Positions 1 through 64,000 of a stretch of DNA of 64,000 bases are shown piece after piece (position 1 is the first letter of the stretch; each line of letters opens with the position of its first letter). Origin of the DNA: Candidatus Altimarinota bacterium (lineage in GTDB: Bacteria > Patescibacteriota > Gracilibacteria > UBA4473); assembly GCA_021734785.1 (NCBI GenBank), contig JAIPIF010000002.1:1-64000 (forward strand), given 5' to 3'. A program made the position numbers and the translations under genes. Below the pieces are notes generated by a model. The model had not been told where the DNA came from. It saw only the letters and a program-made list of their open reading frames with translations, and ran no database searches.

Positions 1-1
1 T

Positions 2-1201
2 TCCAACGCACTGGACGGAACCGACTTTGAGTTGGTCAACTCCGGAAGCCTGACCATCGACCTGGGATCCACTGTGTACGGAGACGTACTCGTGGCCAAC
101 AGCGACGATGTGGAAGTGCTCCGCGTACGACTCAATGCGGCGGATGATGAGCTCCAGGTCAAAGACTTGTACTTTGACAACGAAGGGCTTGACTCCAACG
201 CCATTGAAAATCGTGTGGACTTCAAACTCTACAACGAAGCCGGACAGCTGATCCAGCAGAAACAGATGACGGGTGGATCCCTCCACTTCGAACTGGCAAA
301 CCAGGATCGCATCACGGTGCCAAAAGATGAATCGACGTACGTGACCGTCAAGGTCGACGTCCGCGACATCAACCGTGCTGACCAGACCGGAAAACGCCTC
401 CAGCTCGACCTCGACACGACCATGCCTACTTCAGGCACCTCGGCTCTGTCAGGTGTCGAAGCCGTGACGGCTGCGACCGGATCTGATTTGGCCACGGCCA
501 ACATCACCGAAAACAGCGTGACCGGACAGGTCTTTGTGGCCTACCGAACGCAGATCATGGTGGATCACGCCGCGAGCCAGAACTTCAGCGGCACCCCATC
601 AGCAGAATCACAGGAAGTCTACCGATTTACTGTCACCACTGACGCAGCCCGTCAGGCAGAAATTGGACGACTGAACTTTTCTGTTTCTCTCTCTGGTATG
701 GACTACGATGGCGCCAACACCTTCGCCGTCTACCCAGTTGAAGACGATGGGAATGTCGATACCAGTGTGACGGTGGCAACAACCACTATTTTCGAAAACT
801 CTGAGGCAGCTCCGGCTACTTCAGATGCCACCGAAGATGGTGATACCACTGCAAATGTGTTTGTGACCTTCGTCAACCAGAAACTCTCGGCTGGCGATTC
901 CAAAACATACGCACTGTTTGTGGACAAGACCTCTGATGCCGGAAACATTGCTGACGACGATGCCGTGTCTGTCTCGGTCAAAACCGACGACGGATACCTC
1001 GCGCCAGCAGTCCGCAGCACACAGCAGGGCACCGTCACTGGCGGTGACTGTTCGTACAAAGCTGCTGGTTCAGCGGTCGCTGTGACCAACTGTGTGGTCT
1101 GGTCTGATGAGTCCAGCACCTCTCACAATGATGACACTCTTGATTGGCTGAACGGATATCTCCTTGATATCGATACAGCTGTTCATATCAACAGTGACTA
1201 A
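2..1201 (+). CDS. Secreted/surface beta-rich protein, 5'-truncated by the window edge
   Basis: The frame is open to the first base, so the start lies outside the window and at least 399 residues are present. The sequence is rich in Thr, Ser, Asp and Val, with alternating beta-strand patterns (for example VTVKVDV and KTYALFVDKTSD), almost no Lys-rich or membrane stretch, and a single Cys pair near the end. This is typical of extracellular Ig-like or S-layer-type modules. I do not recognise the family. A strong intrinsic terminator follows 50 bases after the stop, so this is the last gene of its unit. The surface location is inferred from composition only, because the signal peptide would be upstream. 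Confidence 0.6.
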   Translation, partial: SNALDGTDFELVNSGSLTIDLGSTVYGDVLVANSDDVEVLRVRLNAADDELQVKDLYFDNEGLDSNAIENRVDFKLYNEAGQLIQQKQMTGGSLHFELANQDRITVPKDESTYVTVKVDVRDINRADQTGKRLQLDLDTTMPTSGTSALSGVEAVTAATGSDLATANITENSVTGQVFVAYRTQIMVDHAASQNFSGTPSAESQEVYRFTVTTDAARQAEIGRLNFSVSLSGMDYDGANTFAVYPVEDDGNVDTSVTVATTTIFENSEAAPATSDATEDGDTTANVFVTFVNQKLSAGDSKTYALFVDKTSDAGNIADDDAVSVSVKTDDGYLAPAVRSTQQGTVTGGDCSYKAAGSAVAVTNCVVWSDESSTSHNDDTLDWLNGYLLDIDTAVHINSD

Positions 1202-1253
1202 TCGATGAGAGATTGACCGTTTCGGGATTTCAGATGAAATTCTGACGGAAACC

Positions 1254-1290
1254 AAAAAGCCTCCCCCGCCTTGGCGGGGGGGGCTTTTTT
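1254..1290 (+). terminator. Rho-independent terminator of the surface-protein gene
   Basis: A G/C-rich stem (GCCTCCCCCGCC pairing with GGCGGGGGGGGC) closes on a TT loop, with an A-run before and six T after. It sits about 50 bases after the stop codon at 1201. Confidence 0.9.
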
Positions 1291-1329
1291 GGTGTGGGGG
1301 TGGATTTGGAAATGTTTTTTGTTTTTGTC

Positions 1330-1355
1330 GAACCCGGGTTCTAGAACCCGGGTTC
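1330..1355. repeat. REP-like palindrome, copy 1 (upstream of RAYT)
   Basis: Perfect 26-bp palindrome made of two AACCCGGGTT units joined by CTAG and flanked by G and C. The same core recurs at 1928-1951 and 47671-47694. Two copies bracket the transposase-like gene, as expected for a REP/RAYT pair. Confidence 0.85.
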
Positions 1356-1368
1356 AGAGAGAGCAGAT

Positions 1369-1911
1369 TTGACTCGGATTTTCGAAAAAAATAAAATAAT
1401 CCTGATACCCCCTCGAACACTGCAACCGGGCAAATACTACCACATCTACAATCGTGGATGGAACAAGCAACAGCTCTTTTTTGGCGACGGGGATTTTCAT
1501 CGGTTTGGACAAAATATCGTGCGGTACCTGGGGCAGTATCCCACGGTAAAAATTCTTGCCTGGTGTCTGCTGCCCAACCATTTTCATTTTTTGATTTTTG
1601 AAAAAGCAGACCCAAAAACCCCTTCCTCAAATATTTCTCATTTTATGAATCGTGTGCAGCAGGCGTACGCTGTTTTTTTCAATGCAAAATACGGGGACAG
1701 TGTCAAAAAAGGCTTAAAATCGCCGGTGTTTGAGGGGCGGTTTCAGGCGAAGGTGGTGGAGGATGAGGAGTACCTCTCGCAGCTGACGCAGTATGTTTTG
1801 CAGAATGCCGTGCACCATGAAATCGTGGAGGAGCCGCGAGAGTGGCCGTGGGTGAGTGAGAGGGTGGACACGATGGCCGCTCTGGAAAAGTTTGAGTCGG
1901 TGTTTGATTGA
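1369..1911 (+). CDS. REP-associated tyrosine transposase (Y1/HUH, IS200-like)
   Basis: 180 residues, starting at TTG; no ATG exists before the conserved GKYYHIYNRG block. The HUH metal motif is visible as NHFHFLI near residue 71. A late Tyr in the context YVLQN, near residue 143, fits the single catalytic tyrosine of Y1 transposases. RAYT enzymes nick single-stranded REP hairpins. Here identical palindromes lie 13 bp before the gene and 16 bp after it, and a third copy lies 46 kb away. No IS200-type left and right ends or TnpB partner are visible, which favours a domesticated RAYT over a plain IS200/IS605 element. Confidence 0.85.
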   Translation: MTRIFEKNKIILIPPRTLQPGKYYHIYNRGWNKQQLFFGDGDFHRFGQNIVRYLGQYPTVKILAWCLLPNHFHFLIFEKADPKTPSSNISHFMNRVQQAYAVFFNAKYGDSVKKGLKSPVFEGRFQAKVVEDEEYLSQLTQYVLQNAVHHEIVEEPREWPWVSERVDTMAALEKFESVFD

Positions 1912-1918
1912 TGGTTTT

Positions 1919-2623
1919 TTATATTTCAACCCGGGTTCTAGAACCCGGGTTAGGTTTCTTCCCTCCTCGGGCAAACACCACCGCCTGCACGGCCGTGGCG
2001 CCGGCGTCTTTTAGCACGCGGGCAGCGGCGTCCAGGGTGGCCCCACTCGCCACCACGTCATCAACCAGGAGGACGTGCTTCCCCTGCAGGCTCTCTCCCC
2101 GCCAGACGAAGGCATTTTGGAGATTCTGCGCGCGCTCAGCCTTGCTCAGGCGTGCCTGCTGGCGGGTGCGCTTTGGGCGACGGAGACCTTTTGAAACGGT
2201 GAATGTGGGGTGGTGTTTTTTGATCTCTCGTGCGAGGAGGTTGGCTTGATTGAACCCCCGCCAAAATCGGCGCGTCCAGTGGAGCGGGATGGGGACGAGC
2301 AGTACATCTTTTCCCCGAAGCTCTGCCGGGACCTCGGCGGCCATTTTTTCCCCAAAAATTTCTGCGAGTGAGGCAAAGCCCCGAAATTTAAAAAATTCCA
2401 CGCAGCGCTTGACCACGGGGTCAGCGTACGCGGCGTGAGCGTGACATTGTTCCAAAAAAACAAACACCGCCTCACTCGGCGGGGCGGGTGGAAACGCTTG
2501 ATGTGTGTCGCACAAAAAAGAACCCGAGCTCCCGCACACCACACAGCGGGATGGAAAGAGCGCTTCGATCAGCCACCTCCCCCCTTTTTGGAGCGGTGAA
2601 ATCTGTTTTTGCTCTCGGGGCAT
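1919..2623 (-). CDS. comF: ComF family phosphoribosyltransferase-like protein
   Basis: 234 residues. An N-terminal Cys cluster (CVVCG, then a later Cys near FLCDTH) fits the ComF zinc-binding region. The core carries VPIPLHWTRRFWRGFNQANLLAR and the PRPP-binding loop VLLVDDVVASGATL near residues 185-198, both ComF hallmarks. ComF acts with ComEC in DNA uptake or in processing incoming single strands; its exact reaction is not settled. The N-terminus (SPLQKGG) is encoded by a G/C repeat of a type also seen in valS, and the C-terminal NPGSRTRV is encoded by a REP palindrome, so both ends look remodelled by repeats. Last gene of the rpsP-khpA-pilin-like-comF operon. Confidence 0.9.
   Translation of the reverse strand: MPREQKQISPLQKGGRWLIEALFPSRCVVCGSSGSFLCDTHQAFPPAPPSEAVFVFLEQCHAHAAYADPVVKRCVEFFKFRGFASLAEIFGEKMAAEVPAELRGKDVLLVPIPLHWTRRFWRGFNQANLLAREIKKHHPTFTVSKGLRRPKRTRQQARLSKAERAQNLQNAFVWRGESLQGKHVLLVDDVVASGATLDAAARVLKDAGATAVQAVVFARGGKKPNPGSRTRVEI
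1928..1951. repeat. REP-like palindrome, copy 2 (3' end of comF)
   Basis: Same 24-bp core as at 1331-1354. On the minus strand it is translated as the last residues of ComF (NPGSRTRV), and the comF stop comes right after it. The element therefore landed in the end of comF and supplies its tail. Confidence 0.85.
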
Positions 2624-2632
2624 GGTTTCCGA

Positions 2633-3121
2633 TTAGCGATCGGGCAGCCGAAAATGCCGCGTGTTGTTTCCCTCCGCAGGGGTGACCATCAGGTTGATCG
2701 AATTCCGGATTTTGTCGTAGTTGAGATAGTCCAAGAAATCGAGCCCAAAGATCCGCCCGACAATCGTCACAAAAGTAAAGCTCAGAATCGTCACCACCAG
2801 CCCCACGATCGCGTAGCGGATGGTATTGACGGCTTTCTTGATCTTTTCATCGTTTCCACCCGAGAGAATGAAATTGACCCCTCCCACAAAAATGAAAATC
2901 GCGGCCAGCGCCGCGGCGAGGATAAATGCAATCGGTACAAAAATCTCCACCAGATCCATCAGGGTGTAGTTTCCCAGATGCTGGACGGTGTCGGCGGTTT
3001 GGGACGGAAACGCACCGCTGGGGCCCGGGGCACCACCAAAAGCCGGAGGAGCGGTTTGCACTGCCTCAGGGGGGGTGCTGTCCAGATACCGCACTGCGGG
3101 AATCACGCGATCATCTTCCAT
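2633..3121 (-). CDS. Two-TM VirB2/TrbC-type pilin-like membrane protein
   Basis: 162 residues. After a Pro/Ala-rich N-terminus come two hydrophobic helices (about residues 58-82 and 98-124) joined by a short loop with the motif GGVNFILSGGNDEKIKKA. Two helices with a Gly-Gly-Asn-(D/E)-E-K loop are typical of the T4SS pilin-like (TrbC/VirB2) small proteins that are very common in CPR genomes, where their role is unknown. No other type IV secretion gene is nearby. It lies between khpA and comF with short spacings (28 and 9 bases), so it is probably co-transcribed with them; a link to DNA uptake is inference. Confidence 0.75.
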   Translation of the reverse strand: MEDDRVIPAVRYLDSTPPEAVQTAPPAFGGAPGPSGAFPSQTADTVQHLGNYTLMDLVEIFVPIAFILAAALAAIFIFVGGVNFILSGGNDEKIKKAVNTIRYAIVGLVVTILSFTFVTIVGRIFGLDFLDYLNYDKIRNSINLMVTPAEGNNTRHFRLPDR

Positions 3122-3149
3122 GGCAAAAAATCAAGAAATCGAACACATC

Positions 3150-3431
3150 TTACACCGCTTCTGCGGGGGTTTCAACTTCTCGCGGATCGATGATTTTCAG
3201 GTAAAACCGATTGTTTTCTCGAGCCGACATCACATTGAGCAGCGTGCGAAGTGCTGAGACGGTCTGGCCATCCCGACCGATCAGACGGCCCATATCTTCG
3301 TCGTGAACTTTGACCGAAATCAGCGTGCCGCGCTCATCGATCTTGTCCGTGATTTCGATGTCGTCGGGGTGCTCACAGACTTGCTGAAGTACAAATTCTA
3401 CAAACTCAAGTGCGGGATTTTTTTCAGACAT
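3150..3431 (-). CDS. khpA: KhpA-type KH domain RNA-binding protein
   Basis: 93 residues, the usual size for KhpA (YlqC). The KH GxxG loop is present as GRLIGRDGQTVSALRTLL near residues 48-65, followed by the C-terminal strand RFYLKIIDPRE. KhpA binds structured RNA and often partners with KhpB/Jag. The gene follows rpsP by 11 bases, the same order as in many Firmicutes, but rimM and trmD, which usually come next, are missing. The start is preceded by a pyrimidine tract (TTTTTTCCC) rather than a Shine-Dalgarno sequence. Confidence 0.92.
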   Translation of the reverse strand: MSEKNPALEFVEFVLQQVCEHPDDIEITDKIDERGTLISVKVHDEDMGRLIGRDGQTVSALRTLLNVMSARENNRFYLKIIDPREVETPAEAV

Positions 3432-3442
3432 GGGAAAAAAGG

Positions 3443-3964
3443 TTATTTTTTGTCTTTGTCTTTTTCGTCTTCCGCTTTCTTTTCTTCCTCGGGTGCTTCA
3501 GGCGTTGCCTCCTCTTTGGGTTCTTCTGGTGTTTCTTCCTTCTTTTCCTCAGCGCTCTCGTCGGCTTTTTCCTCGGAGGACGCTGTCTCTGCAGGTGCGG
3601 GGGCTTCGGCCTCTTCTGTTTTTTCTTCTTTCACCTCCGCCGCGGGCGCTTCTTCTTTTGGCTCAGGAGCTTTTTCTTTTTTCGGTTTGGTGGGACGGGC
3701 GATGATGGCGGCTTCGGCCTCTTTCATCCCTTCTTTTGCCAGCATTCGTGCGGCACTCTGAGAGAGTTTGGCGCCGTTTTTGAGGTATTTTTTGATCGTC
3801 TCCGCGTCAAACGTAAATTCTCCTTTTCCTTTGTCTGTGCGGGGATTGTAGTAGCCGACTTCTTCGATAAATTTCTTCTGCACGGCGCGGGCCTTTTCGG
3901 CGACGACGAGTTTGAAGATGGCCTGTTTGCTACGGCCGATGCGGGAAAATCGAATGACAAGCAT
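3443..3964 (-). CDS. rpsP: 30S ribosomal protein S16 with long acidic/Lys tail
   Basis: 173 residues from the ATG at 3964, chosen because the family starts MLVIRFSRIGRSKQ. The S16 domain covers about residues 1-85 (IGRSKQAIFKLVVAEKAR, GYYNPRTDKG). The remaining half is a low-complexity tail of Glu, Lys, Ala and Pro that canonical S16 (about 80-90 residues) lacks. A textbook promoter lies upstream (4020-3993), making this the first gene of the operon. Confidence 0.95.
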   Translation of the reverse strand: MLVIRFSRIGRSKQAIFKLVVAEKARAVQKKFIEEVGYYNPRTDKGKGEFTFDAETIKKYLKNGAKLSQSAARMLAKEGMKEAEAAIIARPTKPKKEKAPEPKEEAPAAEVKEEKTEEAEAPAPAETASSEEKADESAEEKKEETPEEPKEEATPEAPEEEKKAEDEKDKDKK

Positions 3965-3992
3965 GAAAAATTTTCTGAAAAATTGCCACGCG

Positions 3993-4020
3993 AGTGTAGT
4001 CAAATCGCTTTTGGTGTCAA
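3993..4020 (-). promoter_or_regulatory. Promoter of the rpsP operon
   Basis: On the minus strand: TTGACA (4020-4015), a 16-base spacer, then TACACT (3998-3993). This puts the transcript start about 20-25 bases before the rpsP ATG at 3964. Confidence 0.8.
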
Positions 4021-4257
4021 CTTTTTCCCACAGAATTCTTGACATTTTCTTCAAAAAAGAGTAAATATAAACCGCTCGGTGCTGTGGATTCGTCGAAACC
4101 TCGGTTTCTCCGGTCCCGACCAGAGCAGATCTTTGCCATCTCTTCTTGGGTGCTGGTCGACATGAGATTTTTCCAAAAAAAGTCTGGTGCCGACCAGTGT
4201 CGTAAGGAGCACTGGAGAGAAGGAGGGATGTCTTCTTTCACAATTTTCTTTCAAAAA

Positions 4258-4407
4258 GTAGTATATTTTAGGTTTACTACGAAAATTGTGCGGGGAAAAA
4301 GAAGGCGTTCCGGAGTGAGTTTCATCCTTTTCCTGTGCCCCGGCAGGAGAGGATGGTAATTTTCTCATATCGGCCGGTGGGTTTTTAGCTTCCCACCGGC
4401 TTTTTTT
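4258..4407 (+). ncRNA. Possible small structured RNA ending in a strong terminator
   Basis: The 500 bases between rpsP and purL hold no convincing gene. Near 4250-4270 is an AT-rich promoter-like stretch with the inverted repeat GTAGTA/TACTAC. Then a hairpin at 4323-4355 (CATCC..CCTG pairing with CAGG..GGATG) and a perfect nine-pair terminator stem at 4373-4400 (GCCGGTGGG/CCCACCGGC) with seven T. The terminator ends before the purL promoter, so a free transcript or an attenuated leader are both possible. I do not recognise SRP RNA, 6S RNA, tmRNA or a purine or ZTP riboswitch core. Confidence 0.35.
4373..4407 (+). terminator. Intrinsic terminator upstream of purL
   Basis: Stem GCCGGTGGG/CCCACCGGC (4373-4381 with 4392-4400) followed by seven T. 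Confidence 0.9.
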
Positions 4408-4415
4408 CTTTTTCG

Positions 4416-4443
4416 TTGAATTTCTGGGCAAACGCAGTACACT
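4416..4443 (+). promoter_or_regulatory. Promoter of purL
   Basis: TTGAAT (4416-4421), a 16-base spacer, TACACT (4438-4443). The start codon is 22 bases further on, so the leader is only about 15 nt and has no Shine-Dalgarno sequence. Confidence 0.75.
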
Positions 4444-4464
4444 GGGCACGTCTTTTTTCCCCCC

Positions 4465-7395
4465 ATGCAGGCGTTTCGCATTGAAATCGAAAATCGGGTC
4501 GAGGATCCTCGCGGGGACGCATTTTTGCAAAAAATTCAGAGCACGGGATTGCCCGTTTCTCGGATTCAGACCACAGACGTGTACACGGTGGCTCGTGAGT
4601 TTCCTGACGAAGCAAAAGAAAAGATTGGACAGGCACTGGTCAATCCCGTGTACGAGAGTTTCTCGCTCGATGAGCCGGATTTGGGGCGCTCGTTTGACTG
4701 GGCGGTGGAGATCGGATTTCTGCCCGGGGTCACCGACAATGTCGGTCGCACCGTGGTGGAGACGATCGAGGATTTGCTCAAAGTAAAATTTGACCCCCAC
4801 ACCGAGGGGGTGTTTTCGTCCGTGCTGCTGTACATTTCAGGCGCTGGGGTGACCCAGGCTGATGCCGAAAAAATCGGTTGGAGTTTTGCCAACCCGATGA
4901 TCCAGCGGGTGGGGGTACGCTCGCACGAAGAATTTTTATCCAACGGCGGAATGGAGACGGTCGTCCCGCAGGTGTCCCTGCAGACCGATCATCTGACGGC
5001 GGATGAAATTGATCTGGAAATTTCTGATGAGGCACTCGCTGCGCTTGGAAAAAAAGGAATCCAAAACCCCGACGGAACCTCCCGTGGGCCGCTGGCATTG
5101 AGCTTGCTGTACCTCAAAACCATTCGCGATTATTTTCGCACCGAAGGCCGAAATCCGACTGACGTGGAGCTGGAATCCATCGCCCAGACCTGGAGCGAGC
5201 ACTGCCGGCACACGATTTTTGCCAATCCGATCGACGCGCATGACAAGGGCATTTTCAAGACGTTCATTCGAAAGGCCACCGAAGACATTCGGAAGAAAAA
5301 AGGGAAAGACGATTTTTGCGTCTCCGTTTTCAAAGACAACTCCGGCGGCATCATCTTTGACAAAGACTGGGTGGTCACCGACAAAATGGAAACGCACAAC
5401 TCCCCCTCGGCCCTGGACCCTTTTGGCGGGGCGATGACGGGGATCGTGGGGGTCAACCGCGACTGCCTGGGGTACGGGCGTGGTGCGCGACCGGTCATCA
5501 ATCGGTACGGGTTTTGTACCGGGGATCCGCAAAAAGAAATCTCCCTCTTTCGTCGCAAAGACAAAAAAGACCCAGCCCTCCAGCCCCGCGAGATTCTCGA
5601 CGGCGTAGTTGCAGGGGTCAACGAAGGAGGCAATCAGTCGGGGATCCCGACCCCGCAGGGATTTACCTTTTTCGACGATCGGTACGCGGGCAAGCCGCTG
5701 GTGTTTGCCGGGACGGTGGGGCTGATCCCACGGAAACTCGATGGGACCGATTCCTCTGAAAAATCGGCCGTTCCCGGAGACAAAATCATCGTGGCTGGGG
5801 GACGCGTGGGCGTGGATGGTATCCACGGCGCGACCTTTAGCTCCGAAGGCCTGGACGAGGGCAGCCCGGCGACGGCGGTGCAGATCGGAGATCCGATCAC
5901 GCAAAAAAAACTGTCGGACGCGGTCGTCCGCGAACTGAGAGAAGGAGGGTTTATTCATTCGGTGCACGACTGTGGCGCGGGGGGCATCTCTGGGACGATC
6001 GGCGAGCTGGGGAGCGAAGCGGGCGGATTTGAAGTGTTTCTCGACCGCGTTCCTCTCAAATACCCAAACCTCGCTCCGTGGCAGATCTGGATCAGTGAAT
6101 CGCAGGAGCGCATGACGTTTTCCGTCCCCCCCAAAAAAGTCGATGAATTTGTTCAGATTCTCAAAAAACGCGGCGTCGAAGCGACGATCGTGGGAGAATT
6201 TACGGACTCGGGGCGCGGCGTGATTCACTTCGGGGACCAAAAAGTATTTGATCTGGATCTCGATTTTCTCGCAACAGGATGGCCCCGCGAACAGTTGAAA
6301 TCCAAAAAACAGACCCCCATTTCTCATCCTCCGAAATTGCTCGACATTTCCGATTTCTCTACGGAAATTTTGTCCCTCCTGTCTCGACCAAATGTCGCCT
6401 CGAACGAATGGATCAGCCAGCAGTACGACCACGAGGTGCAGGGTGGCAGCGTGATCAAACCGCTCCAGGGCCCGGGACGGGTCAACGGGGCGGCTTCAGT
6501 GGTGCGCCCGGTGCTTGATTCCCAAAAAGCCCTTGTTTTGTCTCAATCGCTCGGGGCACGAGCGACCGAGTTGGATGCTTTTCGTATGGCATCCGGAGCG
6601 ATTGACGACTGTGTGGGAGCGGCGGTGGCGGCGGGGGCAGATGTCTCGCATCTGGCGATTATGGATAATTTTTGCTGGTGTAGCTCGGACGAACCCGAGC
6701 GCCTGGGCCAATTATTGGAAACAGCGCGGGCGTGCTACGACACCGCCACCGCGTACGGGACGCCGTTTATCTCGGGCAAGGATTCCATGTTCAACGATTT
6801 CAAGGGCTTTGATGCAGAGGGCCATCCGGTCAAAATTTCTGTGCCGCCGACCCTCTTGATTTCCGCACTCGGGGTGATCCCGGATGCAGCACACACGCAG
6901 ACGATTGATTTCAAATTTGCCGGTGACAAGATTTTCCTGATCGGTGAAACAGCTCCTGAATTTGGCGGGAGCGAGTTTGCCGCGGCACACGAGCTTGCAC
7001 AATCTGCCGTTCCGGTCGTTGACCCAGAGACATCGCTTGCCCGATTTCAGCAGATTTTTGCTTCCCATCAAAGAGATCTCTTCACAGCGATCCAGCACGT
7101 GGGGATTGGCGGCCTTGCTTCTGCTCTGGCCAAAGCTTGTATCGGGGGGCAGATGGGGGCGCACGTCGACCTGAGCTCGGCTTCCTCCGACCTGCGGGTG
7201 GCGCTTTTTTCTGAATCCAAATCTCGATTCCTCGTCTCTGTCGCACCCGATCGCGAGGAGGAGTTTCAAACAATGTTTCCCGACGCTCGGTTGCTCGGTG
7301 AAGTCGGCGGTGAGGACTTGGTGATCGCGGGAGTGGATCCGATCGCGGTGTCTGATTTGGACAAAAAATATCGGGGGACGTTTGGAAAATTTTAA
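4465..7395 (+). CDS. purL: Phosphoribosylformylglycinamidine synthase, PurL with PurS-like N-terminus
   Basis: 976 residues. It makes FGAM from FGAR, ATP and glutamine-derived ammonia in purine synthesis. Two PurS-like modules appear at about 1-75 and 78-155 (the second with EIGFLPGVTDNVGRTVVETIEDLL). The PurL catalytic half begins near 200 with SIAQTWSEHCRHTIF and continues with KMETHNSPSALDPFGGA, VNEGGNQSGIPTPQG and VHDCGAGGISGTIGELG; a second AIRS-like half follows. It is longer than small PurL (about 740) and lacks the fused glutaminase of E. coli PurL. The glutaminase is the separate purQ at 7843. A short lipoprotein gene lies between them. Confidence 0.95.
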   Translation: MQAFRIEIENRVEDPRGDAFLQKIQSTGLPVSRIQTTDVYTVAREFPDEAKEKIGQALVNPVYESFSLDEPDLGRSFDWAVEIGFLPGVTDNVGRTVVETIEDLLKVKFDPHTEGVFSSVLLYISGAGVTQADAEKIGWSFANPMIQRVGVRSHEEFLSNGGMETVVPQVSLQTDHLTADEIDLEISDEALAALGKKGIQNPDGTSRGPLALSLLYLKTIRDYFRTEGRNPTDVELESIAQTWSEHCRHTIFANPIDAHDKGIFKTFIRKATEDIRKKKGKDDFCVSVFKDNSGGIIFDKDWVVTDKMETHNSPSALDPFGGAMTGIVGVNRDCLGYGRGARPVINRYGFCTGDPQKEISLFRRKDKKDPALQPREILDGVVAGVNEGGNQSGIPTPQGFTFFDDRYAGKPLVFAGTVGLIPRKLDGTDSSEKSAVPGDKIIVAGGRVGVDGIHGATFSSEGLDEGSPATAVQIGDPITQKKLSDAVVRELREGGFIHSVHDCGAGGISGTIGELGSEAGGFEVFLDRVPLKYPNLAPWQIWISESQERMTFSVPPKKVDEFVQILKKRGVEATIVGEFTDSGRGVIHFGDQKVFDLDLDFLATGWPREQLKSKKQTPISHPPKLLDISDFSTEILSLLSRPNVASNEWISQQYDHEVQGGSVIKPLQGPGRVNGAASVVRPVLDSQKALVLSQSLGARATELDAFRMASGAIDDCVGAAVAAGADVSHLAIMDNFCWCSSDEPERLGQLLETARACYDTATAYGTPFISGKDSMFNDFKGFDAEGHPVKISVPPTLLISALGVIPDAAHTQTIDFKFAGDKIFLIGETAPEFGGSEFAAAHELAQSAVPVVDPETSLARFQQIFASHQRDLFTAIQHVGIGGLASALAKACIGGQMGAHVDLSSASSDLRVALFSESKSRFLVSVAPDREEEFQTMFPDARLLGEVGGEDLVIAGVDPIAVSDLDKKYRGTFGKF

Positions 7396-7455
7396 CACCC
7401 CCCAGCCCCCTCTTAGTCTAAGAGGGGGAGGCCCCGCGGAGCGGGGCAGGGGGAG
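7396..7455. repeat. G/C-rich inverted repeat after purL
   Basis: Two hairpins back to back: CCCCCTCTTAG/CTAAGAGGGGG (7406-7428) and GCCCCGC/GCGGGGC (7431-7447). There is no T-run, so it is not an obvious terminator. The CCCCCTCTT..AAGAGGGGGAGG pattern resembles the repeat inserted in valS (55051-55083) and the start of comF. Confidence 0.7.
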
Positions 7456-7468
7456 TTATAAAAATCTC

Positions 7469-7846
7469 ATGAAAAAATTATTCATCGGCCTCGTGCTCTT
7501 GACCGCCCTGGGGATGGTGGGGTGTCAGAGTTCGGACGATATTTTTGAGAAAAATATGGAGTGTGTGAAGTACACAGAAAAAATAAAGAATGTGGTTGAA
7601 CAATGGGTTGGTGGTTGGGAAATCAAAGAAATTTTTTACAGTCCGAAGCTGAATGAATGCGCAGTTTTAACAGACAGTTTTCGTTCATTGGAAATGCCAG
7701 AGGGGAAAATGCTTGTTTCCAATTCGGCGATTTATAGTCTCTCGGGGATCTTAATCAGTAAAGATAATTTTTTAGATTATTGTTACGAAGGAGGAAGGGG
7801 GTCTTGTGATTATTTTATTCAAAAAACTTTAAAAGAATATAAATGA
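7469..7846 (+). CDS. Small lipoprotein of unknown function between purL and purQ
   Basis: 125 residues from the ATG at 7469. MKKLFIGLVLLTALGMVGC is a clean lipoprotein signal with the lipobox Cys at residue 19. The rest has three further Cys and no domain I recognise. Its stop overlaps the purQ start (ATGA at 7843-7846), so the two are translationally coupled. Base composition is AT-richer than purL and purQ, suggesting a later insertion into the pur operon. The G/C repeat just upstream may have come in with it. Confidence 0.75.
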   Translation: MKKLFIGLVLLTALGMVGCQSSDDIFEKNMECVKYTEKIKNVVEQWVGGWEIKEIFYSPKLNECAVLTDSFRSLEMPEGKMLVSNSAIYSLSGILISKDNFLDYCYEGGRGSCDYFIQKTLKEYK

Positions 7847-8646
7847 ATCCAACAGCCATCGTTCTCGGCGGATTTGGGATCAACTCAGAGGATGAGACGA
7901 CCTGGGCACTCAATGATGCAGGCTGTGACGCGCGATATGTGCACGTGCAGGATTTGATCGACGACCCGAAAATTTTGGACAATACACACATTTTAGTTTT
8001 CCCCGGCGGATTCTCATACGGGGATCACACGGGATCAGGCAAGGCGCTCTCAAACGTCCTGCTCAATAACATCGGCGATCCGATTTTAAAATTCATCCAG
8101 CGGGACACGCTGACCCTGGGGATCTGTAATGGATTTCAGGTGCTGGTGGCGCTGGGCCTTGTCCCCGCGCTGGACGAAAAATACGGGGAACGACAGGCGG
8201 GTCTCTTGAAAAATAAGACCAACCGATTTGTCTGTCGGTATGTGCACTTGCGTTCGGTATCTCAGAAATGTGTCTGGACACAGGGGATTGAAAAATTATA
8301 TCTGCCGGTGGCACACGGAGAGGGCAATTTTTATCTGCCCGACGATCAGCTAGATCAGCTGAAGAAAAATGATCAGATTGTGTTTCAGTACACCGATGCA
8401 CACGGGCGTTTGGCCAAGGGACAGTTTCCCACCAATCCCAACGGAGCCGTGCGCGACATCGCCGGGGTGTGTGACCCGAGCGGGCGAATTCTTGGTCTCA
8501 TGCCGCATCCAGAGCGAGGAATGTTTTCGACCAATCTGCCTGAATTTGGTCGCATGAAAGAAGAAGCTCGGAGAGCGGGATTGTCTCTTCCTGAGGCAAC
8601 AGAAAACCGGAAAATATTCCAGAACGCCGCGAAATATTTTGGCTAG
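7843..8646 (+). CDS. purQ: FGAM synthase glutaminase subunit PurQ
   Basis: 267 residues. A class I glutamine amidotransferase that supplies ammonia to PurL. The nucleophile elbow is GICNGFQ (Cys near residue 94), the oxyanion segment is VFPGGFSYGD, and the catalytic His-Glu is MPHPER (near 226-231). Length fits stand-alone PurQ of the longer type. It starts within the stop of the lipoprotein gene (ATGA). Confidence 0.95.
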   Translation: MNPTAIVLGGFGINSEDETTWALNDAGCDARYVHVQDLIDDPKILDNTHILVFPGGFSYGDHTGSGKALSNVLLNNIGDPILKFIQRDTLTLGICNGFQVLVALGLVPALDEKYGERQAGLLKNKTNRFVCRYVHLRSVSQKCVWTQGIEKLYLPVAHGEGNFYLPDDQLDQLKKNDQIVFQYTDAHGRLAKGQFPTNPNGAVRDIAGVCDPSGRILGLMPHPERGMFSTNLPEFGRMKEEARRAGLSLPEATENRKIFQNAAKYFG

Positions 8647-8730
8647 AAAACAAAAACACATTTTGGCAAAAAACGGCTTGTATTTTTTTCCTGTCTGTAT
8701 ACCATCGCTTTCGCGTAACCCCATTTTTTC

Positions 8731-9735
8731 ATGAAAAAGTACCTTTTTCTCGTCCCCGTATTGCTCCTGGGTTTGGGAGCGAGTTTGTTTCTCACCGGTT
8801 GTGAGACCGAAGATCTCAAAGGCTCGGTTCTTTCTGGCGAAGAATTGTCAGAAGACGAAGCGAAGACCGCCGCTGAGGATTTTATAAACACAGCGCTGAT
8901 GCCTGCCGGGCAGACAGCCACCGTCAAAGAAGTCACCGAATATGATCAGGACATTTACCGGATCACCGTCGATGCGGCTGGCAAAGAAATTGTTTCTTTC
9001 CTCTCTGAGGATGGGGCAATGTTTTTTCCACAGGTGATGGATGTGGCAGAAGTCACCGCGCAAAAAGAAGCACAAGCGCAAGCCGCCGAACAAGCCAAAG
9101 AAGTCGAACTAGCGGATCTTGAAAAGAAAGAGGTCCCGCATGTGGAACTCTTTGTGATGAGCCACTGCCCCTTTGGAACCCAGATGATGAAAGGATTTTT
9201 GCCCGTAGCGGCGACGCTGGGAGACAAAATCGATTTTGATCTCAAGTACGTCAATTATGCGATGCACGGCGAAAAAGAGCTGCGCGAGCAGATGTACCAA
9301 ACCTGTATTTCTCAGGAATACCGGGAAAACCTTGAGGAATACCTGACCTGTTTTCTCACCGACGATGACGGTCCAGGATGCCGAGAAGAAATGGATCTAG
9401 ATTTAGAGGCTTGTGTCGCAGCACTGGATGAAGAATACGACATCATGGCCGGATTTGAAGACAAATCCACCTGGGTCAATGATCGATTCCCCAAATTTCT
9501 CGTACACAACGAAGAAAATGAAACCTACGGCGTGCGGGGATCTCCGACATTTGTCCTCAATGGCAAAGTCATGCAGGCTGCACGAGACCCACAGAGCCTC
9601 CTCGACACGGTGTGTCAGGGCTTTACGGACGCCCCCGAAGAATGTGACAAAGAACTTCCTTCGGTCGCTCCCGCTCCTGGCTTCGGCTGGGAAGGGGAAG
9701 GCAACGCCGCTGCTGCTGCAGCGTGTGGAGGCTAG
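8731..9735 (+). CDS. DsbA/GILT-like thioredoxin-fold lipoprotein with single-Cys CPFG site
   Basis: 334 residues. A lipoprotein signal has its Cys at 24 (FLTGCETED). Residues about 35-110 form a small PepSY-like segment, a charged linker follows, and from about 135 there is a thioredoxin-like fold: VELFVMSHCPFGTQMMKGFLPVA, a Cys-rich helical insert, then the cis-Pro segment GVRGSPTFVLNGK. The active site has one Cys (CPFG) instead of CxxC; several other Cys in the insert and tail (VCQGF, EECDK, ACGG) could serve as partners. Probably an exported thiol oxidoreductase or isomerase; the exact reaction is uncertain. Confidence 0.8.
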   Translation: MKKYLFLVPVLLLGLGASLFLTGCETEDLKGSVLSGEELSEDEAKTAAEDFINTALMPAGQTATVKEVTEYDQDIYRITVDAAGKEIVSFLSEDGAMFFPQVMDVAEVTAQKEAQAQAAEQAKEVELADLEKKEVPHVELFVMSHCPFGTQMMKGFLPVAATLGDKIDFDLKYVNYAMHGEKELREQMYQTCISQEYRENLEEYLTCFLTDDDGPGCREEMDLDLEACVAALDEEYDIMAGFEDKSTWVNDRFPKFLVHNEENETYGVRGSPTFVLNGKVMQAARDPQSLLDTVCQGFTDAPEECDKELPSVAPAPGFGWEGEGNAAAAAACGG

Positions 9736-9753
9736 TTTTCCTTTCGGATTCCC

Positions 9754-9788
9754 AAAAAGAACCCTGCTTGGATGAGCGGGGTTTTTTT
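9754..9788 (+). terminator. Terminator of the DsbA-like lipoprotein gene
   Basis: Stem ACCCTGCT/AGCGGGGT (one G-T pair) at 9761-9782 with an A-run before and seven T after, about 20 bases past the stop. Confidence 0.8.
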
Positions 9789-9792
9789 GTAC

Positions 9793-9833
9793 AAAAAAAC
9801 CGCAGAAAAAGAAATTTCGTCTGCGGTTTTATT
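9793..9833. terminator. Bidirectional terminator between the lipoprotein gene and cspA
   Basis: Perfect 11-bp stem AAAACCGCAGA/TCTGCGGTTTT (9796-9806 with 9820-9830). The A-run at its left gives a U-tract for minus-strand transcripts, so it mainly ends cspA. Confidence 0.8.
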
Positions 9834-9841
9834 GAAAATGA

Positions 9842-10045
9842 CTACTCAGTTTCTACGAGCGCCACGTTTTCGGCTTTGGGTCCTTTTTCGGACTGGCCGA
9901 TATCAAAGGTGACCACGTCGCCGACTTTGAGGCTATCAAAGTCAAGACCTTCGAGGTCATTTGAGTGGAAGAAGATGTCTTTGTCACCGTCTTCCGGGGT
10001 GATGAATCCGAACCCGTTGAGCAGGTTTTTGATGGATCCTTTCAT
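9842..10045 (-). CDS. cspA: Cold-shock domain protein
   Basis: 67 residues, the normal size. RNP1 is seen as NGFGFIT (residues 10-16) and RNP2 as DIFFHS (23-28). Binds single-stranded RNA and DNA and melts secondary structure. Single-gene unit with its own terminator. The start is preceded by TTTTTCTCTC, the pyrimidine motif shared by several genes here, and not by a Shine-Dalgarno sequence. Confidence 0.95.
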   Translation of the reverse strand: MKGSIKNLLNGFGFITPEDGDKDIFFHSNDLEGLDFDSLKVGDVVTFDIGQSEKGPKAENVALVETE

Positions 10046-10205
10046 GAGAGAAAAAGATTAAAAAATAGATTCCGCAAGTTGTGTCTTCTGGGAATGTATT
10101 TTTCAAAAACCCGTAAAAACGCGACCTACTTCGACGGCAGGATACACACAAAGAAAAAGAAAGCAAGAAGAAAAGGGAGTTTCTGCTTTTCCGACAAAGA
10201 AAAAA

Positions 10206-11342
10206 TTATCCCCGGAAATATTTTTTGCCCTTGAGTTTCTCTGGGAGCAAGTTTGTGCCTTTCTCCGGATAGTCTTCGTATCCTTTTCCGTACCCTTCTT
10301 GTTTCATGAGTTTCGTGGGGGCGTTGCGCAGGCGGAGTGGGATAGGGAGGTTGCCAAATGCGCGGGCATCTTTTTGTGCGAGCCGCAGTCCGATGTAGGC
10401 GCTGCGATCCTTTTTTGCCCGAGCGAGATACACCACGCCGTGGGCCAGATTGATGGCACATTCGGGATAGCCGATGGTTTCCACCGCGCGAAAAACCTCA
10501 TTGGCCACTACCAGCGCCGTGGGCTGTGCCATTCCGATGTCTTCACTGGCAAAAATCACCATACGGCGGGCAATGAATTTTGGATCCTCGCCGCTCTCGA
10601 CCATTCGCGCAAGGTAGTACAGCGTGGCATCGGGATCGCTGGCGCGCATACTTTTGATAAACGCACTGATGGTGTTGTAGTGTTCCTCGCCTTTTTTGTC
10701 GTACCGCAGATGTTGGCTTTGGAGCGCTTCCTGCAGCGTCTCTTTCGTGATGCTTTCGTACAGCGCCTCTGTCGCCTCCAGCAGGGCCAAAGCCTGACGC
10801 GCATCACCACTTGCCATTGTGATCAGCCACTCTTTTGCTGCTGCATCGAGTTTCAGCCCCGTCCGGTCAATGATCTGGCTCATGGATGCCTCATCCAGCT
10901 CGTGCAGGACAAACACGCGACACCGTGAGAGCAGCGGCGCAATCACTTCAAAGCTCGGATTTTCTGTCGTGGCGCCGATGAGGGTGATATCTCCACTCTC
11001 GACAAACGGCAGCAGGTAATCCTGCTGGGCTTTATTGAAGCGATGAATTTCATCTAGGAATAAAATCTTTGGTTTCGCCGATTCCGTGTCGACGATTTTT
11101 TTGACATCCGCCTTGCCAGCAGAGACCGCCGAGAGCTCAAAAAACTGGGCATCCAGATTACGAGCATACATACGGGCAAGGGTTGTTTTGCCCACCCCGG
11201 GCGGGCCCCAGAGAACGAAAGAAAACAGGTGTTTTTTTTCGATCGCTTCAGCGAGGGGTTTGCCCTTCGCTACCAGGTGCTTTTGGCCGACGAAGTCTTT
11301 CAAATGGGTTGGTCGTATCCGGGAGGCAAGGGGTTCGCTCAT
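10206..11342 (-). CDS. rarA: Replication-associated AAA+ ATPase RarA (MgsA)
   Basis: 378 residues. Starts with MSEPLASRIRPTHLKDFVGQKHL, typical of the clamp-loader-like RarA/MgsA/WRNIP1 family. Walker A is WGPPGVGKTTLAR (about 45-57), Walker B ILFLDEIHRFNKAQQD, sensor 1 GATTENPSFE, sensor 2 SGDARQALALLE; the C-terminal tetramerisation domain has VMASEDIGMAQP-like sequence (VIFASEDIGMAQPTAL). Acts at stalled replication forks. Slightly short at the C-terminus against E. coli RarA (447). Confidence 0.95.
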   Translation of the reverse strand: MSEPLASRIRPTHLKDFVGQKHLVAKGKPLAEAIEKKHLFSFVLWGPPGVGKTTLARMYARNLDAQFFELSAVSAGKADVKKIVDTESAKPKILFLDEIHRFNKAQQDYLLPFVESGDITLIGATTENPSFEVIAPLLSRCRVFVLHELDEASMSQIIDRTGLKLDAAAKEWLITMASGDARQALALLEATEALYESITKETLQEALQSQHLRYDKKGEEHYNTISAFIKSMRASDPDATLYYLARMVESGEDPKFIARRMVIFASEDIGMAQPTALVVANEVFRAVETIGYPECAINLAHGVVYLARAKKDRSAYIGLRLAQKDARAFGNLPIPLRLRNAPTKLMKQEGYGKGYEDYPEKGTNLLPEKLKGKKYFRG

Positions 11343-11544
11343 GGAGGTTTATCCTACTCGTTTTTTTGGATCAGACAAATCTTCACAAAAACCTTTTTTA
11401 GAGGACCAGTGGCAGAGAAAATGACCGGAATTACAAGACGTTGATTTATGAAAATAGTTCGTATAAAAAGGAGTTAGGTGAAGGCTTTTTATTTACCTCT
11501 TTCTCGGCTACAATAGTTACCAATATTATTAATCAATCTTAGAC

Positions 11545-11931
11545 ATGATGCACTTCGGTATTTCTAAAAAAACATCCTTCTCTTTTGAAGAAACAGTTGA
11601 AAGAGTGGGAGCGCTGCTCACCGAAGAAGGCTTCGGAATCCTTACAAAAATTGATGTGCAACAAAAAATGAAAGAAAAACTGGGGAAAGAAATGGGGAAA
11701 TACTTAATCTTGGGAGCCTGTCATCCTCCTTCTGCGTATGAAGCCATTCAAAATGAAATTGAAATCGGACTCCTGCTTCCCTGCAATGTAATAGTTTATG
11801 AAAAAGGAGAGGAAGTTTTTGTTTCTGCAATGCGCCCAAGTGTGGCAATGGGATTTGTGAACAATAAACAAGTAGAGGCGGTTGCCGTCCGTATTGAAAA
11901 GTCTTTAGAAAAAGTCGTTTCACAGGCATAA
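11545..11931 (+). CDS. DUF302 family protein
   Basis: 128 residues. The pattern FEETVERVGALLTEEGFGILTKIDVQQKMKEKLG followed by YLILGACHPPSAYEAIQNEIEIGLLLPCNVIVYE matches DUF302, a small alpha-beta family of unknown biochemical role, often linked to metal or thiol stress. The conserved Cys-His-Pro (ACHPP) is present. It lies just outside the left end of island 1. Two ATG codons start the frame; either may be used. Confidence 0.85.
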   Translation: MMHFGISKKTSFSFEETVERVGALLTEEGFGILTKIDVQQKMKEKLGKEMGKYLILGACHPPSAYEAIQNEIEIGLLLPCNVIVYEKGEEVFVSAMRPSVAMGFVNNKQVEAVAVRIEKSLEKVVSQA

Positions 11932-12057
11932 CGTTCCGTTGGAAACAGAAACAACACATCGCCCAACACAGTGTGTGTGGCTCGCCCGCGGTTCCATTCC
12001 ACTTCGTGGAAATAAAAAATGACACTCTTGCCGCAAGGGCAACACCAGCATTTTTTT

Positions 12058-12077
12058 CTGGCTCCCGGGGCCGGATT
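12058..12077. repeat. attL: 20-bp copy of the tRNA-Asn 3' end
   Basis: CTGGCTCCCGGGGCCGGATT, identical to 29202-29221 and in the same orientation. It contains the complement of the tRNA acceptor 3' strand, the CCA and part of the T arm, but the rest of the tRNA is absent here. Confidence 0.9.
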
Positions 12078-12355
12078 GCTTCGCGTTCCTCGTTTCACTC
12101 GTCATCAAACCGACCCGATTCCAATTGCGCACTTCTGGTGCGATTTCAAAAAACAACCAATCACAAGGATTCGTTCTTTTTTGAATGGCTCCAAAGATTG
12201 GAAGCCATTGCTCGGCACTTCGCCTTTGAAAAAGGTGCCTATTGCCCGAACCTGAGACTTGAGGAAAGGATGGCGAATGAGACGGATGAGTGGGTGATGG
12301 CGGGATAGTGGTATGTGCATTTTTTGCAACTACTAAATTTTGAGCAAGAAAGGGA

Positions 12356-12383
12356 TTGTAAATCCCCATGTTTTTAGTACAAT
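12356..12383 (+). promoter_or_regulatory. Promoter of the XRE/hsd operon
   Basis: TTGTAA (12356-12361), a 16-base spacer, TACAAT (12378-12383). Predicted start near 12390, about 13 bases before the ATG. Confidence 0.6.
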
Positions 12384-12402
12384 AGTGTTGACTTTTAACT
12401 GC

Positions 12403-12633
12403 ATGCAAAATATGGACAATAAAACACCTTCGTCATCCTTATCTCTTGGGAAAAGGATCAAGGAAATACGAAAAAGCAAAGGTCTGACTCAAGAAGAACT
12501 GGCTATCAAGGCTGGTGTTGCCTATACCACTCTGACGAAAGTGGAAAATGAGGCAATTAAAAACCCCTCTTTTGAAACCGTTGTGGCAATTGCCAAGGGT
12601 TTGGAGGTAGATTTTGACGAACTAATCAAATAA
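12403..12633 (+). CDS. XRE-family helix-turn-helix regulator
   Basis: 76 residues from the ATG at 12403 (a second ATG lies at 12412). The HTH covers about residues 16-60: LGKRIKEIRKSKGLTQEELAIKAGVAYTTLTKVENEAIKNPSFETVVAIAKGLEVDFDEL. It ends two bases before hsdR, so it is the first gene of the restriction operon, where such a protein normally acts as a C-regulator that times restriction against methylation. It may also bind the GACAANTTGTC palindromes inside the island (inference). Confidence 0.9.
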   Translation: MQNMDNKTPSSSLSLGKRIKEIRKSKGLTQEELAIKAGVAYTTLTKVENEAIKNPSFETVVAIAKGLEVDFDELIK

Positions 12634-12635
12634 GT

Positions 12636-14999
12636 ATGACTGATTCAAAAAAACAACTCACCGAGCAAGATATTCGGACTAAATACATCACACCCGCAAT
12701 TAAACAGGCAGGTTGGGATGAAATGACGCAACTTCGTGAGGAGGTTTACTTCACGCAGGGGCGAATCGAGGTACGAGGGACAACAATAAAACGAGGAAAG
12801 GCAAAGAAAGCCGACTATATTTTGTATTACAAGAATAATTTTCCGATTGCCGTAATTGAGGCAAAAGATAATAACCATACGGTAGGAAGCGGGATGCAAC
12901 AAGCCCAAGACTACGCCGAAACTTTGGATATTCCTTTTGCTTATAGCTCAAATGGTGATGGGTTTTTGGAACATGATTTTTTTACAGGCAGAGAACGAGA
13001 ACTTTCAATTGAGGAATTACCTTCCCCTGCAGAACTTTACGAACGATACAAACAAGCGAACAATCTCGATGAAACGAAGCAAAAAATTATCGAAACGCCG
13101 TATTATGTCGATGGTTCGGGGAAAACTCCGCGATACTATCAAGAGATTGCGATCAATCGCACGATCAAAGCCGTTTCCGAAGGGCAAGACCGAATACTGC
13201 TTGTAATGGCGACAGGTACGGGAAAAACCTTTACTGCGGGGCAGATTATTTGGCGACTTTGGAAATCAGGCACTTCAAAGCGAATTTTGTTTTTAGCGGA
13301 TCGAAATATCTTGGTGGATCAGACTATGTCCAATGATTTCAAACACTTTGGGGACAAGATGACCAAAATTCAAAAAAGGCAAATTGATAAATCCTACGAG
13401 ATCTATTTGGCTTTATATCAAGGTCTTACGGGAAATGAAGAGGAAAAGAACGCGTACAAACAGTTTTCTCGGGATTTCTTTGATTTGGTGGTGATTGATG
13501 AGTGTCATCGCGGAAGTGCCGCGGAAGATTCCGCTTGGCGTGAAGTGCTGGATTATTTCTCATCGGCCACTCATGTGGGGCTTACTGCTACACCGAAAGA
13601 AACCAAGGATGTCTCGAATATGGAGTATTTTGGCGAGCCGATTTATACCTATTCACTCAAACAAGGGATTGACGATGGATTTTTGGCTCCGTACAAAGTG
13701 ATACAAATTATGCTCGATAAAGATATCGGCGGATATCGCCCTAGTATTTTGGATCGTGACCGAGAGGGGCGCGAAGTGGAAGACAAGATTTATACGACTA
13801 AAAATTTTGATAAAGACATCGTCCTGACCGAGCGAACTAAAACTGTTGCCAAAGAAATCACGCGATTTCTCAAAGCTACGGACAGATATTCAAAGACTAT
13901 TGTTTTTTGCGTAGATATCGACCATGCCGAGCGAATGCGTCAATCACTCGTGAACGAAAACCCTGATCTGGTCAAAGAAAATCGCAAGTATGTGATGCGG
14001 ATTACAGGCGATAATGAAGAAGGGAAAGCGGAGCTGGACAATTTTATCGATCCCGAAAACTTGTATCCAACTATTGTGACGACTAGTAAATTGATGACTA
14101 CGGGAGTAGATGCACAGACTTGTAAGGTGATAGTGCTGGATTCAAATATCAACTCGATGACCGAGTTTAAGCAGATTATCGGGCGTGGCACGAGAATCAA
14201 AGAAGAATTTGGCAAGACTCATTTTACAATCCTTGATTTCCGCCGTGTAACCGAGCTGTTTGCCGATCCTGACTTTGATGGTGATCCTGTGCAAGTTAAA
14301 GAAATTCATCAAGGAGAGGAAATGTTGGGAGATGAAGAAATTGCAAAAAAAGAGATGACTCTTGCTCAAGAATACGAGCAATATAACGAAGACAAGCCGA
14401 AAATTATTGAAGGTGGTGAAATTGCCGAAGGAAAGCGAGAAAAAATCTACATTGATGGTGTGCCTGTGGAAATGGCCTACAAACAAACGCAGTATCTCGG
14501 GGCTGATGGGAAGCTCATCACCGAATCACTCAAAGACTACACAAAACGCAAGATTCTGCAGAAATATGCCTCACTGGATGACTTTATCCAAAACTGGGAT
14601 CAACATAAAAAGAAATATTACATTTTGGAGGAATTATCCGCCCAAGGTGTGATGCTTTCCGAGCTTCAAGGGGATATCGGGCAAGAGCTTGATCCGTTTG
14701 ACCTGATTTTGCATATCGCTTTCGGGAAAAAGAAGTTGATAACTCGCGCGGAAAGAGCGAATAATGTCAGGAAAAAGAATTACTTTGATAAATACAGTGA
14801 AAAAGCCCGCAAAGTGCTCGAAGGACTTCTCGATAAATACGCCGACGAAGGCATCGAACACATTGAGGACATTAATATTCTCAAAATTTCGCCTTTCTCT
14901 TCACTTGGATCACCGATCGAAATTATCGCGGAGTTTGGTGGAAGAGAGCAATACTTTCAGGCGGTGGAGAGCCTTGAGCGCGAAATTTATGCCTATTAA
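12636..14999 (+). CDS. hsdR: Type I restriction endonuclease subunit R
   Basis: 787 residues. The N-terminal PD-(D/E)XK nuclease is seen as ADYILYY..IAVIEAK (D60, E75, K77). The SF2 motor follows: Walker A ATGTGKT (192-198), motif II DECH (about 288-291), motif III LTATP, and a C-terminal motif VI region IIGRGTRIKEEFGKTHFTILDF. It translocates DNA and cuts it away from the recognition site, in complex with HsdM and HsdS. The C-terminal region after about 560 is the usual helical M-binding part. The family is that of EcoKI-type R subunits, here of the shorter kind. Confidence 0.95.
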   Translation: MTDSKKQLTEQDIRTKYITPAIKQAGWDEMTQLREEVYFTQGRIEVRGTTIKRGKAKKADYILYYKNNFPIAVIEAKDNNHTVGSGMQQAQDYAETLDIPFAYSSNGDGFLEHDFFTGRERELSIEELPSPAELYERYKQANNLDETKQKIIETPYYVDGSGKTPRYYQEIAINRTIKAVSEGQDRILLVMATGTGKTFTAGQIIWRLWKSGTSKRILFLADRNILVDQTMSNDFKHFGDKMTKIQKRQIDKSYEIYLALYQGLTGNEEEKNAYKQFSRDFFDLVVIDECHRGSAAEDSAWREVLDYFSSATHVGLTATPKETKDVSNMEYFGEPIYTYSLKQGIDDGFLAPYKVIQIMLDKDIGGYRPSILDRDREGREVEDKIYTTKNFDKDIVLTERTKTVAKEITRFLKATDRYSKTIVFCVDIDHAERMRQSLVNENPDLVKENRKYVMRITGDNEEGKAELDNFIDPENLYPTIVTTSKLMTTGVDAQTCKVIVLDSNINSMTEFKQIIGRGTRIKEEFGKTHFTILDFRRVTELFADPDFDGDPVQVKEIHQGEEMLGDEEIAKKEMTLAQEYEQYNEDKPKIIEGGEIAEGKREKIYIDGVPVEMAYKQTQYLGADGKLITESLKDYTKRKILQKYASLDDFIQNWDQHKKKYYILEELSAQGVMLSELQGDIGQELDPFDLILHIAFGKKKLITRAERANNVRKKNYFDKYSEKARKVLEGLLDKYADEGIEHIEDINILKISPFSSLGSPIEIIAEFGGREQYFQAVESLEREIYAY

Positions 15000-15010
15000 T
15001 TTTAAAAATT

Positions 15011-15802
15011 ATGGAACCTACTCATGTTTATTTTGACGGACAAAGTATAGTTTTCTCTGAAAATTTAGGAGAAATTGCCACTTTTCTTATTGAAATTGAT
15101 AAAGAAGTGCAAAGTTTTTTATCTCGAGAAGAACAGTTAGAAAATATCAGGAAGCAACTACTTGAATATACGGGACTAGTCCAAGTTATGGCAAAAACAA
15201 TCCAAGAAGCCAATTTGGATTTTCATTTTCAAATGTCTGAAAATCCTGCGACTATTGCAGATAAACTAAAATTTAATCCACATCCGCGATCTGAGATGAT
15301 TGTGCTTTTTGCTTATTTGGAAACATTGAGATGTTTATGGGCTGCTTATGAGTTAAAGAAGGATGATGAAAATGACTTAAGAGATGCTAAGGACAAAACT
15401 TTAGAAAAGTTTTATGCGGATTTCTGTTTATCGACCAACAATAAATGGGTAAAAGAAAATTCAAAAGTATCTGGGAAAATAAGCAAGGATAAACTCAGAA
15501 AATTAAGAAATTCATTGACACATTTATTCTCTGTTTCTGGGCTTTGTGTTGTCCCTGAAATAATGAAAGATGACAGCAAAAAGATGATGAACGCAACGAA
15601 TAATAAAGCATTATTCATCTCATCAAGAGACTTAATAGAAATCATTCAAGGCGCTTTTGAATTGGTTATTAAAAAATGGAGTGATGATTATCAGGACTCT
15701 CTCAATAATCCTAATTCAGAATTTGAAGAAAAAATTAAATGTACTCATAGTATTGTGAAAAAATATGGAGCAATACTTTTAAGAAAAAATAATTCAAAAT
15801 AA
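15011..15802 (+). CDS. Unknown protein between hsdR and hsdM with an RNxxxH (HEPN-like) motif
   Basis: 263 residues, no family recognised. Mostly helical and AT-rich in codon use. Residues 166-171 read RNSLTH inside KLRKLRNSLTHLF, which fits the R-(4)-H RNase motif of HEPN domains. The gene is 11 bases after hsdR and 1 base before hsdM, so it is embedded in the operon. The position recalls PrrC, the anticodon nuclease held silent by a type I enzyme, but there is no NTPase domain, so it is not PrrC. A guard RNase set free when restriction is inhibited is one hypothesis; an accessory subunit is another. Confidence 0.55.
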   Translation: MEPTHVYFDGQSIVFSENLGEIATFLIEIDKEVQSFLSREEQLENIRKQLLEYTGLVQVMAKTIQEANLDFHFQMSENPATIADKLKFNPHPRSEMIVLFAYLETLRCLWAAYELKKDDENDLRDAKDKTLEKFYADFCLSTNNKWVKENSKVSGKISKDKLRKLRNSLTHLFSVSGLCVVPEIMKDDSKKMMNATNNKALFISSRDLIEIIQGAFELVIKKWSDDYQDSLNNPNSEFEEKIKCTHSIVKKYGAILLRKNNSK

Positions 15803-15803
15803 C

Positions 15804-17234
15804 ATGACAAACTTATCAGGAATAATCAAATCGATTCAAAATATCATGCGTGAAGATCACGGCGTGGATGGTGATGCGCAAAGACTTTCCCAGCTTTGCT
15901 GGATGCTGTTTTTGAAAATCTTTGATGAAAAGGAGCAGGAGCGTGAAATGCTTGATCCGAAATACAAATCACCAATCCCCGAGAATCTTCGCTGGCGCAA
16001 CTGGGCGGCTGATGAAGAAGGAATCACGGGAGATGAATTAATGGATTTTGTGAATAACAAGCTTTTCCCGACTTTCAAAGAATTTGGCTACACCGCGAGC
16101 GATAACGAAGCAGGATTTATTGTGAAATCCGTATTTGAAGACAGTTTCAACTACATGAAAAGCGGAACGCAAATGCGAAAAGTGATCAACAAGCTCAACG
16201 AACTCAACTTTAATCGCAAGGCAGACAAAGACCAGTTCGGGCATATTTACGAAGAATTGCTCCGAGGACTGCAAAGTGCGGGAAATGCGGGAGAGTTTTA
16301 CACTCCACGAGCCATTACCGAGTTTTTGGTGGAAATGGTGAATCCAAAGTTGGGAGAAAGAGTGCTTGATCCTGCCTGTGGTACGGGTGGATTTTTGACT
16401 TCGGTGATCGAACACATGCGTCAAAATGACGTACACACCGCCGAAGACGAGGCACTTATCAAACAAACCGTACAAGGAAACGAGCTGAAATCACTCCCTC
16501 ACATGCTTTGCACAACCAATATGATCCTACACGGCATCAATGCACCAACGAATATTCGGCATAATGATTCATTGGCACGGCCGATCAAAGACATCAGCCC
16601 AGCCGAGCGAGTGGATTGTATCGTGGCAAACCCACCTTTTGGAGGAACGGTAAAAGATGGAATCTTGGCAAACTTCCCGAAAGGTTTTCATACCAAAGAA
16701 ACGGCTGATCTTTTCTTGGTTTTATTTCTCAAGCTACTCAAACCAAATGGTCGTGCAGGGATTGTTTTGCCTGATGGATCGCTCACAGGCGATGGAGTAA
16801 AAATGCGTATTCGTGAAAAATTGCTGACTGACTGCAATCTTCACACGATTATCCGTCTGCCAAACTCCGTATTTGCGCCGTATGCGACGGTAGCGACCAA
16901 TCTGCTTTTCTTTCAAAAAGGCGAACCGACCAAAGAAGTGTGGTATTACGAACACCGATTACCAGAAACACAAAAGGCGTACTCCAAAACCAAGCCGATC
17001 AATATCAAAGAATTTGAGCCGATCAAAGAGTGGTGGGAAAACCGAGAAGAAAATGACGTGGCGTGGAAAGTGAGCATCAAAGATATTGAGGCTCGTGGCT
17101 GGGATTTGGATATCAAAAATCCTAACAAACAGGATGAAGAAATAGAACATTCAAGCCTTGAGCTTATCGGGATGCTGGAAGATTCTCTGCGAGAGAGTCA
17201 GGAAATTTTATTATCTTTAAAATCTGAATTATGA
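15804..17234 (+). CDS. hsdM: Type I DNA methyltransferase subunit M
   Basis: 476 residues. N-terminal helical HsdM domain (SQLCWMLFLKIFDEKE), SAM-binding motif I VLDPACGTGGFLTS (about 188-201) and catalytic NPPF (276-279) preceded by DCIVA. This makes it an N6-adenine methyltransferase. AGEFYTPRAITEFLV is a strong HsdM signature. It ends in TGA, which is also the first part of a perfect 25-bp palindrome. Confidence 0.97.
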   Translation: MTNLSGIIKSIQNIMREDHGVDGDAQRLSQLCWMLFLKIFDEKEQEREMLDPKYKSPIPENLRWRNWAADEEGITGDELMDFVNNKLFPTFKEFGYTASDNEAGFIVKSVFEDSFNYMKSGTQMRKVINKLNELNFNRKADKDQFGHIYEELLRGLQSAGNAGEFYTPRAITEFLVEMVNPKLGERVLDPACGTGGFLTSVIEHMRQNDVHTAEDEALIKQTVQGNELKSLPHMLCTTNMILHGINAPTNIRHNDSLARPIKDISPAERVDCIVANPPFGGTVKDGILANFPKGFHTKETADLFLVLFLKLLKPNGRAGIVLPDGSLTGDGVKMRIREKLLTDCNLHTIIRLPNSVFAPYATVATNLLFFQKGEPTKEVWYYEHRLPETQKAYSKTKPINIKEFEPIKEWWENREENDVAWKVSIKDIEARGWDLDIKNPNKQDEEIEHSSLELIGMLEDSLRESQEILLSLKSEL

Positions 17235-17258
17235 GCTGTCGACAACTTGTCGACAGCT
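17234..17258. promoter_or_regulatory. 25-bp palindrome between hsdM and dinD
   Basis: Perfect inverted repeat centred at 17246: AGCTGTCGACAA / TTGTCGACAGCT around one C. The core GACAACTTGTC matches GACAAATTGTC at 24661-24671 in the same island. It could be an operator for the island regulator or an mRNA hairpin between the two genes. Confidence 0.65.
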
Positions 17259-17286
17259 AAAATTTACAAATTTAATTTTTCAAAAA

Positions 17287-18111
17287 ATGACTATCAATAA
17301 CATCTTCGAACAAATCAAAAAAATAAATGAGTACGGGCAAGAATTTTGGAGTGCTCGTGATCTTTGGAAAATATTGGGTTACACGGAGTATGGGAAATTT
17401 TTACCTGCAATAAACAGGGCGATGAAAGCCTGTGAAAACAGTGGACAAGCCGTATCCGACCATTTCGCCGAGGTGAGCGATATGGTCAAAATTGGATCTG
17501 GAGCTGAGCGTGAAATTGATGATTATAAGCTTTCGCGATATGCCTGTTACCTGATTGCTCAAAATGGTGATCCCAAAAAGAAAGAAATCGCTCTTGCTCA
17601 AACCTATTTTGCTATTCAAACACGAAAGCAAGAGGTTCAGGAAGCCCTTCTTGAAGATCAAAAAAGAGTGATGCTCAGGCAAGAAATGAAAGATCACAAC
17701 AAAAAACTTGCGGAAGCTGCTGACAATGCGGGTGTGAAAAATTACGGTATTTTTCAAAACTACGGATATATGGGACTGTATGGAGGACTTGGTCAAAAAG
17801 AGATTCATCAGAAAAAAGGGTTGAAAAAGAGTCAAAAGATTCTTGATCACATGGGGAGTGAAGAGTTGGCGGCCAATCTTTTCCGAGCTACGCAAGCGGA
17901 AGCCAAACTTCGTCGTGAAAATATTCAAGGGGAGCAAAATGCAAACAAGGCTCATCATGAGGTCGGCAAAAAGGTGCGAAAAACAATTGAGGAAATTGGT
18001 GGAACAATGCCTGAAGAGTTGCCTGCAACAGATGGGGTGAATAAGGCTCAAACACGGCTGAAAAAGGCGGATCAGAAATCTTTGGAATCTTTTAATAAGA
18101 AAAAATCATGA
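17287..18111 (+). CDS. dinD: DinD-type DNA-damage-inducible protein (BRO-N/RhuM-like)
   Basis: 274 residues. The BRO-N-like N-terminus reads EFWSARDLWKILGYTEYGKFLPAINRAMKACENSG, then the DinD-specific DYKLSRYACYLIAQNGDPKKKEIALAQTYFAIQTRKQE and the Gly-rich GYMGLYGGLGQKEIHQKKG. DinD of E. coli is SOS-induced and restrains RecA filaments. Genes of this family often sit inside type I restriction loci. Its stop overlaps the hsdS start (ATGA), so it is coupled to the specificity subunit. Confidence 0.88.
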   Translation: MTINNIFEQIKKINEYGQEFWSARDLWKILGYTEYGKFLPAINRAMKACENSGQAVSDHFAEVSDMVKIGSGAEREIDDYKLSRYACYLIAQNGDPKKKEIALAQTYFAIQTRKQEVQEALLEDQKRVMLRQEMKDHNKKLAEAADNAGVKNYGIFQNYGYMGLYGGLGQKEIHQKKGLKKSQKILDHMGSEELAANLFRATQAEAKLRRENIQGEQNANKAHHEVGKKVRKTIEEIGGTMPEELPATDGVNKAQTRLKKADQKSLESFNKKKS

Positions 18112-19424
18112 GTGATTGGCAAAAAGTAAAAATTGGCGATTTTTTAAAAAGGATTAAAAGGTCTGTTGTTTTGGAAGATGATAAAGAATACAAGCTTGTC
18201 ACTATTCAGCTTCACCATAAAGGGTTGAAACTTCGAGAATATAAAAAAGGGGGCGAGATTAAATCAAACATGCACGAAGTTAAGGCTGGCGATTTTATTT
18301 TATCTGGAATCGATGCTCGCAACGGAGCTTTTGGAATTGTTGGAGATGAGCTGAATGGAGCAATTGTCACAAATGACTTTTGGTACTTTGAGCTAAACGA
18401 GGAATTAATAGATAAGCATTTCTTTTTGGAACTTACTTCAACAAAGTGGTTTGATGAGATTTGCAGACTTGGAAGTGACGGGACAACGCAAAGAATTAGA
18501 CTACAAAAATCTAAATTTTTTGATCAAGAAATCTATTTACCTTCTGTTGAGAAGCAAAAAGAAGTTTCAAAAAAGTTTATTTCGATAAAGCAAAAGAAGG
18601 AACAATTAAAAAAAGAATGCTCTTCACAACAATCCCACCTCACACTCCTCCGACAACAAATCCTCCAAGACGCAATTTCAGGCAAGCTCACTGCCGACTG
18701 GCGAGCAGATAATCCTGATACCGAGCCTGCGAGCAAATTGCTTGAGCAGATCAAAGCCGAAAAAGAAAATTTGATTGCAGAGAAGAAGATAAAAAAGGAA
18801 AAATCACTTCCGTCAATTTCAGAGAACGAAGTGCCGTTTGCGTTGCCTGAGGGATGGGAGTGGTGTCGGTTGGGAGAGATTACAACATATGGAACTTCAA
18901 AGAAGATTGAACCAAAAAATATTTCCGATGATGTCTGGGTTTTGGATTTAGAAGATATTGAGAAGGAAAGTTCTCGCATTATAAATTATGAAATTTATAA
19001 AAATCGAAAATCAAATAGTACAAAAAGTATTTTCAAAAAGGGAGATATTCTTTATTCAAAACTTCGACCATATTTGGATAAGGTTGTTGTGGCTCCAAAA
19101 GATGGAATATGCACAACAGAAATTTTACCATTACCAGTATTTGGAGACATGGATTCTGGCTTTTTTATGTATGCAATGAAGAGAAGAGACTTTTTAAGAT
19201 ATGCAGATCAAAAGGTAAAAGGAATGAAAATGCCAAGGCTTGGAACTGAAGATGGCAAGAGAGCCTTATTTCCTCTCCCCCCACGTGCCGAACAAAGGGC
19301 GATCGTTGCCAAAGTTGAGAGGCTTATGGGGTATGTGTCCCAGCTCGAGGAAAAAATCGCACAGAACGCGAACAACGCCGAAACACTGATGCAGGCGTTT
19401 TTGGGTGAGGTTTTTAGGAAGTAA
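18108..19424 (+). CDS. hsdS: Type I restriction specificity subunit S
   Basis: 438 residues. Two target-recognition domains (about 1-150 and 240-385), each followed by a helical spacer: QQILQDAISGKLTADWRADNPD after the first, and RAEQRAIVAKVERLMGYVSQLEEKIAQN after the second. FALPEGWEWCRLGEITTYGTSKKIEPK starts the second TRD. Each TRD reads half of a split target. The codon use of the first TRD is AT-richer than the spacers, as expected if TRDs were swapped. Confidence 0.95.
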   Translation: MSDWQKVKIGDFLKRIKRSVVLEDDKEYKLVTIQLHHKGLKLREYKKGGEIKSNMHEVKAGDFILSGIDARNGAFGIVGDELNGAIVTNDFWYFELNEELIDKHFFLELTSTKWFDEICRLGSDGTTQRIRLQKSKFFDQEIYLPSVEKQKEVSKKFISIKQKKEQLKKECSSQQSHLTLLRQQILQDAISGKLTADWRADNPDTEPASKLLEQIKAEKENLIAEKKIKKEKSLPSISENEVPFALPEGWEWCRLGEITTYGTSKKIEPKNISDDVWVLDLEDIEKESSRIINYEIYKNRKSNSTKSIFKKGDILYSKLRPYLDKVVVAPKDGICTTEILPLPVFGDMDSGFFMYAMKRRDFLRYADQKVKGMKMPRLGTEDGKRALFPLPPRAEQRAIVAKVERLMGYVSQLEEKIAQNANNAETLMQAFLGEVFRK

Positions 19425-19435
19425 ATTGTCCATTT

Positions 19436-20221
19436 ATGCCAGTAAAAAAAGACATTATCGAGTATTACAAGGAAGTTGATTTTTCAATCTGGGAAAAATC
19501 GGTGAATGTGTGTTTTGATAAACTCAACAAACTAAAAACAGATAAAGCAAAAACTCCATGGGCTTTAAAAATGTACACCAATTATCTTCAGTTGATTGAA
19601 ATTTTTTGTATCAATGTTTGGATTATTTCAGAGGGAGAGCTGTATAAAAATCTTTTCATTGGGAATGCAGATTTGAGAAAGAAGACCGAGGATACTTTTT
19701 TAAACAAGAAAACAAGAAATGCTCAGGGCATGGATTTTTTAACCTATTTTTTGGAATCTTGGGTTTTTGGGATACAAGAGAAAAACGCAATAAATAACTT
19801 AGACCAAAAGAGGAGAACGTACGAAAGTCTTTTACGCGAAGCTCTCGAGGATTATCTTAAAGACTACGATCTGCTTAATGCATATAAACATGGGTTCAGA
19901 ACAAAAAGTAGAGGAGCAAATAGTGTTTCTATAAAAAGAGAAGGTGGTGACAACCCTCCATTTCTTATCGGGAATTACAATACAAAAATCATTTATCTCT
20001 CAAAAAAGAATAAGGCTGTATATGAATGCAGTCTAGCTTTTAATTGGGAACGAGTGAGTCAGAAATATTTCTTCTTGTTGAATATGCTTGAAAATACGCA
20101 AAGGGTTTTATTGGCAGAGAATGGAAAAATTAAATTGGATACACTTTATCCTCTGGATAACAAGGAGTTCAATAAATACTACGGGGCTTTTCGGGTGAAT
20201 GTGCCATTATCGAAGATCTAG
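19436..20221 (+). CDS. Unknown protein downstream of hsdS
   Basis: 261 residues, helical N-terminal half, family not recognised. A motif LLNAYKHGFRTKS near residue 147 resembles the N-x-x-K-H-G segment found in some uncharacterised HEPN-like proteins, but this is weak. It begins 11 bases after hsdS, so it is probably the last gene of the restriction operon. It converges on the membrane-protein gene at 20218 with a 4-base overlap. Codon use is AT-rich like the rest of the island. Confidence 0.6.
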   Translation: MPVKKDIIEYYKEVDFSIWEKSVNVCFDKLNKLKTDKAKTPWALKMYTNYLQLIEIFCINVWIISEGELYKNLFIGNADLRKKTEDTFLNKKTRNAQGMDFLTYFLESWVFGIQEKNAINNLDQKRRTYESLLREALEDYLKDYDLLNAYKHGFRTKSRGANSVSIKREGGDNPPFLIGNYNTKIIYLSKKNKAVYECSLAFNWERVSQKYFFLLNMLENTQRVLLAENGKIKLDTLYPLDNKEFNKYYGAFRVNVPLSKI

Positions 20222-20796
20222 TTTTTCTCAAACTTATTTAAGGCTTCGCTGAGAACTTCTTTTGCGTAGTAGAATCCACGCTCTTTTGCCCGATACCAAG
20301 AAGCCAAAATTAAGATTAGTGAAATAATCCAAAATCCTATGTTTTGATAAAGAGGAATGCCAAGAAAAACGACAGAAATCAAAATTGCGATTAAAACTGA
20401 CCTTGAAAAAGCATACTGACCATTCATTTCAGGAATTCTTCCTCCATTTTTAGCTTTTCTCATTGCAACTTTAAACAAATCATCCGCAGAGGTTTTTTTG
20501 TTATCAAGTTCTTTTTGAAGTAGCTTTAATATTTTTTTCCATTCTGGGAATTGTATTCGACCGCATCCTTTTCCCACTAATAATTGATCTGATGGTCGAC
20601 CACTCCAAGTCCAATTCAGAATAAACTCAACCCAAGCACTAATTGAATTTACAAAATATCCTATCAAATACGCAACTGCAGTTGCCATAAAAGGGTCAAG
20701 ATAATTTGGTTCAAGCTCTAGGGCATAAAGTCCAACGAGATAAACCAGAAAACCTGATATTAGGTGCGCAAGTATGTTGTAAACGCTTAGATTCAT
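20218..20796 (-). CDS. Four-helix membrane protein, last gene of the MBL operon
   Basis: 192 residues. Hydrophobic helices at about 5-27, 36-60, 132-150 and 152-168, with a soluble region of about 70 residues between the second and third that carries KNGGRIPEMNGQYAFSRS. This 2TM-soluble-2TM layout resembles small membrane effectors of defence operons, but I cannot name the family. Its ATG overlaps the stop of the 245-residue gene (ATGA). In a three-gene operon with a metallo-beta-lactamase, it might be a membrane effector or an anchor (inference). Confidence 0.6.
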   Translation of the reverse strand: MNLSVYNILAHLISGFLVYLVGLYALELEPNYLDPFMATAVAYLIGYFVNSISAWVEFILNWTWSGRPSDQLLVGKGCGRIQFPEWKKILKLLQKELDNKKTSADDLFKVAMRKAKNGGRIPEMNGQYAFSRSVLIAILISVVFLGIPLYQNIGFWIISLILILASWYRAKERGFYYAKEVLSEALNKFEKN

Positions 20797-21530
20797 GATT
20801 GTATTTTAGAAAGTAAATTATATTTTTTTAGATTATCCTTTAGCTTCCAAAGTCCATCAAAGGCTTTTCTGCCAAGAATGTCTCGAAATTTTTTTGCAGG
20901 ATCATCTTTACTAAGGCCTGTCCAGCTCCCATTTAATTTTTTCTTGAGAATCAAAAACTGCTTTAAATATTCAAAATCCTTCCCTTGTTCTGCAAGTTCA
21001 TTGATGCATTGCTCAGTTAAACCTGCAATATCATCTGTAAGAGCTAATTGATCTGAGTAATTTTCAAGAATTCCTAAGGCTCCATGTGCATATTCGCCAC
21101 GCGGCCAATACCCGTCTTTTTCAAAAACAATCAAGTCGCAAAAGTATGGTGTTACTATTTCACAGATAAATTCAACTAGCGGAATAGCTTGCCTCTCTTG
21201 CAAATAGCCTGCAACACAAACATTAATGTGACCATTCTTTTCTTTTGCATGTAGATCTAGAAGTGTTTTTTGCAAACGATCTGCAATTTTTTTGATTTCT
21301 CCATTAGTTTCGTACACTTCTCGATATGGATTTTGTTTGGAGAAATCTATAAATATTTGAAAACTCCCTTTTATTGGAGCTATATTTTTTGGATCAAATA
21401 ATTCATACATTTTCTGATCTTCCAAAAATTTAGCCGCAAAAGACAAAGTTCCCTTGATGAAATTTTTATCAAAAATCAAATCAGGGAACATATTGGCCAG
21501 CCTGATTTTATCAGTATCACTTGCTTCCAT
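20793..21530 (-). CDS. Unknown middle gene of the MBL operon
   Basis: 245 residues, no family recognised. The middle part (NGHINVCVAGYLQERQAIPLVEFICEIVTPYFCDLIVFEKDGYWPRGEYAHGALGILE) looks alpha/beta and may be the conserved core; the C-terminus is helical and Lys-rich. The gene overlaps the upstream MBL gene by 14 bases and the downstream membrane gene by 4 bases, so the three are made together and probably work together. Confidence 0.55.
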   Translation of the reverse strand: MEASDTDKIRLANMFPDLIFDKNFIKGTLSFAAKFLEDQKMYELFDPKNIAPIKGSFQIFIDFSKQNPYREVYETNGEIKKIADRLQKTLLDLHAKEKNGHINVCVAGYLQERQAIPLVEFICEIVTPYFCDLIVFEKDGYWPRGEYAHGALGILENYSDQLALTDDIAGLTEQCINELAEQGKDFEYLKQFLILKKKLNGSWTGLSKDDPAKKFRDILGRKAFDGLWKLKDNLKKYNLLSKIQS

Positions 21531-22569
21531 AAGAACAATAAGGTTTTACATACGTGTTTCCAGAAGGTTTATATGGATATGAAGCAGGAGAAGCTACTGT
21601 TTTATTACTTTTTTCTGATTCATCTTCGATCTCGTTAAGCCATTCAGTAGTTAAATTTCCATCTGAATCAATATCCACAACTAAAGACTGTTCTTTTTCT
21701 CCGAGATTGAAAATTCCATCTTCGGAAACATATTCCCGATAAATCTCCATAGCATCATCATGCGGATGATCAAATTGTGACTTCTTCGGTGCGCTAATAA
21801 CAAGATATTCGGGATTGATCTTCTCGATGTGCGCCTTGAATGGGCTATCGTCATCTTCTCCGTTCTTGAAAAAGCTTCTTGAGCCATGATGAGATGCACT
21901 GAGAACATTTGCATCCAAAAGATCGTTGTAATAAGTCGTGATATGTTCTACCCATGCTTCTTTATCCGAGTCTCCAGTTATTAGAATGCTCTTGTTTTTG
22001 TATGTGAATTTAATAACGCCACATTGTTCATGAATTTGTTTTCTTCTAATTTCAGGGTCTTCATTATCGATTTCTTCACAAACATATTTGGCTGGTGAGA
22101 AAACTTGGAAATCAACATCTCCTATTCTCTTATTTACTTTTGAGGTTTCTTCTTTGTCGGTATGGATGGCGTTGTCTTCTCGACTTCCTCGTAAATAATA
22201 CTCATTTACGTCTCCGATTTTTGATATAATGCCTCTCATTTTGTTATATTCCTCTCGATTATCTTTGTGGGGTAAATGCCCAGAGTGCCATATTTCGCCG
22301 ATAGTTACGGTTTTGTGTATCTCGTCGATACCTTTTAAGTGATCCTTGTGCGGATGTGTGTTTATAAAAATCAATTCTCCATTGGGTATTTGGTCTTTAA
22401 GTAGATTGGCAATATTAACACCATCATCGCTTTTGTTTGAGTCAATAAGCACAAACTTATGCTGTTCTCCATCAGGAATCATCATTAAAGTTGCATCTCC
22501 TTGCCCAACATAAAGAAAGACGGTTCTAAATGTGCCTTTAGGCGGATTGAAAATATCAGTCATATACAT
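21517..22569 (-). CDS. ComEC-type metallo-beta-lactamase-fold hydrolase
   Basis: 350 residues. FLYVGQGDATLM (19-30) and the metal motif HPHKDH (72-77) identify the ComEC/Rec2-like branch of the MBL fold. Further ligands are GDSDKE near 198 and the SASHHGS segment near 225. There is no membrane channel domain, so it is a soluble enzyme, likely a nuclease or phosphodiesterase by analogy with the ComEC C-terminal domain. Start at 22569; the ATG at 22563 is also possible. First gene of the three-gene minus-strand operon, with a promoter facing away from rloA. Confidence 0.8.
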   Translation of the reverse strand: MYMTDIFNPPKGTFRTVFLYVGQGDATLMMIPDGEQHKFVLIDSNKSDDGVNIANLLKDQIPNGELIFINTHPHKDHLKGIDEIHKTVTIGEIWHSGHLPHKDNREEYNKMRGIISKIGDVNEYYLRGSREDNAIHTDKEETSKVNKRIGDVDFQVFSPAKYVCEEIDNEDPEIRRKQIHEQCGVIKFTYKNKSILITGDSDKEAWVEHITTYYNDLLDANVLSASHHGSRSFFKNGEDDDSPFKAHIEKINPEYLVISAPKKSQFDHPHDDAMEIYREYVSEDGIFNLGEKEQSLVVDIDSDGNLTTEWLNEIEDESEKSNKTVASPASYPYKPSGNTYVKPYCSYGSK

Positions 22570-22591
22570 TCTTATAAATTAAACTGCCCAA

Positions 22592-22697
22592 ATTTTATTC
22601 TTTGAGAAACTTGTTGTCAAATATTTTTTCCAAAAATCCAGTCAATTTGCAAAAAGAGAACAAAATAGTTGACTTTTTAGATTATTTCGACTAGAAT
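22592..22697. promoter_or_regulatory. Divergent promoters of the MBL operon and rloA
   Basis: Minus strand: TTGACA (22620-22615), 17-base spacer, TAAAAT (22597-22592). Plus strand: TTGACT (22669-22674), 17-base spacer, TAGAAT (22692-22697). The two start points are close enough for shared control. Confidence 0.6.
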
Positions 22698-22733
22698 TCT
22701 TGTGTTACTTAAATTATTTTAATTTCAAATACC

Positions 22734-24005
22734 ATGTTGTTAAATTTAAAAATCAAAAACTTTCGCTCAATTAAGGATGAAGTAGTCCTTGATTTGCAGG
22801 CAACGAATGACAAAACGATGAAAAGTTCCTCTGTTATTGAGAATAATGACGTTTCATTGCTCAAGTCAGTTGCTATTTATGGGGCAAATGCTTCAGGTAA
22901 AAGCAACATCATGAAAGCTTTTGTGGCTTTTAGGGTTATGGTTTTGGAGTCTTTACTCAGAGGCAACACTACAACTGCTCTACCAAGTGAAGTTTTCAAA
23001 CTTAGCTCTGAAACTGAAAGTCAACCATCATTTTTTGAAATTTCATTTTTAATTGATAATGAAATTTATCAGTATGGTTTTGAAATTGACAAAAAGCGAG
23101 TTTTGGCTGAGTGGTTAAAGCAAAAGAAAGGAAATAAGACTTTGTTTAGCAGAACTGGGCAAGAAATCGAGTCAAATAAGAACTATTTTAAGGAAGGAAC
23201 CGCTACTCTAAAAAAACAGACATCTGAAAGGGTTCTATTTTTATCTGTTTTATCAAGCAATAATGCGCCCTTTTCAAAGAAAATTGTGCATCTTATTCAG
23301 AACATAAACTATATCTCAGGAACGAATCGTGGGAATACTATGGATTTTTCTTTTGGTAAGTTTTTGGAAGATGAAAAGATGGCCGAACAAATGAAGCATT
23401 TTATCGTGGAAGCAGATTTTGGTATTGTTGATATTCAAGCGAGTCAAAAAATGATTTTGGCTAAAGAAATTCAAAATATGCCTGATAAATTTAAGGAATT
23501 GTTTTTCAAAGAAGACTCAAAGATAGCAGAAAGAAGCTTGAAATTTTTACACAAAAAATTCGATAAGGATCAGAAAGAAGTTGGAAATGAATCCTTGGAT
23601 TTTTTTGCTGAAGAATCTGAGGGGACACAACAAATGTTTGCTTTATCGGCTCCAATTATCGATACGCTGGAGAATGGGAAAATTTTGTTTATTGATGAAA
23701 TCGATGCCAGTCTGCATCCAATATTGTGCCAATATTTGATTACTATTTTTAATTCAAAAGAAAAAAATCCCAACAACGCACAATTGATATTTTCTACTCA
23801 CGATGTGTCACTTTTAAAAGAGGAGCTGCTTCGAAGAGATCAAATCTACTTCACCGAAAAAAATAAATTCGGCGAAACGGAGCTTTTCTCATTATCTGAT
23901 ATTTCAGAAAGAAAAGGCGTTGATTTTGCTAAAAGATATTTAGAAGGGCGATATAACGCACTTCCTTATATTTCAGAATTTGAGAATTTAAAATTTGCAC
24001 GATAA
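22734..24005 (+). CDS. rloA: RloA-like AAA ATPase (AbiL-type)
   Basis: 423 residues. An OLD/ABC-type ATPase: LKIKNFRSIKDEVVLDL at the start, Walker A GANASGKS (50-57), a signature-like segment ESEGTQQMFALSAPII, Walker B KILFIDEIDASLHP and the H-loop LIFSTHDVSLL. Paired two bases upstream of an RloB-like gene; RloA/RloB pairs are the AbiLi/AbiLii abortive-infection type and were first noted next to restriction loci, as here. Expected to sense a phage signal and switch on the RloB nuclease (inference from the family). Confidence 0.88.
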   Translation: MLLNLKIKNFRSIKDEVVLDLQATNDKTMKSSSVIENNDVSLLKSVAIYGANASGKSNIMKAFVAFRVMVLESLLRGNTTTALPSEVFKLSSETESQPSFFEISFLIDNEIYQYGFEIDKKRVLAEWLKQKKGNKTLFSRTGQEIESNKNYFKEGTATLKKQTSERVLFLSVLSSNNAPFSKKIVHLIQNINYISGTNRGNTMDFSFGKFLEDEKMAEQMKHFIVEADFGIVDIQASQKMILAKEIQNMPDKFKELFFKEDSKIAERSLKFLHKKFDKDQKEVGNESLDFFAEESEGTQQMFALSAPIIDTLENGKILFIDEIDASLHPILCQYLITIFNSKEKNPNNAQLIFSTHDVSLLKEELLRRDQIYFTEKNKFGETELFSLSDISERKGVDFAKRYLEGRYNALPYISEFENLKFAR

Positions 24006-24007
24006 TT

Positions 24008-24643
24008 ATGGGAAAATATAGAGGAAATCATCATCGACCAATTCACCCAAAGATCTTTATTTGGTCTCATACGGAAAAAGCTGAAATTGAATATTTTCAG
24101 GACTTTAAGAATCATCTCAAAACTCCGTTGTTAATGCCTAAGAAGGAAATATGCTGGACTCCTCAAGAGCTTATAGAAAAGGTTATAAAATGGAAAAAAG
24201 AGAATGTTTCCGATAAAGACAAGGATGAAGTGTGGTGCATATTTGATGTTGATGATTTTTATCAAAAAGATAAGGAAAATTTTCTAAAAATAATCGAGAA
24301 GGCTCACAAAAACAATGTGAAGATCGCTTACATAAATGAGTGCTTTGAACTATGGATAATACTACACTTTGAAAAGCCAACATCTCCGATTTCGAGGGGA
24401 AAAAGTATGGAAGAAAAAATCCAAGCCCTTTTTAAGAAAAATAAATTGGGGAGTTTTCAAAAGAACCAAAAGATTTTTGAGGTATTATTGCCATTCCAAT
24501 CAACCGCCATCGAGAACTCAAAAAAGCTGTTATCTGTTGAATATGGTGCGATTAATTGGCAACAAATGCTTGATAGAACGGGAAATCCATCAACCAGTTT
24601 CCACTTTCTTGTTGAGGGAATAAATCATCTACTTTCTGAGTAA
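24008..24643 (+). CDS. rloB: RloB-like (TOPRIM-type) protein
   Basis: 211 residues. IFIWSHTEKAEIEYFQDF near 17-34 corresponds to the Glu-bearing first TOPRIM motif (EGxTEKxYF in relatives, here with the leading Glu changed), and WCIFDVDDFYQKD near 77-89 carries the D-x-D. NECFELWIILHFE is a strong RloB signature. The likely effector of the RloA/RloB pair. The gene follows rloA by two bases. Confidence 0.85.
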   Translation: MGKYRGNHHRPIHPKIFIWSHTEKAEIEYFQDFKNHLKTPLLMPKKEICWTPQELIEKVIKWKKENVSDKDKDEVWCIFDVDDFYQKDKENFLKIIEKAHKNNVKIAYINECFELWIILHFEKPTSPISRGKSMEEKIQALFKKNKLGSFQKNQKIFEVLLPFQSTAIENSKKLLSVEYGAINWQQMLDRTGNPSTSFHFLVEGINHLLSE

Positions 24644-24657
24644 TTCAATAATCAACC

Positions 24658-24715
24658 CGTGACAAATTGTCACGACCTGAAAAAATAGTTTGTTCGTGGG
24701 GACAAATTGCCCCCA
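24658..24715. promoter_or_regulatory. Two palindromes sharing GACAAATTG downstream of rloB
   Basis: The first, 24658-24674, is the perfect CGTGACAAATTGTCACG. The second, 24697-24715, has arms TGGGG/CCCCA around ACAAATTGC. Both share GACAAATTG with each other and the palindrome type with 17234-17258. Likely operators or a hairpin pair ending rloB and controlling the rightward genes. Confidence 0.5.
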
Positions 24716-24851
24716 TGTATGATTACTAAAACTCCCATTTATTCCTCATTTCTGACTCAAAATCATCCTTTTTAGTTGATTTTGGTATAGTTTGTGATAC
24801 CATTTTGGTACGGGTTTGCTGATTTTCGGCATTCACGCAGAGTCTTAAAGA

Positions 24852-24908
24852 CCAACTCGTTTCCGCTTAGCGGAGGCAAGGAGAGTTGGGATTTTTGCGT
24901 TTAAACGC
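24852..24908 (+). other. Structured region before the TerS-like gene
   Basis: Within the 318-base gap 24644-24961 a nested hairpin is seen: CCAACTC/GAGTTGG (24852-24858 with 24883-24889) enclosing TCCGC/GCGGA (24862-24874). A palindrome GCGTTTAAACGC follows at 24897-24908, then a GGGGAGACCCC hairpin near 24937. It could be a 5' leader, a terminator or a DNA site; no gene fits here. Confidence 0.45.
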
Positions 24909-24961
24909 CGTTCAACCTTTCACACTTTTCACACGGGGAGACCCCATTAATAAGCCAAATC

Positions 24962-25312
24962 ATGCAAGGTAAAAAATCTACAAAACGGGATAAGAAACGC
25001 TTTCTTGAAGCACTTTCACGCAGGCACGGAATTGTGTCGCTCGCCTGTAAGGAAGCGGGAATCAGTAACCGCACATTTTATAACTGGTGCGACCGTGATC
25101 CTGAATTTGCCGAACAAGCCGAGGAAATCCGCGAAATCGAGATCGGCATCATTGCCGAAGATCGTATGGCGGAGGCTATCATCGTGCATAAAGACATGGC
25201 AATGGTGCGGTTTTACCTGCAATCGCGAAATCGCAAGTACATCCAAAAACTGCAAACCGAAATCCATGATCCGACCAAAGAGCTAGCGGATCTGCTCTGT
25301 TTGGATGAATAA
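24962..25312 (+). CDS. Terminase small-subunit-like HTH protein
   Basis: 116 residues. KKRFLEALSRRHGIVSLACKEAGISNRTFYNWCDRDPEFAEQAEEI is an HTH of the phBC6A51/TerS type, followed by a helical part with AEAIIVHKDMAMVRFYLQSRNRKYI, the usual continuation in phage small terminases. No large terminase, portal or capsid gene is in the island. It could redirect a helper phage's packaging, as in phage satellites, or be a plain DNA-binding regulator. Confidence 0.7.
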   Translation: MQGKKSTKRDKKRFLEALSRRHGIVSLACKEAGISNRTFYNWCDRDPEFAEQAEEIREIEIGIIAEDRMAEAIIVHKDMAMVRFYLQSRNRKYIQKLQTEIHDPTKELADLLCLDE

Positions 25313-25348
25313 GCTCTAAATCTTTTATGAAAATGACAATATCAACTC

Positions 25349-26080
25349 ATGATCCAAAATAAGCCAACCATTCGGGCACACAGACCTGCTTCGCCACTCG
25401 ATGGCAGCATGTTCCGTATTCAAGAAAACAGTCGCACACAGGCGGTTTTTGAGGCTTTAGCGGAGAAACTGCGCGACCTCAAGGCGTATGAGAAGCAGGT
25501 GATTTGGACTCATGCGGATTTTCGCTGGATGAAGTTGGAAACGGGCATCGGAATGAAGGAGGTTACTGAAATACTTGAGCCTTTTTCAATTGGTGTTTAT
25601 CGAGGATATGCCGATGACGATGAGTATTATCCCGAAGAAAACTTTTATCATGTTCCCAACGCTGGCATAACGTGGCAGAAATTCGGGAAACACTTTGAAA
25701 TTGTCGTAAATGATCGCAAGAAACTGCGAGGATTTATCAATGCTCAGCGGGGTTTGCAGTATTCGGTTTATCCTCACAAAAAACTAGAGTACCGAGACAT
25801 TATTTTCGATCTTACTACGGGAGAAATTTTAAAATCAGGTCAGCAAATAGATAAGATCGAGCTTGGTACGGATTACGAAAAACTGATCAAACTACTACTC
25901 GAAAATCGAGGCTATAATTTTTCCTATTTGGAATTGGCTCGCGCTTTGGGGCTGGAACAGCTTTATGTAAAAAATAAGTTTGATACTGAGAAATCAATCA
26001 GTACTAAATTTTCACGGCTTAATGCCAAGTGTCGCGAGAAAGTTTTTCAGTGCAATAATGGCTACTTTTTGGCTATTTAA
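25349..26080 (+). CDS. Unknown island protein with a likely C-terminal winged helix
   Basis: 243 residues. The N-terminal two-thirds has no match I recognise. From about 155 the pattern DLTTGEILKSGQQIDKIELGTDYEKLIKLLLENRGYNFSYLELARAL, ending in an LNAKCREKV..NNGYFLAI tail, looks like the winged helix of OmpR-type regulators. A protein of similar size and layout occurs in island 2 (43318-44055). A regulator or replication accessory role is possible. Confidence 0.5.
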   Translation: MIQNKPTIRAHRPASPLDGSMFRIQENSRTQAVFEALAEKLRDLKAYEKQVIWTHADFRWMKLETGIGMKEVTEILEPFSIGVYRGYADDDEYYPEENFYHVPNAGITWQKFGKHFEIVVNDRKKLRGFINAQRGLQYSVYPHKKLEYRDIIFDLTTGEILKSGQQIDKIELGTDYEKLIKLLLENRGYNFSYLELARALGLEQLYVKNKFDTEKSISTKFSRLNAKCREKVFQCNNGYFLAI

Positions 26081-26139
26081 AGCACTTGCGAAAGGATGAC
26101 GAAACGATGCGGGTGCCTTTTTGAGGTGCTCAAATAACA

Positions 26140-26171
26140 ATATGTGCGAGTTCAAAAGTAACCGCACATAT
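26140..26171 (+). promoter_or_regulatory. Hairpin covering the start codon of the 61-residue gene
   Basis: Perfect 9-bp inverted repeat ATATGTGCG/CGCACATAT (26140-26148 with 26163-26171) with a 14-base loop. The last two bases are the A and T of the ATG at 26170, so the hairpin would hide the start codon. Confidence 0.55.
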
Positions 26172-26355
26172 GAATCCAAATGAGAAGCGACATGACGGGC
26201 AAGATATGACTACTTTGCAGAAAGAGAAACTGCGAGAAATTTTTGTGTGTCGCTATGAACGGGAACTTTCTGATCAAGAACTCTTTGAAATCCACTTCAA
26301 TTTGAAGCGGTTTTTTAACCTGCTCGAGAAGTTCGAAGCGGGTCATGATTTGTAA
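26170..26355 (+). CDS. Small mobile-element protein (61 aa)
   Basis: 61 residues. The pattern LREIFVCRYERELSDQELFEIHFNLKRFFNLLEKF is like a group of 50-70-residue proteins common on CPR and other mobile elements (form RxxYxxxxGxxLSDEEAxxxxxxLxxLxxxxY). A relative lies in island 2 at 43061-43240. Function unknown. The start codon lies in a hairpin. Confidence 0.6.
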   Translation: MNPNEKRHDGQDMTTLQKEKLREIFVCRYERELSDQELFEIHFNLKRFFNLLEKFEAGHDL

Positions 26356-26372
26356 TTTTTAATTTTTCTACC

Positions 26373-26609
26373 ATGAACAACTCTTATCACACCTCGGACT
26401 GGTATCTCTGCGTTTTCCTCATCGCCAAGGGATTCCCACTCCTTGATATCGACCGCAGTAACCGCAGTCGTTGTCAGTTTATTTTTGATGATTGCCCTGA
26501 GCTTCAAGAAGAAGTGAAGGACTTTTGGCGTAATGGTGCGGTTGGCGCACAAGACTTCGTCATGGCGGTTAAAAAAGCGAAGGCTCTTTTGCATTCGGAT
26601 AGTTTCTAA
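26373..26609 (+). CDS. DUF5659-like small protein
   Basis: 78 residues. YHTSDWYLCVFLIAKGFPLLDIDRSNRSRCQFIFDDCPELQEEVKDFWRNGAVGAQDFVMAVKKAKALLH matches the pattern of DUF5659 proteins, short alpha/beta proteins on CPR mobile elements, usually next to replication genes, as here. Function unknown. Confidence 0.65.
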   Translation: MNNSYHTSDWYLCVFLIAKGFPLLDIDRSNRSRCQFIFDDCPELQEEVKDFWRNGAVGAQDFVMAVKKAKALLHSDSF

Positions 26610-26623
26610 AAATCTTAATCTAA

Positions 26624-27337
26624 ATGAAGATGAAAAAAGAGCAATTTACTAAAATACCGAACAAAATATTAGTAGAGATGGCACGATCTTTGTCTTTCTG
26701 TGAAAAGACACGGATTTTTTGTGCCATTTTGCGAAAGACCGCAGGCTGGAATAAAAAAGAGGACTGGATTGCTCTTTCTCAATTTGAAGATCTCACAGGT
26801 ATGGCAAAACCGAATGTTTGCCGTGCCTTAAAAAAACTATTGAAAGAAAAAATCATTATCAAAATGGATAACAAATATCGAATCAATGACATAACAGCAC
26901 GATGGCAGGCATTATCCAAACGGACACCTTTTATCAAAACGGATAAAGGCGATTATCAAAATGGAAAATCTGTATTATCCAAACCGATACCCACAAAAGA
27001 AACTATTACAAAAGACATCTATTTACAAAAAACAAGGGGGAAGGGTCAAATCCAATTTGACCCGTACTCATCAAAAAATGAAAAAATGGAAGATTTAATG
27101 ACATTAAATAATTTTCTTGATTTTTGGGAGCTTTATCCAAGAAAAAAGCAAAGTGACAGATTGAAGACCATGAGACTCTTTATAAAACTTCCACAAAGTT
27201 ATTTTCCCAAAATCATGAATGCTTTAGAAGAATTCATCGATTCGGATAATTGGAATAAGGCTGACGGCATTTTTATTCCGCATCCCTCAAATTGGATCAG
27301 AGATTGCAAATGGGAAGACGACCCCGAAGAATTTTAG
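26624..27337 (+). CDS. Phage replication protein O-like initiator
   Basis: 237 residues. The N-terminal winged helix reads FTKIPNKILVEMARSLSFCEKTRIFCAILRKTAGWNKKEDWIALSQFEDLTGMAKPNVCRALKKLLKEKIII, the classic phage O-type pattern (about residues 7-85). The C-terminal part (FWELYPRKKQSDRLKTMRLF..WIRDCKWED) is like the tail found in DnaD/O-type primosomal proteins. Expected to bind the element's origin and load the host helicase. The origin itself is not evident. Confidence 0.78.
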   Translation: MKMKKEQFTKIPNKILVEMARSLSFCEKTRIFCAILRKTAGWNKKEDWIALSQFEDLTGMAKPNVCRALKKLLKEKIIIKMDNKYRINDITARWQALSKRTPFIKTDKGDYQNGKSVLSKPIPTKETITKDIYLQKTRGKGQIQFDPYSSKNEKMEDLMTLNNFLDFWELYPRKKQSDRLKTMRLFIKLPQSYFPKIMNALEEFIDSDNWNKADGIFIPHPSNWIRDCKWEDDPEEF

Positions 27338-27411
27338 CCTAAACCTCTCTATTACTTGCTATTCACGTGCCTTCGAGCAATGTATACATAAGAACATTTA
27401 TCAAAATACCC

Positions 27412-29244
27412 ATGCAGAAAACCATACTTTATTGCCGTAAATCAACGGAGTCGGATGAACGCCAAGTGCAGTCGCTCGACGATCAAATTTCAGAAATGAA
27501 AGAGTTTGTAACCCGCTTCAACACGGGCTTTGCTCGCACCCCCGATGATCAGCTCAAACTCATCGGCACCAAGACCGAGAGCTTCTCCGCCAAGCAGTGT
27601 GGCAGACGCAAGGTGTTCAATGAGGTGATGACAGAGGTGGAAAACGGCCAATGTGATTGCATTCTTGTGTGGTCGATTGACCGACTTTCGAGGAATGTCG
27701 GCGATGTGGAGCGCGTGATTTCGCTACTCGAGAATGGATTGCTCAAACAAATCCGCACACCGAGCCAAGAGTTCAAAAATGAGCCGTTTCACAAATATAT
27801 GCTCGTGCAGGCGGTTGCCAATGCCAAGCTGGAAAACGACCAGAAGGGAGTAAACGTGGTGCGGGGGCTAAAATCCAAAATCCGTAGCGGAGACTGGATT
27901 GGCTGGGCGCGGATCGGCTATGAAAACTTTGGAAACAAGAAAGGGCAAAAGTGGGTGGATAAAGATGAGATTCGCTGGGAGATCGTTAAAAACTGTTGGG
28001 CGATGTTCGCCACGGGGAGCTATTCCATGCCACAAATCAAAGAGTATGCCGAGAAAATGGGACTTCGTACCAGACCGACCCGCAGACAACCCGAAGGATC
28101 GATGGTCGGGATCAATACGTATTACGGCATGTTCCGCAATCCTTTCTATATGGGCAAAATGCGAATCGGCAACTCACACAGCGGAAAAGGGGTGAAGATT
28201 TTTGCCGAAGCCAAAGAACTGCTCGCACGAGGCGAGCTTGAGGGGGAACTCTGCGAGGACTGCGTGGTGGTCAACGGGAATCATCCGCCGATGATCAGCG
28301 AAGAGATGTTTTACCGAGTGCAGGAAGTGCTCAAACAACGCGGACTTGCTCATCACACGGCAAGGAAACGCATTCATAATTACCTTTTTGCGGGAGTGAT
28401 CCACTGCAAACAGTGCGGCTGTGCCACCGTGACCGAAGAAAAGCGAAAATACAAATGCTCGCACTGCCAAAAATGGTTCACCTGTTGCTACAGTCGCGCC
28501 CTTCCACTCGATTGTCCCAAATGCGATAATCCCATCACCGAAGAGACACGCAAAAGCATTGTGGTTCATCGCTATCTGCGCTGTACGGGCAAGAATAAAA
28601 ACAAAAGGCCGTGTCCGCAAGGTCTTCGCGCCAACGGAATACCTAAACTCACCGCCATAGAAGCGGAACTCTGCGAACAAATCGAGGATTATCTCGATAA
28701 CCTCTCGATCTCGCCCGAGATTTACGAATATGCCCAAGATACGCTCCGCGATGAGCATTTCCAAAAGAAAGTACTGGAAAACAAATCCCTGCAAAATCTG
28801 CAAAAAGACCACCAGCTCATTAAGAATAAGCTCGATAACTTGCTCGAGATGAGGCTTGCAGGAGAGATAGAAAGCGACCTGTTTGCACAGAAAAAGGCAG
28901 ATCTGACCGCACAGCAGGACGAGATCATGAAACAAATCCAAAAACTCAACGATAAAAACACCGACTGGGTCGAACAAGCCGATAATTGCCTGAATCTGGC
29001 TAACAGAGCCAAAAACGCATGGAAGAGCGGATCAAAACAGCTAAAACGCGAAATCCTGAAAAGTTTGAGTTCGAACGCGTATTTAGTGGATGGAAAAATC
29101 GAGCTGGAACTGCGAAAACCTTTTGATGTACTGCTTATTCCCGAGCTTGACGAAAATAAGAAAAAAGCACAAAAATCACTTTCTGCGCCTGAATTTTCTA
29201 ACTGGCTCCCGGGGCCGGATTCGAACCGGCGACCCATTGGTTAA
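27412..29244 (+). CDS. Large serine recombinase, probable island 1 integrase
   Basis: 610 residues from the ATG at 27412. Resolvase catalytic domain with ILYCRKSTESDERQ (Ser11) and WSIDRLSRN; a Recombinase domain (SKIRSGDWIGWARIGYEN..); a zinc ribbon with CKQCGC..CSHCQKWF..CPKC; and a coiled coil around 455-545. The last 15 residues (NWLPGPDSNRRPIG) are encoded by the antisense strand of tRNA-Asn, so the stop codon lies in the attachment gene. Excision or re-integration would change this tail. It is the only recombinase in the island. Confidence 0.92.
   Translation: MQKTILYCRKSTESDERQVQSLDDQISEMKEFVTRFNTGFARTPDDQLKLIGTKTESFSAKQCGRRKVFNEVMTEVENGQCDCILVWSIDRLSRNVGDVERVISLLENGLLKQIRTPSQEFKNEPFHKYMLVQAVANAKLENDQKGVNVVRGLKSKIRSGDWIGWARIGYENFGNKKGQKWVDKDEIRWEIVKNCWAMFATGSYSMPQIKEYAEKMGLRTRPTRRQPEGSMVGINTYYGMFRNPFYMGKMRIGNSHSGKGVKIFAEAKELLARGELEGELCEDCVVVNGNHPPMISEEMFYRVQEVLKQRGLAHHTARKRIHNYLFAGVIHCKQCGCATVTEEKRKYKCSHCQKWFTCCYSRALPLDCPKCDNPITEETRKSIVVHRYLRCTGKNKNKRPCPQGLRANGIPKLTAIEAELCEQIEDYLDNLSISPEIYEYAQDTLRDEHFQKKVLENKSLQNLQKDHQLIKNKLDNLLEMRLAGEIESDLFAQKKADLTAQQDEIMKQIQKLNDKNTDWVEQADNCLNLANRAKNAWKSGSKQLKREILKSLSSNAYLVDGKIELELRKPFDVLLIPELDENKKKAQKSLSAPEFSNWLPGPDSNRRPIG
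29202..29221. repeat. attR: 20-bp repeat in the tRNA-Asn 3' end
   Basis: Identical to 12058-12077. It lies inside both the tRNA-Asn gene and the reading frame of the serine recombinase. Confidence 0.9.
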
Positions 29245-29277
29245 CAGCCAATTGCTCTACCGCTGAGCTACCCGGGA
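29203..29277 (-). tRNA. tRNA-Asn (GUU)
   Basis: 75 nt with CCA encoded. Acceptor TCCCGGG/CCCGGGA, D arm GCTC-AGCGGTA-GAGC, anticodon arm ATTGG-CTGTTAA-CCAAT (anticodon GTT), T arm GCCGG-TTCGAAT-CCGGC, discriminator G. All stems pair perfectly. It stays intact because the island brought its own copy of the 3' end. Confidence 0.95.
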
Positions 29278-29387
29278 ACGTCGTCGGCACTCGCCTGCGC
29301 GCGCTTCGTTCTCCGCTGTCGCGGAGTACTGCGCTAGCTTGGCGGTGCCTCCTCTTCCTCGCGAAGCACCCGCTTCGCTCGGAGATT

Positions 29388-30566
29388 TTAAAGAGCTCTT
29401 TTTTCCAGCACACAGATTTCGCGGGTGACAAACTGCTCATCGCGCGCGTACACAAACGTGTGCTGTCCCTGAAAAAGAGCGAGCGGAGTGTAGCCAGAAT
29501 TTTCGGCCTTGGCAACTATTTTTTTGGCAACGGATTTTGCTCCCTCCGGACGCTCCCAGCGCGGGAGACACAGGGCGATGCGACGGATGTTTGCGCCGCG
29601 GAGGTTTTCAAAAAACTTTGACCAAAGCAGCAGGGTGGCTTTTTCATTTCCCGTAATCTGGGCGGGGGTGGGCATGCCTTCAAAATTTTCTCCCAGCCAT
29701 CCTTCAGTCGCGATCACGCCCTCGACCCCTTTCCACGGAAACTCGGTCGCATCCCGGACAAAAAATTTCCCACTTTCTGTTTCAAACCGAAATTTCTCTG
29801 CCAAAAACTGGAAGTTTTGCTTCGCCCCCCGCAGGAAATCAGGATTTAGATCACTGCCAATGCTGGGAAATCCAGCGATTGCCGCTTCGCTACACACGGT
29901 GCCCGAGCCACAAAATGGATCGATCACGCTTTCCCCCGGTTTCGGATCCGCGAGATTGATCAGGATTTGGGCGAGCTTGGGGGGGAGCATGCCCATTTTT
30001 GGGTCACGAAATGGCTTGGCTCGATCGCGAAGCACGTAATTTCGCAGATTTTGGTTCGCTTTTGTTTCGGCCAGCAAAAACGAGTTTTCTCGCTGCCAGA
30101 TCACAAACTCCTGACCGCGCTTGAGGAGCTTTCGCTCAAAAATCGACCCGGACGTCATGTTTTTGCCTCCCACATTCTCAAACCGCACGTCTCTCTTGGC
30201 GGCTGCAAACTGCGCCTGTACCTGTTTCAAAAAATCGGACAAAAACCCCTTGCCCACGCCCCAGGCGGAGACCGCCAGCTTGGGTTTGTCTTCTTGGGAT
30301 TGCATCGCTCGTGTGCATACGGCCTCCAGCAGTTTTTCTTTTCCCAAAAATTCTCCCACCACCTCTCCCATCCGGATGGTGCCCCCCAGTCGATCAAGAA
30401 AAAGTTGTTCTTTTGGTTTTGGGATGTCCCGGAGGTTTTCCCATTTCAAATGTTCTCCCAGCAGCAGATGCAACTTGGGGTCAAAGAGGACTTCCTCGCA
30501 AACGTTCGATAGTTCTGCCCGCGAGAGTTCTGCGTTCCGCCCGAGAACAAAGAGGTATTGGGTCAT
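29388..30566 (-). CDS. Trm11/THUMP-type RNA methyltransferase-like protein
   Basis: 392 residues. The N-terminal half has the shape of a THUMP-like RNA-binding part (KPKLAVSAWGVGKGFLSDFLKQVQ). The C-terminal Rossmann fold has motif I SVIDPFCGSGTVCSEAAIAG (about 215-234) and GSDLNPDFLRGAKQN. Motif IV, normally (D/N)PPY in tRNA-guanosine-N2 methyltransferases, is replaced by ATEGWLGE, so the catalytic residues differ; this variant recurs in CPR-type proteins as far as I recall. The start overlaps the pgi stop (ATGA). Target RNA is unknown. Confidence 0.75.
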   Translation of the reverse strand: MTQYLFVLGRNAELSRAELSNVCEEVLFDPKLHLLLGEHLKWENLRDIPKPKEQLFLDRLGGTIRMGEVVGEFLGKEKLLEAVCTRAMQSQEDKPKLAVSAWGVGKGFLSDFLKQVQAQFAAAKRDVRFENVGGKNMTSGSIFERKLLKRGQEFVIWQRENSFLLAETKANQNLRNYVLRDRAKPFRDPKMGMLPPKLAQILINLADPKPGESVIDPFCGSGTVCSEAAIAGFPSIGSDLNPDFLRGAKQNFQFLAEKFRFETESGKFFVRDATEFPWKGVEGVIATEGWLGENFEGMPTPAQITGNEKATLLLWSKFFENLRGANIRRIALCLPRWERPEGAKSVAKKIVAKAENSGYTPLALFQGQHTFVYARDEQFVTREICVLEKRAL

Positions 30567-31660
30567 GATTGTTTCAAAAACTGCTGTGTCAAAATCTTTC
30601 CCCGCTCCACTCCCGGTTGGTCAAAGGCGTTGATCTCCAGCAATTCTCCGAGCAAGGCGACCGTCCCCTCCCACAGGACGATGAGCTGGCCGAGGGTTTC
30701 TGCATCCAGCTTGCTCAGCCGGATCGTGATGTTTGGACGCCCTTTTTCTCCGAGGCTCTGGGCGGTAGCGCGGCATTCGGCGTTTACAATTTTCCCGAGC
30801 GGATCGGTTTCTATTGCTTTGTTTTCCACAAAAAGACTCAAGAACGTATCCGGCCCATCGGAGAGGAGTTGCAGCAGTGAATGCTGGTCGGTGGGTCCGA
30901 CCGCCGAGATCGGCGTAAATCCTTTGCCTTCTTTGCCCGTGGATTCGCCCACGAGCTGTACCCACCAGTCGCCAAATGTTTTGAGTTTCTCCCCGTACGG
31001 AAAGTGCACCAGTTGTGCTTTTCCACTTCCCCAAATTGCCTGCGCGAGCTGCCACGGGAGGCCATCGGGGCTTTCAAATTCGGCACGCATTTTGCGCGCT
31101 CCGTCCAGGATTTGCCGGATCGGGAGATCCGCCACCGCCGCCGGCAGGAGCCCGACACTGGTCAGCACAGAGAATCGTCCCCCGACATTCTGTGGCATTT
31201 CAAAGGCGGGAACCTGTTTCTTCTCCGCCCAGTCCCACAATGTTGACCCCGTCTCTGTCACCACGACGAAGCGGTCGAGGGGGAGTTTTTTCAAAAAATG
31301 ATCGCGCAGTGCCATTGTCTCCAAGGTGCCACCAGATTTCGAAATCACGACGACGAGCGTGTTTGGTGAATGCGGAAATTTTGCCACCTCCTCTGGGTCA
31401 AGCGTGTCGAGGACGCGGAGCTTTTTTCCCCCAAAAAAATCAGCGAGCATCTTCCCTCCCAAAGCAGAGCCGCCGATCCCCAGGACGAGGACTTCATCAA
31501 ATTTGTCTTTAAACTTCTCCGCAAACGAGAGGTACGGCTCAATCGGCTCATCCAGCACGTCGAGAAATCCCTGTTTTCGTGCCTGAAATCCAGCAAGCAC
31601 TTCGTCGAAACTTTTGTCGGGTGGGTTGGTCGGGGCGTACGTAAAATCAAGCTGGATCAT
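30563..31660 (-). CDS. pgi: Glucose-6-phosphate isomerase
   Basis: 365 residues from the ATG at 31660; upstream codons are non-conserved. Interconverts glucose-6-P and fructose-6-P. Phosphate-binding SIS motifs VVVISKSGGTLET (about 98-110) and the VLGIGGSALGG loop (about 60-70); the PGI active-site run FGDWWVQLVGESTGKEGKGFTP; and the C-terminal FDQPGVERGK. At 365 residues it is shorter than the 415-550 usual, as in other small-genome lineages. Confidence 0.92.
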   Translation of the reverse strand: MIQLDFTYAPTNPPDKSFDEVLAGFQARKQGFLDVLDEPIEPYLSFAEKFKDKFDEVLVLGIGGSALGGKMLADFFGGKKLRVLDTLDPEEVAKFPHSPNTLVVVISKSGGTLETMALRDHFLKKLPLDRFVVVTETGSTLWDWAEKKQVPAFEMPQNVGGRFSVLTSVGLLPAAVADLPIRQILDGARKMRAEFESPDGLPWQLAQAIWGSGKAQLVHFPYGEKLKTFGDWWVQLVGESTGKEGKGFTPISAVGPTDQHSLLQLLSDGPDTFLSLFVENKAIETDPLGKIVNAECRATAQSLGEKGRPNITIRLSKLDAETLGQLIVLWEGTVALLGELLEINAFDQPGVERGKILTQQFLKQS

Positions 31661-31799
31661 CGGCCGCAGTGTACTGTTTCCTCTAAAAAATGCTAGCAAG
31701 ACTTGCCGGTGATATAAAAAATGAAAGAAAAAAGTTTTTCCGGCGTATGAAAGGGTGAAGCTGGCCACTTCCGTTTTTCACACTTTTTTATCCCTTCTT

Positions 31800-32402
31800 A
31801 TGAAAACATCCAAAAAAATCGGTATCGGCATTGCCAGCACAGCACTGGCACTCTCTCTTTTTTCCACGCCCATGGCTCAGGCTTTCTGGGGCGGTGGAAG
31901 CATGGGGCACGGTCCCCAGAAAATGAGCGAAGAGCACTTCGAGGAAATGAAATCGCTCTTTCTCACGAATGATTTTGAATCTTTTCAATCCGCGATGGAG
32001 GCTCGGCACGAAGAAATGAAAGCGGAGCACAAATCCATGCGCGATTCGATTACCCATTCCGTTGAGCTCATCGACAATGGGGTGATCAAAACCATCACTT
32101 CGGACGACGCGGAGGTGGTCGAAAAACTTCAGTCTCGAGAATATCTAGAACCCCGACAGGAAACGATTTCACGTGAAATTGAGCAGATGGCCAATGGGGT
32201 CAAGATCACGATCACTTCCAATGACGCGGAAGAAGTTGAGCGCATCCAGGCACGAGCAGAACGTTTTGAAAATGGCTCTCGTATGCGAGGACGATTCCAA
32301 GACGAAACCCTGCAGGGGCAGGAGGAGAAGAACTCCAACTCTCCTCGATTTGGCCGAGGAATGGGCCGACGAGGAACAGGACAAAGAGGTATGAATCGCT
32401 AA
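31800..32402 (+). CDS. Secreted protein with two internal repeats
   Basis: 200 residues from the ATG at 31800. Signal peptide MKTSKKIGIGIASTALALSLFSTPMAQA. The mature part is charged and helical, with two repeats of about 35 residues: HSVELIDNGVIKTITSDDAEVVEKLQ and REIEQMANGVKITITSNDAEEVERIQ. The C-terminus is Arg/Gly-rich (GRGMGRRGTGQRG). Function unknown. Single-gene unit ended by a strong terminator. Confidence 0.75.
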   Translation: MKTSKKIGIGIASTALALSLFSTPMAQAFWGGGSMGHGPQKMSEEHFEEMKSLFLTNDFESFQSAMEARHEEMKAEHKSMRDSITHSVELIDNGVIKTITSDDAEVVEKLQSREYLEPRQETISREIEQMANGVKITITSNDAEEVERIQARAERFENGSRMRGRFQDETLQGQEEKNSNSPRFGRGMGRRGTGQRGMNR

Positions 32403-32426
32403 TTGAGGCATCCACCTTTTTGTCAG

Positions 32427-32460
32427 AAACTCCCTGGGTGGTGGCCCGGGGAGTTTTTTA
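32427..32460 (+). terminator. Terminator after the repeat-containing secreted protein
   Basis: Stem AAACTCCCTGGG/CCCGGGGAGTTT (32427-32456) with a short loop and six T. Confidence 0.9.
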
Positions 32461-33126
32461 GTTTTCGCGACAGCGCACATCAAATGCGGGGGTAGTTCCG
32501 ATGTGCTCAGGATGTTCGGGCTGCACAAATGGAAGAAGCGATTTTGACAGCCCGCCCAGCGGGTGAGCGACCGGCTCACAGGTGATGGCGTTGACCCGGT
32601 ACAGATACGACAATTTTCCCCCCTCTGATCCGGTCAGCCCCACCGCCAGCCCCAGGAGCAATGCGAGGAGGAGATGCAGCTTTGGGCGATTCCATTTTTG
32701 AATGAATTTGACGCCGGTTTGAAAATGCTTCTCCCATTCTTTTGAGAGTTTGATTCGGTTTGTTACCAGCGATGGATGCAGGGCAATCCAGCACAAGAGC
32801 GCATACACAAAAGCAATCCAAGTCAGTGAATTCGTCAGCCCCGCATACATCTCATGACGCTGAAGTGTTTTGGCGACCTCGACATTAATGGTTTCCACGC
32901 CCTGAATCGCTTCTCCGGAGCTGAGTGAAGCGGCCACTCCCAGAAGAGCAACCCCCAAAACAAGTATTCTTGCGCCCAACAGTGTTTCGCGTTTTGATTT
33001 CCAAAAATATTCCGCCAGCATCAGCAGTGGATACAGGCAGAGGAGTGCCACAGGAAAGTGAACGACGATTGGATGCCAATTCCCAGAAAACATGAGTGGT
33101 TCGCGTAAAAATTCGCTTGCGAGCAT
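32458..33126 (-). CDS. DUF2231-like membrane protein
   Basis: 222 residues from 33126, or 211 from the ATG at 33093, which begins MFSGNWHPIVVHFPVALLCLYPLLML. The H-P-x-x-V-H-F-P start and four to five hydrophobic helices with GVAASLSSGEAI and GLAVGLTGSEGGKL are typical of DUF2231, proposed redox or haem-related membrane proteins. The C-terminus adds GGLSKSLLPFVQPEHPEHIG and two Cys. It diverges from the sigma-factor gene. Confidence 0.7.
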   Translation of the reverse strand: MLASEFLREPLMFSGNWHPIVVHFPVALLCLYPLLMLAEYFWKSKRETLLGARILVLGVALLGVAASLSSGEAIQGVETINVEVAKTLQRHEMYAGLTNSLTWIAFVYALLCWIALHPSLVTNRIKLSKEWEKHFQTGVKFIQKWNRPKLHLLLALLLGLAVGLTGSEGGKLSYLYRVNAITCEPVAHPLGGLSKSLLPFVQPEHPEHIGTTPAFDVRCREN

Positions 33127-33215
33127 ACGCTTTTTTGTGACAGAAAAAAAATTTTTCTGCGTACTCTCTTTTGAGGAGCGTTGCGTTTCCCTCTTTTTTC
33201 CGTTATTGCTGTCGC

Positions 33216-33782
33216 ATGCCCATTTCAGAACTTTCTGACGAAGAACTTGTTGAGAAAGCACGCGAAGACGTGAATTTTTTTGCGCCACTTTTAGATCGGT
33301 ATGAACCCCAGTTGACGCGGTACGTGGCACGGATCTCCAATTTTTGTCCCGAGACAATTGAGGAAATTTTGCAGGACGTGTTTCTCAAAGTGTGGAAAAA
33401 TTTAAATGACTTCGACGGACGCGTAGCGTTTCGCAGCTGGATTTATCGCATCGCTCACAACGAGACCATTTCTCGATTCCGCTGGTTTCGTGCCCGAGGA
33501 CAGGACCAGGAGGTGACGCTGGATGACACCTTTCCGATTCCGGACAAATCGGATTTCATTGCCGAGATCGATCTCCAGATTTCTGCAAAAAATATCCAAA
33601 AAACGCTGCGGCATCTTCCCAAAAAATACCGTGAAATTTTGACCCTGTACTTTTTTCATGACCTGTCATATGCCGAGATCTCTGACGTTCTCAAGAAACC
33701 CACCGGCACCGTGGCGACCCTCCTCTCCCGTGCCAAAAAATCATTCCGTGACACCGCGAAACGGCTTCAAATTGCTTTCTAA
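33216..33782 (+). CDS. ECF-type RNA polymerase sigma factor
   Basis: 188 residues from the ATG at 33216. Region 2: FFAPLLDRYEPQLTRYVARIS..IEEILQDVFLKVWKNLNDFDGRVAFRSWIYRIAHNETISRFRW. Region 4: LRHLPKKYREILTLYFFHDLSYAEISDVLKKPTGTVATLLSRAKKSFRDTAK. Regions 1 and 3 are absent, as in group 4 sigma factors. A membrane protein follows 9 bases later and may be its anti-sigma factor. Confidence 0.92.
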   Translation: MPISELSDEELVEKAREDVNFFAPLLDRYEPQLTRYVARISNFCPETIEEILQDVFLKVWKNLNDFDGRVAFRSWIYRIAHNETISRFRWFRARGQDQEVTLDDTFPIPDKSDFIAEIDLQISAKNIQKTLRHLPKKYREILTLYFFHDLSYAEISDVLKKPTGTVATLLSRAKKSFRDTAKRLQIAF

Positions 33783-33791
33783 ATTTTTCTC

Positions 33792-34571
33792 ATGACTCCC
33801 TCAAAACTCACCCAATCCGTTCTCAAAAAAATTAAAACCCAACAGGTGCGACCACGGGCACGCTGGCAGTTTGTATTTCGGCGATCCACAATTGCGCTCG
33901 GGGGGCTTCTTTTTCTCGCGCTGGGGGTTTTGGCGGCGGCGGCGATGATCCATGCGATTACAATGTTGGATTGGGGAGGCGCCTGGGGACGGGGTCCCAA
34001 TGTATTTTTCCAATTTTTCTGGATTGGGATCCCGGTATTTTGGCTAGCATCCTTTGGTTTCCTCTGGTGGGCTGCAAATTTCTTTGTCCGACGGACGGGA
34101 AAAGCGTACAAAATCCCCGTTTGGACCGGGATGCTGGTTCTCTTTTTTCTGCAAATTCTGGGGGGAGCGATCTTGCATCATTGGACAATGGGGGAACGAA
34201 TCGAACAGGCAGCAGTCGCCCATGTGCCTTTTTATCGCGGTATGGAAGACGTCCGTCGTCGGATTTGGCATCGTCCATCAGAGGGATTTTTGGCCGGAAC
34301 GGTTCAGAAAGTTTCAAAAGATAAAATTCTTATCCTGGAGGACTTTTCTCAAAAAATATGGAGTGTCGATTTTGAATTAGCGGAAATTTATCCGGAGATG
34401 AAACTTTTGCCGGGGCAAAAAATCAGGACACTCGGAACAAAAACAGGCAAAGAAACTTTCCGTGCGGAGTATATTCGTCCCTGGCACAAACCACGGTTCC
34501 AACGGCCAATGCGCTCGTCAGACACGCCGCTCCTCTCGCCATGGAATGAAAAGAAAAGACAGGACTTTTAG
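33792..34571 (+). CDS. Membrane protein coupled to the sigma factor (possible anti-sigma)
   Basis: 259 residues. A basic cytoplasmic N-terminus of about 30 residues, three hydrophobic helices (about 33-56, 76-97, 112-130), then an outside domain (FLAGTVQKVSKDKILILEDFSQKIWSVDFELAEIYPEMKLLPGQKIRTLGTK) with a beta-barrel look. The gene follows the sigma factor by 9 bases, the place for an anti-sigma factor, but no ZAS or RskA motif is seen. Start preceded by TTTTTCTC. Confidence 0.65.
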   Translation: MTPSKLTQSVLKKIKTQQVRPRARWQFVFRRSTIALGGLLFLALGVLAAAAMIHAITMLDWGGAWGRGPNVFFQFFWIGIPVFWLASFGFLWWAANFFVRRTGKAYKIPVWTGMLVLFFLQILGGAILHHWTMGERIEQAAVAHVPFYRGMEDVRRRIWHRPSEGFLAGTVQKVSKDKILILEDFSQKIWSVDFELAEIYPEMKLLPGQKIRTLGTKTGKETFRAEYIRPWHKPRFQRPMRSSDTPLLSPWNEKKRQDF

Positions 34572-34574
34572 TCC

Positions 34575-34620
34575 TGGAGCCGCCTTCGAGATTTGAACTC
34601 GAGACCCCATCCTTACCATG
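34575..34620 (-). pseudogene. 3' half of a tRNA-Thr(GGU) split by island 2
   Basis: The minus strand holds anticodon loop, 3' anticodon stem, variable region, T arm TCGAG-TTCAAAT-CTCGA, acceptor 3' strand AGGCGGC, T and CCA. The 5' half is missing here and lies at 46148-46195. The last 19 bases (34602-34620) are the direct repeat attL. Confidence 0.88.
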
Positions 34621-34883
34621 TACCTCGGGTCGAATCCGCGACCCGAAAGGCAGGGCCAGAGAGGGGTTTGCGACGCGCGTGGTTTTTTGAGCCCCCCGAG
34701 CTCAGGACCACTTCCAAAGCAAAAGAACGATTCCGTTGTAGCTTAGCAGAAAGGTCATTGCAAATGTTTCCGAGGTTACTATCGAGATCAGGAGTCTGGC
34801 CCCGCCTTGGCAGACCAAAAATGCGATCCGGGGCACAGTTCTTATCGGAGAGTTTATTAAAACTATAAAATAACACAAAAAAA
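34621..34883. other. Left end of island 2, no gene seen
   Basis: 263 bases. Next to the att core is a perfect 8-bp hairpin TCGGGTCG/CGACCCGA (34625-34646), a possible arm or recombinase site. No protein frame is convincing. A stretch near 34735-34790 vaguely recalls a D and anticodon arm but does not fold as a tRNA. Confidence 0.5.
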
Positions 34884-34958
34884 TGGAGCCGTCGACGAGA
34901 CTTGAACTCGTGCCCCCCGCCTTACCATGGCGGTGCTCTACCACTGAGCTACGACGGC
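34884..34958 (-). tRNA. tRNA-Thr (GGU) carried by island 2
   Basis: 75 nt with CCA. Acceptor GCCGTCG/CGACGGC, D arm GCTC-AGTGGTA-GAGC, anticodon arm CCGCC-ATGGTAA-GGCGG (anticodon GGT), variable GGGGC, T arm ACGAG-TTCAAGT-CTCGT, discriminator T. It has the same anticodon, length and D arm as the split host gene, but different acceptor and T stems, so it is not a simple duplicate. Confidence 0.95.
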
Positions 34959-35101
34959 TTAACGCTGAAGGATTCTATTCAAAGAAATAAAAAATGCAAC
35001 TCAAATTCCGGCGCCTCACCAGATAAATAGGAGGGAAGGAATCTACAAAGAAATAAAAGAACGGGCTACTTGCCCTTGTCCTCATCTCTAATCTCAGTCT
35101 C

Positions 35102-35236
35102 ATGCCCAAGGTCAAACGTGCCCGCGGTGCGAAGACAGGAGAATTTGTGTCAATGAAATACGTACAAAAACACCCAGCCACTACAGTAGTCGAGACAATC
35201 GATCTACCTCTTCGTCGGAGAAAGGGGAACAAGTAG
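35102..35236 (+). CDS. 44-residue conserved-looking small protein
   Basis: MPKVKRARGAKTGEFVSMKY..HPATTVVETIDLPLRRRKGNK. The form (basic)-SAKTGEFVxxxYAxxHPxTTVxET is that of short proteins found across many bacteria, often misnamed as transporter fragments. The start has the local pyrimidine signature (CAGTCTC before ATG), and a terminator-like hairpin follows at 35285-35310. Role unknown. Confidence 0.6.
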   Translation: MPKVKRARGAKTGEFVSMKYVQKHPATTVVETIDLPLRRRKGNK

Positions 35237-35284
35237 GGGCAGACGGGAGTACCGAATGTACACACACGTTGCCGATTCTTCCTC

Positions 35285-35310
35285 AAAAAACGCCCATTTC
35301 GTGCGTTTTT
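35285..35310 (+). terminator. Likely terminator of the 44-residue gene
   Basis: AAAAAACGC/GCGTTTTT stem (35285-35293 with 35303-35310) with a 9-base loop and a T-run. Confidence 0.6.
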
Positions 35311-35628
35311 AACACAAATACGACCCAACCCACTACCCGACATAAATGGTCGCAGAGAGAGCTATTTTTTCAAAGGTAAAACCTGCCTTCTTCAATATGG
35401 TATTATAAACCTTCTGTTTTCGGCGTTTTGAGCGTTATGACGGGGTTCTCGGACCCCCTCAGAAATGTCCCCTTTTCCTTGACACCGGCTCGGCCGCGGC
35501 CCGCCGCGCGGTCGAAATTGTCGTTTTGCGCGTTATAAAGGCGTTTCTGGCGGTTTGGGGCGGGGGTGGTTAGTTAAAACAATGTAGCTTGTTACATCCT
35601 ACGGAGTCAGCTGGTAGACTGCCCCGCC
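35311..35628. other. Gene-free stretch of island 2
   Basis: About 320 bases with no credible gene. There is a G/C-rich run near 35485-35515, a TTGACA at 35479-35484 without a good -10, and a small hairpin TGTAGCTTGTTACA near 35583-35596. Confidence 0.4.
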
Positions 35629-35686
35629 CCTCCCACTTTCGGGCGGCGCGTTTTTTGATTTATAAAAAGGTCGATCCACACAGGAC
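35629..35686. repeat. 58-bp repeat, copy 1 (after the 245-residue secreted protein)
   Basis: Nearly identical to 36967-37024 (from CCTCCCACTTTCGGGCGGCG to GATCCACACAGGAC; one base differs in the T-run). Each copy lies 3' of a minus-strand unit, 14-17 bases after the stop codon. Confidence 0.9.
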
Positions 35687-35699
35687 TGGAGAAGGTCAA

Positions 35700-36437
35700 T
35701 TACCTTCGACGAGCCTGTCGCATTTCCAGCATTTTTTTGTAGTCGATCGTTCGACTGCTTCGTCGATTCCGCTTTGTCGGCCTTATTCGACTTCGGTTGG
35801 CCCACTGGCGCTCCTGCGGGGTTCTGGTATCCCTTTTGATTGTCGGGAGGGGGGAGGTGACTGGAGAAGGAAAATAGGAATAGTCTTGAACACAGCGGTT
35901 GTTGACGTATGCTTTTCCGACATCGCAGGAGCAGGAAATGTATTCCGGGAGCTTCGCTAAGTATGCGGCTTTGAGGCGATTTGTTTGTGCCGCATGGTCT
36001 GTTTCAAAGGGCAATTTGATGTTGCGGATTGCCTCATCCCGAGTTGCTCGTAACTCTTGTAGAGCAAGGTCATATTGGTTTTGAACGCCGGAGTAATGAC
36101 TATCACCGACGAGCGATGCCCATCCTGTCGCTGAGTTGATTCGCCCCTTTTGTGTATCAAGCCATTGATCCAACCACGACTTACTCCGATCAAATTTTGC
36201 ATTGATCTGATCAATGTAGCGTTGGCGCTCACTGTCCCAATCATTTTGCAAAAAAGAGCTTTCTTTTTCGATTTGACGAATTTTTTCCAGCACGGTGGGG
36301 AGCTGTGATGTTTTGAGAGAAAAGTCGCGTGTCTCGCCCGCAGAGGTCAAATGTGAGCCGGCTGGACAGAGCTCAGTGGCCCAGACGAGAGGGGAGGAGA
36401 AAAGAAAAAAACTGAAAACGAGAAAATATTTCCTCAT
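35700..36437 (-). CDS. Secreted helical protein, second gene of leader-A unit
   Basis: 245 residues. Signal peptide MRKYFLVFSFFLFSSPLVWA, then a Cys-bearing segment TELCPAGSHLTSAGETRDF, a long charged helical region (about 45-165), a small Cys cluster SCSCDVGKAYVNNRCVQDY, and a very basic tail (RTPQERQWANRSRIRPTKRNRRSSRT). No family recognised. Its ATG overlaps the stop of the upstream membrane gene (ATGA), so they are co-made; a surface or envelope pair is likely. Confidence 0.7.
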   Translation of the reverse strand: MRKYFLVFSFFLFSSPLVWATELCPAGSHLTSAGETRDFSLKTSQLPTVLEKIRQIEKESSFLQNDWDSERQRYIDQINAKFDRSKSWLDQWLDTQKGRINSATGWASLVGDSHYSGVQNQYDLALQELRATRDEAIRNIKLPFETDHAAQTNRLKAAYLAKLPEYISCSCDVGKAYVNNRCVQDYSYFPSPVTSPLPTIKRDTRTPQERQWANRSRIRPTKRNRRSSRTIDYKKMLEMRQARRR

Positions 36438-36751
36438 TCTTTTGAAGAGTTAGGAGATTGTACGATCCAGCTGATGAGTTTGAATACAAGAATCAAAACA
36501 ATGGCGACTCCGATAGCTACCAGAAATGCATTGAAAAAATCCGAGATTTCACAGTTCCAAGTATCAGCCAGTACTTTTCGACAATAAAAAGCATTGGGCC
36601 CAGTGCAGTCACCTGTGTTTGCACCCCTGCAACTTGAATTGAGACTCAAGAAAAACGATCCCAAAATGATAATTACGTAGAGTGCAATCAGTCCGCGACC
36701 CCACCACGTTTCGCCAAATTCGGCGCGAGAATGTTGTTCTTTGTGATTCAT
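36434..36751 (-). CDS. Two-TM membrane protein, first gene of leader-A unit
   Basis: 105 residues from the ATG at 36751 (MNHKEQHSRAEFGETWWGRG). Helices at about 20-38 and 73-96, with a four-Cys outer loop (SSCRGANTGDCTGPNAFYCRKVLADTWNCE). An upstream extension is possible but would run into the structured leader. No family recognised. Confidence 0.65.
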   Translation of the reverse strand: MNHKEQHSRAEFGETWWGRGLIALYVIIILGSFFLSLNSSCRGANTGDCTGPNAFYCRKVLADTWNCEISDFFNAFLVAIGVAIVLILVFKLISWIVQSPNSSKE

Positions 36752-36918
36752 AAGGAAGGCGCAACCAGTGCCGTTGCACCTAACCACATTTCCTTGCGGA
36801 AACCCGTTAGACGGATGGTTGCGCCATCGCTACGGGTTTCCAGACAGAAAATCTGTCCGCAAAAATGAAAAATGTGATAGGTGCAGCTCAAATGTACCCT
36901 GCCGGCCTAAAAAATCAA
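36752..36918 (-). ncRNA. Structured leader RNA A with promoter
   Basis: Minus strand. Promoter TTGATT (36918-36913), 16-base spacer, TACATT (36896-36891). The leader then reads GAGCTGCACC.. and folds: P1 GCACCTAT (36884-36877) with TTAGGTGC (36783-36776), extended by CACATT/AATGTGG; an inner arm GGAAACCCGT/ACGGGTTTCC with GATGG/CCATC at its tip; then CCGCAAGGAA. GGCGCAACC in the tip can pair with GGTTGCGCC (36766-36758) 7 bases before the AUG, a pseudoknot or start-blocking switch. Leader B has the same plan with changed bases. Confidence 0.65.
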
Positions 36919-36966
36919 ATTATTCTTCGGTGTCCGGCTCGAATATTTTTTTGACCTCCCACCGAC

Positions 36967-37024
36967 CCTCCCACTTTCGGGCGGCGCGTTTTTAGATTTA
37001 TAAAAAGGTCGATCCACACAGGAC
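36967..37024. repeat. 58-bp repeat, copy 2 (after the HExxH protein)
   Basis: See 35629-35686. Copy 2 lies 16 bases after the stop of the HExxH gene and just upstream of the leader-A promoter region. Confidence 0.9.
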
Positions 37025-37040
37025 CAGGAAAAGGAAAGAA

Positions 37041-37784
37041 TCAAAATAATTTCAAAAACCAATCCCAAAACGCCCCCCAGAAAGACCTTGATGAGTTTTG
37101 CGGAGGAGGATTGTTTTTTATTTCTTCTTTGAAGAGCTTTAAACTTAATGCTTCTTCTGCTATCCGGAATTTTGATGAAGTTTGTTCTTGTACCTTTTGT
37201 TTTCGATCTTTGTCTTTGAATAAACGAGAACGGAAACTCTCCAACATTTTTACTTGTTCTAACTCTGGATTTCGAAATCTTTTTAGGCTTGGATCAAAAA
37301 CATTCAATTCTTCATCAAAAACACCCCCATCTGGAATTATCCCGTAATAATAAAAAGTTGCCCAGTCAGAAAAGTTTTCCTTGCAAGAAAAATATCCATA
37401 AATTGTCGGACTTTTTTCCGTCTGTTCGTTCGCTAAATTATAAGAATCAAAAACAGAACACCACCGCTGTCTTTCTTTTTCGGAAAGTTCTTGCCACCAA
37501 AAAAAATGCAGATTTTCGTGTAAAAAAGTGTTTCGCGTTTCTTCTTTTGTTTTTGAAGATGGATTGAATCTTATCGCGTTTCTTTGGTCATCTTTTCCGA
37601 AAAATTCTGATTCGGCTGCTGTAGCCTTTCCATTCTGCAAAACAGAGGTAAAGGCAATTCTGGATTTAACATTCAAATCTTTGAATTCTGGATATTCTTC
37701 AATTAAGGATTGTAGGTCTTCCTGCTGTAAAGCAAAACAAGCACAGGGAAAAACCATAAGAATCGTTAGAATGAGCTTTTTCAT
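37041..37784 (-). CDS. Secreted protein with an HExxH zinc-protease motif
   Basis: 247 residues from the ATG at 37784, chosen because MKKLILTILMVFPCACFA is a clear signal peptide. RNTFLHENLHFFWWQEL (about 107-123) holds HENLH, the HExxH zinc motif; a later Glu in KENFSDWATFYYYG could be the third ligand. The C-terminal third is charged and helical, ending in an aromatic SFWGAFWDWFLKLF. No peptidase family is certain. Single-gene unit with leader B upstream and the 58-bp repeat downstream. Confidence 0.65.
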   Translation of the reverse strand: MKKLILTILMVFPCACFALQQEDLQSLIEEYPEFKDLNVKSRIAFTSVLQNGKATAAESEFFGKDDQRNAIRFNPSSKTKEETRNTFLHENLHFFWWQELSEKERQRWCSVFDSYNLANEQTEKSPTIYGYFSCKENFSDWATFYYYGIIPDGGVFDEELNVFDPSLKRFRNPELEQVKMLESFRSRLFKDKDRKQKVQEQTSSKFRIAEEALSLKLFKEEIKNNPPPQNSSRSFWGAFWDWFLKLF

Positions 37785-37964
37785 GAAAGAAAAATAAAAA
37801 AAGGGGCGACTTTCGTGCACCCTGGCTTGGATCTTCCTTGCGGAACATCTGCTCAGACGAGAAATCGCCCCATTTATGCAGACGTTCACGCATAAAGCGA
37901 TTCCGCTAAAAAAATCCGTAGCTAAGGTGCCACTCAAATGTACTTTTTTTCGACTTATTGTCAA
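37785..37964 (-). ncRNA. Structured leader RNA B with promoter
   Basis: Minus strand. Promoter TTGACA (37964-37959), 16-base spacer, TACATT (37942-37937), then TTGAGTGGCACC as in leader A. P1 pairs GCACC with GGGTGC, extended by GGAT/ATCC; then GCGGAA/TTCCGC with TTTATGC/GCATAAA inside; then the same CCGCAAGGAA. GGGGCGATTT in the distal arm can pair with AAAGTCGCCCC, which is followed by eight T, so the 3' pairing could also be a terminator. Confidence 0.65.
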
Positions 37965-38006
37965 AAATTGTAAATCCAAGAGAAAAAGTTAAAATTAAAG
38001 TTGTCA

Positions 38007-39026
38007 ATGAAAGATGAAAAAAAAGAACAAGAAGATGCAAAAAATGCACTCGTTGACCTCTTGATAAAAGAGGAAGGGGTTCTTTTTGTTGGTTCTGGCA
38101 ATAGCTCTTCTCTGGGTTACTTAGGAGTTGAAGGGCTTTCTGATGAACTAAAAAGATTGCCCACTCCAAAAGATATCCATTTTCTACCAGAAGACTCTTT
38201 GTCAGATATTGCAGAGAAGGTGAGAATAAACGCTAATGATGAAAAAGACTATTTTAATTTACTCAGAAAAACATACGCTCCTATTGGTAAAAAACATCCG
38301 TCTCAATTTCATACCTTATTAGTCGGCTTGGGGTTCAGAGCGATTGTTACAACAAATTATGATTTAGTTTTGGAAAGTTCTTTTCAAAGCCAAACTGAGG
38401 CTGATGGTTCTCGTTCCTCTTATAACTGCATTCCTGTGGATTTGTGTAAAAATTCTGAAGATGGTATTCAGTTTTTAAGAGATTTGGCTAACGGAAAAAT
38501 CAAAGATCGGGTTTTGCATATTCATGGATTTTATGACAACCCAGAAAATATTATTCTCACAACTTCAGATTATGAATGCGCATACAAACCTGAAACTCAG
38601 CATTCTCCACAATTACACTGTCGAACCACATTATCTAATTATCCATTAGTTTTTGTTGGTTTTGGTATGGAAGAAGCGATTGCAGGTTTTTTGCGCTTGG
38701 TTCAGGAAAATTTTAATCTTGGATCTACAAAGTCACATTTTGGGATATTTTCTTCGAAACTAAAATCGCAAAAAACTGAATTTGAAAAAGCAGGAATTGA
38801 TCCTATTTTTTATACTGTAGATGAAGATAATGAAGAGAGACACGCAGGGTTTAAAGATTTACTTTCTGAACTCCAAAAAGCTAAGGACGAGAAGTTAAGA
38901 CAGTTACCTAAAACCTCCAAAACATTTTCGATAGAATTGACGGAAAAAATTACTGTGAAGGAGAATGTTAAAACAGAACGTACTCAAAATCCACAAAAAA
39001 TCGCTGACGACCTTCTTAATTTCTAA
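38007..39026 (+). CDS. SIR2-family (NADase-type) protein
   Basis: 339 residues from the ATG at 38007. SIR2 fold: GVLFVGSGNSSS (24-35) as the NAD loop, AIVTTNYDLVLE with the catalytic Asn at 117, LHIHG with the catalytic His at 171, and NIILTTSDYE. A C-terminal extension of about 60 charged residues may bind the NTPase encoded 4 bases downstream. SIR2 domains of this sort act as NAD-depleting effectors in anti-phage systems. Promoter region lies between leader B and this gene, in the opposite sense. Confidence 0.88.
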   Translation: MKDEKKEQEDAKNALVDLLIKEEGVLFVGSGNSSSLGYLGVEGLSDELKRLPTPKDIHFLPEDSLSDIAEKVRINANDEKDYFNLLRKTYAPIGKKHPSQFHTLLVGLGFRAIVTTNYDLVLESSFQSQTEADGSRSSYNCIPVDLCKNSEDGIQFLRDLANGKIKDRVLHIHGFYDNPENIILTTSDYECAYKPETQHSPQLHCRTTLSNYPLVFVGFGMEEAIAGFLRLVQENFNLGSTKSHFGIFSSKLKSQKTEFEKAGIDPIFYTVDEDNEERHAGFKDLLSELQKAKDEKLRQLPKTSKTFSIELTEKITVKENVKTERTQNPQKIADDLLNF

Positions 39027-39030
39027 ATAA

Positions 39031-42000
39031 ATGAAAATTACACGATCAAGTCTTCATTCAAAACTTAAAGAATTTGCAACACAATCAAATGGATTAGTTG
39101 TTGGACTTCCCGGTTCTGGAAAAACTTATTCGTTAAAAGAACTATGTCGAAGTTTGTCTGAGGAGAAAAAGCCTTTCTTTTATCTTCCGATAGATAAAAT
39201 GCCCCCCCATACAACAGAGGCTGATCTATTAAAATATCTTGAAGTGAAAGAAGAGAGTTTTCTGAGTTTTTTGGATACTTTAAAAGGTGAAAACAAGTCT
39301 AAAGGAATTTTTGTTTTTGATTCCTTTGATTCTGCCCGTTCAGAAAACGCTCAAAGGTTTTACTTATCAATTGCACGGAAAATACTCAAAAAAGCAGAAA
39401 ACTGGAATGTTATTGTCAGTGTTAGAACTTACGATGCACAAAAATCAGGGAAATTATTGGATCTATTTCCTCAAACATCACAAGTTCCTGAAGAAGAATT
39501 TCAAAAAAATAGTATTTCAGCACGTCACTTTTTCATTCCAGAATTGACAGAAGAAGAAATGTTGAAAGCTATTAAAAATAATAAAACCTTCGGGAAACTT
39601 TATCCAAGAATTAACTCCAAATTAACTGTACTTTTGAAAAATCCTTTTAACTTGGAACTTGTAGAAAAAATTTTAGAAGAGAAGCCAAATTGGAATCCGG
39701 CTACAGTAAACTCAGAAGTTCAGATCTTTGATGTTTATTGGGAAATAAGGATTGAGCAAAAACAGAATGCTGATGAACGCAAACTATTACTTTCTAAATT
39801 GGCTGGGTCAATGGTTGAGAAGAAAACTCTTTCGTGCAAAAAAAACGAAGTAATAAAGTCAGAAAATATAAGCGTTTTCAAAGAACTGATGAGCGATGAC
39901 ATCTTGGCAGAGGTAGGAACTGGCAATCAAAGAATTACATTTTTTCATAATATTTTCTTTGATTATGTAGTTAGTAAGCTCTTGATAGAAGACAACCCAA
40001 AAGAAATAATTAAATTTCTGGAGGAAGATACTGCACGTCCCTTTTTCTTGCGTCCAAGCCTTTCATATCATTTTACACGTTTGTGGTATAGCAACAACGA
40101 CACTTTTTGGAACATTTTTTGGTGTTTTATTGAGCATGACTCATCCAATGTTCGCCTCTTTACTCGTTTAATCCCTACGAATGTTCTTGTAAATGAACTG
40201 CAGTCTGGAGAAGAATTTATTCTTATCATTGAGAAGCTTAAAGAAAAAGATTCTCGAGGGTTAATAGCAGTGAAGAATGTTTTATATGCCAAGCTGTCCC
40301 TCGAAAAAGGAGAAGATTCTGTTTGGATAGAGATATTGAATCAAGTATCGGATTATCCCGATAGTGAATTTTTATGGGCTTTGGCAAAAATAGTTTCGGG
40401 AATTCTTGAGAGAAATAGTGCAGATAAAAAAATCTTTAAAACGGTCGGAGAAATTTCTATCAAATTAGTAGAATCTGCATTAAAAAATCTTGGTCCCTGG
40501 GGATATTCATTTTGCGACTCATGGGGGATCGCACTTATTTCTAAAACATTCAGTTACAACGCTAAAAAAGCGGCAGAACTTTTGAGAACGTTTACTAACA
40601 CCATTGGAAAGGAAAAATTTGAAATTAAGCCCCTCTACAGAATTGTCTCCCATATAGAAAATATTTGGGAGTCTGATCCTGAATTTGTTAGGGAAGTTTA
40701 TGTAAAGATTTTTGGTTATAGAGAACGAAGTGAGGAAAAGACAGCTATGGGGGGTATTGTAGTTCCAATGACCTCCAATAGAAGGCAAGACTATGATTCT
40801 TGTCGATATTTTCTTATCGAGAAATTGCCCCAATTTTTAGAAGCTTGTCCAAAAATAGGCGTGAAAACTGCTATCAATATTTTAGAGTTTCTTGTTTTTA
40901 AGGAATATATAGAAAATTATTCCCGAAAGGATGCTCCACCGCAGACCTTTCCTTTTCGAGACGGAAAAGCCGAATACAGAGCCGACGGAAACTACATTTG
41001 GGATGCCGGAGGAGGCTTTCATGATGATGAAAAAAAGATTGCTGACCACTTATTCACTTTTTTTGATCAAGTGATAAAAAAAGATAACAACGTTTTAATA
41101 GATGAAATATTGGATCTTTTTAGAGATGAAGTAACAGTTGCTGTTCTATGGAAAAGATTACTGTTAACAGGTTCTGAATATCCAAAACTTTTTGCTTCTC
41201 TGCTATTTGAGTTGTGTGTAGTTGATCATCTGCTAATTAGCTCAGATATAGAATATGCGCTTAATCTTTTCTTAGAAAAAGCCTTTTCATATTTTTCAAA
41301 GGATCAGCAAAAACAAGTTGAGGAACAGATATTGGCTATTCCAAAGCAAGCCCAAAATGCTGATCAAGTAAAATGGTTTTCTCATGATAGAGATAAGCTT
41401 CTTTGCAGGATTCCTACCAGTCTACTGCAAACTAAGGAGGCTCAAAAAATAAAAGCTGAAATAAAAGAGGAAATCCCTAATTCTCCCCCAGAAGGTGTTC
41501 GAGTTAGAGGAGGTACCTATACATCTAAGGATCTTTTGACAGAGAAAGGAGTAGACTTTGAAAAATTAGAAAATCGAGAGTTAAAAGACATGGCTCAAGT
41601 TCTGAGAGATTTCTATGAAAAATTTCAAAATAAAGTTCCTGAGATTAAAGACGCAGAAAGTATTCTTCCTGATGTTAAAAAGACTTACCAGGAACTCAAA
41701 GAAAGAAAAGCACAAGAGCCGACTCTCAAGTGGGCATGGGTACAAATATCTGAATGTATAGAAACAATGTCTCGATCTCTCAAAGGAAATATAGATACTG
41801 AATTATTTTCATTTTGCAGAGAACTTGGTTTGGAGATGTCGAAAAGTCCTGACCCTGAGCCAAACGAGGAATATGATTCTCAATTTAAGTATCCTGTCTG
41901 GTCACCTTCTCCAAGACATGCCGCAACTCGTATTCTTCCATGGCTTATTGCTATTCATAAAGCCGATAAAGAGATAGAAGAAGCGATTAAAATATTAGTA

Positions 42001-43047
42001 AGGGACAAAGTGCCATCTATAAGATATTTGATTGCTACAGAACTATTTAGGCTATCTGATAGCTCGGAGGATTTATTTTGGAAATTAGCGAAAGAAATGG
42101 CAGAAAATGAAGTAAATGCTGTTGTGAATCAGGCCTTGGTCGTTTCCTTGTCGCGTGCAAAGGTTAAAGATAATCAAGATAACGTGATAGAAGTATTGGA
42201 GATATTATTTCAAAAGGCATTGGCATCGAAAGAAAAAGAAGCAGAGGAAGATGCTAAAGAAGATTTTTCACAGGCATTGGTAGATTTTACGACAGGAATA
42301 GCCATTGTTCTTCAAAACAAGTGGGCAGAGGAGAAAGTTAATTATTTTATTAAAGAAGCTTATCAAATACCAAAGACTCTGAAAATGTGTGTTTTTGAAG
42401 CTTTAGAGCAAGTAACCCCACATAATTTGAAAGAAAATCCTGAGGACGCAAAAAGGGCTATGGACATAATTTCCAGAGCTATAGAGTCTACTGAAAAAGA
42501 AATTTATAAGCTTCTGAAGGGAAAAAATAAGTTATCCGAAGAAGAGCAGACAAAATTGAGAAATTTGTATGAAGTTATCGATGAAGTTGTGACTCGACTT
42601 TACTTCTCTATGGATGTAAATGAATCGCTACGAAAAAATAAAGAAAGAGAGGAAGTATCAGACAATGATAGAAATAAATACTACGAAACGGTAACCCCTC
42701 TGCTTGATCAAGTTTTGGAATTTGCTTTAAATGAAGGAGTTCTATTTGCTCCTACTGCCCATTATTTTATGGAGCTTTTGAACGGAGTCGTAAAATATGA
42801 TCCAGCTGGAGTTTTACACCAAGCTACCCGTGTAGCAAAAGCTGGAAAACCTTTTAGTTATCAGTTTGATTCTTTAGCTGTGAGAGAGTTTGTGAAACTT
42901 GTGGAAACGCTTTTGTCAGAATATCGTGATAAAATTCAGACCGATAAATCATTGAATGACCTGATGGAGTTAATTGATGTCTTTGCTGAGACTGGAGTGT
43001 CCGATGCATTGAATTTTGTATGGAGACTTGATGAGATTTATCGCTAA
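39031..43047 (+). CDS. Large STAND-like P-loop NTPase with helical-repeat C-terminus
   Basis: 1338 residues. P-loop GLPGSGKT (25-32), Walker B GIFVFDSFD (92-100), sensor-like IVSVRTYDA (about 128-136), then a helical region and about 1000 residues of amphipathic helix pairs, as in HEAT/TPR-type sensor arms. There is no N-terminal effector domain; the SIR2 protein upstream would serve as one. The plan (NTPase core plus long sensor arm) is that of STAND/Avs-like defence proteins, but the NTPase starts almost at residue 1, and I cannot assign a known Avs class. Confidence 0.75.
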   Translation: MKITRSSLHSKLKEFATQSNGLVVGLPGSGKTYSLKELCRSLSEEKKPFFYLPIDKMPPHTTEADLLKYLEVKEESFLSFLDTLKGENKSKGIFVFDSFDSARSENAQRFYLSIARKILKKAENWNVIVSVRTYDAQKSGKLLDLFPQTSQVPEEEFQKNSISARHFFIPELTEEEMLKAIKNNKTFGKLYPRINSKLTVLLKNPFNLELVEKILEEKPNWNPATVNSEVQIFDVYWEIRIEQKQNADERKLLLSKLAGSMVEKKTLSCKKNEVIKSENISVFKELMSDDILAEVGTGNQRITFFHNIFFDYVVSKLLIEDNPKEIIKFLEEDTARPFFLRPSLSYHFTRLWYSNNDTFWNIFWCFIEHDSSNVRLFTRLIPTNVLVNELQSGEEFILIIEKLKEKDSRGLIAVKNVLYAKLSLEKGEDSVWIEILNQVSDYPDSEFLWALAKIVSGILERNSADKKIFKTVGEISIKLVESALKNLGPWGYSFCDSWGIALISKTFSYNAKKAAELLRTFTNTIGKEKFEIKPLYRIVSHIENIWESDPEFVREVYVKIFGYRERSEEKTAMGGIVVPMTSNRRQDYDSCRYFLIEKLPQFLEACPKIGVKTAINILEFLVFKEYIENYSRKDAPPQTFPFRDGKAEYRADGNYIWDAGGGFHDDEKKIADHLFTFFDQVIKKDNNVLIDEILDLFRDEVTVAVLWKRLLLTGSEYPKLFASLLFELCVVDHLLISSDIEYALNLFLEKAFSYFSKDQQKQVEEQILAIPKQAQNADQVKWFSHDRDKLLCRIPTSLLQTKEAQKIKAEIKEEIPNSPPEGVRVRGGTYTSKDLLTEKGVDFEKLENRELKDMAQVLRDFYEKFQNKVPEIKDAESILPDVKKTYQELKERKAQEPTLKWAWVQISECIETMSRSLKGNIDTELFSFCRELGLEMSKSPDPEPNEEYDSQFKYPVWSPSPRHAATRILPWLIAIHKADKEIEEAIKILVRDKVPSIRYLIATELFRLSDSSEDLFWKLAKEMAENEVNAVVNQALVVSLSRAKVKDNQDNVIEVLEILFQKALASKEKEAEEDAKEDFSQALVDFTTGIAIVLQNKWAEEKVNYFIKEAYQIPKTLKMCVFEALEQVTPHNLKENPEDAKRAMDIISRAIESTEKEIYKLLKGKNKLSEEEQTKLRNLYEVIDEVVTRLYFSMDVNESLRKNKEREEVSDNDRNKYYETVTPLLDQVLEFALNEGVLFAPTAHYFMELLNGVVKYDPAGVLHQATRVAKAGKPFSYQFDSLAVREFVKLVETLLSEYRDKIQTDKSLNDLMELIDVFAETGVSDALNFVWRLDEIYR

Positions 43048-43060
43048 AGTTTTTCTCTAA

Positions 43061-43240
43061 ATGAGAAAGTATGTTCAAGACATAAATCCAATGACTCCTG
43101 AAGAATTCCGTGAAGAACTCCGACGAGTTTTCAAAGAGGATTACGGGGCAAATCTCACCGAGGAGGAGCTAATCCACGCAGCGAACAACCTGGAGAGTCT
43201 ACTCAAAAACATACTTTCCTGGAAAATATCCACAAATTAA
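43061..43240 (+). CDS. 59-residue small mobile-element protein
   Basis: MRKYVQDINPMTPEEFREEL..VFKEDYGANLTEEELIHAANNLESLL. Same type as 26170-26355 in island 1 (F/LRxxF..Y...L(S/T)(D/E)xEL....NL). It begins 13 bases after the NTPase gene, behind a TTTTTCTCTAA tract, so it may be the third gene of the SIR2 unit. Function unknown. Confidence 0.65.
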   Translation: MRKYVQDINPMTPEEFREELRRVFKEDYGANLTEEELIHAANNLESLLKNILSWKISTN

Positions 43241-43317
43241 TTCTCATAATGTTAGAAATTTAAATATAATATTTGTTGCTTGAAAGTGTGCGGACTATTA
43301 TAGAGTAGCTTTGTCCA

Positions 43318-44055
43318 ATGGTAGACCACAAAGAAAAATTTTCAGGAAAAAAAGGTGTTTTTCTCTACCTTCAAGAAAAACTCGAAGAATGTCCCGAATT
43401 AGAAGGAGGAATAACAATTTCTTATCACACTTTCCGCTCAGAAAGTATTACGACCGGTGTCACCTTGGAACGCATTTGGAAAGCATTAAAGCCCTTATCT
43501 AAAAAAGTGAAGCCAGAGGCAGTACAAATTGAAGATGCTTATCAGCACGGAGCACCACTTCCACTTTGTTTTCATATGCCAGAGGTAGGGTTTTATTGGC
43601 AAATTTCTTTCGGGGAAATGAAATACTCTGAGTTTTCGGACATGAAGAATATATTTGGCTCAAAATTCAGTGATCCCGAGACTACGAATTTTGAAAGACT
43701 GTCTTTTTCCTGGAAGGACAGGGATAAATTTAAAAATTGGCTTGCAGAAAAAGCACAGACACCGGAAAAAATGACTAAAGACTTAATTAAATATATGCCG
43801 AATTACTTGCTTATCAATGGGAACCAAATATCACTTGGAAAAGATCAAAACAATTTGTGTAAATTTTTACTTTCTCAACAAGACAACTTCTCAGCAGAAG
43901 AAGCTGATGCGGAAGAATTCATTTATGGAGACTGGCAGGTAGGAAAATACAGCAAGATAAAAGAACTGGTTAAAGAAATAAATAAAAAGACAAAACCAAT
44001 TCTAGGGCGCAAACTTTTGGAATATAAAAACAAGACAGTTCGGCTTATTTTTTGA
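43318..44055 (+). CDS. Unknown island 2 protein with a likely C-terminal winged helix
   Basis: 245 residues. The N-terminal part is not recognised (VGFYWQISFGEMKYSEFSDMKN). The C-terminal 90 residues (YLLINGNQISLGKDQNNLCKFLLSQQDNFSAEEA..KIKELVKEINKKTKPILGRKLLEYKNKTVRLIF) have a winged-helix-like pattern. Position, size and layout match 25349-26080 in island 1. Next to the recombinases, so perhaps an excision or copy-control regulator. Confidence 0.5.
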   Translation: MVDHKEKFSGKKGVFLYLQEKLEECPELEGGITISYHTFRSESITTGVTLERIWKALKPLSKKVKPEAVQIEDAYQHGAPLPLCFHMPEVGFYWQISFGEMKYSEFSDMKNIFGSKFSDPETTNFERLSFSWKDRDKFKNWLAEKAQTPEKMTKDLIKYMPNYLLINGNQISLGKDQNNLCKFLLSQQDNFSAEEADAEEFIYGDWQVGKYSKIKELVKEINKKTKPILGRKLLEYKNKTVRLIF

Positions 44056-44088
44056 CACCCCAAATTTCCCCCTATTACACCCCTACGG

Positions 44089-45141
44089 ATGACTATCGTG
44101 GGGTTGATGAACTTAGTTTACTTCAATCGGTTTGCGGCCATTCTATTTCCTCAAAAGGAAAAGGAGGAATATCTTAAAAAAATTCCAGCTGGAGAGACTC
44201 CGCTTTGGAAGCACTGGGAGGAGTTTGTCCAGACACGAAAGTATTTGGGGAAAAGCACAGCCACAATTGAGAGTGTTCGTGATGGCCTGAGAGTCATTGC
44301 ACGACATGCGGGAGTATACACGATCGAACAGGCAAACAATCCCCAAAAAATGTCTGAGAAACTTCTCCAAATGAAAAAAGAACGTTCACATTCACATTCC
44401 AGCTACAACACGTACCGAAAGAATCTACAGACATATTTTATCTGGCTTGCTCGTCAGGGCTATATTTCAGAGAATAATGTCTCAAAAATTGAAAAAGCGA
44501 CGGAAAAACGTCGTGAGCAACTTGTTCTCAGCCAGAAACAGGTCGAACAAATAACCGGGTTTCTTCACGCCCATACTTTTACCTGTCGCATCGAAAGGTC
44601 CCGGAATATTTTCTTGGTTGATCTTCTTCGCTTTACCGGTGCGAGGCCGTCAGAGATTCTTGACCTGAAAATCGAGAGCATCCAAAAAAAGAACAAAAAA
44701 GAATGGACATTGTGCATCGACGGAAAAAAACAGAAAGGGCGCCTTCGTTCTTACCCAATGCCGCGATTTCTCATAGATTCATATCTTCATTACGTTCGAC
44801 AGCGTGCAGACGTCAGGGATCACGACTGGCTTTTCATTTCCCGTAGAGGTGCGAAATGGACCCGGTCAGGTATCAATTGTTTTTTCAAGAAAATCAGCAA
44901 AGAGATGGGGTTTCGCGTCAATCCCTACTCGTTTCGCCGATATGTTGCGACGTATCTTGATGCGGAGGGCGTTCCGCTGAAAGGGATCATGCGGCACCTT
45001 GGCCACACGAGGGTTTCTACCACAGAACTCTACATCGAGAGGAGCGGTAGATTGACAGAAGAAAGTTCAAATGCCATGGCTCAGCTCAATTCAGGGGGTG
45101 CATCTCAATCGATTTCGTCATCTGCTTATGAGAGCAACTGA
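44089..45141 (+). CDS. Tyrosine recombinase 1 (unusual box II)
   Basis: 350 residues. N-terminal SAM-like core-binding domain (about 40-140) and catalytic domain: Arg in LRFTGARPSEILDLK, Lys in GKKQKGRLRSYPM, box II YSFRRYVATYLDAEG, box III HLGHTRVSTTELYIE with the nucleophile Tyr. The first position of the H-x-x-R motif is Tyr instead of His. Its 3' end overlaps that of recombinase 2 by 56 bases on the opposite strand. Confidence 0.9.
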   Translation: MTIVGLMNLVYFNRFAAILFPQKEKEEYLKKIPAGETPLWKHWEEFVQTRKYLGKSTATIESVRDGLRVIARHAGVYTIEQANNPQKMSEKLLQMKKERSHSHSSYNTYRKNLQTYFIWLARQGYISENNVSKIEKATEKRREQLVLSQKQVEQITGFLHAHTFTCRIERSRNIFLVDLLRFTGARPSEILDLKIESIQKKNKKEWTLCIDGKKQKGRLRSYPMPRFLIDSYLHYVRQRADVRDHDWLFISRRGAKWTRSGINCFFKKISKEMGFRVNPYSFRRYVATYLDAEGVPLKGIMRHLGHTRVSTTELYIERSGRLTEESSNAMAQLNSGGASQSISSSAYESN

Positions 45142-45988
45142 GGTAAATCGTGGTCGTTGTGATCTTCGCATGTCCCATCATTTTGGACAGGGTGTAGATA
45201 TCGCAGCCCCCCTCCAGCATCAGGGTTGCAAACGAATGCCGCAGCGTGTGAGCGGAGAAATCCAGCTTCGTCCGCTTTCTCAACCGGTCAAAAAGTTTTT
45301 TTATGCACTGCACACCGAATGGCCGCTTTTCATTCAGCCCCGTAAAAAACTGAAGCGACGTGCGGTTGAGCCGTTTGCGGTCTTTCAGGTACTCTTTCAG
45401 AATCAGAGAAAGTCGGGCGCCGATCGGGACCGAGCGATCTTTTGCCCCTTTCCCCTGGTCGACAAAAATCATTCGTTCCTGTAGGTTCACGTCCCGCAGT
45501 TTAAGATTAATGACCTCCTGTTTTCGGAGTCCGGCGAACAACATGACACCGATGATGGCTCGGTTTCGGTATTTTTCAAACCGATAGGCGTACCGCATGT
45601 GAAAGGACGCATCCAGCACCAGCTTGGCTTCATCCAGCGTCAGGCGACGAGGGATTCGTTTTTCAAGCCGTGGCTGTTCAACTCCCGTAAGAGGATTCTC
45701 CTCCAGATACCCCTGATTGATGCACCACTTAAAAAAACAATTGAGATGCTTGAAGTACTGTCGAAAGGTTACCGAGCTCCAATTTCGTTTGGTTCGTCCT
45801 TCAAACAGAAACCGCTCAAGACTCGCCCGCGTAACCTCAAGAATGGAGTCGATGTGGGTTTCATCCAAAAAGACTTTAAAACTGTACCTGTAAGCCCTCA
45901 GCGTCATTTTACGGTAGTTTCGGATAACCTCCCCGTAGTGAAGATACTTTTGGAACAAAACCGGCAAGCTGAGATCTTCCATGCGCAA
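45086..45988 (-). CDS. Tyrosine recombinase 2 (XerC/D-like)
   Basis: 300 residues, the size of XerC/XerD. Catalytic residues all present: Arg in LFAGLRKQEVINLK, Lys in GKGAKDRSVPIG, HTLRHSFATLMLEGG, MMGHAKITTTTIYLS. Starts near the right att site and runs away from it. Two different recombinases facing each other suggests a heterodimer of the XerC/XerD kind. Confidence 0.92.
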   Translation of the reverse strand: MRMEDLSLPVLFQKYLHYGEVIRNYRKMTLRAYRYSFKVFLDETHIDSILEVTRASLERFLFEGRTKRNWSSVTFRQYFKHLNCFFKWCINQGYLEENPLTGVEQPRLEKRIPRRLTLDEAKLVLDASFHMRYAYRFEKYRNRAIIGVMLFAGLRKQEVINLKLRDVNLQERMIFVDQGKGAKDRSVPIGARLSLILKEYLKDRKRLNRTSLQFFTGLNEKRPFGVQCIKKLFDRLRKRTKLDFSAHTLRHSFATLMLEGGCDIYTLSKMMGHAKITTTTIYLSCSHKQMTKSIEMHPLN

Positions 45989-46147
45989 AAAAGTGAAGAA
46001 GTAGTCTTCAACTTTGGTCGTGGTCTCAGCAGTACGGTATCCCTTCCCGGCGGGAAGGGGGTCACGGGCGGCGCTTTTTTGCCTACTACATCAGCGGTTT
46101 GGCAATCCAGACCCCCCTTGCGGGACTTGAGGGGTTCTTCAAACTGT
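45989..46147. other. Right end of island 2 with hairpins
   Basis: 159 bases between recombinase 2 and attR. It holds the perfect hairpin CCCTTCCC/GGGAAGGG (46039-46057) and a weaker GACCCC..GGGGTTC (46108-46132). These may be recombinase arm sites. Confidence 0.45.
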
Positions 46148-46195
46148 AGACCCCATCCTTACCATGGATGTGCTCTACCACTGAGCTAAGGCGGC
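46148..46195 (-). pseudogene. 5' half of the split tRNA-Thr(GGU), with attR
   Basis: The minus strand holds acceptor 5' strand GCCGCCT, D arm GCTC-AGTGGTA-GAGC, anticodon arm CATCC-ATGGTAA-GGATG and variable GGGTC. Downstream (lower coordinates) is island DNA with no T arm and no AGGCGGC, so no tRNA can form here. 46148-46166 is the 19-bp repeat. Confidence 0.88.
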
Positions 46196-46238
46196 GCGGG
46201 AGGGAGTGTATTTTTTTCCCCGAAAAAAGCAAGATTTT

Positions 46239-46267
46239 TTGCTCACTCGCGGGAAATTTGCTAGGTT
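46239..46267 (+). promoter_or_regulatory. Promoter of rfbB
   Basis: TTGCTC (46239-46244), 17-base spacer, TAGGTT (46262-46267). The ATG is at 46277, so the mRNA would start within about 3 nt of the start codon (leaderless). Confidence 0.5.
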
Positions 46268-46276
46268 ACTTTCGGC

Positions 46277-47257
46277 ATGTCCCGCAAAATCTTGGTCACG
46301 GGCGGCGCCGGTTTTATCGGCTCCAACTTCATCCACCATGTGTTGGCCACAACCGACTGGCAGGTGGTCAATTTGGATCTGCTTACCTACGCGGGCAACC
46401 TCGAAAATTTAACAGAAATAGAATCGGATCCCCGGTACACGTTTGTCCAGGGAGACATTGCCGATGGCGCATTTGTCGATCAGCTCTTTGCAAAAGAACA
46501 CTTCAACGGCGTGATCAATTTCGCTGCCGAAACCCACGTGGATCGCTCGATCGTGGATTCGTCTCCCTTCATCCGCACCAACATCGTTGGGACACACTTG
46601 CTGCTGGAAGCCTGTCGAAAATACGACGTGCCGCGGTACCATCAGGTCAGCACCGACGAAGTGTACGGAGATCTGGGCGATGACTCGAGCGAATTTTTTA
46701 CGGAAGAAACCCCCATCGACCCAAACTGTCCCTACGCCGCGGCCAAGGCATCGGCCGATCTTTTGGTCCTCTCCTGGCAGCGGACGTACGGACTGCACGC
46801 GACGGTTTCACGCGCTTCCAATAATTACGGTCCATATCAATTCCCCGAAAAACTCATTCCGTTTTTCCTCTTTCGGGCGATGAGCGGAGAGGATTTGCCA
46901 GTGTACGGAGATGGCAAAAACATCCGCGACTGGTTGTACGTTCGCGATCACTGCGAAGCGATTCGACGGATCTTCGAAAAATCTGAGCCGGGCGAGGTCT
47001 GGAATATCGGGGGACACAACGAAAAAACAAACCTCGAGATTACGGATCTGATCCTCAAAACCACCGGATCCGATTCGCAAATTAAGTTCGTCGAAGACCG
47101 AAAAGCCCACGACCGACGGTACGCGATCGATGCGAGCAAAATTGAAAAGGCGCTGGGGTGGACGCCGGCGCATACCTTCGAAGAAGCGCTCCCGCTCACG
47201 ATTGAGTGGTACCGGCAGCATCGGGACTGGGTCGAGAGCTGTCGAAAAAAAGTCTAA
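46277..47257 (+). CDS. rfbB: dTDP-glucose 4,6-dehydratase
   Basis: 326 residues. SDR extended type: NAD loop GGAGFIGSNF (9-18), AAETHVDRSI, catalytic YxxxK as YAAAKAS, and STDEVYGDL with the Asp-Glu pair used by dTDP-glucose dehydratases. NNYGPYQFPEKLIP and GDGKNIRDWLYV are RfbB signatures. Makes dTDP-4-keto-6-deoxyglucose for surface sugars. No other rml genes lie next to it. Confidence 0.93.
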   Translation: MSRKILVTGGAGFIGSNFIHHVLATTDWQVVNLDLLTYAGNLENLTEIESDPRYTFVQGDIADGAFVDQLFAKEHFNGVINFAAETHVDRSIVDSSPFIRTNIVGTHLLLEACRKYDVPRYHQVSTDEVYGDLGDDSSEFFTEETPIDPNCPYAAAKASADLLVLSWQRTYGLHATVSRASNNYGPYQFPEKLIPFFLFRAMSGEDLPVYGDGKNIRDWLYVRDHCEAIRRIFEKSEPGEVWNIGGHNEKTNLEITDLILKTTGSDSQIKFVEDRKAHDRRYAIDASKIEKALGWTPAHTFEEALPLTIEWYRQHRDWVESCRKKV

Positions 47258-47324
47258 GTTTTGGCTCGAAAAATTCTCAAATCTGGGTACACTCTGCGGG
47301 AAATTTTTTAATGTTTCTTTTCCC

Positions 47325-47660
47325 ATGTCCGACGAAAAAATCTACTGCGGCAACGCCAAAAAAATCCAGACCCAGTACGGGGAGATGATTAAACTGAGTT
47401 TCTCGGAATCCGACCTCAAAGCGCTGCACGGCAAGCTCGAAAACGGGTGGGTCAACGCCAATATTCTCGAGCGTCGCACCCCCAGCGCCGGCGGGATGAC
47501 GCACTACCTGGTCGTCGACACGTGGAAACCCGATCCCTCCAAACGAAAACCAGCGTCCTCTCCCGATTCCAGTGCCCCTTCGCAGAAACAAAAAACTCCA
47601 GACCCCGAGCCGCTGGAGGATTTCGATGATCCGGCGGGTGTGGAGGATTTGCCGTTTTGA
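47325..47660 (+). CDS. Small protein with an SSB-like acidic C-terminal tip
   Basis: 111 residues from the ATG at 47325 (TTTTCCC before it). The N-terminal 70 residues (KIYCGNAKKIQTQYGEMIKLSFSESDLKALHGKLENGWVNANILERR..MTHYLVVDTW) look beta-rich and compact. A Pro/Ser/Lys linker follows, then an acidic end EDFDDPAGVEDLPF, which resembles the DDxIPF tip by which SSB recruits repair proteins. The layout (core, disordered linker, acidic tip) is that of SSB, but an OB fold is not proven. It lies just before comM and a REP palindrome. Confidence 0.6.
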   Translation: MSDEKIYCGNAKKIQTQYGEMIKLSFSESDLKALHGKLENGWVNANILERRTPSAGGMTHYLVVDTWKPDPSKRKPASSPDSSAPSQKQKTPDPEPLEDFDDPAGVEDLPF

Positions 47661-47669
47661 GAGAGATTT

Positions 47670-47695
47670 GAACCCGGGTTCTAGAACCCGGGTTC
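47670..47695. repeat. REP-like palindrome, copy 3 (before comM)
   Basis: Perfect 26-bp palindrome identical to 1330-1355, in the gap between the SSB-like gene and comM, 10 bases after the former's stop. It could act as a terminator or mRNA stabiliser, having been moved here by the RAYT. Confidence 0.85.
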
Positions 47696-47746
47696 GGTTT
47701 CGCAAAAAATTGTAAAAAAAGACAATTCCTGTCACAATCAGGAGCG

Positions 47747-49270
47747 ATGCTGGCTCGTCTCAAGACGCTGACGCTGCTGGGGCTCGAGGCCGAAGAGGTG
47801 GAGGTCGAGGTGGATCTGCACCGGGGACTCCCGAAATTTTCCATCGTGGGACTGGCTGACACCGCCGTGCAGGAGGCACGTGAGCGGGTCAAATCCGCCA
47901 TCAAAAATTCCGGATTCGATTTTCCCCGCCAGCAGGTGGTGGTCAATCTCGCGCCCGCGGACCTCAAAAAACACGGCCCTCGGTTTGACCTGCCGATTGC
48001 GCTGGGGATTCTGCACGCGACGGGGCAGATCCGCCTGCCGGATGTTTCACAAAAAATTTTTCTTGGCGAAGTTGCTTTTACCGGCGAGCTCCGTCCGGTC
48101 CCCGGGATTCTCCCCACGTCCTCGGCGGCGGCAGAGCGAGAGTTTACGCAGATATTCGTCCCAGCGGAAAATGCCGCCGAAGCCGCGCTGATCGATTCGA
48201 TCGAAGTCTTTGGCCCGTCCAATTTGCGACAGGTCTGTGACCATCTGACGGACGCAGAAAAACTCGCTCCCCATCCGCCGCACACCCTCTCAGAGCGCGA
48301 GTTTCCGACGCAATTTGAACACGACTTCTGTCACATCCGCGGCAATGAGCACGCCAAGCGGGCACTCGAAATTGCCGCAGCGGGAGCGCACAACCTCCTG
48401 ATGAACGGCCCGCCGGGATCGGGCAAGACGATGCTCGCCCAGGCCTTTGCCACGATTCTTCCCAACCTTTCCATTTCCGAAGCACTGGAAATCACCAAAG
48501 TCCATTCCATCGCGGGGCTCACCTCTGACAAAAACCCCATCACGCTGGAGCGGCCTTTTCGCTCGGTGCACCACACGGCCTCGGGGGTGGCGATCGTGGG
48601 GGGCGGCAATCCGCCGCGGCCGGGAGAAATCAGTCTCGCACACCGGGGGGTGCTCTTCCTCGATGAGCTGCCGGAATTTCCCCAAAAAACCCTCGAAACC
48701 CTTCGCCAGCCAATTGAAGATGGCGTCGTCACGGTTTCCCGAAGTTCGGGATCCCATCAGTTCCCAGCGCAGATCATGCTGGTGGCAGCGATGAATCCGT
48801 GTCCATGCGGCTTTCACGGCGATCCACAGAAATCATGCAGCTGTGGGGCGCACCAGGTGTTTCGCTACCGCAATCGCATCTCTGGGCCGCTGCTGGACCG
48901 GATCGATCTGCACGTGCAGGTACCGCGAATCCCCTTCGAAAAACTCTCCGGGCTGTCCGAAGGGGAGAATTCCGCGACCGTCCGCGAGCGGGTGCAGTCC
49001 GCTCGAGACCGGCAGGCAAGACGCTTCGAACAAGAATCTATTTCCACGAATGCCGAGATGGGAAGTCCGCTCGTCAAAAAGTACTGCACGGTGGGCGAGG
49101 ATTCCCAAGAGCTTTTGCGCTCTGCGGTGCAGCAGATGCATCTGAGTGGTCGTGCGTTTTATCGCATCTTGAAGCTTGCTCGCACGATCGCTGATCTGGC
49201 GGATGAGGAAGACATTCTCATGCCACACGTGGCCGAAGCGATTCAGTACCGAGAGCGGAAGGAGGAATGA
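47747..49270 (+). CDS. comM: ComM/YifB Mg-chelatase-like AAA+ ATPase
   Basis: 507 residues. N-terminal Lon-protease-like domain (FSIVGLADTAVQEARERVKSAI..), Walker A LMNGPPGSGKTMLAQ (about 220-234), Walker B GVLFLDELPEF, and a Cys cluster MNPCPCGFHGDPQKSCSCG, all typical of ComM. ComM is a helicase that extends D-loops during natural transformation, which fits with comF and the pilin-like gene in the same window. Confidence 0.95.
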   Translation: MLARLKTLTLLGLEAEEVEVEVDLHRGLPKFSIVGLADTAVQEARERVKSAIKNSGFDFPRQQVVVNLAPADLKKHGPRFDLPIALGILHATGQIRLPDVSQKIFLGEVAFTGELRPVPGILPTSSAAAEREFTQIFVPAENAAEAALIDSIEVFGPSNLRQVCDHLTDAEKLAPHPPHTLSEREFPTQFEHDFCHIRGNEHAKRALEIAAAGAHNLLMNGPPGSGKTMLAQAFATILPNLSISEALEITKVHSIAGLTSDKNPITLERPFRSVHHTASGVAIVGGGNPPRPGEISLAHRGVLFLDELPEFPQKTLETLRQPIEDGVVTVSRSSGSHQFPAQIMLVAAMNPCPCGFHGDPQKSCSCGAHQVFRYRNRISGPLLDRIDLHVQVPRIPFEKLSGLSEGENSATVRERVQSARDRQARRFEQESISTNAEMGSPLVKKYCTVGEDSQELLRSAVQQMHLSGRAFYRILKLARTIADLADEEDILMPHVAEAIQYRERKEE

Positions 49271-49342
49271 GAAAATGACAAATGAACAATGAAAAATTTT
49301 GAAGAACAAGCAATTTAGACGTAAAAAAATCATTTTCCAAAA

Positions 49343-49627
49343 ATGGCGTACGTGTACATTCTCGGGAGCAAGTCGTTGGCGTTGTACATCGGAGTGACCA
49401 ATGATCTCGAGCGGCGGATGTACGAGCACAAAACCAAAGCCGTTCCCGGCTTCACCGCGCGATACAACATCGATCGGTTACTCTTTTTTGAAGAGGGGGA
49501 CATGGTTGCGGCGATTGAGCGGGAGAAAAAATTGAAAAAATTGTTGCGTGCACAAAAGTTGGAACTGATTGCGAAAGAAAATCCGAGGTTTCGAGATTTG
49601 GCGGAAGATTGGTTTGACGAATTCTGA
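49343..49627 (+). CDS. GIY-YIG nuclease-domain protein (UPF0213-like)
   Basis: 94 residues. MAYVYILGSKSLALYIGVTNDLERRMYEHKT is the GIY-YIG core in its YVY-YIG form, with Arg in ERRMYEHK and Glu in AAIEREKKLKK. Single-domain members of this size are common; their substrate is unknown. Confidence 0.88.
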   Translation: MAYVYILGSKSLALYIGVTNDLERRMYEHKTKAVPGFTARYNIDRLLFFEEGDMVAAIEREKKLKKLLRAQKLELIAKENPRFRDLAEDWFDEF

Positions 49628-49631
49628 ATAC

Positions 49632-49722
49632 AAAACGTCATTCTCAATTCCGCAGCGCGGGATTGGGAATCCTCCTTTTTTTTCTGGGAGAAGGAAGATC
49701 TCCTCCGCCACGGCGGAGAAGA
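49632..49722. repeat. Inverted-repeat insertion-like element
   Basis: A small GC-rich element with GTCATTCTC at one end and GAAGATGAC at the other, and internal hairpins (GATTGGGAATCCTC; CTCCGCC/GGCGGAG). It looks like a short non-coding repeat; no second copy is seen in the window. Confidence 0.4.
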
Positions 49723-49729
49723 TGACAGA

Positions 49730-50224
49730 TTAATTTTTGGAATCAGGAACTGGAAGCAATTGGCCACCAAGAGAATAGTAGATTTCCAGTAAAGCTCTTG
49801 CGACAGCTGGTTCTTTTGTATTGAATTCCTCATGTAACTGTTTGAAACAAATATCCCTTTCTGGATTTTTTGGATTTGGGATAACACCAATTGCATCAGA
49901 AGGCGGTGCATTTGAAATATTTCTGAAAAGCTCTTGATTACAGTGTGCAAAAAGGTTCCGAATATTATTGAGTCGATTTAAATTATCTTTTTCTGGAAAA
50001 TCCGGCGAAATTTTAAACAAAACATTTCTTTTAAGAGCAAAAGTACAATTCACATCGTACAAAAAATCAAAAAGAAAGGGGTACGAACAAGCTTTTAAGT
50101 ATTTCTGCGAAATAATGCTGTTTATCAACCATTCAAGATTGATAAATTTTTCAATTACTTCGCTTCTCCACTGAGAAATTTCTTTGCCTTTTCCCATTTT
50201 AAGTTTTTTAAAAAACGCTTTCAT
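49730..50224 (-). CDS. Unknown protein with RNxxxH (HEPN-like) motif
   Basis: 164 residues from the ATG at 50224, which overlaps the acyP stop (ATGA). NIRNLFAHCNQELF (88-101) has the R-(4)-H of HEPN RNases, here RNLFAH, close to the RNxxAH form of some families. The rest is helical. AT-rich codon use against GC-rich neighbours hints at transfer. No antitoxin gene such as a nucleotidyltransferase lies next to it. Confidence 0.55.
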   Translation of the reverse strand: MKAFFKKLKMGKGKEISQWRSEVIEKFINLEWLINSIISQKYLKACSYPFLFDFLYDVNCTFALKRNVLFKISPDFPEKDNLNRLNNIRNLFAHCNQELFRNISNAPPSDAIGVIPNPKNPERDICFKQLHEEFNTKEPAVARALLEIYYSLGGQLLPVPDSKN

Positions 50225-50493
50225 TGTATCACAAACCCCTCCCACTCCTGCGGGGCGATTTCTTCGGTTTCCACAGAGTCGATGCGGGAGAGCTCGGGGC
50301 CCTGGTGACAGGCAGTGACGAGTTTTTGGAGCTTTTTCTTTTCTCCAGCTGCTTCAATTCTTACCGAGCCATTGGGTTCGTTTCGTACCCAGCCGGTGAT
50401 GCCGTCGATTGTTTCCGCGGAATCTTTTACAAATTTCCGAAACCAGACGCCCTGGACTTTTCCCACGACCCGGATGCGGAGGGCAGTGATCAT
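50221..50493 (-). CDS. acyP: Acylphosphatase
   Basis: 90 residues. VVGKVQGVWFRKFVKDSAE (phosphate loop with catalytic Arg19) and GWVRNEPNGSVRIEAAG (catalytic Asn38) define the family. Hydrolyses acyl phosphates. It overlaps the trxB stop by 4 bases. Confidence 0.93.
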   Translation of the reverse strand: MITALRIRVVGKVQGVWFRKFVKDSAETIDGITGWVRNEPNGSVRIEAAGEKKKLQKLVTACHQGPELSRIDSVETEEIAPQEWEGFVIQ

Positions 50494-51416
50494 TCTTTCT
50501 CCGCCAAAAATCGCTCGGCCTCCAGGGCCGCCATGCAGCCAAATCCGGCTGCCGTCACGGCCTGACGGTACCGCCAGTCGGCGCAGTCGCCCGCGATGAA
50601 GACCGAGGGCACGTTGGATTTTACAAAGTTTTCGACTTTCAAATACTTGTTTTCATGTCGGTCCAGCTGGCCCTCAAAAATCTCGGTGTTTGGGTTGTGT
50701 CCGATCGCCATGAAGAGGCCATCCAGCTTGAGCTCGGAAGCTTTTCCACTCTGAGTGTCCGTGAGCTCGACGGATTCGAGCTTTTCTTCCCCGCGGAGGT
50801 CGGTGACGGTTTTGTCCCAGAGGATTTCGATTTTGTCGTTGTCAAACACACGTTTTTGCATCGCCTTGCTCGCACGCAGCTCGTCGCGGCGGTGGATGAG
50901 ATAGACCTTGCTGGCAAATCTGGTCAAAAAGCTTGCCTCCTCGCACGCACTGTCTCCGCCGCCGACCACGCCGACGATTTTGTCCCGAAAGAACGCTCCG
51001 TCACAGGTCGCGCAGGCGGTGTAGCCTTTGCCCCAAAACTTTTCTTCCCCTTTGCCGAGGTTGAGCCAGCGGGCACTGGCACCGGTCGCCACGATCACAG
51101 TTTCGGCCGGAAATTCCTCGTCTCCGCTCCAGAGTTTTAGCGTGCTTGGATCAGAAAAATCGACTTTTTCAATGCGTTTAAATTCGGTGCGTCCGCCAAA
51201 TTTTTTGGCCTGTTCGCGCATGCGATTCATGAGTCCTGGGCCCATCGTACCGTCGGGGACACCGGGAAAATTTTCAATTTCGGTGGTGCCCATGAGCTGG
51301 CCACCGGGCTCATTGCCCTCAAAAATAAGCGGGCTCATTTCCGCACGTGCGGCATAAATCGCCGCGGTCAGCCCTGCGGGGCCCGAGCCGATGATGATGA
51401 GTTTTTCCTTTTTCAT
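50490..51416 (-). CDS. trxB: Thioredoxin reductase
   Basis: 308 residues. FAD loop IIGSGPAGLTAAIYAARA (7-24), redox site ACATCDGAFF (about 133-142), NADPH loop VGGGDSACEEASFL, and the C-terminal FIAGDCADWRYRQAVTAAGFGCMAAL. Reduces thioredoxin with NADPH and could feed the exported thiol protein at 8731 indirectly. Confidence 0.96.
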   Translation of the reverse strand: MKKEKLIIIGSGPAGLTAAIYAARAEMSPLIFEGNEPGGQLMGTTEIENFPGVPDGTMGPGLMNRMREQAKKFGGRTEFKRIEKVDFSDPSTLKLWSGDEEFPAETVIVATGASARWLNLGKGEEKFWGKGYTACATCDGAFFRDKIVGVVGGGDSACEEASFLTRFASKVYLIHRRDELRASKAMQKRVFDNDKIEILWDKTVTDLRGEEKLESVELTDTQSGKASELKLDGLFMAIGHNPNTEIFEGQLDRHENKYLKVENFVKSNVPSVFIAGDCADWRYRQAVTAAGFGCMAALEAERFLAEKE

Positions 51417-51470
51417 TTGCCAGGATTTGTTTACAATCTGGGCGCAAATCGTACCGTATTTTTTTTCAAA

Positions 51471-52559
51471 ATGAAAGATTTCACGCTTCCTTCTTGGCTC
51501 GATCAGACGTTCTTTTTTATTCGGGACGTTTGGGACAAGCCGCTCTGGAAAGAAAATGCCGTCTCAGATGTGGTGATCGCGGTGGGGGTGTTTTTTCTCA
51601 TCCTGATCGCGGTGCGGATTTTTCGGACGGTGTTTTTGCGCCGACTCAAAAGAATGGCGGAAGGGACAAAAACAAAACTCGACGACACAATCCTTGAAAA
51701 GGTCGGGAACATTTCGAAACTGTTTTATGTTGTCTTTGCCTTTTTTCTCACAGCGAAATTTCTGCTTCAGCTTGGCCCGCAGACGGCCAAAATTGTCGAC
51801 GGCGTATTTTTTGTGCTTCTGGCGTATGAAGTGCTTCGAGTGGCCCAGGCTATGATTTTTTATTCGCTGCGACGCTCAGCACTCGGCAAGAACAAAACCT
51901 CTCTGCAGGGTATCAAACTCGTTGCCAACATTCTGCTCTGGGCGATTGGAATTTTGCTCGTGCTCTCCAATCTCGGGTTTGATGTTTCGACCCTGGTGGC
52001 CTCTCTGGGGATTGGAGGTATCGCGATTGCGTTGGCGGCGCAAAACATTCTCGGGGATCTCTTTTCCAGTTTCACGATTTACTTCGACAAGCCGTTTGAA
52101 GTAGGGGACTTCATCGTGCTCGGGCAGGACATGGGGACCGTCCAAAAAATCGGACTCAAGACCACGCGCATCCTCACGCTCCGTGGCGAAGAACTCGTCG
52201 TCCCAAACCGCGAGCTCACGGGCATCCGCGTCCAAAACTTCCAGCGACTCCAAAAACGCCGTGTGCCGTTTCAGATCGGGGTTACGTACGACACGCCATC
52301 CGAAAAACTCGAAAAAATTCCGGAACTTATTCGAACCATCATCCAAAACACCGAGCTGGCGGAATTTGATCGAACACATTTCAAGGGGTTTGGCGACTTC
52401 TCGCTCAATTTTGAGATCGTGTACTATGTGCTGGCTGCGGAATACAATATTTACATGGACACGCAGCAAAAAATAAATTTGGCGATCGTGAAAGCATTTG
52501 AAAAAGAAAAGATCGAGTTTGCCTTTCCCACGCAGACACTCCACGTGCAAAAAGATTAA
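51471..52559 (+). CDS. MscS-family mechanosensitive channel
   Basis: 362 residues from the ATG at 51471. Three to four TM helices in the first 190 residues; the pore helix region reads STLVASLGIGGIAIALAAQNILGDLFSSFTIYFDKPFEVGDFI, the MscS hallmark. The beta domain and C-terminal part follow to about 360. Releases solutes on osmotic downshock. Confidence 0.94.
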   Translation: MKDFTLPSWLDQTFFFIRDVWDKPLWKENAVSDVVIAVGVFFLILIAVRIFRTVFLRRLKRMAEGTKTKLDDTILEKVGNISKLFYVVFAFFLTAKFLLQLGPQTAKIVDGVFFVLLAYEVLRVAQAMIFYSLRRSALGKNKTSLQGIKLVANILLWAIGILLVLSNLGFDVSTLVASLGIGGIAIALAAQNILGDLFSSFTIYFDKPFEVGDFIVLGQDMGTVQKIGLKTTRILTLRGEELVVPNRELTGIRVQNFQRLQKRRVPFQIGVTYDTPSEKLEKIPELIRTIIQNTELAEFDRTHFKGFGDFSLNFEIVYYVLAAEYNIYMDTQQKINLAIVKAFEKEKIEFAFPTQTLHVQKD

Positions 52560-52602
52560 ATTTCTCTTTTTTTTGCACTGCCTCAAAGACGGCATTTCTG
52601 CG

Positions 52603-52630
52603 TTGAAAAATCCCGCAAACCGAGTACACT
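52603..52630 (+). promoter_or_regulatory. Promoter of valS
   Basis: TTGAAA (52603-52608), 16-base spacer, TACACT (52625-52630). The ATG at 52643 gives a predicted leader of only about 5 nt. Confidence 0.75.
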
Positions 52631-52642
52631 CGGCCTGATTCG

Positions 52643-55600
52643 ATGCAAAAAAATTACGATCATCTTGCTTCTGAAGACCCCATTTACGCTGCGTGGGAAG
52701 CAGCGGGGGTGCTGGAGGCTGACGAAAATTCTGACAAAAAATCCTACACGATTCCGCTCCCGCCCCCGAATGTCACGGGACAATTGCATCTGGGGCATGC
52801 GGCGATGCTGGCGGTGGAGGACATCCTGATTCGTCACAAAAAGATGACCGGCCACGAAGTGCTGTGGCTGCCGGGCACCGATCACGCGGCAATTGCCACC
52901 GAAAACGTTGTCTTGAAACATCTAGGGCTAAAGTCGCGAGAGGACATGTCGCGGGCAGATTTTCTCAGTGAATGTCGGAAATTTGCCAGTGAAAAACACG
53001 ACCGGATCGTGCACCAGATCAAAAAAATGGGCGCGCACCTGGACTGGTCACGCGAGGCGTACACGTTTGATCGCGAGCGCAATTTTGCGGTGAATTGGAT
53101 CTTCAAAAAACTGTACGACGACGGACTCATCACCCGCGGTCACCGCATGATCAACTGGTCGGTGGGGGCACAATCAGTACTGGCCGATGACGAAGTCGAA
53201 TGGCAGGAAAACAACGAGGATTTTTTTGAATTTTGGTGTGGGCCGTTTCTTCTCGGCACCGTGCGCGCCGAAACCAAATGCGCCGACAGTCCGGTGATGG
53301 TGCACCCCAAGGCAAAATACGTCCGTGCGCGCAGTGCAGACGGTCGCGAGTGCATCGTGACGGAAAAATATTTCACAGAGCACACACAGCTGCGGAAGGA
53401 CTTCGAAATACAGGAAACCGTTCCCGGAAAGAAGCTGGAAGGAATGAAATTTGAAGCCGAGACCTACGCTGGCAAGCGGAAATTTTGGGTGGTGGCCGAT
53501 GAGGTGATCGATCCCGCGTTTGGTACGGGAGCCATGACCATCTCGACCGCGCATTCTCCGGACGACTTTGTTCTGGCACAGAAATACGACTTTGACCTGG
53601 TCCAAAAAATTGATTTTAAGGGAAAAATGACCCAGATCGCCGGGCCATGTGAAGGACTTCCCGTCCTCGAAGCACGAAAACGAGCTGGCGAAATCATGGA
53701 AGAAAAGGGGCTGCTATTTCAGCGACGCCCATACGCAAACCGCGTCCCAAAATGCTACCGCTCTGACACTGTGGTGGAGCCGATGCTCTCGCCGCAGTGG
53801 TTTATCTCGGTCGAAAAAGAATTCCCCGACCCCGTTTCTGGCAAAAAAACAACCCTCAAAAAACTCATGCAGGAAGCGGTTCGCGGCGGTCATGTCCAGA
53901 TCGTGCCGAAGCGATTTGAAAAAGTGTACTTCCAGTGGATCGACAATCTCCGTGATTGGTGTATCAGTCGCCAGATCTGGTGGGGACATCGGATCCCGGT
54001 GTGGTACGACGCAGACGAAAATGTGCACCTGCCGGAGGTCAAGTCGATCACGTTTGCCCGGCACGGTGAGAGCGAGGCCAATGTCAAAAACGTGATTGGG
54101 GGGGATTTTTCCCTCACAGAAAAGGGCAAGAAAACCGCGGAACAGATTTTTAAAGCCGTGAAAGACCAAAATATTTCTAAAATCATCTGTTCCGACCTAA
54201 AACGATCAAAGGAAACCGCAGCGATTGTTTCAGAGCTTTTTGCAAATGATGTGCAGATTGAAGAATGGCCAGAGCTCAATGAATTTTCTTCCTCGGAGCT
54301 GGCCCAAAAAGCCGGCAAAAACTTCCGTCGGGAGGGGCCACTCCAGATCAATTTTGATCAGCTCACGGACGAAAGCCTTGATCAGATACGCGATCGGGCG
54401 CAGTCTGTGTTTGCCACATTACAAGAGGAAGCAGGGGAGGTGCTCGTCATCGGTCACCAAAACATCACGGCGGCGCTGTTTCACTTCAGTCGTTCTGACG
54501 ACACAGAGGGGTTTGTTCGCTTCCGAAAAAATTGGAACTGGGGGCGCGGAGAGTGCAAGGATTTGGAGTTTTTGCAATCTCCTCGCGGAAAAAATTTACG
54601 CCAAGACGAGGACACGCTCGACACCTGGTTTAGCTCGGCGCTGTGGCCCTTTTCCACACTGGGATGGCCAAACCAGACACGAGATTTCGAGAAATTTTAT
54701 CCCACGGATGTGCTCGAGACAGGGCACGATATTTTGTTTTTCTGGGTGGCACGGATGATCATGTTTGGCCGGTACGCGACGGGCGAATACCCTTTTCACA
54801 CGGTGTACCTGCACGGGATGGTGACGGATGAGCAGGGACGCAAAATGTCCAAGTCGCGCCCTGAAACCTGTATCGATCCGCTCGAGACAATTGAAGAAGT
54901 GGGGGCAGATGCGGTTCGTCTTTCCCTCGTGATCGGAGCGACGCCTGGTAACCCGATCCCACTCAGCAAAGAAAAAATTGCCGGGTACCGAAATTTTGTC
55001 AACAAACTCTGGAATGCTGGGCGGTTTGTGCAGATGCAGACCTCACAAAACCCCCCTCAATCCCCCCTTGAAAAAGGGGGAGGTACCGCTTCTCCGCAGC
55101 CCACATCGTTGGCCGATCGATGGATTGCATCACGGCTCACGACGGTGGCAAAAGACGTTGCAACTAAATTGCAAAAATACCAGATTTCTGCGGCAGGAGA
55201 CGCGATTTATCATTTTGTCTGGGATGAATTTTGTGACTGGTACATCGAGGCAAGTAAGATTAATTCAAACCCTGCATTTTTACGACACCTTTTTCTCGAG
55301 ATCCTGAAACTCGCGCACCCGCTGGTACCATTCATCACGGAGAAACTCTGGAAAGAACTTGGTGCGGAGGGGGTGTTGATCGAGCAGGCATTTCCCGAGC
55401 CGACATTTCAAGACGCCGAATCGGTTGACGAGTTTGCACACATTCGTGAGGTCGTCACTGAGATTCGTCGGGTGCGAGCGGAGAAAAAACTCAATCCCCG
55501 TGAGAAAATTTCTGTCCAAATTTCCCCAAAACTTGAAGCAGAATCGGCGGCGCTGATCGAAAGTTTGGCTGGTGTGAAATTCGAAAAAATCACAGCAGCA

Positions 55601-56050
55601 GACGCGACGAAACTCTCTGTCGGCAAAACGGAAATCTTGCTGCACCTGCCGGTGGACGCGACACGGATTGAAAAAGAAAAAAAAGAACTCGCATCGCAAA
55701 TTGCGGCACTCAAATCCCGCCTGGCCAATCCCGGGTACACCGAAAAAGCGCCCAAAAATCTGGTTGATCAGACCCGAAAAGAACTCGCGGAGGCAGAGGA
55801 GAAGCTGAAGAAATTAGGCGGAAAAGCTTTTGAAGAAAAAAAGGATGAAACATGGCTTGTTCAAGAAATTTCTGAAAAGGCAAAAATTTCTTCGAGTGAT
55901 GCAAAAAAAGCACTTCAAGAGTTTGAGCAATTTATAATTCGAGCATACTCAGAAAAAAAGAGAGTAAAAATTTCCGGACTGGGGGAATTCGATTTTGAAG
56001 AAAAAAGAAAAAAAATGGAATTTTTTATGGCTGAGGAGGAGTTGTCGTGA
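52643..56050 (+). CDS. valS: Valyl-tRNA synthetase with inserted histidine phosphatase and C-terminal HU-like domain
   Basis: 1135 residues, about 180 over the usual. HIGH motif NVTGQLHLGHA near 43-53, editing domain, GHRIPVWYDA near 450, and KMSKS near 734. Between GHRIPVWYDA and DEDTLDTWFSSALWPF, where a zinc finger usually lies, there is a full histidine-phosphatase domain (about 466-645): FARHGESEAN, CSDLKRSKETA, WPELNEFSS and VIGHQN are all there. Residues about 800-817 come from a G/C repeat. After the coiled-coil arm, residues about 1070-1125 (WLVQEISEKAKISSSDAKK.., then KRVKISGLGEFDFEEK) look like the first half of an HU protein. Confidence 0.93.
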   Translation: MQKNYDHLASEDPIYAAWEAAGVLEADENSDKKSYTIPLPPPNVTGQLHLGHAAMLAVEDILIRHKKMTGHEVLWLPGTDHAAIATENVVLKHLGLKSREDMSRADFLSECRKFASEKHDRIVHQIKKMGAHLDWSREAYTFDRERNFAVNWIFKKLYDDGLITRGHRMINWSVGAQSVLADDEVEWQENNEDFFEFWCGPFLLGTVRAETKCADSPVMVHPKAKYVRARSADGRECIVTEKYFTEHTQLRKDFEIQETVPGKKLEGMKFEAETYAGKRKFWVVADEVIDPAFGTGAMTISTAHSPDDFVLAQKYDFDLVQKIDFKGKMTQIAGPCEGLPVLEARKRAGEIMEEKGLLFQRRPYANRVPKCYRSDTVVEPMLSPQWFISVEKEFPDPVSGKKTTLKKLMQEAVRGGHVQIVPKRFEKVYFQWIDNLRDWCISRQIWWGHRIPVWYDADENVHLPEVKSITFARHGESEANVKNVIGGDFSLTEKGKKTAEQIFKAVKDQNISKIICSDLKRSKETAAIVSELFANDVQIEEWPELNEFSSSELAQKAGKNFRREGPLQINFDQLTDESLDQIRDRAQSVFATLQEEAGEVLVIGHQNITAALFHFSRSDDTEGFVRFRKNWNWGRGECKDLEFLQSPRGKNLRQDEDTLDTWFSSALWPFSTLGWPNQTRDFEKFYPTDVLETGHDILFFWVARMIMFGRYATGEYPFHTVYLHGMVTDEQGRKMSKSRPETCIDPLETIEEVGADAVRLSLVIGATPGNPIPLSKEKIAGYRNFVNKLWNAGRFVQMQTSQNPPQSPLEKGGGTASPQPTSLADRWIASRLTTVAKDVATKLQKYQISAAGDAIYHFVWDEFCDWYIEASKINSNPAFLRHLFLEILKLAHPLVPFITEKLWKELGAEGVLIEQAFPEPTFQDAESVDEFAHIREVVTEIRRVRAEKKLNPREKISVQISPKLEAESAALIESLAGVKFEKITAADATKLSVGKTEILLHLPVDATRIEKEKKELASQIAALKSRLANPGYTEKAPKNLVDQTRKELAEAEEKLKKLGGKAFEEKKDETWLVQEISEKAKISSSDAKKALQEFEQFIIRAYSEKKRVKISGLGEFDFEEKRKKMEFFMAEEELS
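55051..55083. repeat. G/C inverted repeat inserted in frame in valS
   Basis: CCCCCCTT/AAGGGGG stem (55062-55080) preceded by CCCCCCTCAAT. It is translated as NPPQSPLEKGGG in a loop region of ValRS. The comF start has SPLQKGG, and 7396-7455 has a related pattern. Confidence 0.75.
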
Positions 56051-56053
56051 ACA

Positions 56054-57403
56054 TTATTTCCCAAACACCACGTTCACCAGCTCCAGCACGCTGCGGACTT
56101 CGGTAGTTTTCAGTCCTGCGGGGAGTTTGATCTTGCCCCGAGTGCGAGGGATGATGGCTTTTTTGAATCCCAATTTCGCCGCCTCGGCCAGTCGTGCTTC
56201 GAGGTTTGCCACACTCCGCACCTCTCCCGACAATCCCACCTCCCCGAGGATCACGGTGTCGGCGGGGATTTCTTTCTCAGCGCGGGAGCTGAGAATCGCC
56301 GCACAGATCGCCAGATCCGCGGCGGGCTCAGAGATTTTCATGCCCCCCACGACGCTGGCGTACGCGTCGTACTCGCCACATTTAAACGGCGTAAACTTGC
56401 TCACCACCGCCAGCAGCAGATGAAATTTCGACAGGGGGACGCCGTGACTGGTGCGTCGGGGCTGGCCAAAGTTTGTTTTGACCGTGAGGACCTGGATTTC
56501 CAATAAGAAATTTCTCGCGCCCTCGCGGATGACAGCGATCGCCGATCCGGCGGCGTTTTCAGCCCGCTCTGCCAGGAAAAATTCAGACGGATTTTTCATT
56601 TCCTCCAGGCCACGGTTTCGCATCTCAAACACTCCGACTTCGAGCGTCGATCCGTACCGATTTTTGGGCGAGTTGAGAATCCGGACTTCGCTGCTGCCTT
56701 CGCCTTCGAGCCGGAGGACGACATCGACGATGTGCTCCAGAATCTTCGGCCCGGCGATTTCGTCCGATTTTGTCACGTGCCCGATCACCAGGATGGCCGT
56801 GCCGGTGGATTTGGCGAGTTTCAAAAATACTTCGGCGTTTTCTCGCAGCTGTGAGAGCTGTCCAAACGTCGAACTCTCACTGCCCACCATTTGAATTGAG
56901 TCAATTACAGAAAGGGATGGCTTGTTTTTTGCAATTGTTTCGCAAATATCTTCCAGCGAGTTTGTGGCAAAAACGTGTCCGGATTTTTCTCCGGCGGATT
57001 TTGTCACTCGTTCCGCGCGATGCAGCACCTGCTCGACCGACTCTTCCCCGGAAAAATACAGCGCGTCGGAAGTTTTCAAAAACACCTGGAGTGCGAGCGT
57101 GGATTTTCCAATCCCGGGCGCTCCGCCAAACAGAATGAGACTTCCCGGAAAAAATCCACCTCCCAAAACGCGATCGACTTCCTCAATTTTGGTCGAAATT
57201 CGTTCACGGGGGGGCGATGTCGGATCAGATGCTTTTTCTTTTTGCAGATCTCGGCCTGCTTTTCCAGCAGATTTTCCGCCAGCGAGTTTGGCCTCGCGAA
57301 ATTCTTTGATGGTGTTCCAGGCTTCGCAGGAGGGGCAGCGCCCACTCCACTTGCCAAACACCTCTCCGCACTCGCCGCACAGCCAGTTTTGTTTTTGGGC
57401 CAT
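56054..57403 (-). CDS. radA: DNA repair protein RadA
   Basis: 449 residues from the ATG at 57403. Zinc finger CGECGEVFGKWSGRCPSC, Walker A GAPGIGKSTLAL, the RadA-specific KNRYGSTLEVGVFEM, and a Lon-like C-terminal domain (YDAYASVVGGMKISEPAADLAICAAILSS). A DnaB-type helicase that drives branch migration in recombination and transformation. Convergent with valS (3 bases apart). Confidence 0.96.
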   Translation of the reverse strand: MAQKQNWLCGECGEVFGKWSGRCPSCEAWNTIKEFREAKLAGGKSAGKAGRDLQKEKASDPTSPPRERISTKIEEVDRVLGGGFFPGSLILFGGAPGIGKSTLALQVFLKTSDALYFSGEESVEQVLHRAERVTKSAGEKSGHVFATNSLEDICETIAKNKPSLSVIDSIQMVGSESSTFGQLSQLRENAEVFLKLAKSTGTAILVIGHVTKSDEIAGPKILEHIVDVVLRLEGEGSSEVRILNSPKNRYGSTLEVGVFEMRNRGLEEMKNPSEFFLAERAENAAGSAIAVIREGARNFLLEIQVLTVKTNFGQPRRTSHGVPLSKFHLLLAVVSKFTPFKCGEYDAYASVVGGMKISEPAADLAICAAILSSRAEKEIPADTVILGEVGLSGEVRSVANLEARLAEAAKLGFKKAIIPRTRGKIKLPAGLKTTEVRSVLELVNVVFGK

Positions 57404-57454
57404 CGAGGCGATTGTACTCACTTCCCTCAAAATCCAAAAAAACTTCACAAAAAC

Positions 57455-57482
57455 TTGACACCTCCCACGTTCTCCATACAAT
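57455..57482 (+). promoter_or_regulatory. Promoter of the rplF operon
   Basis: TTGACA (57455-57460), 16-base spacer, TACAAT (57477-57482), 58 bases before the rplF ATG. Confidence 0.85.
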
Positions 57483-57540
57483 CGCGCCGCGTAATCCCGC
57501 ACAAACCGCAGGATGCAGCGGATTTCTCACAATCCAAAAA

Positions 57541-58089
57541 ATGTCCCGAATTGGAAAAAACCCCGTCCCCGTGCCTGAAAAAGTGGAGATCACAATTGAA
57601 GATCGCACCCTTCGTGCCAAAGGCCCCCAGGGGGAGTTGGCCGTTGAATTTGAGCCTGAATTTATCAGCGTCAAACAGGAAGATGGATTGCTCGTCGTTT
57701 CCCGCACCAAAGAAACAAAAGTCGCCCGCTCTCGGCACGGACTGTATCGCAGTCTTTTTGCCAATGCGATTCAGGGAGTGCACGAGGGATTCAAAAAATC
57801 ACTCGAGATTCAGGGAGTTGGATACCGCGGCGCCCTCAAGGGAGAGGCGCTTGAGTTTCATCTGGGATACTCGCACCCCATCAATTTCCCGCTCCCGGAA
57901 GGGATTCGGTGTGAATTTGACAAAGAAAATCAAAATAAATTTACGCTGCTGGGGAGAGACAAACAGCTGGTTGGACAGGTCGCGGCCAATATCCGCGCTC
58001 TCCGAAAACCAGAGCCCTACAAAGGAAAAGGAATCCGGTATGCTGATGAATACGTCGTTCGAAAAGCCGGAAAATCTGCCGCTAAATAA
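57541..58089 (+). CDS. rplF: 50S ribosomal protein L6
   Basis: 182 residues. MSRIGKNPVPVPEKVEITIEDRTLRAKGPQGEL and the second domain with GVGYRGALKGEALEFHLGYSHPI, ending PEPYKGKGIRYADE. First gene of the cluster with its own promoter. S8 (rpsH), which normally precedes it, is not next to it. Confidence 0.97.
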   Translation: MSRIGKNPVPVPEKVEITIEDRTLRAKGPQGELAVEFEPEFISVKQEDGLLVVSRTKETKVARSRHGLYRSLFANAIQGVHEGFKKSLEIQGVGYRGALKGEALEFHLGYSHPINFPLPEGIRCEFDKENQNKFTLLGRDKQLVGQVAANIRALRKPEPYKGKGIRYADEYVVRKAGKSAAK

Positions 58090-58097
58090 ACTTTCTC

Positions 58098-58439
58098 ATG
58101 ACTCGCGCTACCAAACAACAACGCTCTCTCGCTCGTGCCCGCCGGACCCATGTCCGAGCACGTGCCTCCGGCCATCCCCGGCTGATTGTGATCCGTTCCA
58201 ATCGGGCTATCAGTGCGCACCTCATGGACGATGCCACCGGCAAAACACTTTTCGGTGTTTCCAGTTTGTCCTTGAAGAAAACGGGCATTCCGGCCGCGGA
58301 AGAAGTCGGGACCAAAATTGGGGAATTGGCAAAAGCAAAAAAAATAAAGCAGATCGCTTTTGATCGCAATGGTCTGCGCTATCACGGTCAGGTCAAAGCC
58401 CTGGCTGATGCCGCTCGGAAAGCGGGACTGGAGTTTTAA
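58098..58439 (+). CDS. rplR: 50S ribosomal protein L18
   Basis: 113 residues. RARRTHVRARASGHPRLIVIRSNRAISAHLMDD and FDRNGLRYHGQVKALADAARKAGLEF are clear L18 motifs. Binds 5S rRNA. Start preceded by ACTTTCTC. Confidence 0.96.
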   Translation: MTRATKQQRSLARARRTHVRARASGHPRLIVIRSNRAISAHLMDDATGKTLFGVSSLSLKKTGIPAAEEVGTKIGELAKAKKIKQIAFDRNGLRYHGQVKALADAARKAGLEF

Positions 58440-58474
58440 TTCCTGACTCCTGTGAAAAATTATCCATTTCTCTT

Positions 58475-59305
58475 ATGACCGACGAAACCACGGCTCCAGA
58501 AAAAACCACCGACGAGGCTTCTAAAGAAAGCGAAGCAAAAACGTCGGAAAAAGAAACCGATGCTTCTCCAAAAGACGCGGCAACAGGATCTGCTCAAACA
58601 GAGCAAGGATCGGAGGAGCGTGGGGGACGTCGTGAGCGTCGACCCCGGCGTGGAGGAGGTCGCGATCGCCGCGGATCAAAAGAACCCAAAGAATTTGAAG
58701 AAGCGATTCTCCAGATCGACCGCGTGACCCGCGTGGTCAAAGGCGGACGTCGCCTGCGTTTTCGTATCACGGTGGTGATCGGAGACAAAAAAGGCCGCGT
58801 GGGCCTCGGGATTGGCAAATCGACAGAAGTCATGGGAGGGATTCAAAAAGCGGTTTCTATCGCCAAAAAGAACCTTTTCAATGTCCCGATCATGGATGGG
58901 ACGATTCCTCATCCCGCAAATGCAGAATTCAAAGCATCTCGCGTTCTCCTCTTTCCCGCTCCAGAAGGAAAGGGAGTCATTGCCGGGGGTGCCGTGCGAA
59001 AAATTCTTGAGCTGGCAGGACTCCGAGATGTCCTTTCGAAATCGCACGGATCGCGTAACCGATTGAATGTCGCACTGGCAACCTTTCAGGCGCTCCAGTC
59101 GATGGCAACCGAACGAAATCCACGCATAAAACGAAAAGAAAATCCAGAAGAGACCCAGAAACAAGAAGATTCGGCAGAAGAAGTCAAAAAGAAAAACGCT
59201 CCCAAGCCAAAAGCCGCCGTCAAAAAATCTGCAACTAAAAAATCAGCGCCGCACAAGGAATCTTCGGCGAAGAAAACGGATTCAAAATCCACGGACAAAC
59301 AGTAA
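58475..59305 (+). CDS. rpsE: 30S ribosomal protein S5 with N- and C-terminal extensions
   Basis: 276 residues against about 165 in E. coli. The first 65 residues are acidic then Arg/Gly-rich (GGRRERRPRRGGGRDRRG). The S5 core is at about 68-215 (EEAILQIDRVTRVVKGGRRLRFRITVVIGDKKGRVGLGIGKSTEV..HSRNRLNVALATFQAL-like). The last 60 residues are Lys/Ser/Ala-rich. Such tails suggest extra RNA contacts. Start preceded by TTTCTCTT. Confidence 0.96.
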   Translation: MTDETTAPEKTTDEASKESEAKTSEKETDASPKDAATGSAQTEQGSEERGGRRERRPRRGGGRDRRGSKEPKEFEEAILQIDRVTRVVKGGRRLRFRITVVIGDKKGRVGLGIGKSTEVMGGIQKAVSIAKKNLFNVPIMDGTIPHPANAEFKASRVLLFPAPEGKGVIAGGAVRKILELAGLRDVLSKSHGSRNRLNVALATFQALQSMATERNPRIKRKENPEETQKQEDSAEEVKKKNAPKPKAAVKKSATKKSAPHKESSAKKTDSKSTDKQ

Positions 59306-59316
59306 CTTTTCCTCTC

Positions 59317-59763
59317 ATGAAATTGCACGAACTCTCTCCCAAAATCCCCAAAAAAGATCGCATCCGCAAAGGCCAGGGCAATGCCAGCGGCAAAGGTACC
59401 TACGCCGGTCGTGGTTGTAAGGGCCAGGGACAGCATGCCGGAGGGGTCCGCCCAGGATTTGAAGGCGGACAGACGCCGCTGCTGGGGCGTATGCCCAAAA
59501 AACGCGGCTTCAAAAACCCAAATCGCATCGAAGCGCAAGTACTCAACCTTTCCGTTCTCGAGGAGCACTTCAAAGATGGCGAAAAAGTCTGCGTCAAATG
59601 TTTGCAGGACAAAAAACTGATCAGCAAAAACGAAACGAAAGTAAAGATCTTGGCAGAAGGTGCCCTCACCAAAAAGTTGGAAATCGGCAGTGACCTTTTG
59701 CTTTCTGCCACTGCAAAAGCCGCGATTGAAAAAGCCGGTGGTACAATTTCTGAAGAGAAATAG
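59317..59763 (+). CDS. rplO: 50S ribosomal protein L15
   Basis: 148 residues. MKLHELSPKIPKKDRIRKGQGNASGKGTYAGRGCKGQGQHAGG and GFEGGQTPLLGRMPKKRGF are diagnostic. It follows rpsE by 11 bases with no rpmD (L30) between them, a CPR trait. secY, the usual next gene, is replaced by guaB. Confidence 0.97.
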   Translation: MKLHELSPKIPKKDRIRKGQGNASGKGTYAGRGCKGQGQHAGGVRPGFEGGQTPLLGRMPKKRGFKNPNRIEAQVLNLSVLEEHFKDGEKVCVKCLQDKKLISKNETKVKILAEGALTKKLEIGSDLLLSATAKAAIEKAGGTISEEK

Positions 59764-59783
59764 CATTTCCCGTGCAGAATTTT

Positions 59784-59812
59784 TTGACAAAAGGAGGGAG
59801 ACCGGGTAGGTT
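59784..59812 (+). promoter_or_regulatory. Promoter of guaB
   Basis: TTGACA (59784-59789), 17-base spacer, TAGGTT (59807-59812), 23 bases before the ATG. Confidence 0.65.
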
Positions 59813-59835
59813 TTCCCAAATTTCTTCTTTTCAAA

Positions 59836-61299
59836 ATGGCAAATATCCGATCGGCGCTCACCTTCGATGACGTGCTGCTTGTGCCGCAGTACTCAGACAT
59901 TTTGCCACGGGATGTTTCGCTCGAAACACACTTTACTCGCAACGTAACGTTGAATATCCCGCTCGTTTCTGCGGCAATGGACACGGTCACGCAGGAAAAA
60001 ATGGCCATCGCCATGGCATTGCACGGGGGCATCGGAGTCATCCACAAAAACTGTAGCCCCGACGAGCAGGCCGAGATGGTGCGTACAGTCAAACGATTTG
60101 AAAACGGATTTATTCGTGAGCCGATGGTGATTTCGCCCAAGCATCTTGTCTCCGATGTGATCGATCTGCGCCAAAAACACCACTTCAAATCGCTCCCCGT
60201 CACGGAGGACGGGACGCTTACTTCCCAGGTCGTCGGGATGATCACGCGGAATGATTATCTCCAAAAACACGCCAATTTTACCGTCGCAGAGCGGATGACT
60301 CCCATCAAAGAATTGCTCACCACCACCGAGCCGATCACCCTGTCGGCCGCCAATGACATTCTGGAAGAGTCCAAGCACTCAAAGCTTTTAGTTTTGAGAA
60401 AGGACGGCACCCTTGCGGCACTCGTCACCCGCAAAGACATCGAAAAAAACGAGCAGTTCCCCCTTGCTTCCAAAGACAAACGCAAACGCCTCTGTGTCGC
60501 AGCCGCCTGTGGTCCCGCCGCCAATCGCGATGAACGCGTTTCGGCGTTGGTTGATGCTGGGGTGGATGTCCTGGTCGTCGACACAGCGCACGGCCATTCC
60601 AAGGGGGTCATCGACACCGTGAAATACATCAAAAAACAGTTCCCAAAAGTTGACGTCGTTGCGGGAAATATCGCCACAGCCGAAGCCGCCGAAGCCCTTA
60701 TTGCTGCCGGAGTCGATGGGGTCAAAGTCGGCATTGGCCCGGGATCCATTTGTACGACTCGAGTGATTGCGGGGGTCGGGGTGCCGCAACTGACAGCCGT
60801 GATGGATGTGTCTGCGGTGTGCCGCAAACACAAAATCCCCCTCACGGCCGACGGAGGCATCCGGTATTCCGGTGACGCAGCCAAGGCCCTCGCCGCAGGT
60901 GCAGACGCCGTGATGGTGGGGTCGCTTCTGGCTGGGACCGATCAGGCACCGGGGGAGCTGATTTACTCTGGGGGCAAAACCTGGAAGTACTACCGCGGAA
61001 TGGGATCAATCGCCGCGATGCAGCGTGGAGGAAAAGAACGCTACGCCCAAGCAAACGTGGCGGACGAAAAACTTGTCCCCGAAGGCATTGAGGGCAAGGT
61101 TTTGTACAAAGGCGATGCCGCGACGGAGCTCTTCCAACTCTGCGGAGGTATCCGCAGCTCGATGGGGTACAACGGCGCCAAGGACCTCAAAACGTTTCAG
61201 AAAAAAGCCCAGTTTGTCCAGATTACAGGCGCTTCACTTCGGGAGTCTCATCCGCATGATATTTCCATCATGAAAGAGGCGCCGAATTATCGGAGCTAG
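59836..61299 (+). CDS. guaB: IMP dehydrogenase
   Basis: 487 residues. FDDVLLVPQYSDILPRDVSLET at the start, two CBS domains (about 95-205), catalytic loop GIGPGSICTTRVIAGVG with the Cys near 306, and the flap YYRGMGSIAAMQRGG..ERYAQ. First step of GMP synthesis, fitting with purL/purQ elsewhere in the window. Confidence 0.97.
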   Translation: MANIRSALTFDDVLLVPQYSDILPRDVSLETHFTRNVTLNIPLVSAAMDTVTQEKMAIAMALHGGIGVIHKNCSPDEQAEMVRTVKRFENGFIREPMVISPKHLVSDVIDLRQKHHFKSLPVTEDGTLTSQVVGMITRNDYLQKHANFTVAERMTPIKELLTTTEPITLSAANDILEESKHSKLLVLRKDGTLAALVTRKDIEKNEQFPLASKDKRKRLCVAAACGPAANRDERVSALVDAGVDVLVVDTAHGHSKGVIDTVKYIKKQFPKVDVVAGNIATAEAAEALIAAGVDGVKVGIGPGSICTTRVIAGVGVPQLTAVMDVSAVCRKHKIPLTADGGIRYSGDAAKALAAGADAVMVGSLLAGTDQAPGELIYSGGKTWKYYRGMGSIAAMQRGGKERYAQANVADEKLVPEGIEGKVLYKGDAATELFQLCGGIRSSMGYNGAKDLKTFQKKAQFVQITGASLRESHPHDISIMKEAPNYRS

Positions 61300-61715
61300 A
61301 GATTTTGCTTGAGCTGCTCGATCTCGGCAGATTCCTCTTCTTTTTCCCCGGCCTCGGCAGTGTTGGCTTTTTCTTGTTTGAAATGTTTGAGCGAGCTGCG
61401 AAATTTTTCCGCTTCTTCCTGCATTTTTTCTCCTTCGGTATGGATGATATTTTCTTTGAGAGAAAGAGCAGGATCAGATTCATTTTTGAGTGCTGTCTGG
61501 AGTGAAGTCACATGTTTTTGGAGTTCTTCGACTTTTTTTTGAGAGATTTGTAGCAAATGTTTTGCCATATTTCGGAGTATCGTTTCAGCTTTTTCATCAA
61601 TAGTTCCCACCGCAATCAAGTGCTCGATTAAATCTTGGCGATCCTCCGGTTCAATTTCTTCTTGAGCGATGAGCCAGTCGAGGAATTGATCGAATTCAGT
61701 TTCAAATTCATTCAT
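61296..61715 (-). CDS. Coiled-coil protein of unknown function
   Basis: 139 residues. Helical start (EFDQFLDWLIAQEEIEPEDRQDLIEHLI) then a long charged coiled coil. No domain recognised. Starts 2 bases after the stop of the large upstream gene and overlaps the end of guaB by 4 bases in the opposite sense. Confidence 0.6.
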   Translation of the reverse strand: MNEFETEFDQFLDWLIAQEEIEPEDRQDLIEHLIAVGTIDEKAETILRNMAKHLLQISQKKVEELQKHVTSLQTALKNESDPALSLKENIIHTEGEKMQEEAEKFRSSLKHFKQEKANTAEAGEKEEESAEIEQLKQNL

Positions 61716-61717
61716 TG

Positions 61718-64000
61718 TTAGAGGATGCGAAGGCTAAGAATGATCCCGGTTTTATTTGGATTGCTGTGCGCAATCGAATATGGCGGTGCGGCACGACCAC
61801 CCATTCCCGGGCTTGGAGCTGGAGAGCCGTCAGGATTGACAGTTGTTTTTTGATACACCCCAATGTTTTGAGTGGCCTTTCCGTCCTTGGCAGAGGGTCC
61901 TTTGATCACATATACATTATTTCGATCTTCCAACAAAATGCCTTCTTCATTTTTTCGAATAACTCTGAGTCGCTGGTTTCCCGGTCCACCGATCGCCTCG
62001 CGATTTTGTGAGAGATCCTGGGGAACCTGAAGCGTGCTCGCGTTTGTCGTATTACGGAAATTGATGCGAATTTGAGCTCCTTCGGGCACATTTTCCAGCA
62101 ATTCGAGTTGTTTGGTCGTATTTTTCTCCAAAAACTCGAGGTAGTTTTTTTCAGTCTCGGTGAAGAATTCTTTTCGGATACGGTTGTGGATGCGCGTGTT
62201 AAGTGATGGTGCAGGGGAGATTGGTGGCATGGTTGAGAGCGTTGGTTTCCACCCTCGTGTATTCCATGTAACTCCATCTGAATTCAACTGATCTCTTATT
62301 CCTTCCAGAGTTCGTGGATCTGTGTAAATTGCTGGTACATTTAAATTATTTAAAAGAGCATCCCTCTCATCGATTTTTTGTTGGAGTCGTTGTTCCGCTT
62401 GTGAGAGTTGGACTCCAGCAGCTGTAGCAGCATCATCTCGTCCTCTTCCTGCGGCGGCAATTCTTGCGTCGTATGTTACTTGGCGAGCACTTATTGTGGC
62501 TGTCAAAACTGCAATTTGAGCAACTAATTCAGCTCTGCGTGTGTGAATTTTCGCTTCTTCATCAATCCATTTTCTAAAGGCCTCTCGTTCTTGTTTCCAT
62601 TTTGGAAGGAGCTCTCCCACTCGATCACGAAATTGTTTTACTCGATCCCATTGTTCCTGCATCTGTCGACGGACATCGTCATCCGGAAGATTTATTTTTC
62701 CCTTTTCGAATTCTTGCAAACATCGATTGTTTTCAGCCAGCCAGTTTTCAGTTCTTGAGATTATTTGAGCAAAATCATTGGAGCTCAGGAGGGGGGTTTG
62801 TGGTGGTCCTGGATTAGTTGCTCCGATATCAGTAAGATCCGTCAAGGATGGAGATCCTCCGGCATCATATACCTTGGTTGCTTCCTCGATTGTTTGGTGA
62901 AGTTCGCGATCGAGTGTTTCAAAGGTATTTCGTTTTTTTTGATCAAAATCACTTTTAGTTTCTTTTTCTAAATGTTTAATATATTTCAAGAGTTTTCGTC
63001 GAACTTCAATATCGAGCTCCTGAAGCTTATTTGCATTTGCGTTGAGATATCCTACAAAGTAGGAAATTTTTTCTGCGGGAACAATCTGGTTTAGATTGGC
63101 TCCGCTATACACGTCCTCTGAAAAGTTTATTCCAGGAATGCTTTGAATCGCGTGTTCAAGCTCCCCTGCCATTTTTTCTGTCGAGAGGGCTTCTTCTTCG
63201 GCCGGACTTACTGCGAGAGCTTGTAGATCTGTTCGCAATCTTTCATAGTTTGGAGAAGTAGACATAAAAATATCTCGATTTTGGAGATCGCGTATTTTTT
63301 GATCGGCGTCGAGTTCAAGTGCTTCAGACCGTCGTGCTTGTACCGCTCCATCTACATACCGGAGATTGGTGAGTGCCTCCCAAAAATCAGGAATCTGAAT
63401 CGCAGGAGGCGTAAACTGCTGCAGCGCATTCGCAGTATTGGTGTTGGGATCAGCTACTGCTTCGCGAACATAACGCCAGAGCACTTCTTTTTCTCCTTCG
63501 CCAGCACTGTCAAATGTGTGTTTGACCTGTGCTTCTGCACGACGTACATCGAGTTTTTTTCTCTGCTGGACAATATCGATTGCTGTTTTGAGTCGTTTTT
63601 TTCGGTCTTCAAGTTTTTTTTCAAACTTTTTCGTAAATTTTTGAAATCGGTTTTTTCGTCCAAAAGAGAGTTTTCGCTCGAGCCAAGTAAATTGCTGAAA
63701 TGTTTGTTCAGCAGTTTGCTTCGCCTGGCTCCAATCACTTTCAAATTGTGAGAGAGCTGTATTCATCATCTTTTCATATCCTCGTGCCACCATCAATGAT
63801 GTACCAGCTCCGCGCCCCCGTTGTGCAATTGCATCAAGCGTGTTTTGCCCTGCATTTTGCCATACGGCAAGTTCGATGCTGCTGAATTCCCCATTATTTT
63901 GCTGCAACTCTTGCACATGATCATTGGCAGACCCCGCCAGAATTTCAAAAATTCTATTTCGTATCCGTGTCCGCATGACAAAAGGCAATCGGTCCACAAC
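61718..64000 (-). CDS. Large coiled-coil protein of unknown function, possibly truncated at the window edge
   Basis: At least 759 residues; the frame is open to the window end, though MRTRIRNRIFEILAG at 63976 could be the true start. Long charged helices alternate with loops (WLERKLSFGRKNRFQKFTKKFEKKLEDRKKRLK; IHTRRAELVAQIAVLTATISARQ). The C-terminal 130 residues look beta-rich (LELLENVPEGAQIRINFRNTTNASTLQVPQD..QRLRVIRKNEEGILLEDRNNVYVIKG), followed by a Pro/Gly tail. No signal peptide or family recognised. Confidence 0.6.
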   Translation of the reverse strand, partial: VVDRLPFVMRTRIRNRIFEILAGSANDHVQELQQNNGEFSSIELAVWQNAGQNTLDAIAQRGRGAGTSLMVARGYEKMMNTALSQFESDWSQAKQTAEQTFQQFTWLERKLSFGRKNRFQKFTKKFEKKLEDRKKRLKTAIDIVQQRKKLDVRRAEAQVKHTFDSAGEGEKEVLWRYVREAVADPNTNTANALQQFTPPAIQIPDFWEALTNLRYVDGAVQARRSEALELDADQKIRDLQNRDIFMSTSPNYERLRTDLQALAVSPAEEEALSTEKMAGELEHAIQSIPGINFSEDVYSGANLNQIVPAEKISYFVGYLNANANKLQELDIEVRRKLLKYIKHLEKETKSDFDQKKRNTFETLDRELHQTIEEATKVYDAGGSPSLTDLTDIGATNPGPPQTPLLSSNDFAQIISRTENWLAENNRCLQEFEKGKINLPDDDVRRQMQEQWDRVKQFRDRVGELLPKWKQEREAFRKWIDEEAKIHTRRAELVAQIAVLTATISARQVTYDARIAAAGRGRDDAATAAGVQLSQAEQRLQQKIDERDALLNNLNVPAIYTDPRTLEGIRDQLNSDGVTWNTRGWKPTLSTMPPISPAPSLNTRIHNRIRKEFFTETEKNYLEFLEKNTTKQLELLENVPEGAQIRINFRNTTNASTLQVPQDLSQNREAIGGPGNQRLRVIRKNEEGILLEDRNNVYVIKGPSAKDGKATQNIGVYQKTTVNPDGSPAPSPGMGGRAAPPYSIAHSNPNKTGIILSLRIL

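Follow-up and report, generated by a model that had tools for sequence, protein, structure and literature searches.

In the window, i.e. the stretch of 64,000 nucleotides from Candidatus Altimarinota bacterium that was analyzed, the forward strand between positions 52643 and 56050 contains an open reading frame of 1135 amino acids plus stop, with an ATG start. Pfam and NCBIfam identify it as valS, encoding a valyl-tRNA synthetase (ValRS) with inserts, and all the features described below lie on the same strand. Three Pfam domains score above their curated cut-offs: tRNA-synt_1 (5e-124, in two stretches flanking an insert), Anticodon_1 (2e-34) and Val_tRNA-synt_C (3e-10). The protein also passes the NCBIfam valS profiles NF004349 (853 bits, cut-off 704) and TIGR00422 (766 bits, cut-off 612). 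Alignment to Thermus thermophilus ValRS (1gax) and conserved columns delimit a first half of the synthetase (residues 1–462, positions 52643–54028) that ends at the ISRQIWWGHRIPVWY strand, and contains the HLGH motif (residues 49–52) and the CP1 editing domain. The second half (residues 653–1065, positions 54599–55837), delimited by Pfam and the same alignment, contains DEDTLDTWFSS, the KMSKS motif (residues 734–738), the anticodon-binding bundle and the C-terminal tRNA-binding arm. The protein thus has the HIGH-type and KMSKS motifs, CP1, anticodon-binding domain and C-terminal arm by which a ValRS is recognized, and the invariant columns H49-L50-G51-H52 and K734-M735-S736-K737 are intact. 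AlphaFold2 (AF2) modeled the whole protein with pLDDT 84.5. In a genome-wide profile search this was the sole frame to pass the valS cut-off, and since the genome has no second ValRS we infer that it charges tRNA-Val with valine.

The two halves are separated by a branch-1 histidine phosphatase (HP) domain (residues ~467–645, positions 54041–54577), found using PF00300, alignments, AF2 and Foldseek. It lies between WWGHRIPVWYDADENVHLPEV and GKNLRQDEDTLDTWFSS, and the alignment with the Thermus enzyme is broken at Thermus residues 426–444, which form the zinc knuckle. In other bacterial ValRS the same gap holds either a CxxC...CxxC knuckle of ~28 amino acids or a cysteine-free loop of 20–30 amino acids. 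In the HP-free ValRS used for comparison it is mostly a loop of 20–30 amino acids, with 57 in one, and CxxC pairs are often present. His_Phos_1 (PF00300) matches residues 469–613 with E = 1.3e-23 (84 bits, cut-off 21.7). Alignments show that the catalytic quintet is complete (R473, H474, R521, E547 and H605), so that the RHG motif, second arginine, acid/base glutamate and second histidine of a branch-1 HP are all in place. Confidence across the domain in the whole-protein AF2 model is mostly in the 80s to 90s, with the exception of the loop 551–574. Modeled in isolation the domain gives pTM 0.83, with its first and last β-strands near the domain termini. Its Foldseek neighbors include CobC, the PFKFB bisphosphatase and PhoE among others, and sequence profiles agree. 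Pfam, the quintet alignment, AF2 and Foldseek therefore bear out the preliminary description, in which a phosphatase with intact motifs was placed at the zinc-finger site. Judged by these features the domain is probably an active phosphatase. It scores below every curated NCBIfam subfamily cut-off tried (CobC, dPGM, PspA and SixA), the best values for the domain alone being 57 bits against 225 for dPGM_arch and 56 against 163 for CobC. Consequently the substrate is not given by homology.

The protein ends in an HU-like tail of 70 amino acids (residues 1066–1135, positions 55838–56047), delimited by its match to PF00216, comparison with the HU of the same genome and GC3. Bac_DNA_binding (PF00216) matches residues 1072–1124 (7e-7, 29.8 bits, cut-off 22.4) over positions 6–58 of 90. 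The tail has the helical core and first strands, without the DNA-binding β-arm or the C-terminal helix of a full HU domain, and the arm is likewise missing on alignment to the full-length HU encoded elsewhere in the genome. It is absent from every ValRS relative examined, including that of a congener (G001), and is AT-rich, its GC3 of 0.27 contrasting with 0.56 over the gene as a whole. The tail seems to have been added recently and in this species only, and has no obvious DNA-binding elements. A domain search and structure prediction had been proposed at the outset as checks on both added domains. In the search both His_Phos_1 and Bac_DNA_binding exceeded their curated cut-offs, and in the prediction the HP fold is confident whereas that of the HU part is only moderately so. 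The HU match therefore stands, but as a partial one. The further proposal that the HU part binds nucleic acid is not supported, given a missing arm, occurrence in this species alone and a model of only moderate confidence; the HU core might serve in pairing. In congener G001 a GNAT-like gene (L034:2325-2918) overlaps the end of valS.

We surveyed 60 relatives for PF00300 matches, and compared the large frames with E. coli ValS and IleS. The HP matches lie repeatedly inside frames of >1000 amino acids. The domain is carried by 18 of the 18 ValRS cores examined from the family of the window (f1) and a second family of the same class (f15). Other families of Patescibacteria have an HP in IleRS or ValRS, and in the ValRS of these families it lies at the same site. 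The fusion had initially been described as unusual, with a suggestion to examine its breadth; for the HP that description does not hold. HP insertion is the rule in the family of the window and recurs across Patescibacteria, more commonly in IleRS than in ValRS. By contrast, the HU tail is confined to this one ValRS among those compared. In ValRS the major site (V1) is that of the zinc knuckle, occupied by a tandem pair in some proteins including that of G001, and a second (V2) is at E. coli residue ~387 in two genomes. In IleRS, site I1 lies between the cysteine pairs, at the tip of a zinc knuckle that is equivalent to that of ValRS, while I2 and I3 are at residues ~548 and ~673. An IleRS sometimes has two or three copies (three in one protein). 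The genome of the window has two PF00300 domains in total and both are inserts, one in ValRS and one in IleRS. That IleRS (C1:20800-25000; L033:3083-7300, minus strand) has a GNAT domain at site I2 and the HP at site I3.

We also asked how the HP compares with other small domains in 20 genomes of the window's family. Counted by hand, frames of >900 amino acids contain 43 of the 57 HPs, a handful of incomplete genes at contig ends being included as inserts, compared with 4 of 61 GNAT and 0 of 71 NUDIX domains. The HP is therefore favored as an insert. In twelve genomes from other bacterial groups there were no HP matches in frames of >300 amino acids. Since relatives repeatedly place the same kind of phosphatase in the valine and isoleucine enzymes, its presence there is a lineage-wide design and no accident. 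Searches of the openly accessible literature turned up no published account of these proteins with HP or DUF559 inserted.

To follow the history of the insert we built a ValRS tree on cores from which the HP had been removed. The 18 HP-containing ValRS from f1 and f15 fall in a single group (support 100). On this tree the insertion is old: the common ancestor of both families would already have had it, and it was inherited with the gene. Over the whole tree HP presence in ValRS implies four to five gains or losses, as the minimum is five changes and well-supported branches force four. In a tree of the HP domains themselves the sequences group largely by insertion site, with those of ValRS scattered. 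The distinct insertion positions require several insertion events, and the ValRS core tree concurs. An AU test did not reject a single clade of all ValRS and AlaRS HPs (p = 0.078), so the argument for several events draws on these positions and the core tree and not on the HP tree. The one AlaRS with an HP insert (G042, L083:2797-5982) has no acid/base glutamate, and its domain falls among the ValRS HPs. A UvrB (G026, L073:3061-6435) has both HP and Ser_hydrolase (PF06821) inserts, and its HP is near that of the IleRS of the same genome. In congener G001 a second HP directly follows the first, and the window ValRS does not have it. Given that G009 and G012 also have HPs of this second type, it was most likely lost in the window. 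With two copies in a congener and one in the window, HP copy number is evidently loose.

The catalytic quintet is conserved very differently in the two synthetases. It is complete in 59 of 61 IleRS inserts (I1, 32/32; I2, 4/5; I3, 23/24), but in only 20 of 31 ValRS inserts including that of the window (V1, 20/29; V2, 0/2). The difference has a Fisher p = 7e-5 with the sequences treated as unrelated. Elsewhere the quintet is complete in the UvrB insert (1/1) and incomplete in that of AlaRS (0/1). Catalytic residues have been lost from nine of the 29 V1 inserts and from both V2 inserts, so HP activity cannot be essential in every ValRS. In the ValRS HPs of L051, L063 and L068 the second histidine has become asparagine. 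Comparing the window with G001 gave dN/dS = 0.084 for the HP and 0.067 for the first half of the core, at a dS near 2 that is saturated. Taken with the complete quintet and the mostly intact relatives, the low ratio suggests that the window HP is apparently under selection.

With catalytic residues gone from a third of its inserts, the HP of ValRS may turn structural. The domain might on this basis be a replacement for the zinc knuckle, its fold serving as a scaffold that stabilizes the core or touches the acceptor end of the tRNA, with phosphatase activity incidental or gone. The location at the knuckle site would fit, as would the absence of the cysteine pairs from the window ValRS and the retention of the domain where its catalytic residues are lost, as in the three asparagine-containing proteins. 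Yet many IleRS with an insert at I1 have both zinc cysteine pairs together with the HP, so at that site it is no substitute for the knuckle. Nor would a scaffold account for the completeness of the quintet in nearly all IleRS inserts and in the window ValRS. We consider a purely structural role unlikely.

The genome offers a different possibility. A palindromic repeat of the CCCCCTTNNAAAAAGGGGG type is present in dozens of copies, compared with one for a reversed control pattern. One copy lies within valS (positions 55062–55080), in frame in a surface loop, where it encodes the peptide NPPQSPLEKGG. The peptide is absent from the ValRS of the congener; L056, and perhaps also L037, has a similar peptide in this loop. 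The only two DUF559 domains of the genome are in-frame inserts beside palindromic sequence, one in an Elp3-like protein (L196:1330-3561; C6:95552) and the other in UvrC (L201:940-3225; C1:78380). An IleRS from G009 (L048) contains DUF559 as well, likewise as an insert, and the domain may represent a mobile element with insertion sites inside genes. The repeat in valS and the DUF559 domains in UvrC and the Elp3-like protein indicate that this genome readily accepts in-frame inserts. This is the strongest support for regarding the HP as a passenger. These lineages would tolerate small single-domain enzymes in frame in surface loops of large host proteins, and the HP would have hardly anything to do with what its host does. 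The occasional insertion of other small enzymes (GNAT, NUDIX and DUF559) into IleRS, the HPs in AlaRS and UvrB, and the difference in copy number between congeners all point the same way. On the other hand HP inserts are far commoner than those of GNAT or NUDIX, the IleRS domains retain their catalytic residues across large distances, and insertion has repeatedly involved one pair of enzymes and one site. We therefore regard a passenger as improbable. Palindromic repeats may have carried the HP in: none was noticed at its junctions in the protein sequence, though the insertion is old.

On balance we favor a ValRS in which an active phosphatase takes the place of the zinc knuckle, tethered by the aminoacylation site and coupled to the activation of valine and isoleucine; the evidence leans toward this reading rather than compelling it. 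As the catalytic residues and an independent fold have been kept, the HP most likely would act as an independent phosphomonoesterase through a phosphohistidine. H474 would be the attacking nucleophile, with R473, R521 and H605 gripping the phosphate and E547 acting as the acid/base. Insertion between the halves of the catalytic domain suggests that the HP would be anchored beside the aminoacylation center. The IleRS of the same genome would provide a second such phosphatase at a different site, and selection has probably acted to keep a small phosphatase physically coupled to Val/Ile activation. The target might be a phosphorylated small molecule of that process, and our guess would be either nucleotide by-products of the Ap4A or AMP kind or a phosphorylated amino acid analog. 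Hydrolysis of an adenylate by-product or of a regulatory phosphate had been suggested in the preliminary description.

A link to Val/Ile activation is hinted at by the repeated choice of ValRS and IleRS, and by gene order in the genus g10. There ileS is followed by genes for a glyoxalase-like protein, a YbaK-like deacylase, an HP and a threonine-dehydratase-like protein (names read from sequence). Three loci show this order (L050, L062 and L067), and in two of them ileS is itself preceded by a GNAT-like gene. The free HPs of g10 belong to the clade of IleRS I2 inserts, and the HP of its ValRS has lost the second histidine. We have set this neighborhood aside as proof of function, as it is suggestive only. 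With an HP in one AlaRS and one UvrB, and other domains inserted too, a task specific to valine and isoleucine is not proven.

The phosphatase might alternatively guard Val/Ile charging, either as quality control or in self-protection, for example by destroying a phosphorylated inhibitor that mimics the aminoacyl adenylate. The HP is mainly restricted to two editing synthetases, and in g10 the deacylase and free HP genes occur together near ileS. No sequence feature indicates such a substrate however, all subfamily models being below cut-off, and the usual CP1 editing domain is present, making this very unlikely. An assembly join or frame error can be dismissed for the HP and is highly improbable for the tail: the HU tail alone is unique to this assembly and of odd composition, but the frame is single and open with the tail in frame, a convergent gene begins right after the stop, and the same-site HP insert occurs in many independent assemblies of relatives.

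If the preferred reading of a tethered, active phosphatase is extended beyond the window, Patescibacteria would have gained a phosphatase in the branched-chain synthetases several times at equivalent positions, so that tRNA charging would be coupled to the turnover of one particular phosphorylated metabolite or signaling nucleotide. We offer this general proposal tentatively, as something possible rather than probable. If true, it would be a regulatory or clean-up activity of a synthetase without known counterpart elsewhere. Few enzymes are as conserved as synthetases, and a phosphatase has been repeatedly built into two of them across Patescibacteria. Its catalytic residues have been kept in IleRS and are decaying in some ValRS, giving a natural series on the selection of a second enzyme inside an essential one. 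Should the domain be active, this would suggest that some phosphorylated compound is linked to the activation of branched-chain amino acids in these bacteria, which are reduced and for the most part uncultured.

Known domains added to synthetases serve mostly in tRNA binding, editing or complex formation. The window ValRS shares with other bacterial valS products, and with T. thermophilus ValRS, the class Ia scaffold, HLGH, KMSKS, CP1, anticodon bundle and C-terminal arm. It matches 1gax by Foldseek with TM = 0.82, and differs in having an HP of ~180 amino acids instead of the zinc knuckle, plus the HU-like tail. The insert has the motif set, quintet and fold of branch-1 HPs (PF00300), such as the CobC α-ribazole phosphatase, PhoE, the PFKFB bisphosphatase domain and the PspA-type phosphoserine phosphatase. 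Identity to these is ~20%, and it lies inside a synthetase where the known ones are free-standing. Mycobacterial enzymes of the MutT1 type are NUDIX-HP proteins, in which a histidine phosphatase is coupled to nucleotide clean-up. One relative's IleRS (L074) also has NUDIX and HP in one protein, and a functional likeness would be a guess by analogy; the MutT1 type is not a synthetase, and a literature search on the likeness found nothing. A further parallel is IleRS with GNAT (NCBIfam NF040702, ileS_w_GNAT), where a small enzyme lies within a class Ia synthetase as in the window ValRS. The domain and the synthetase are different, and neither the window ValRS (166 bits) nor the IleRS of the same genome with its GNAT and HP (245 bits) reaches the cut-off of 1999 bits. 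The existence of this model indicates that its curators had already met one relative of the insertions described here.
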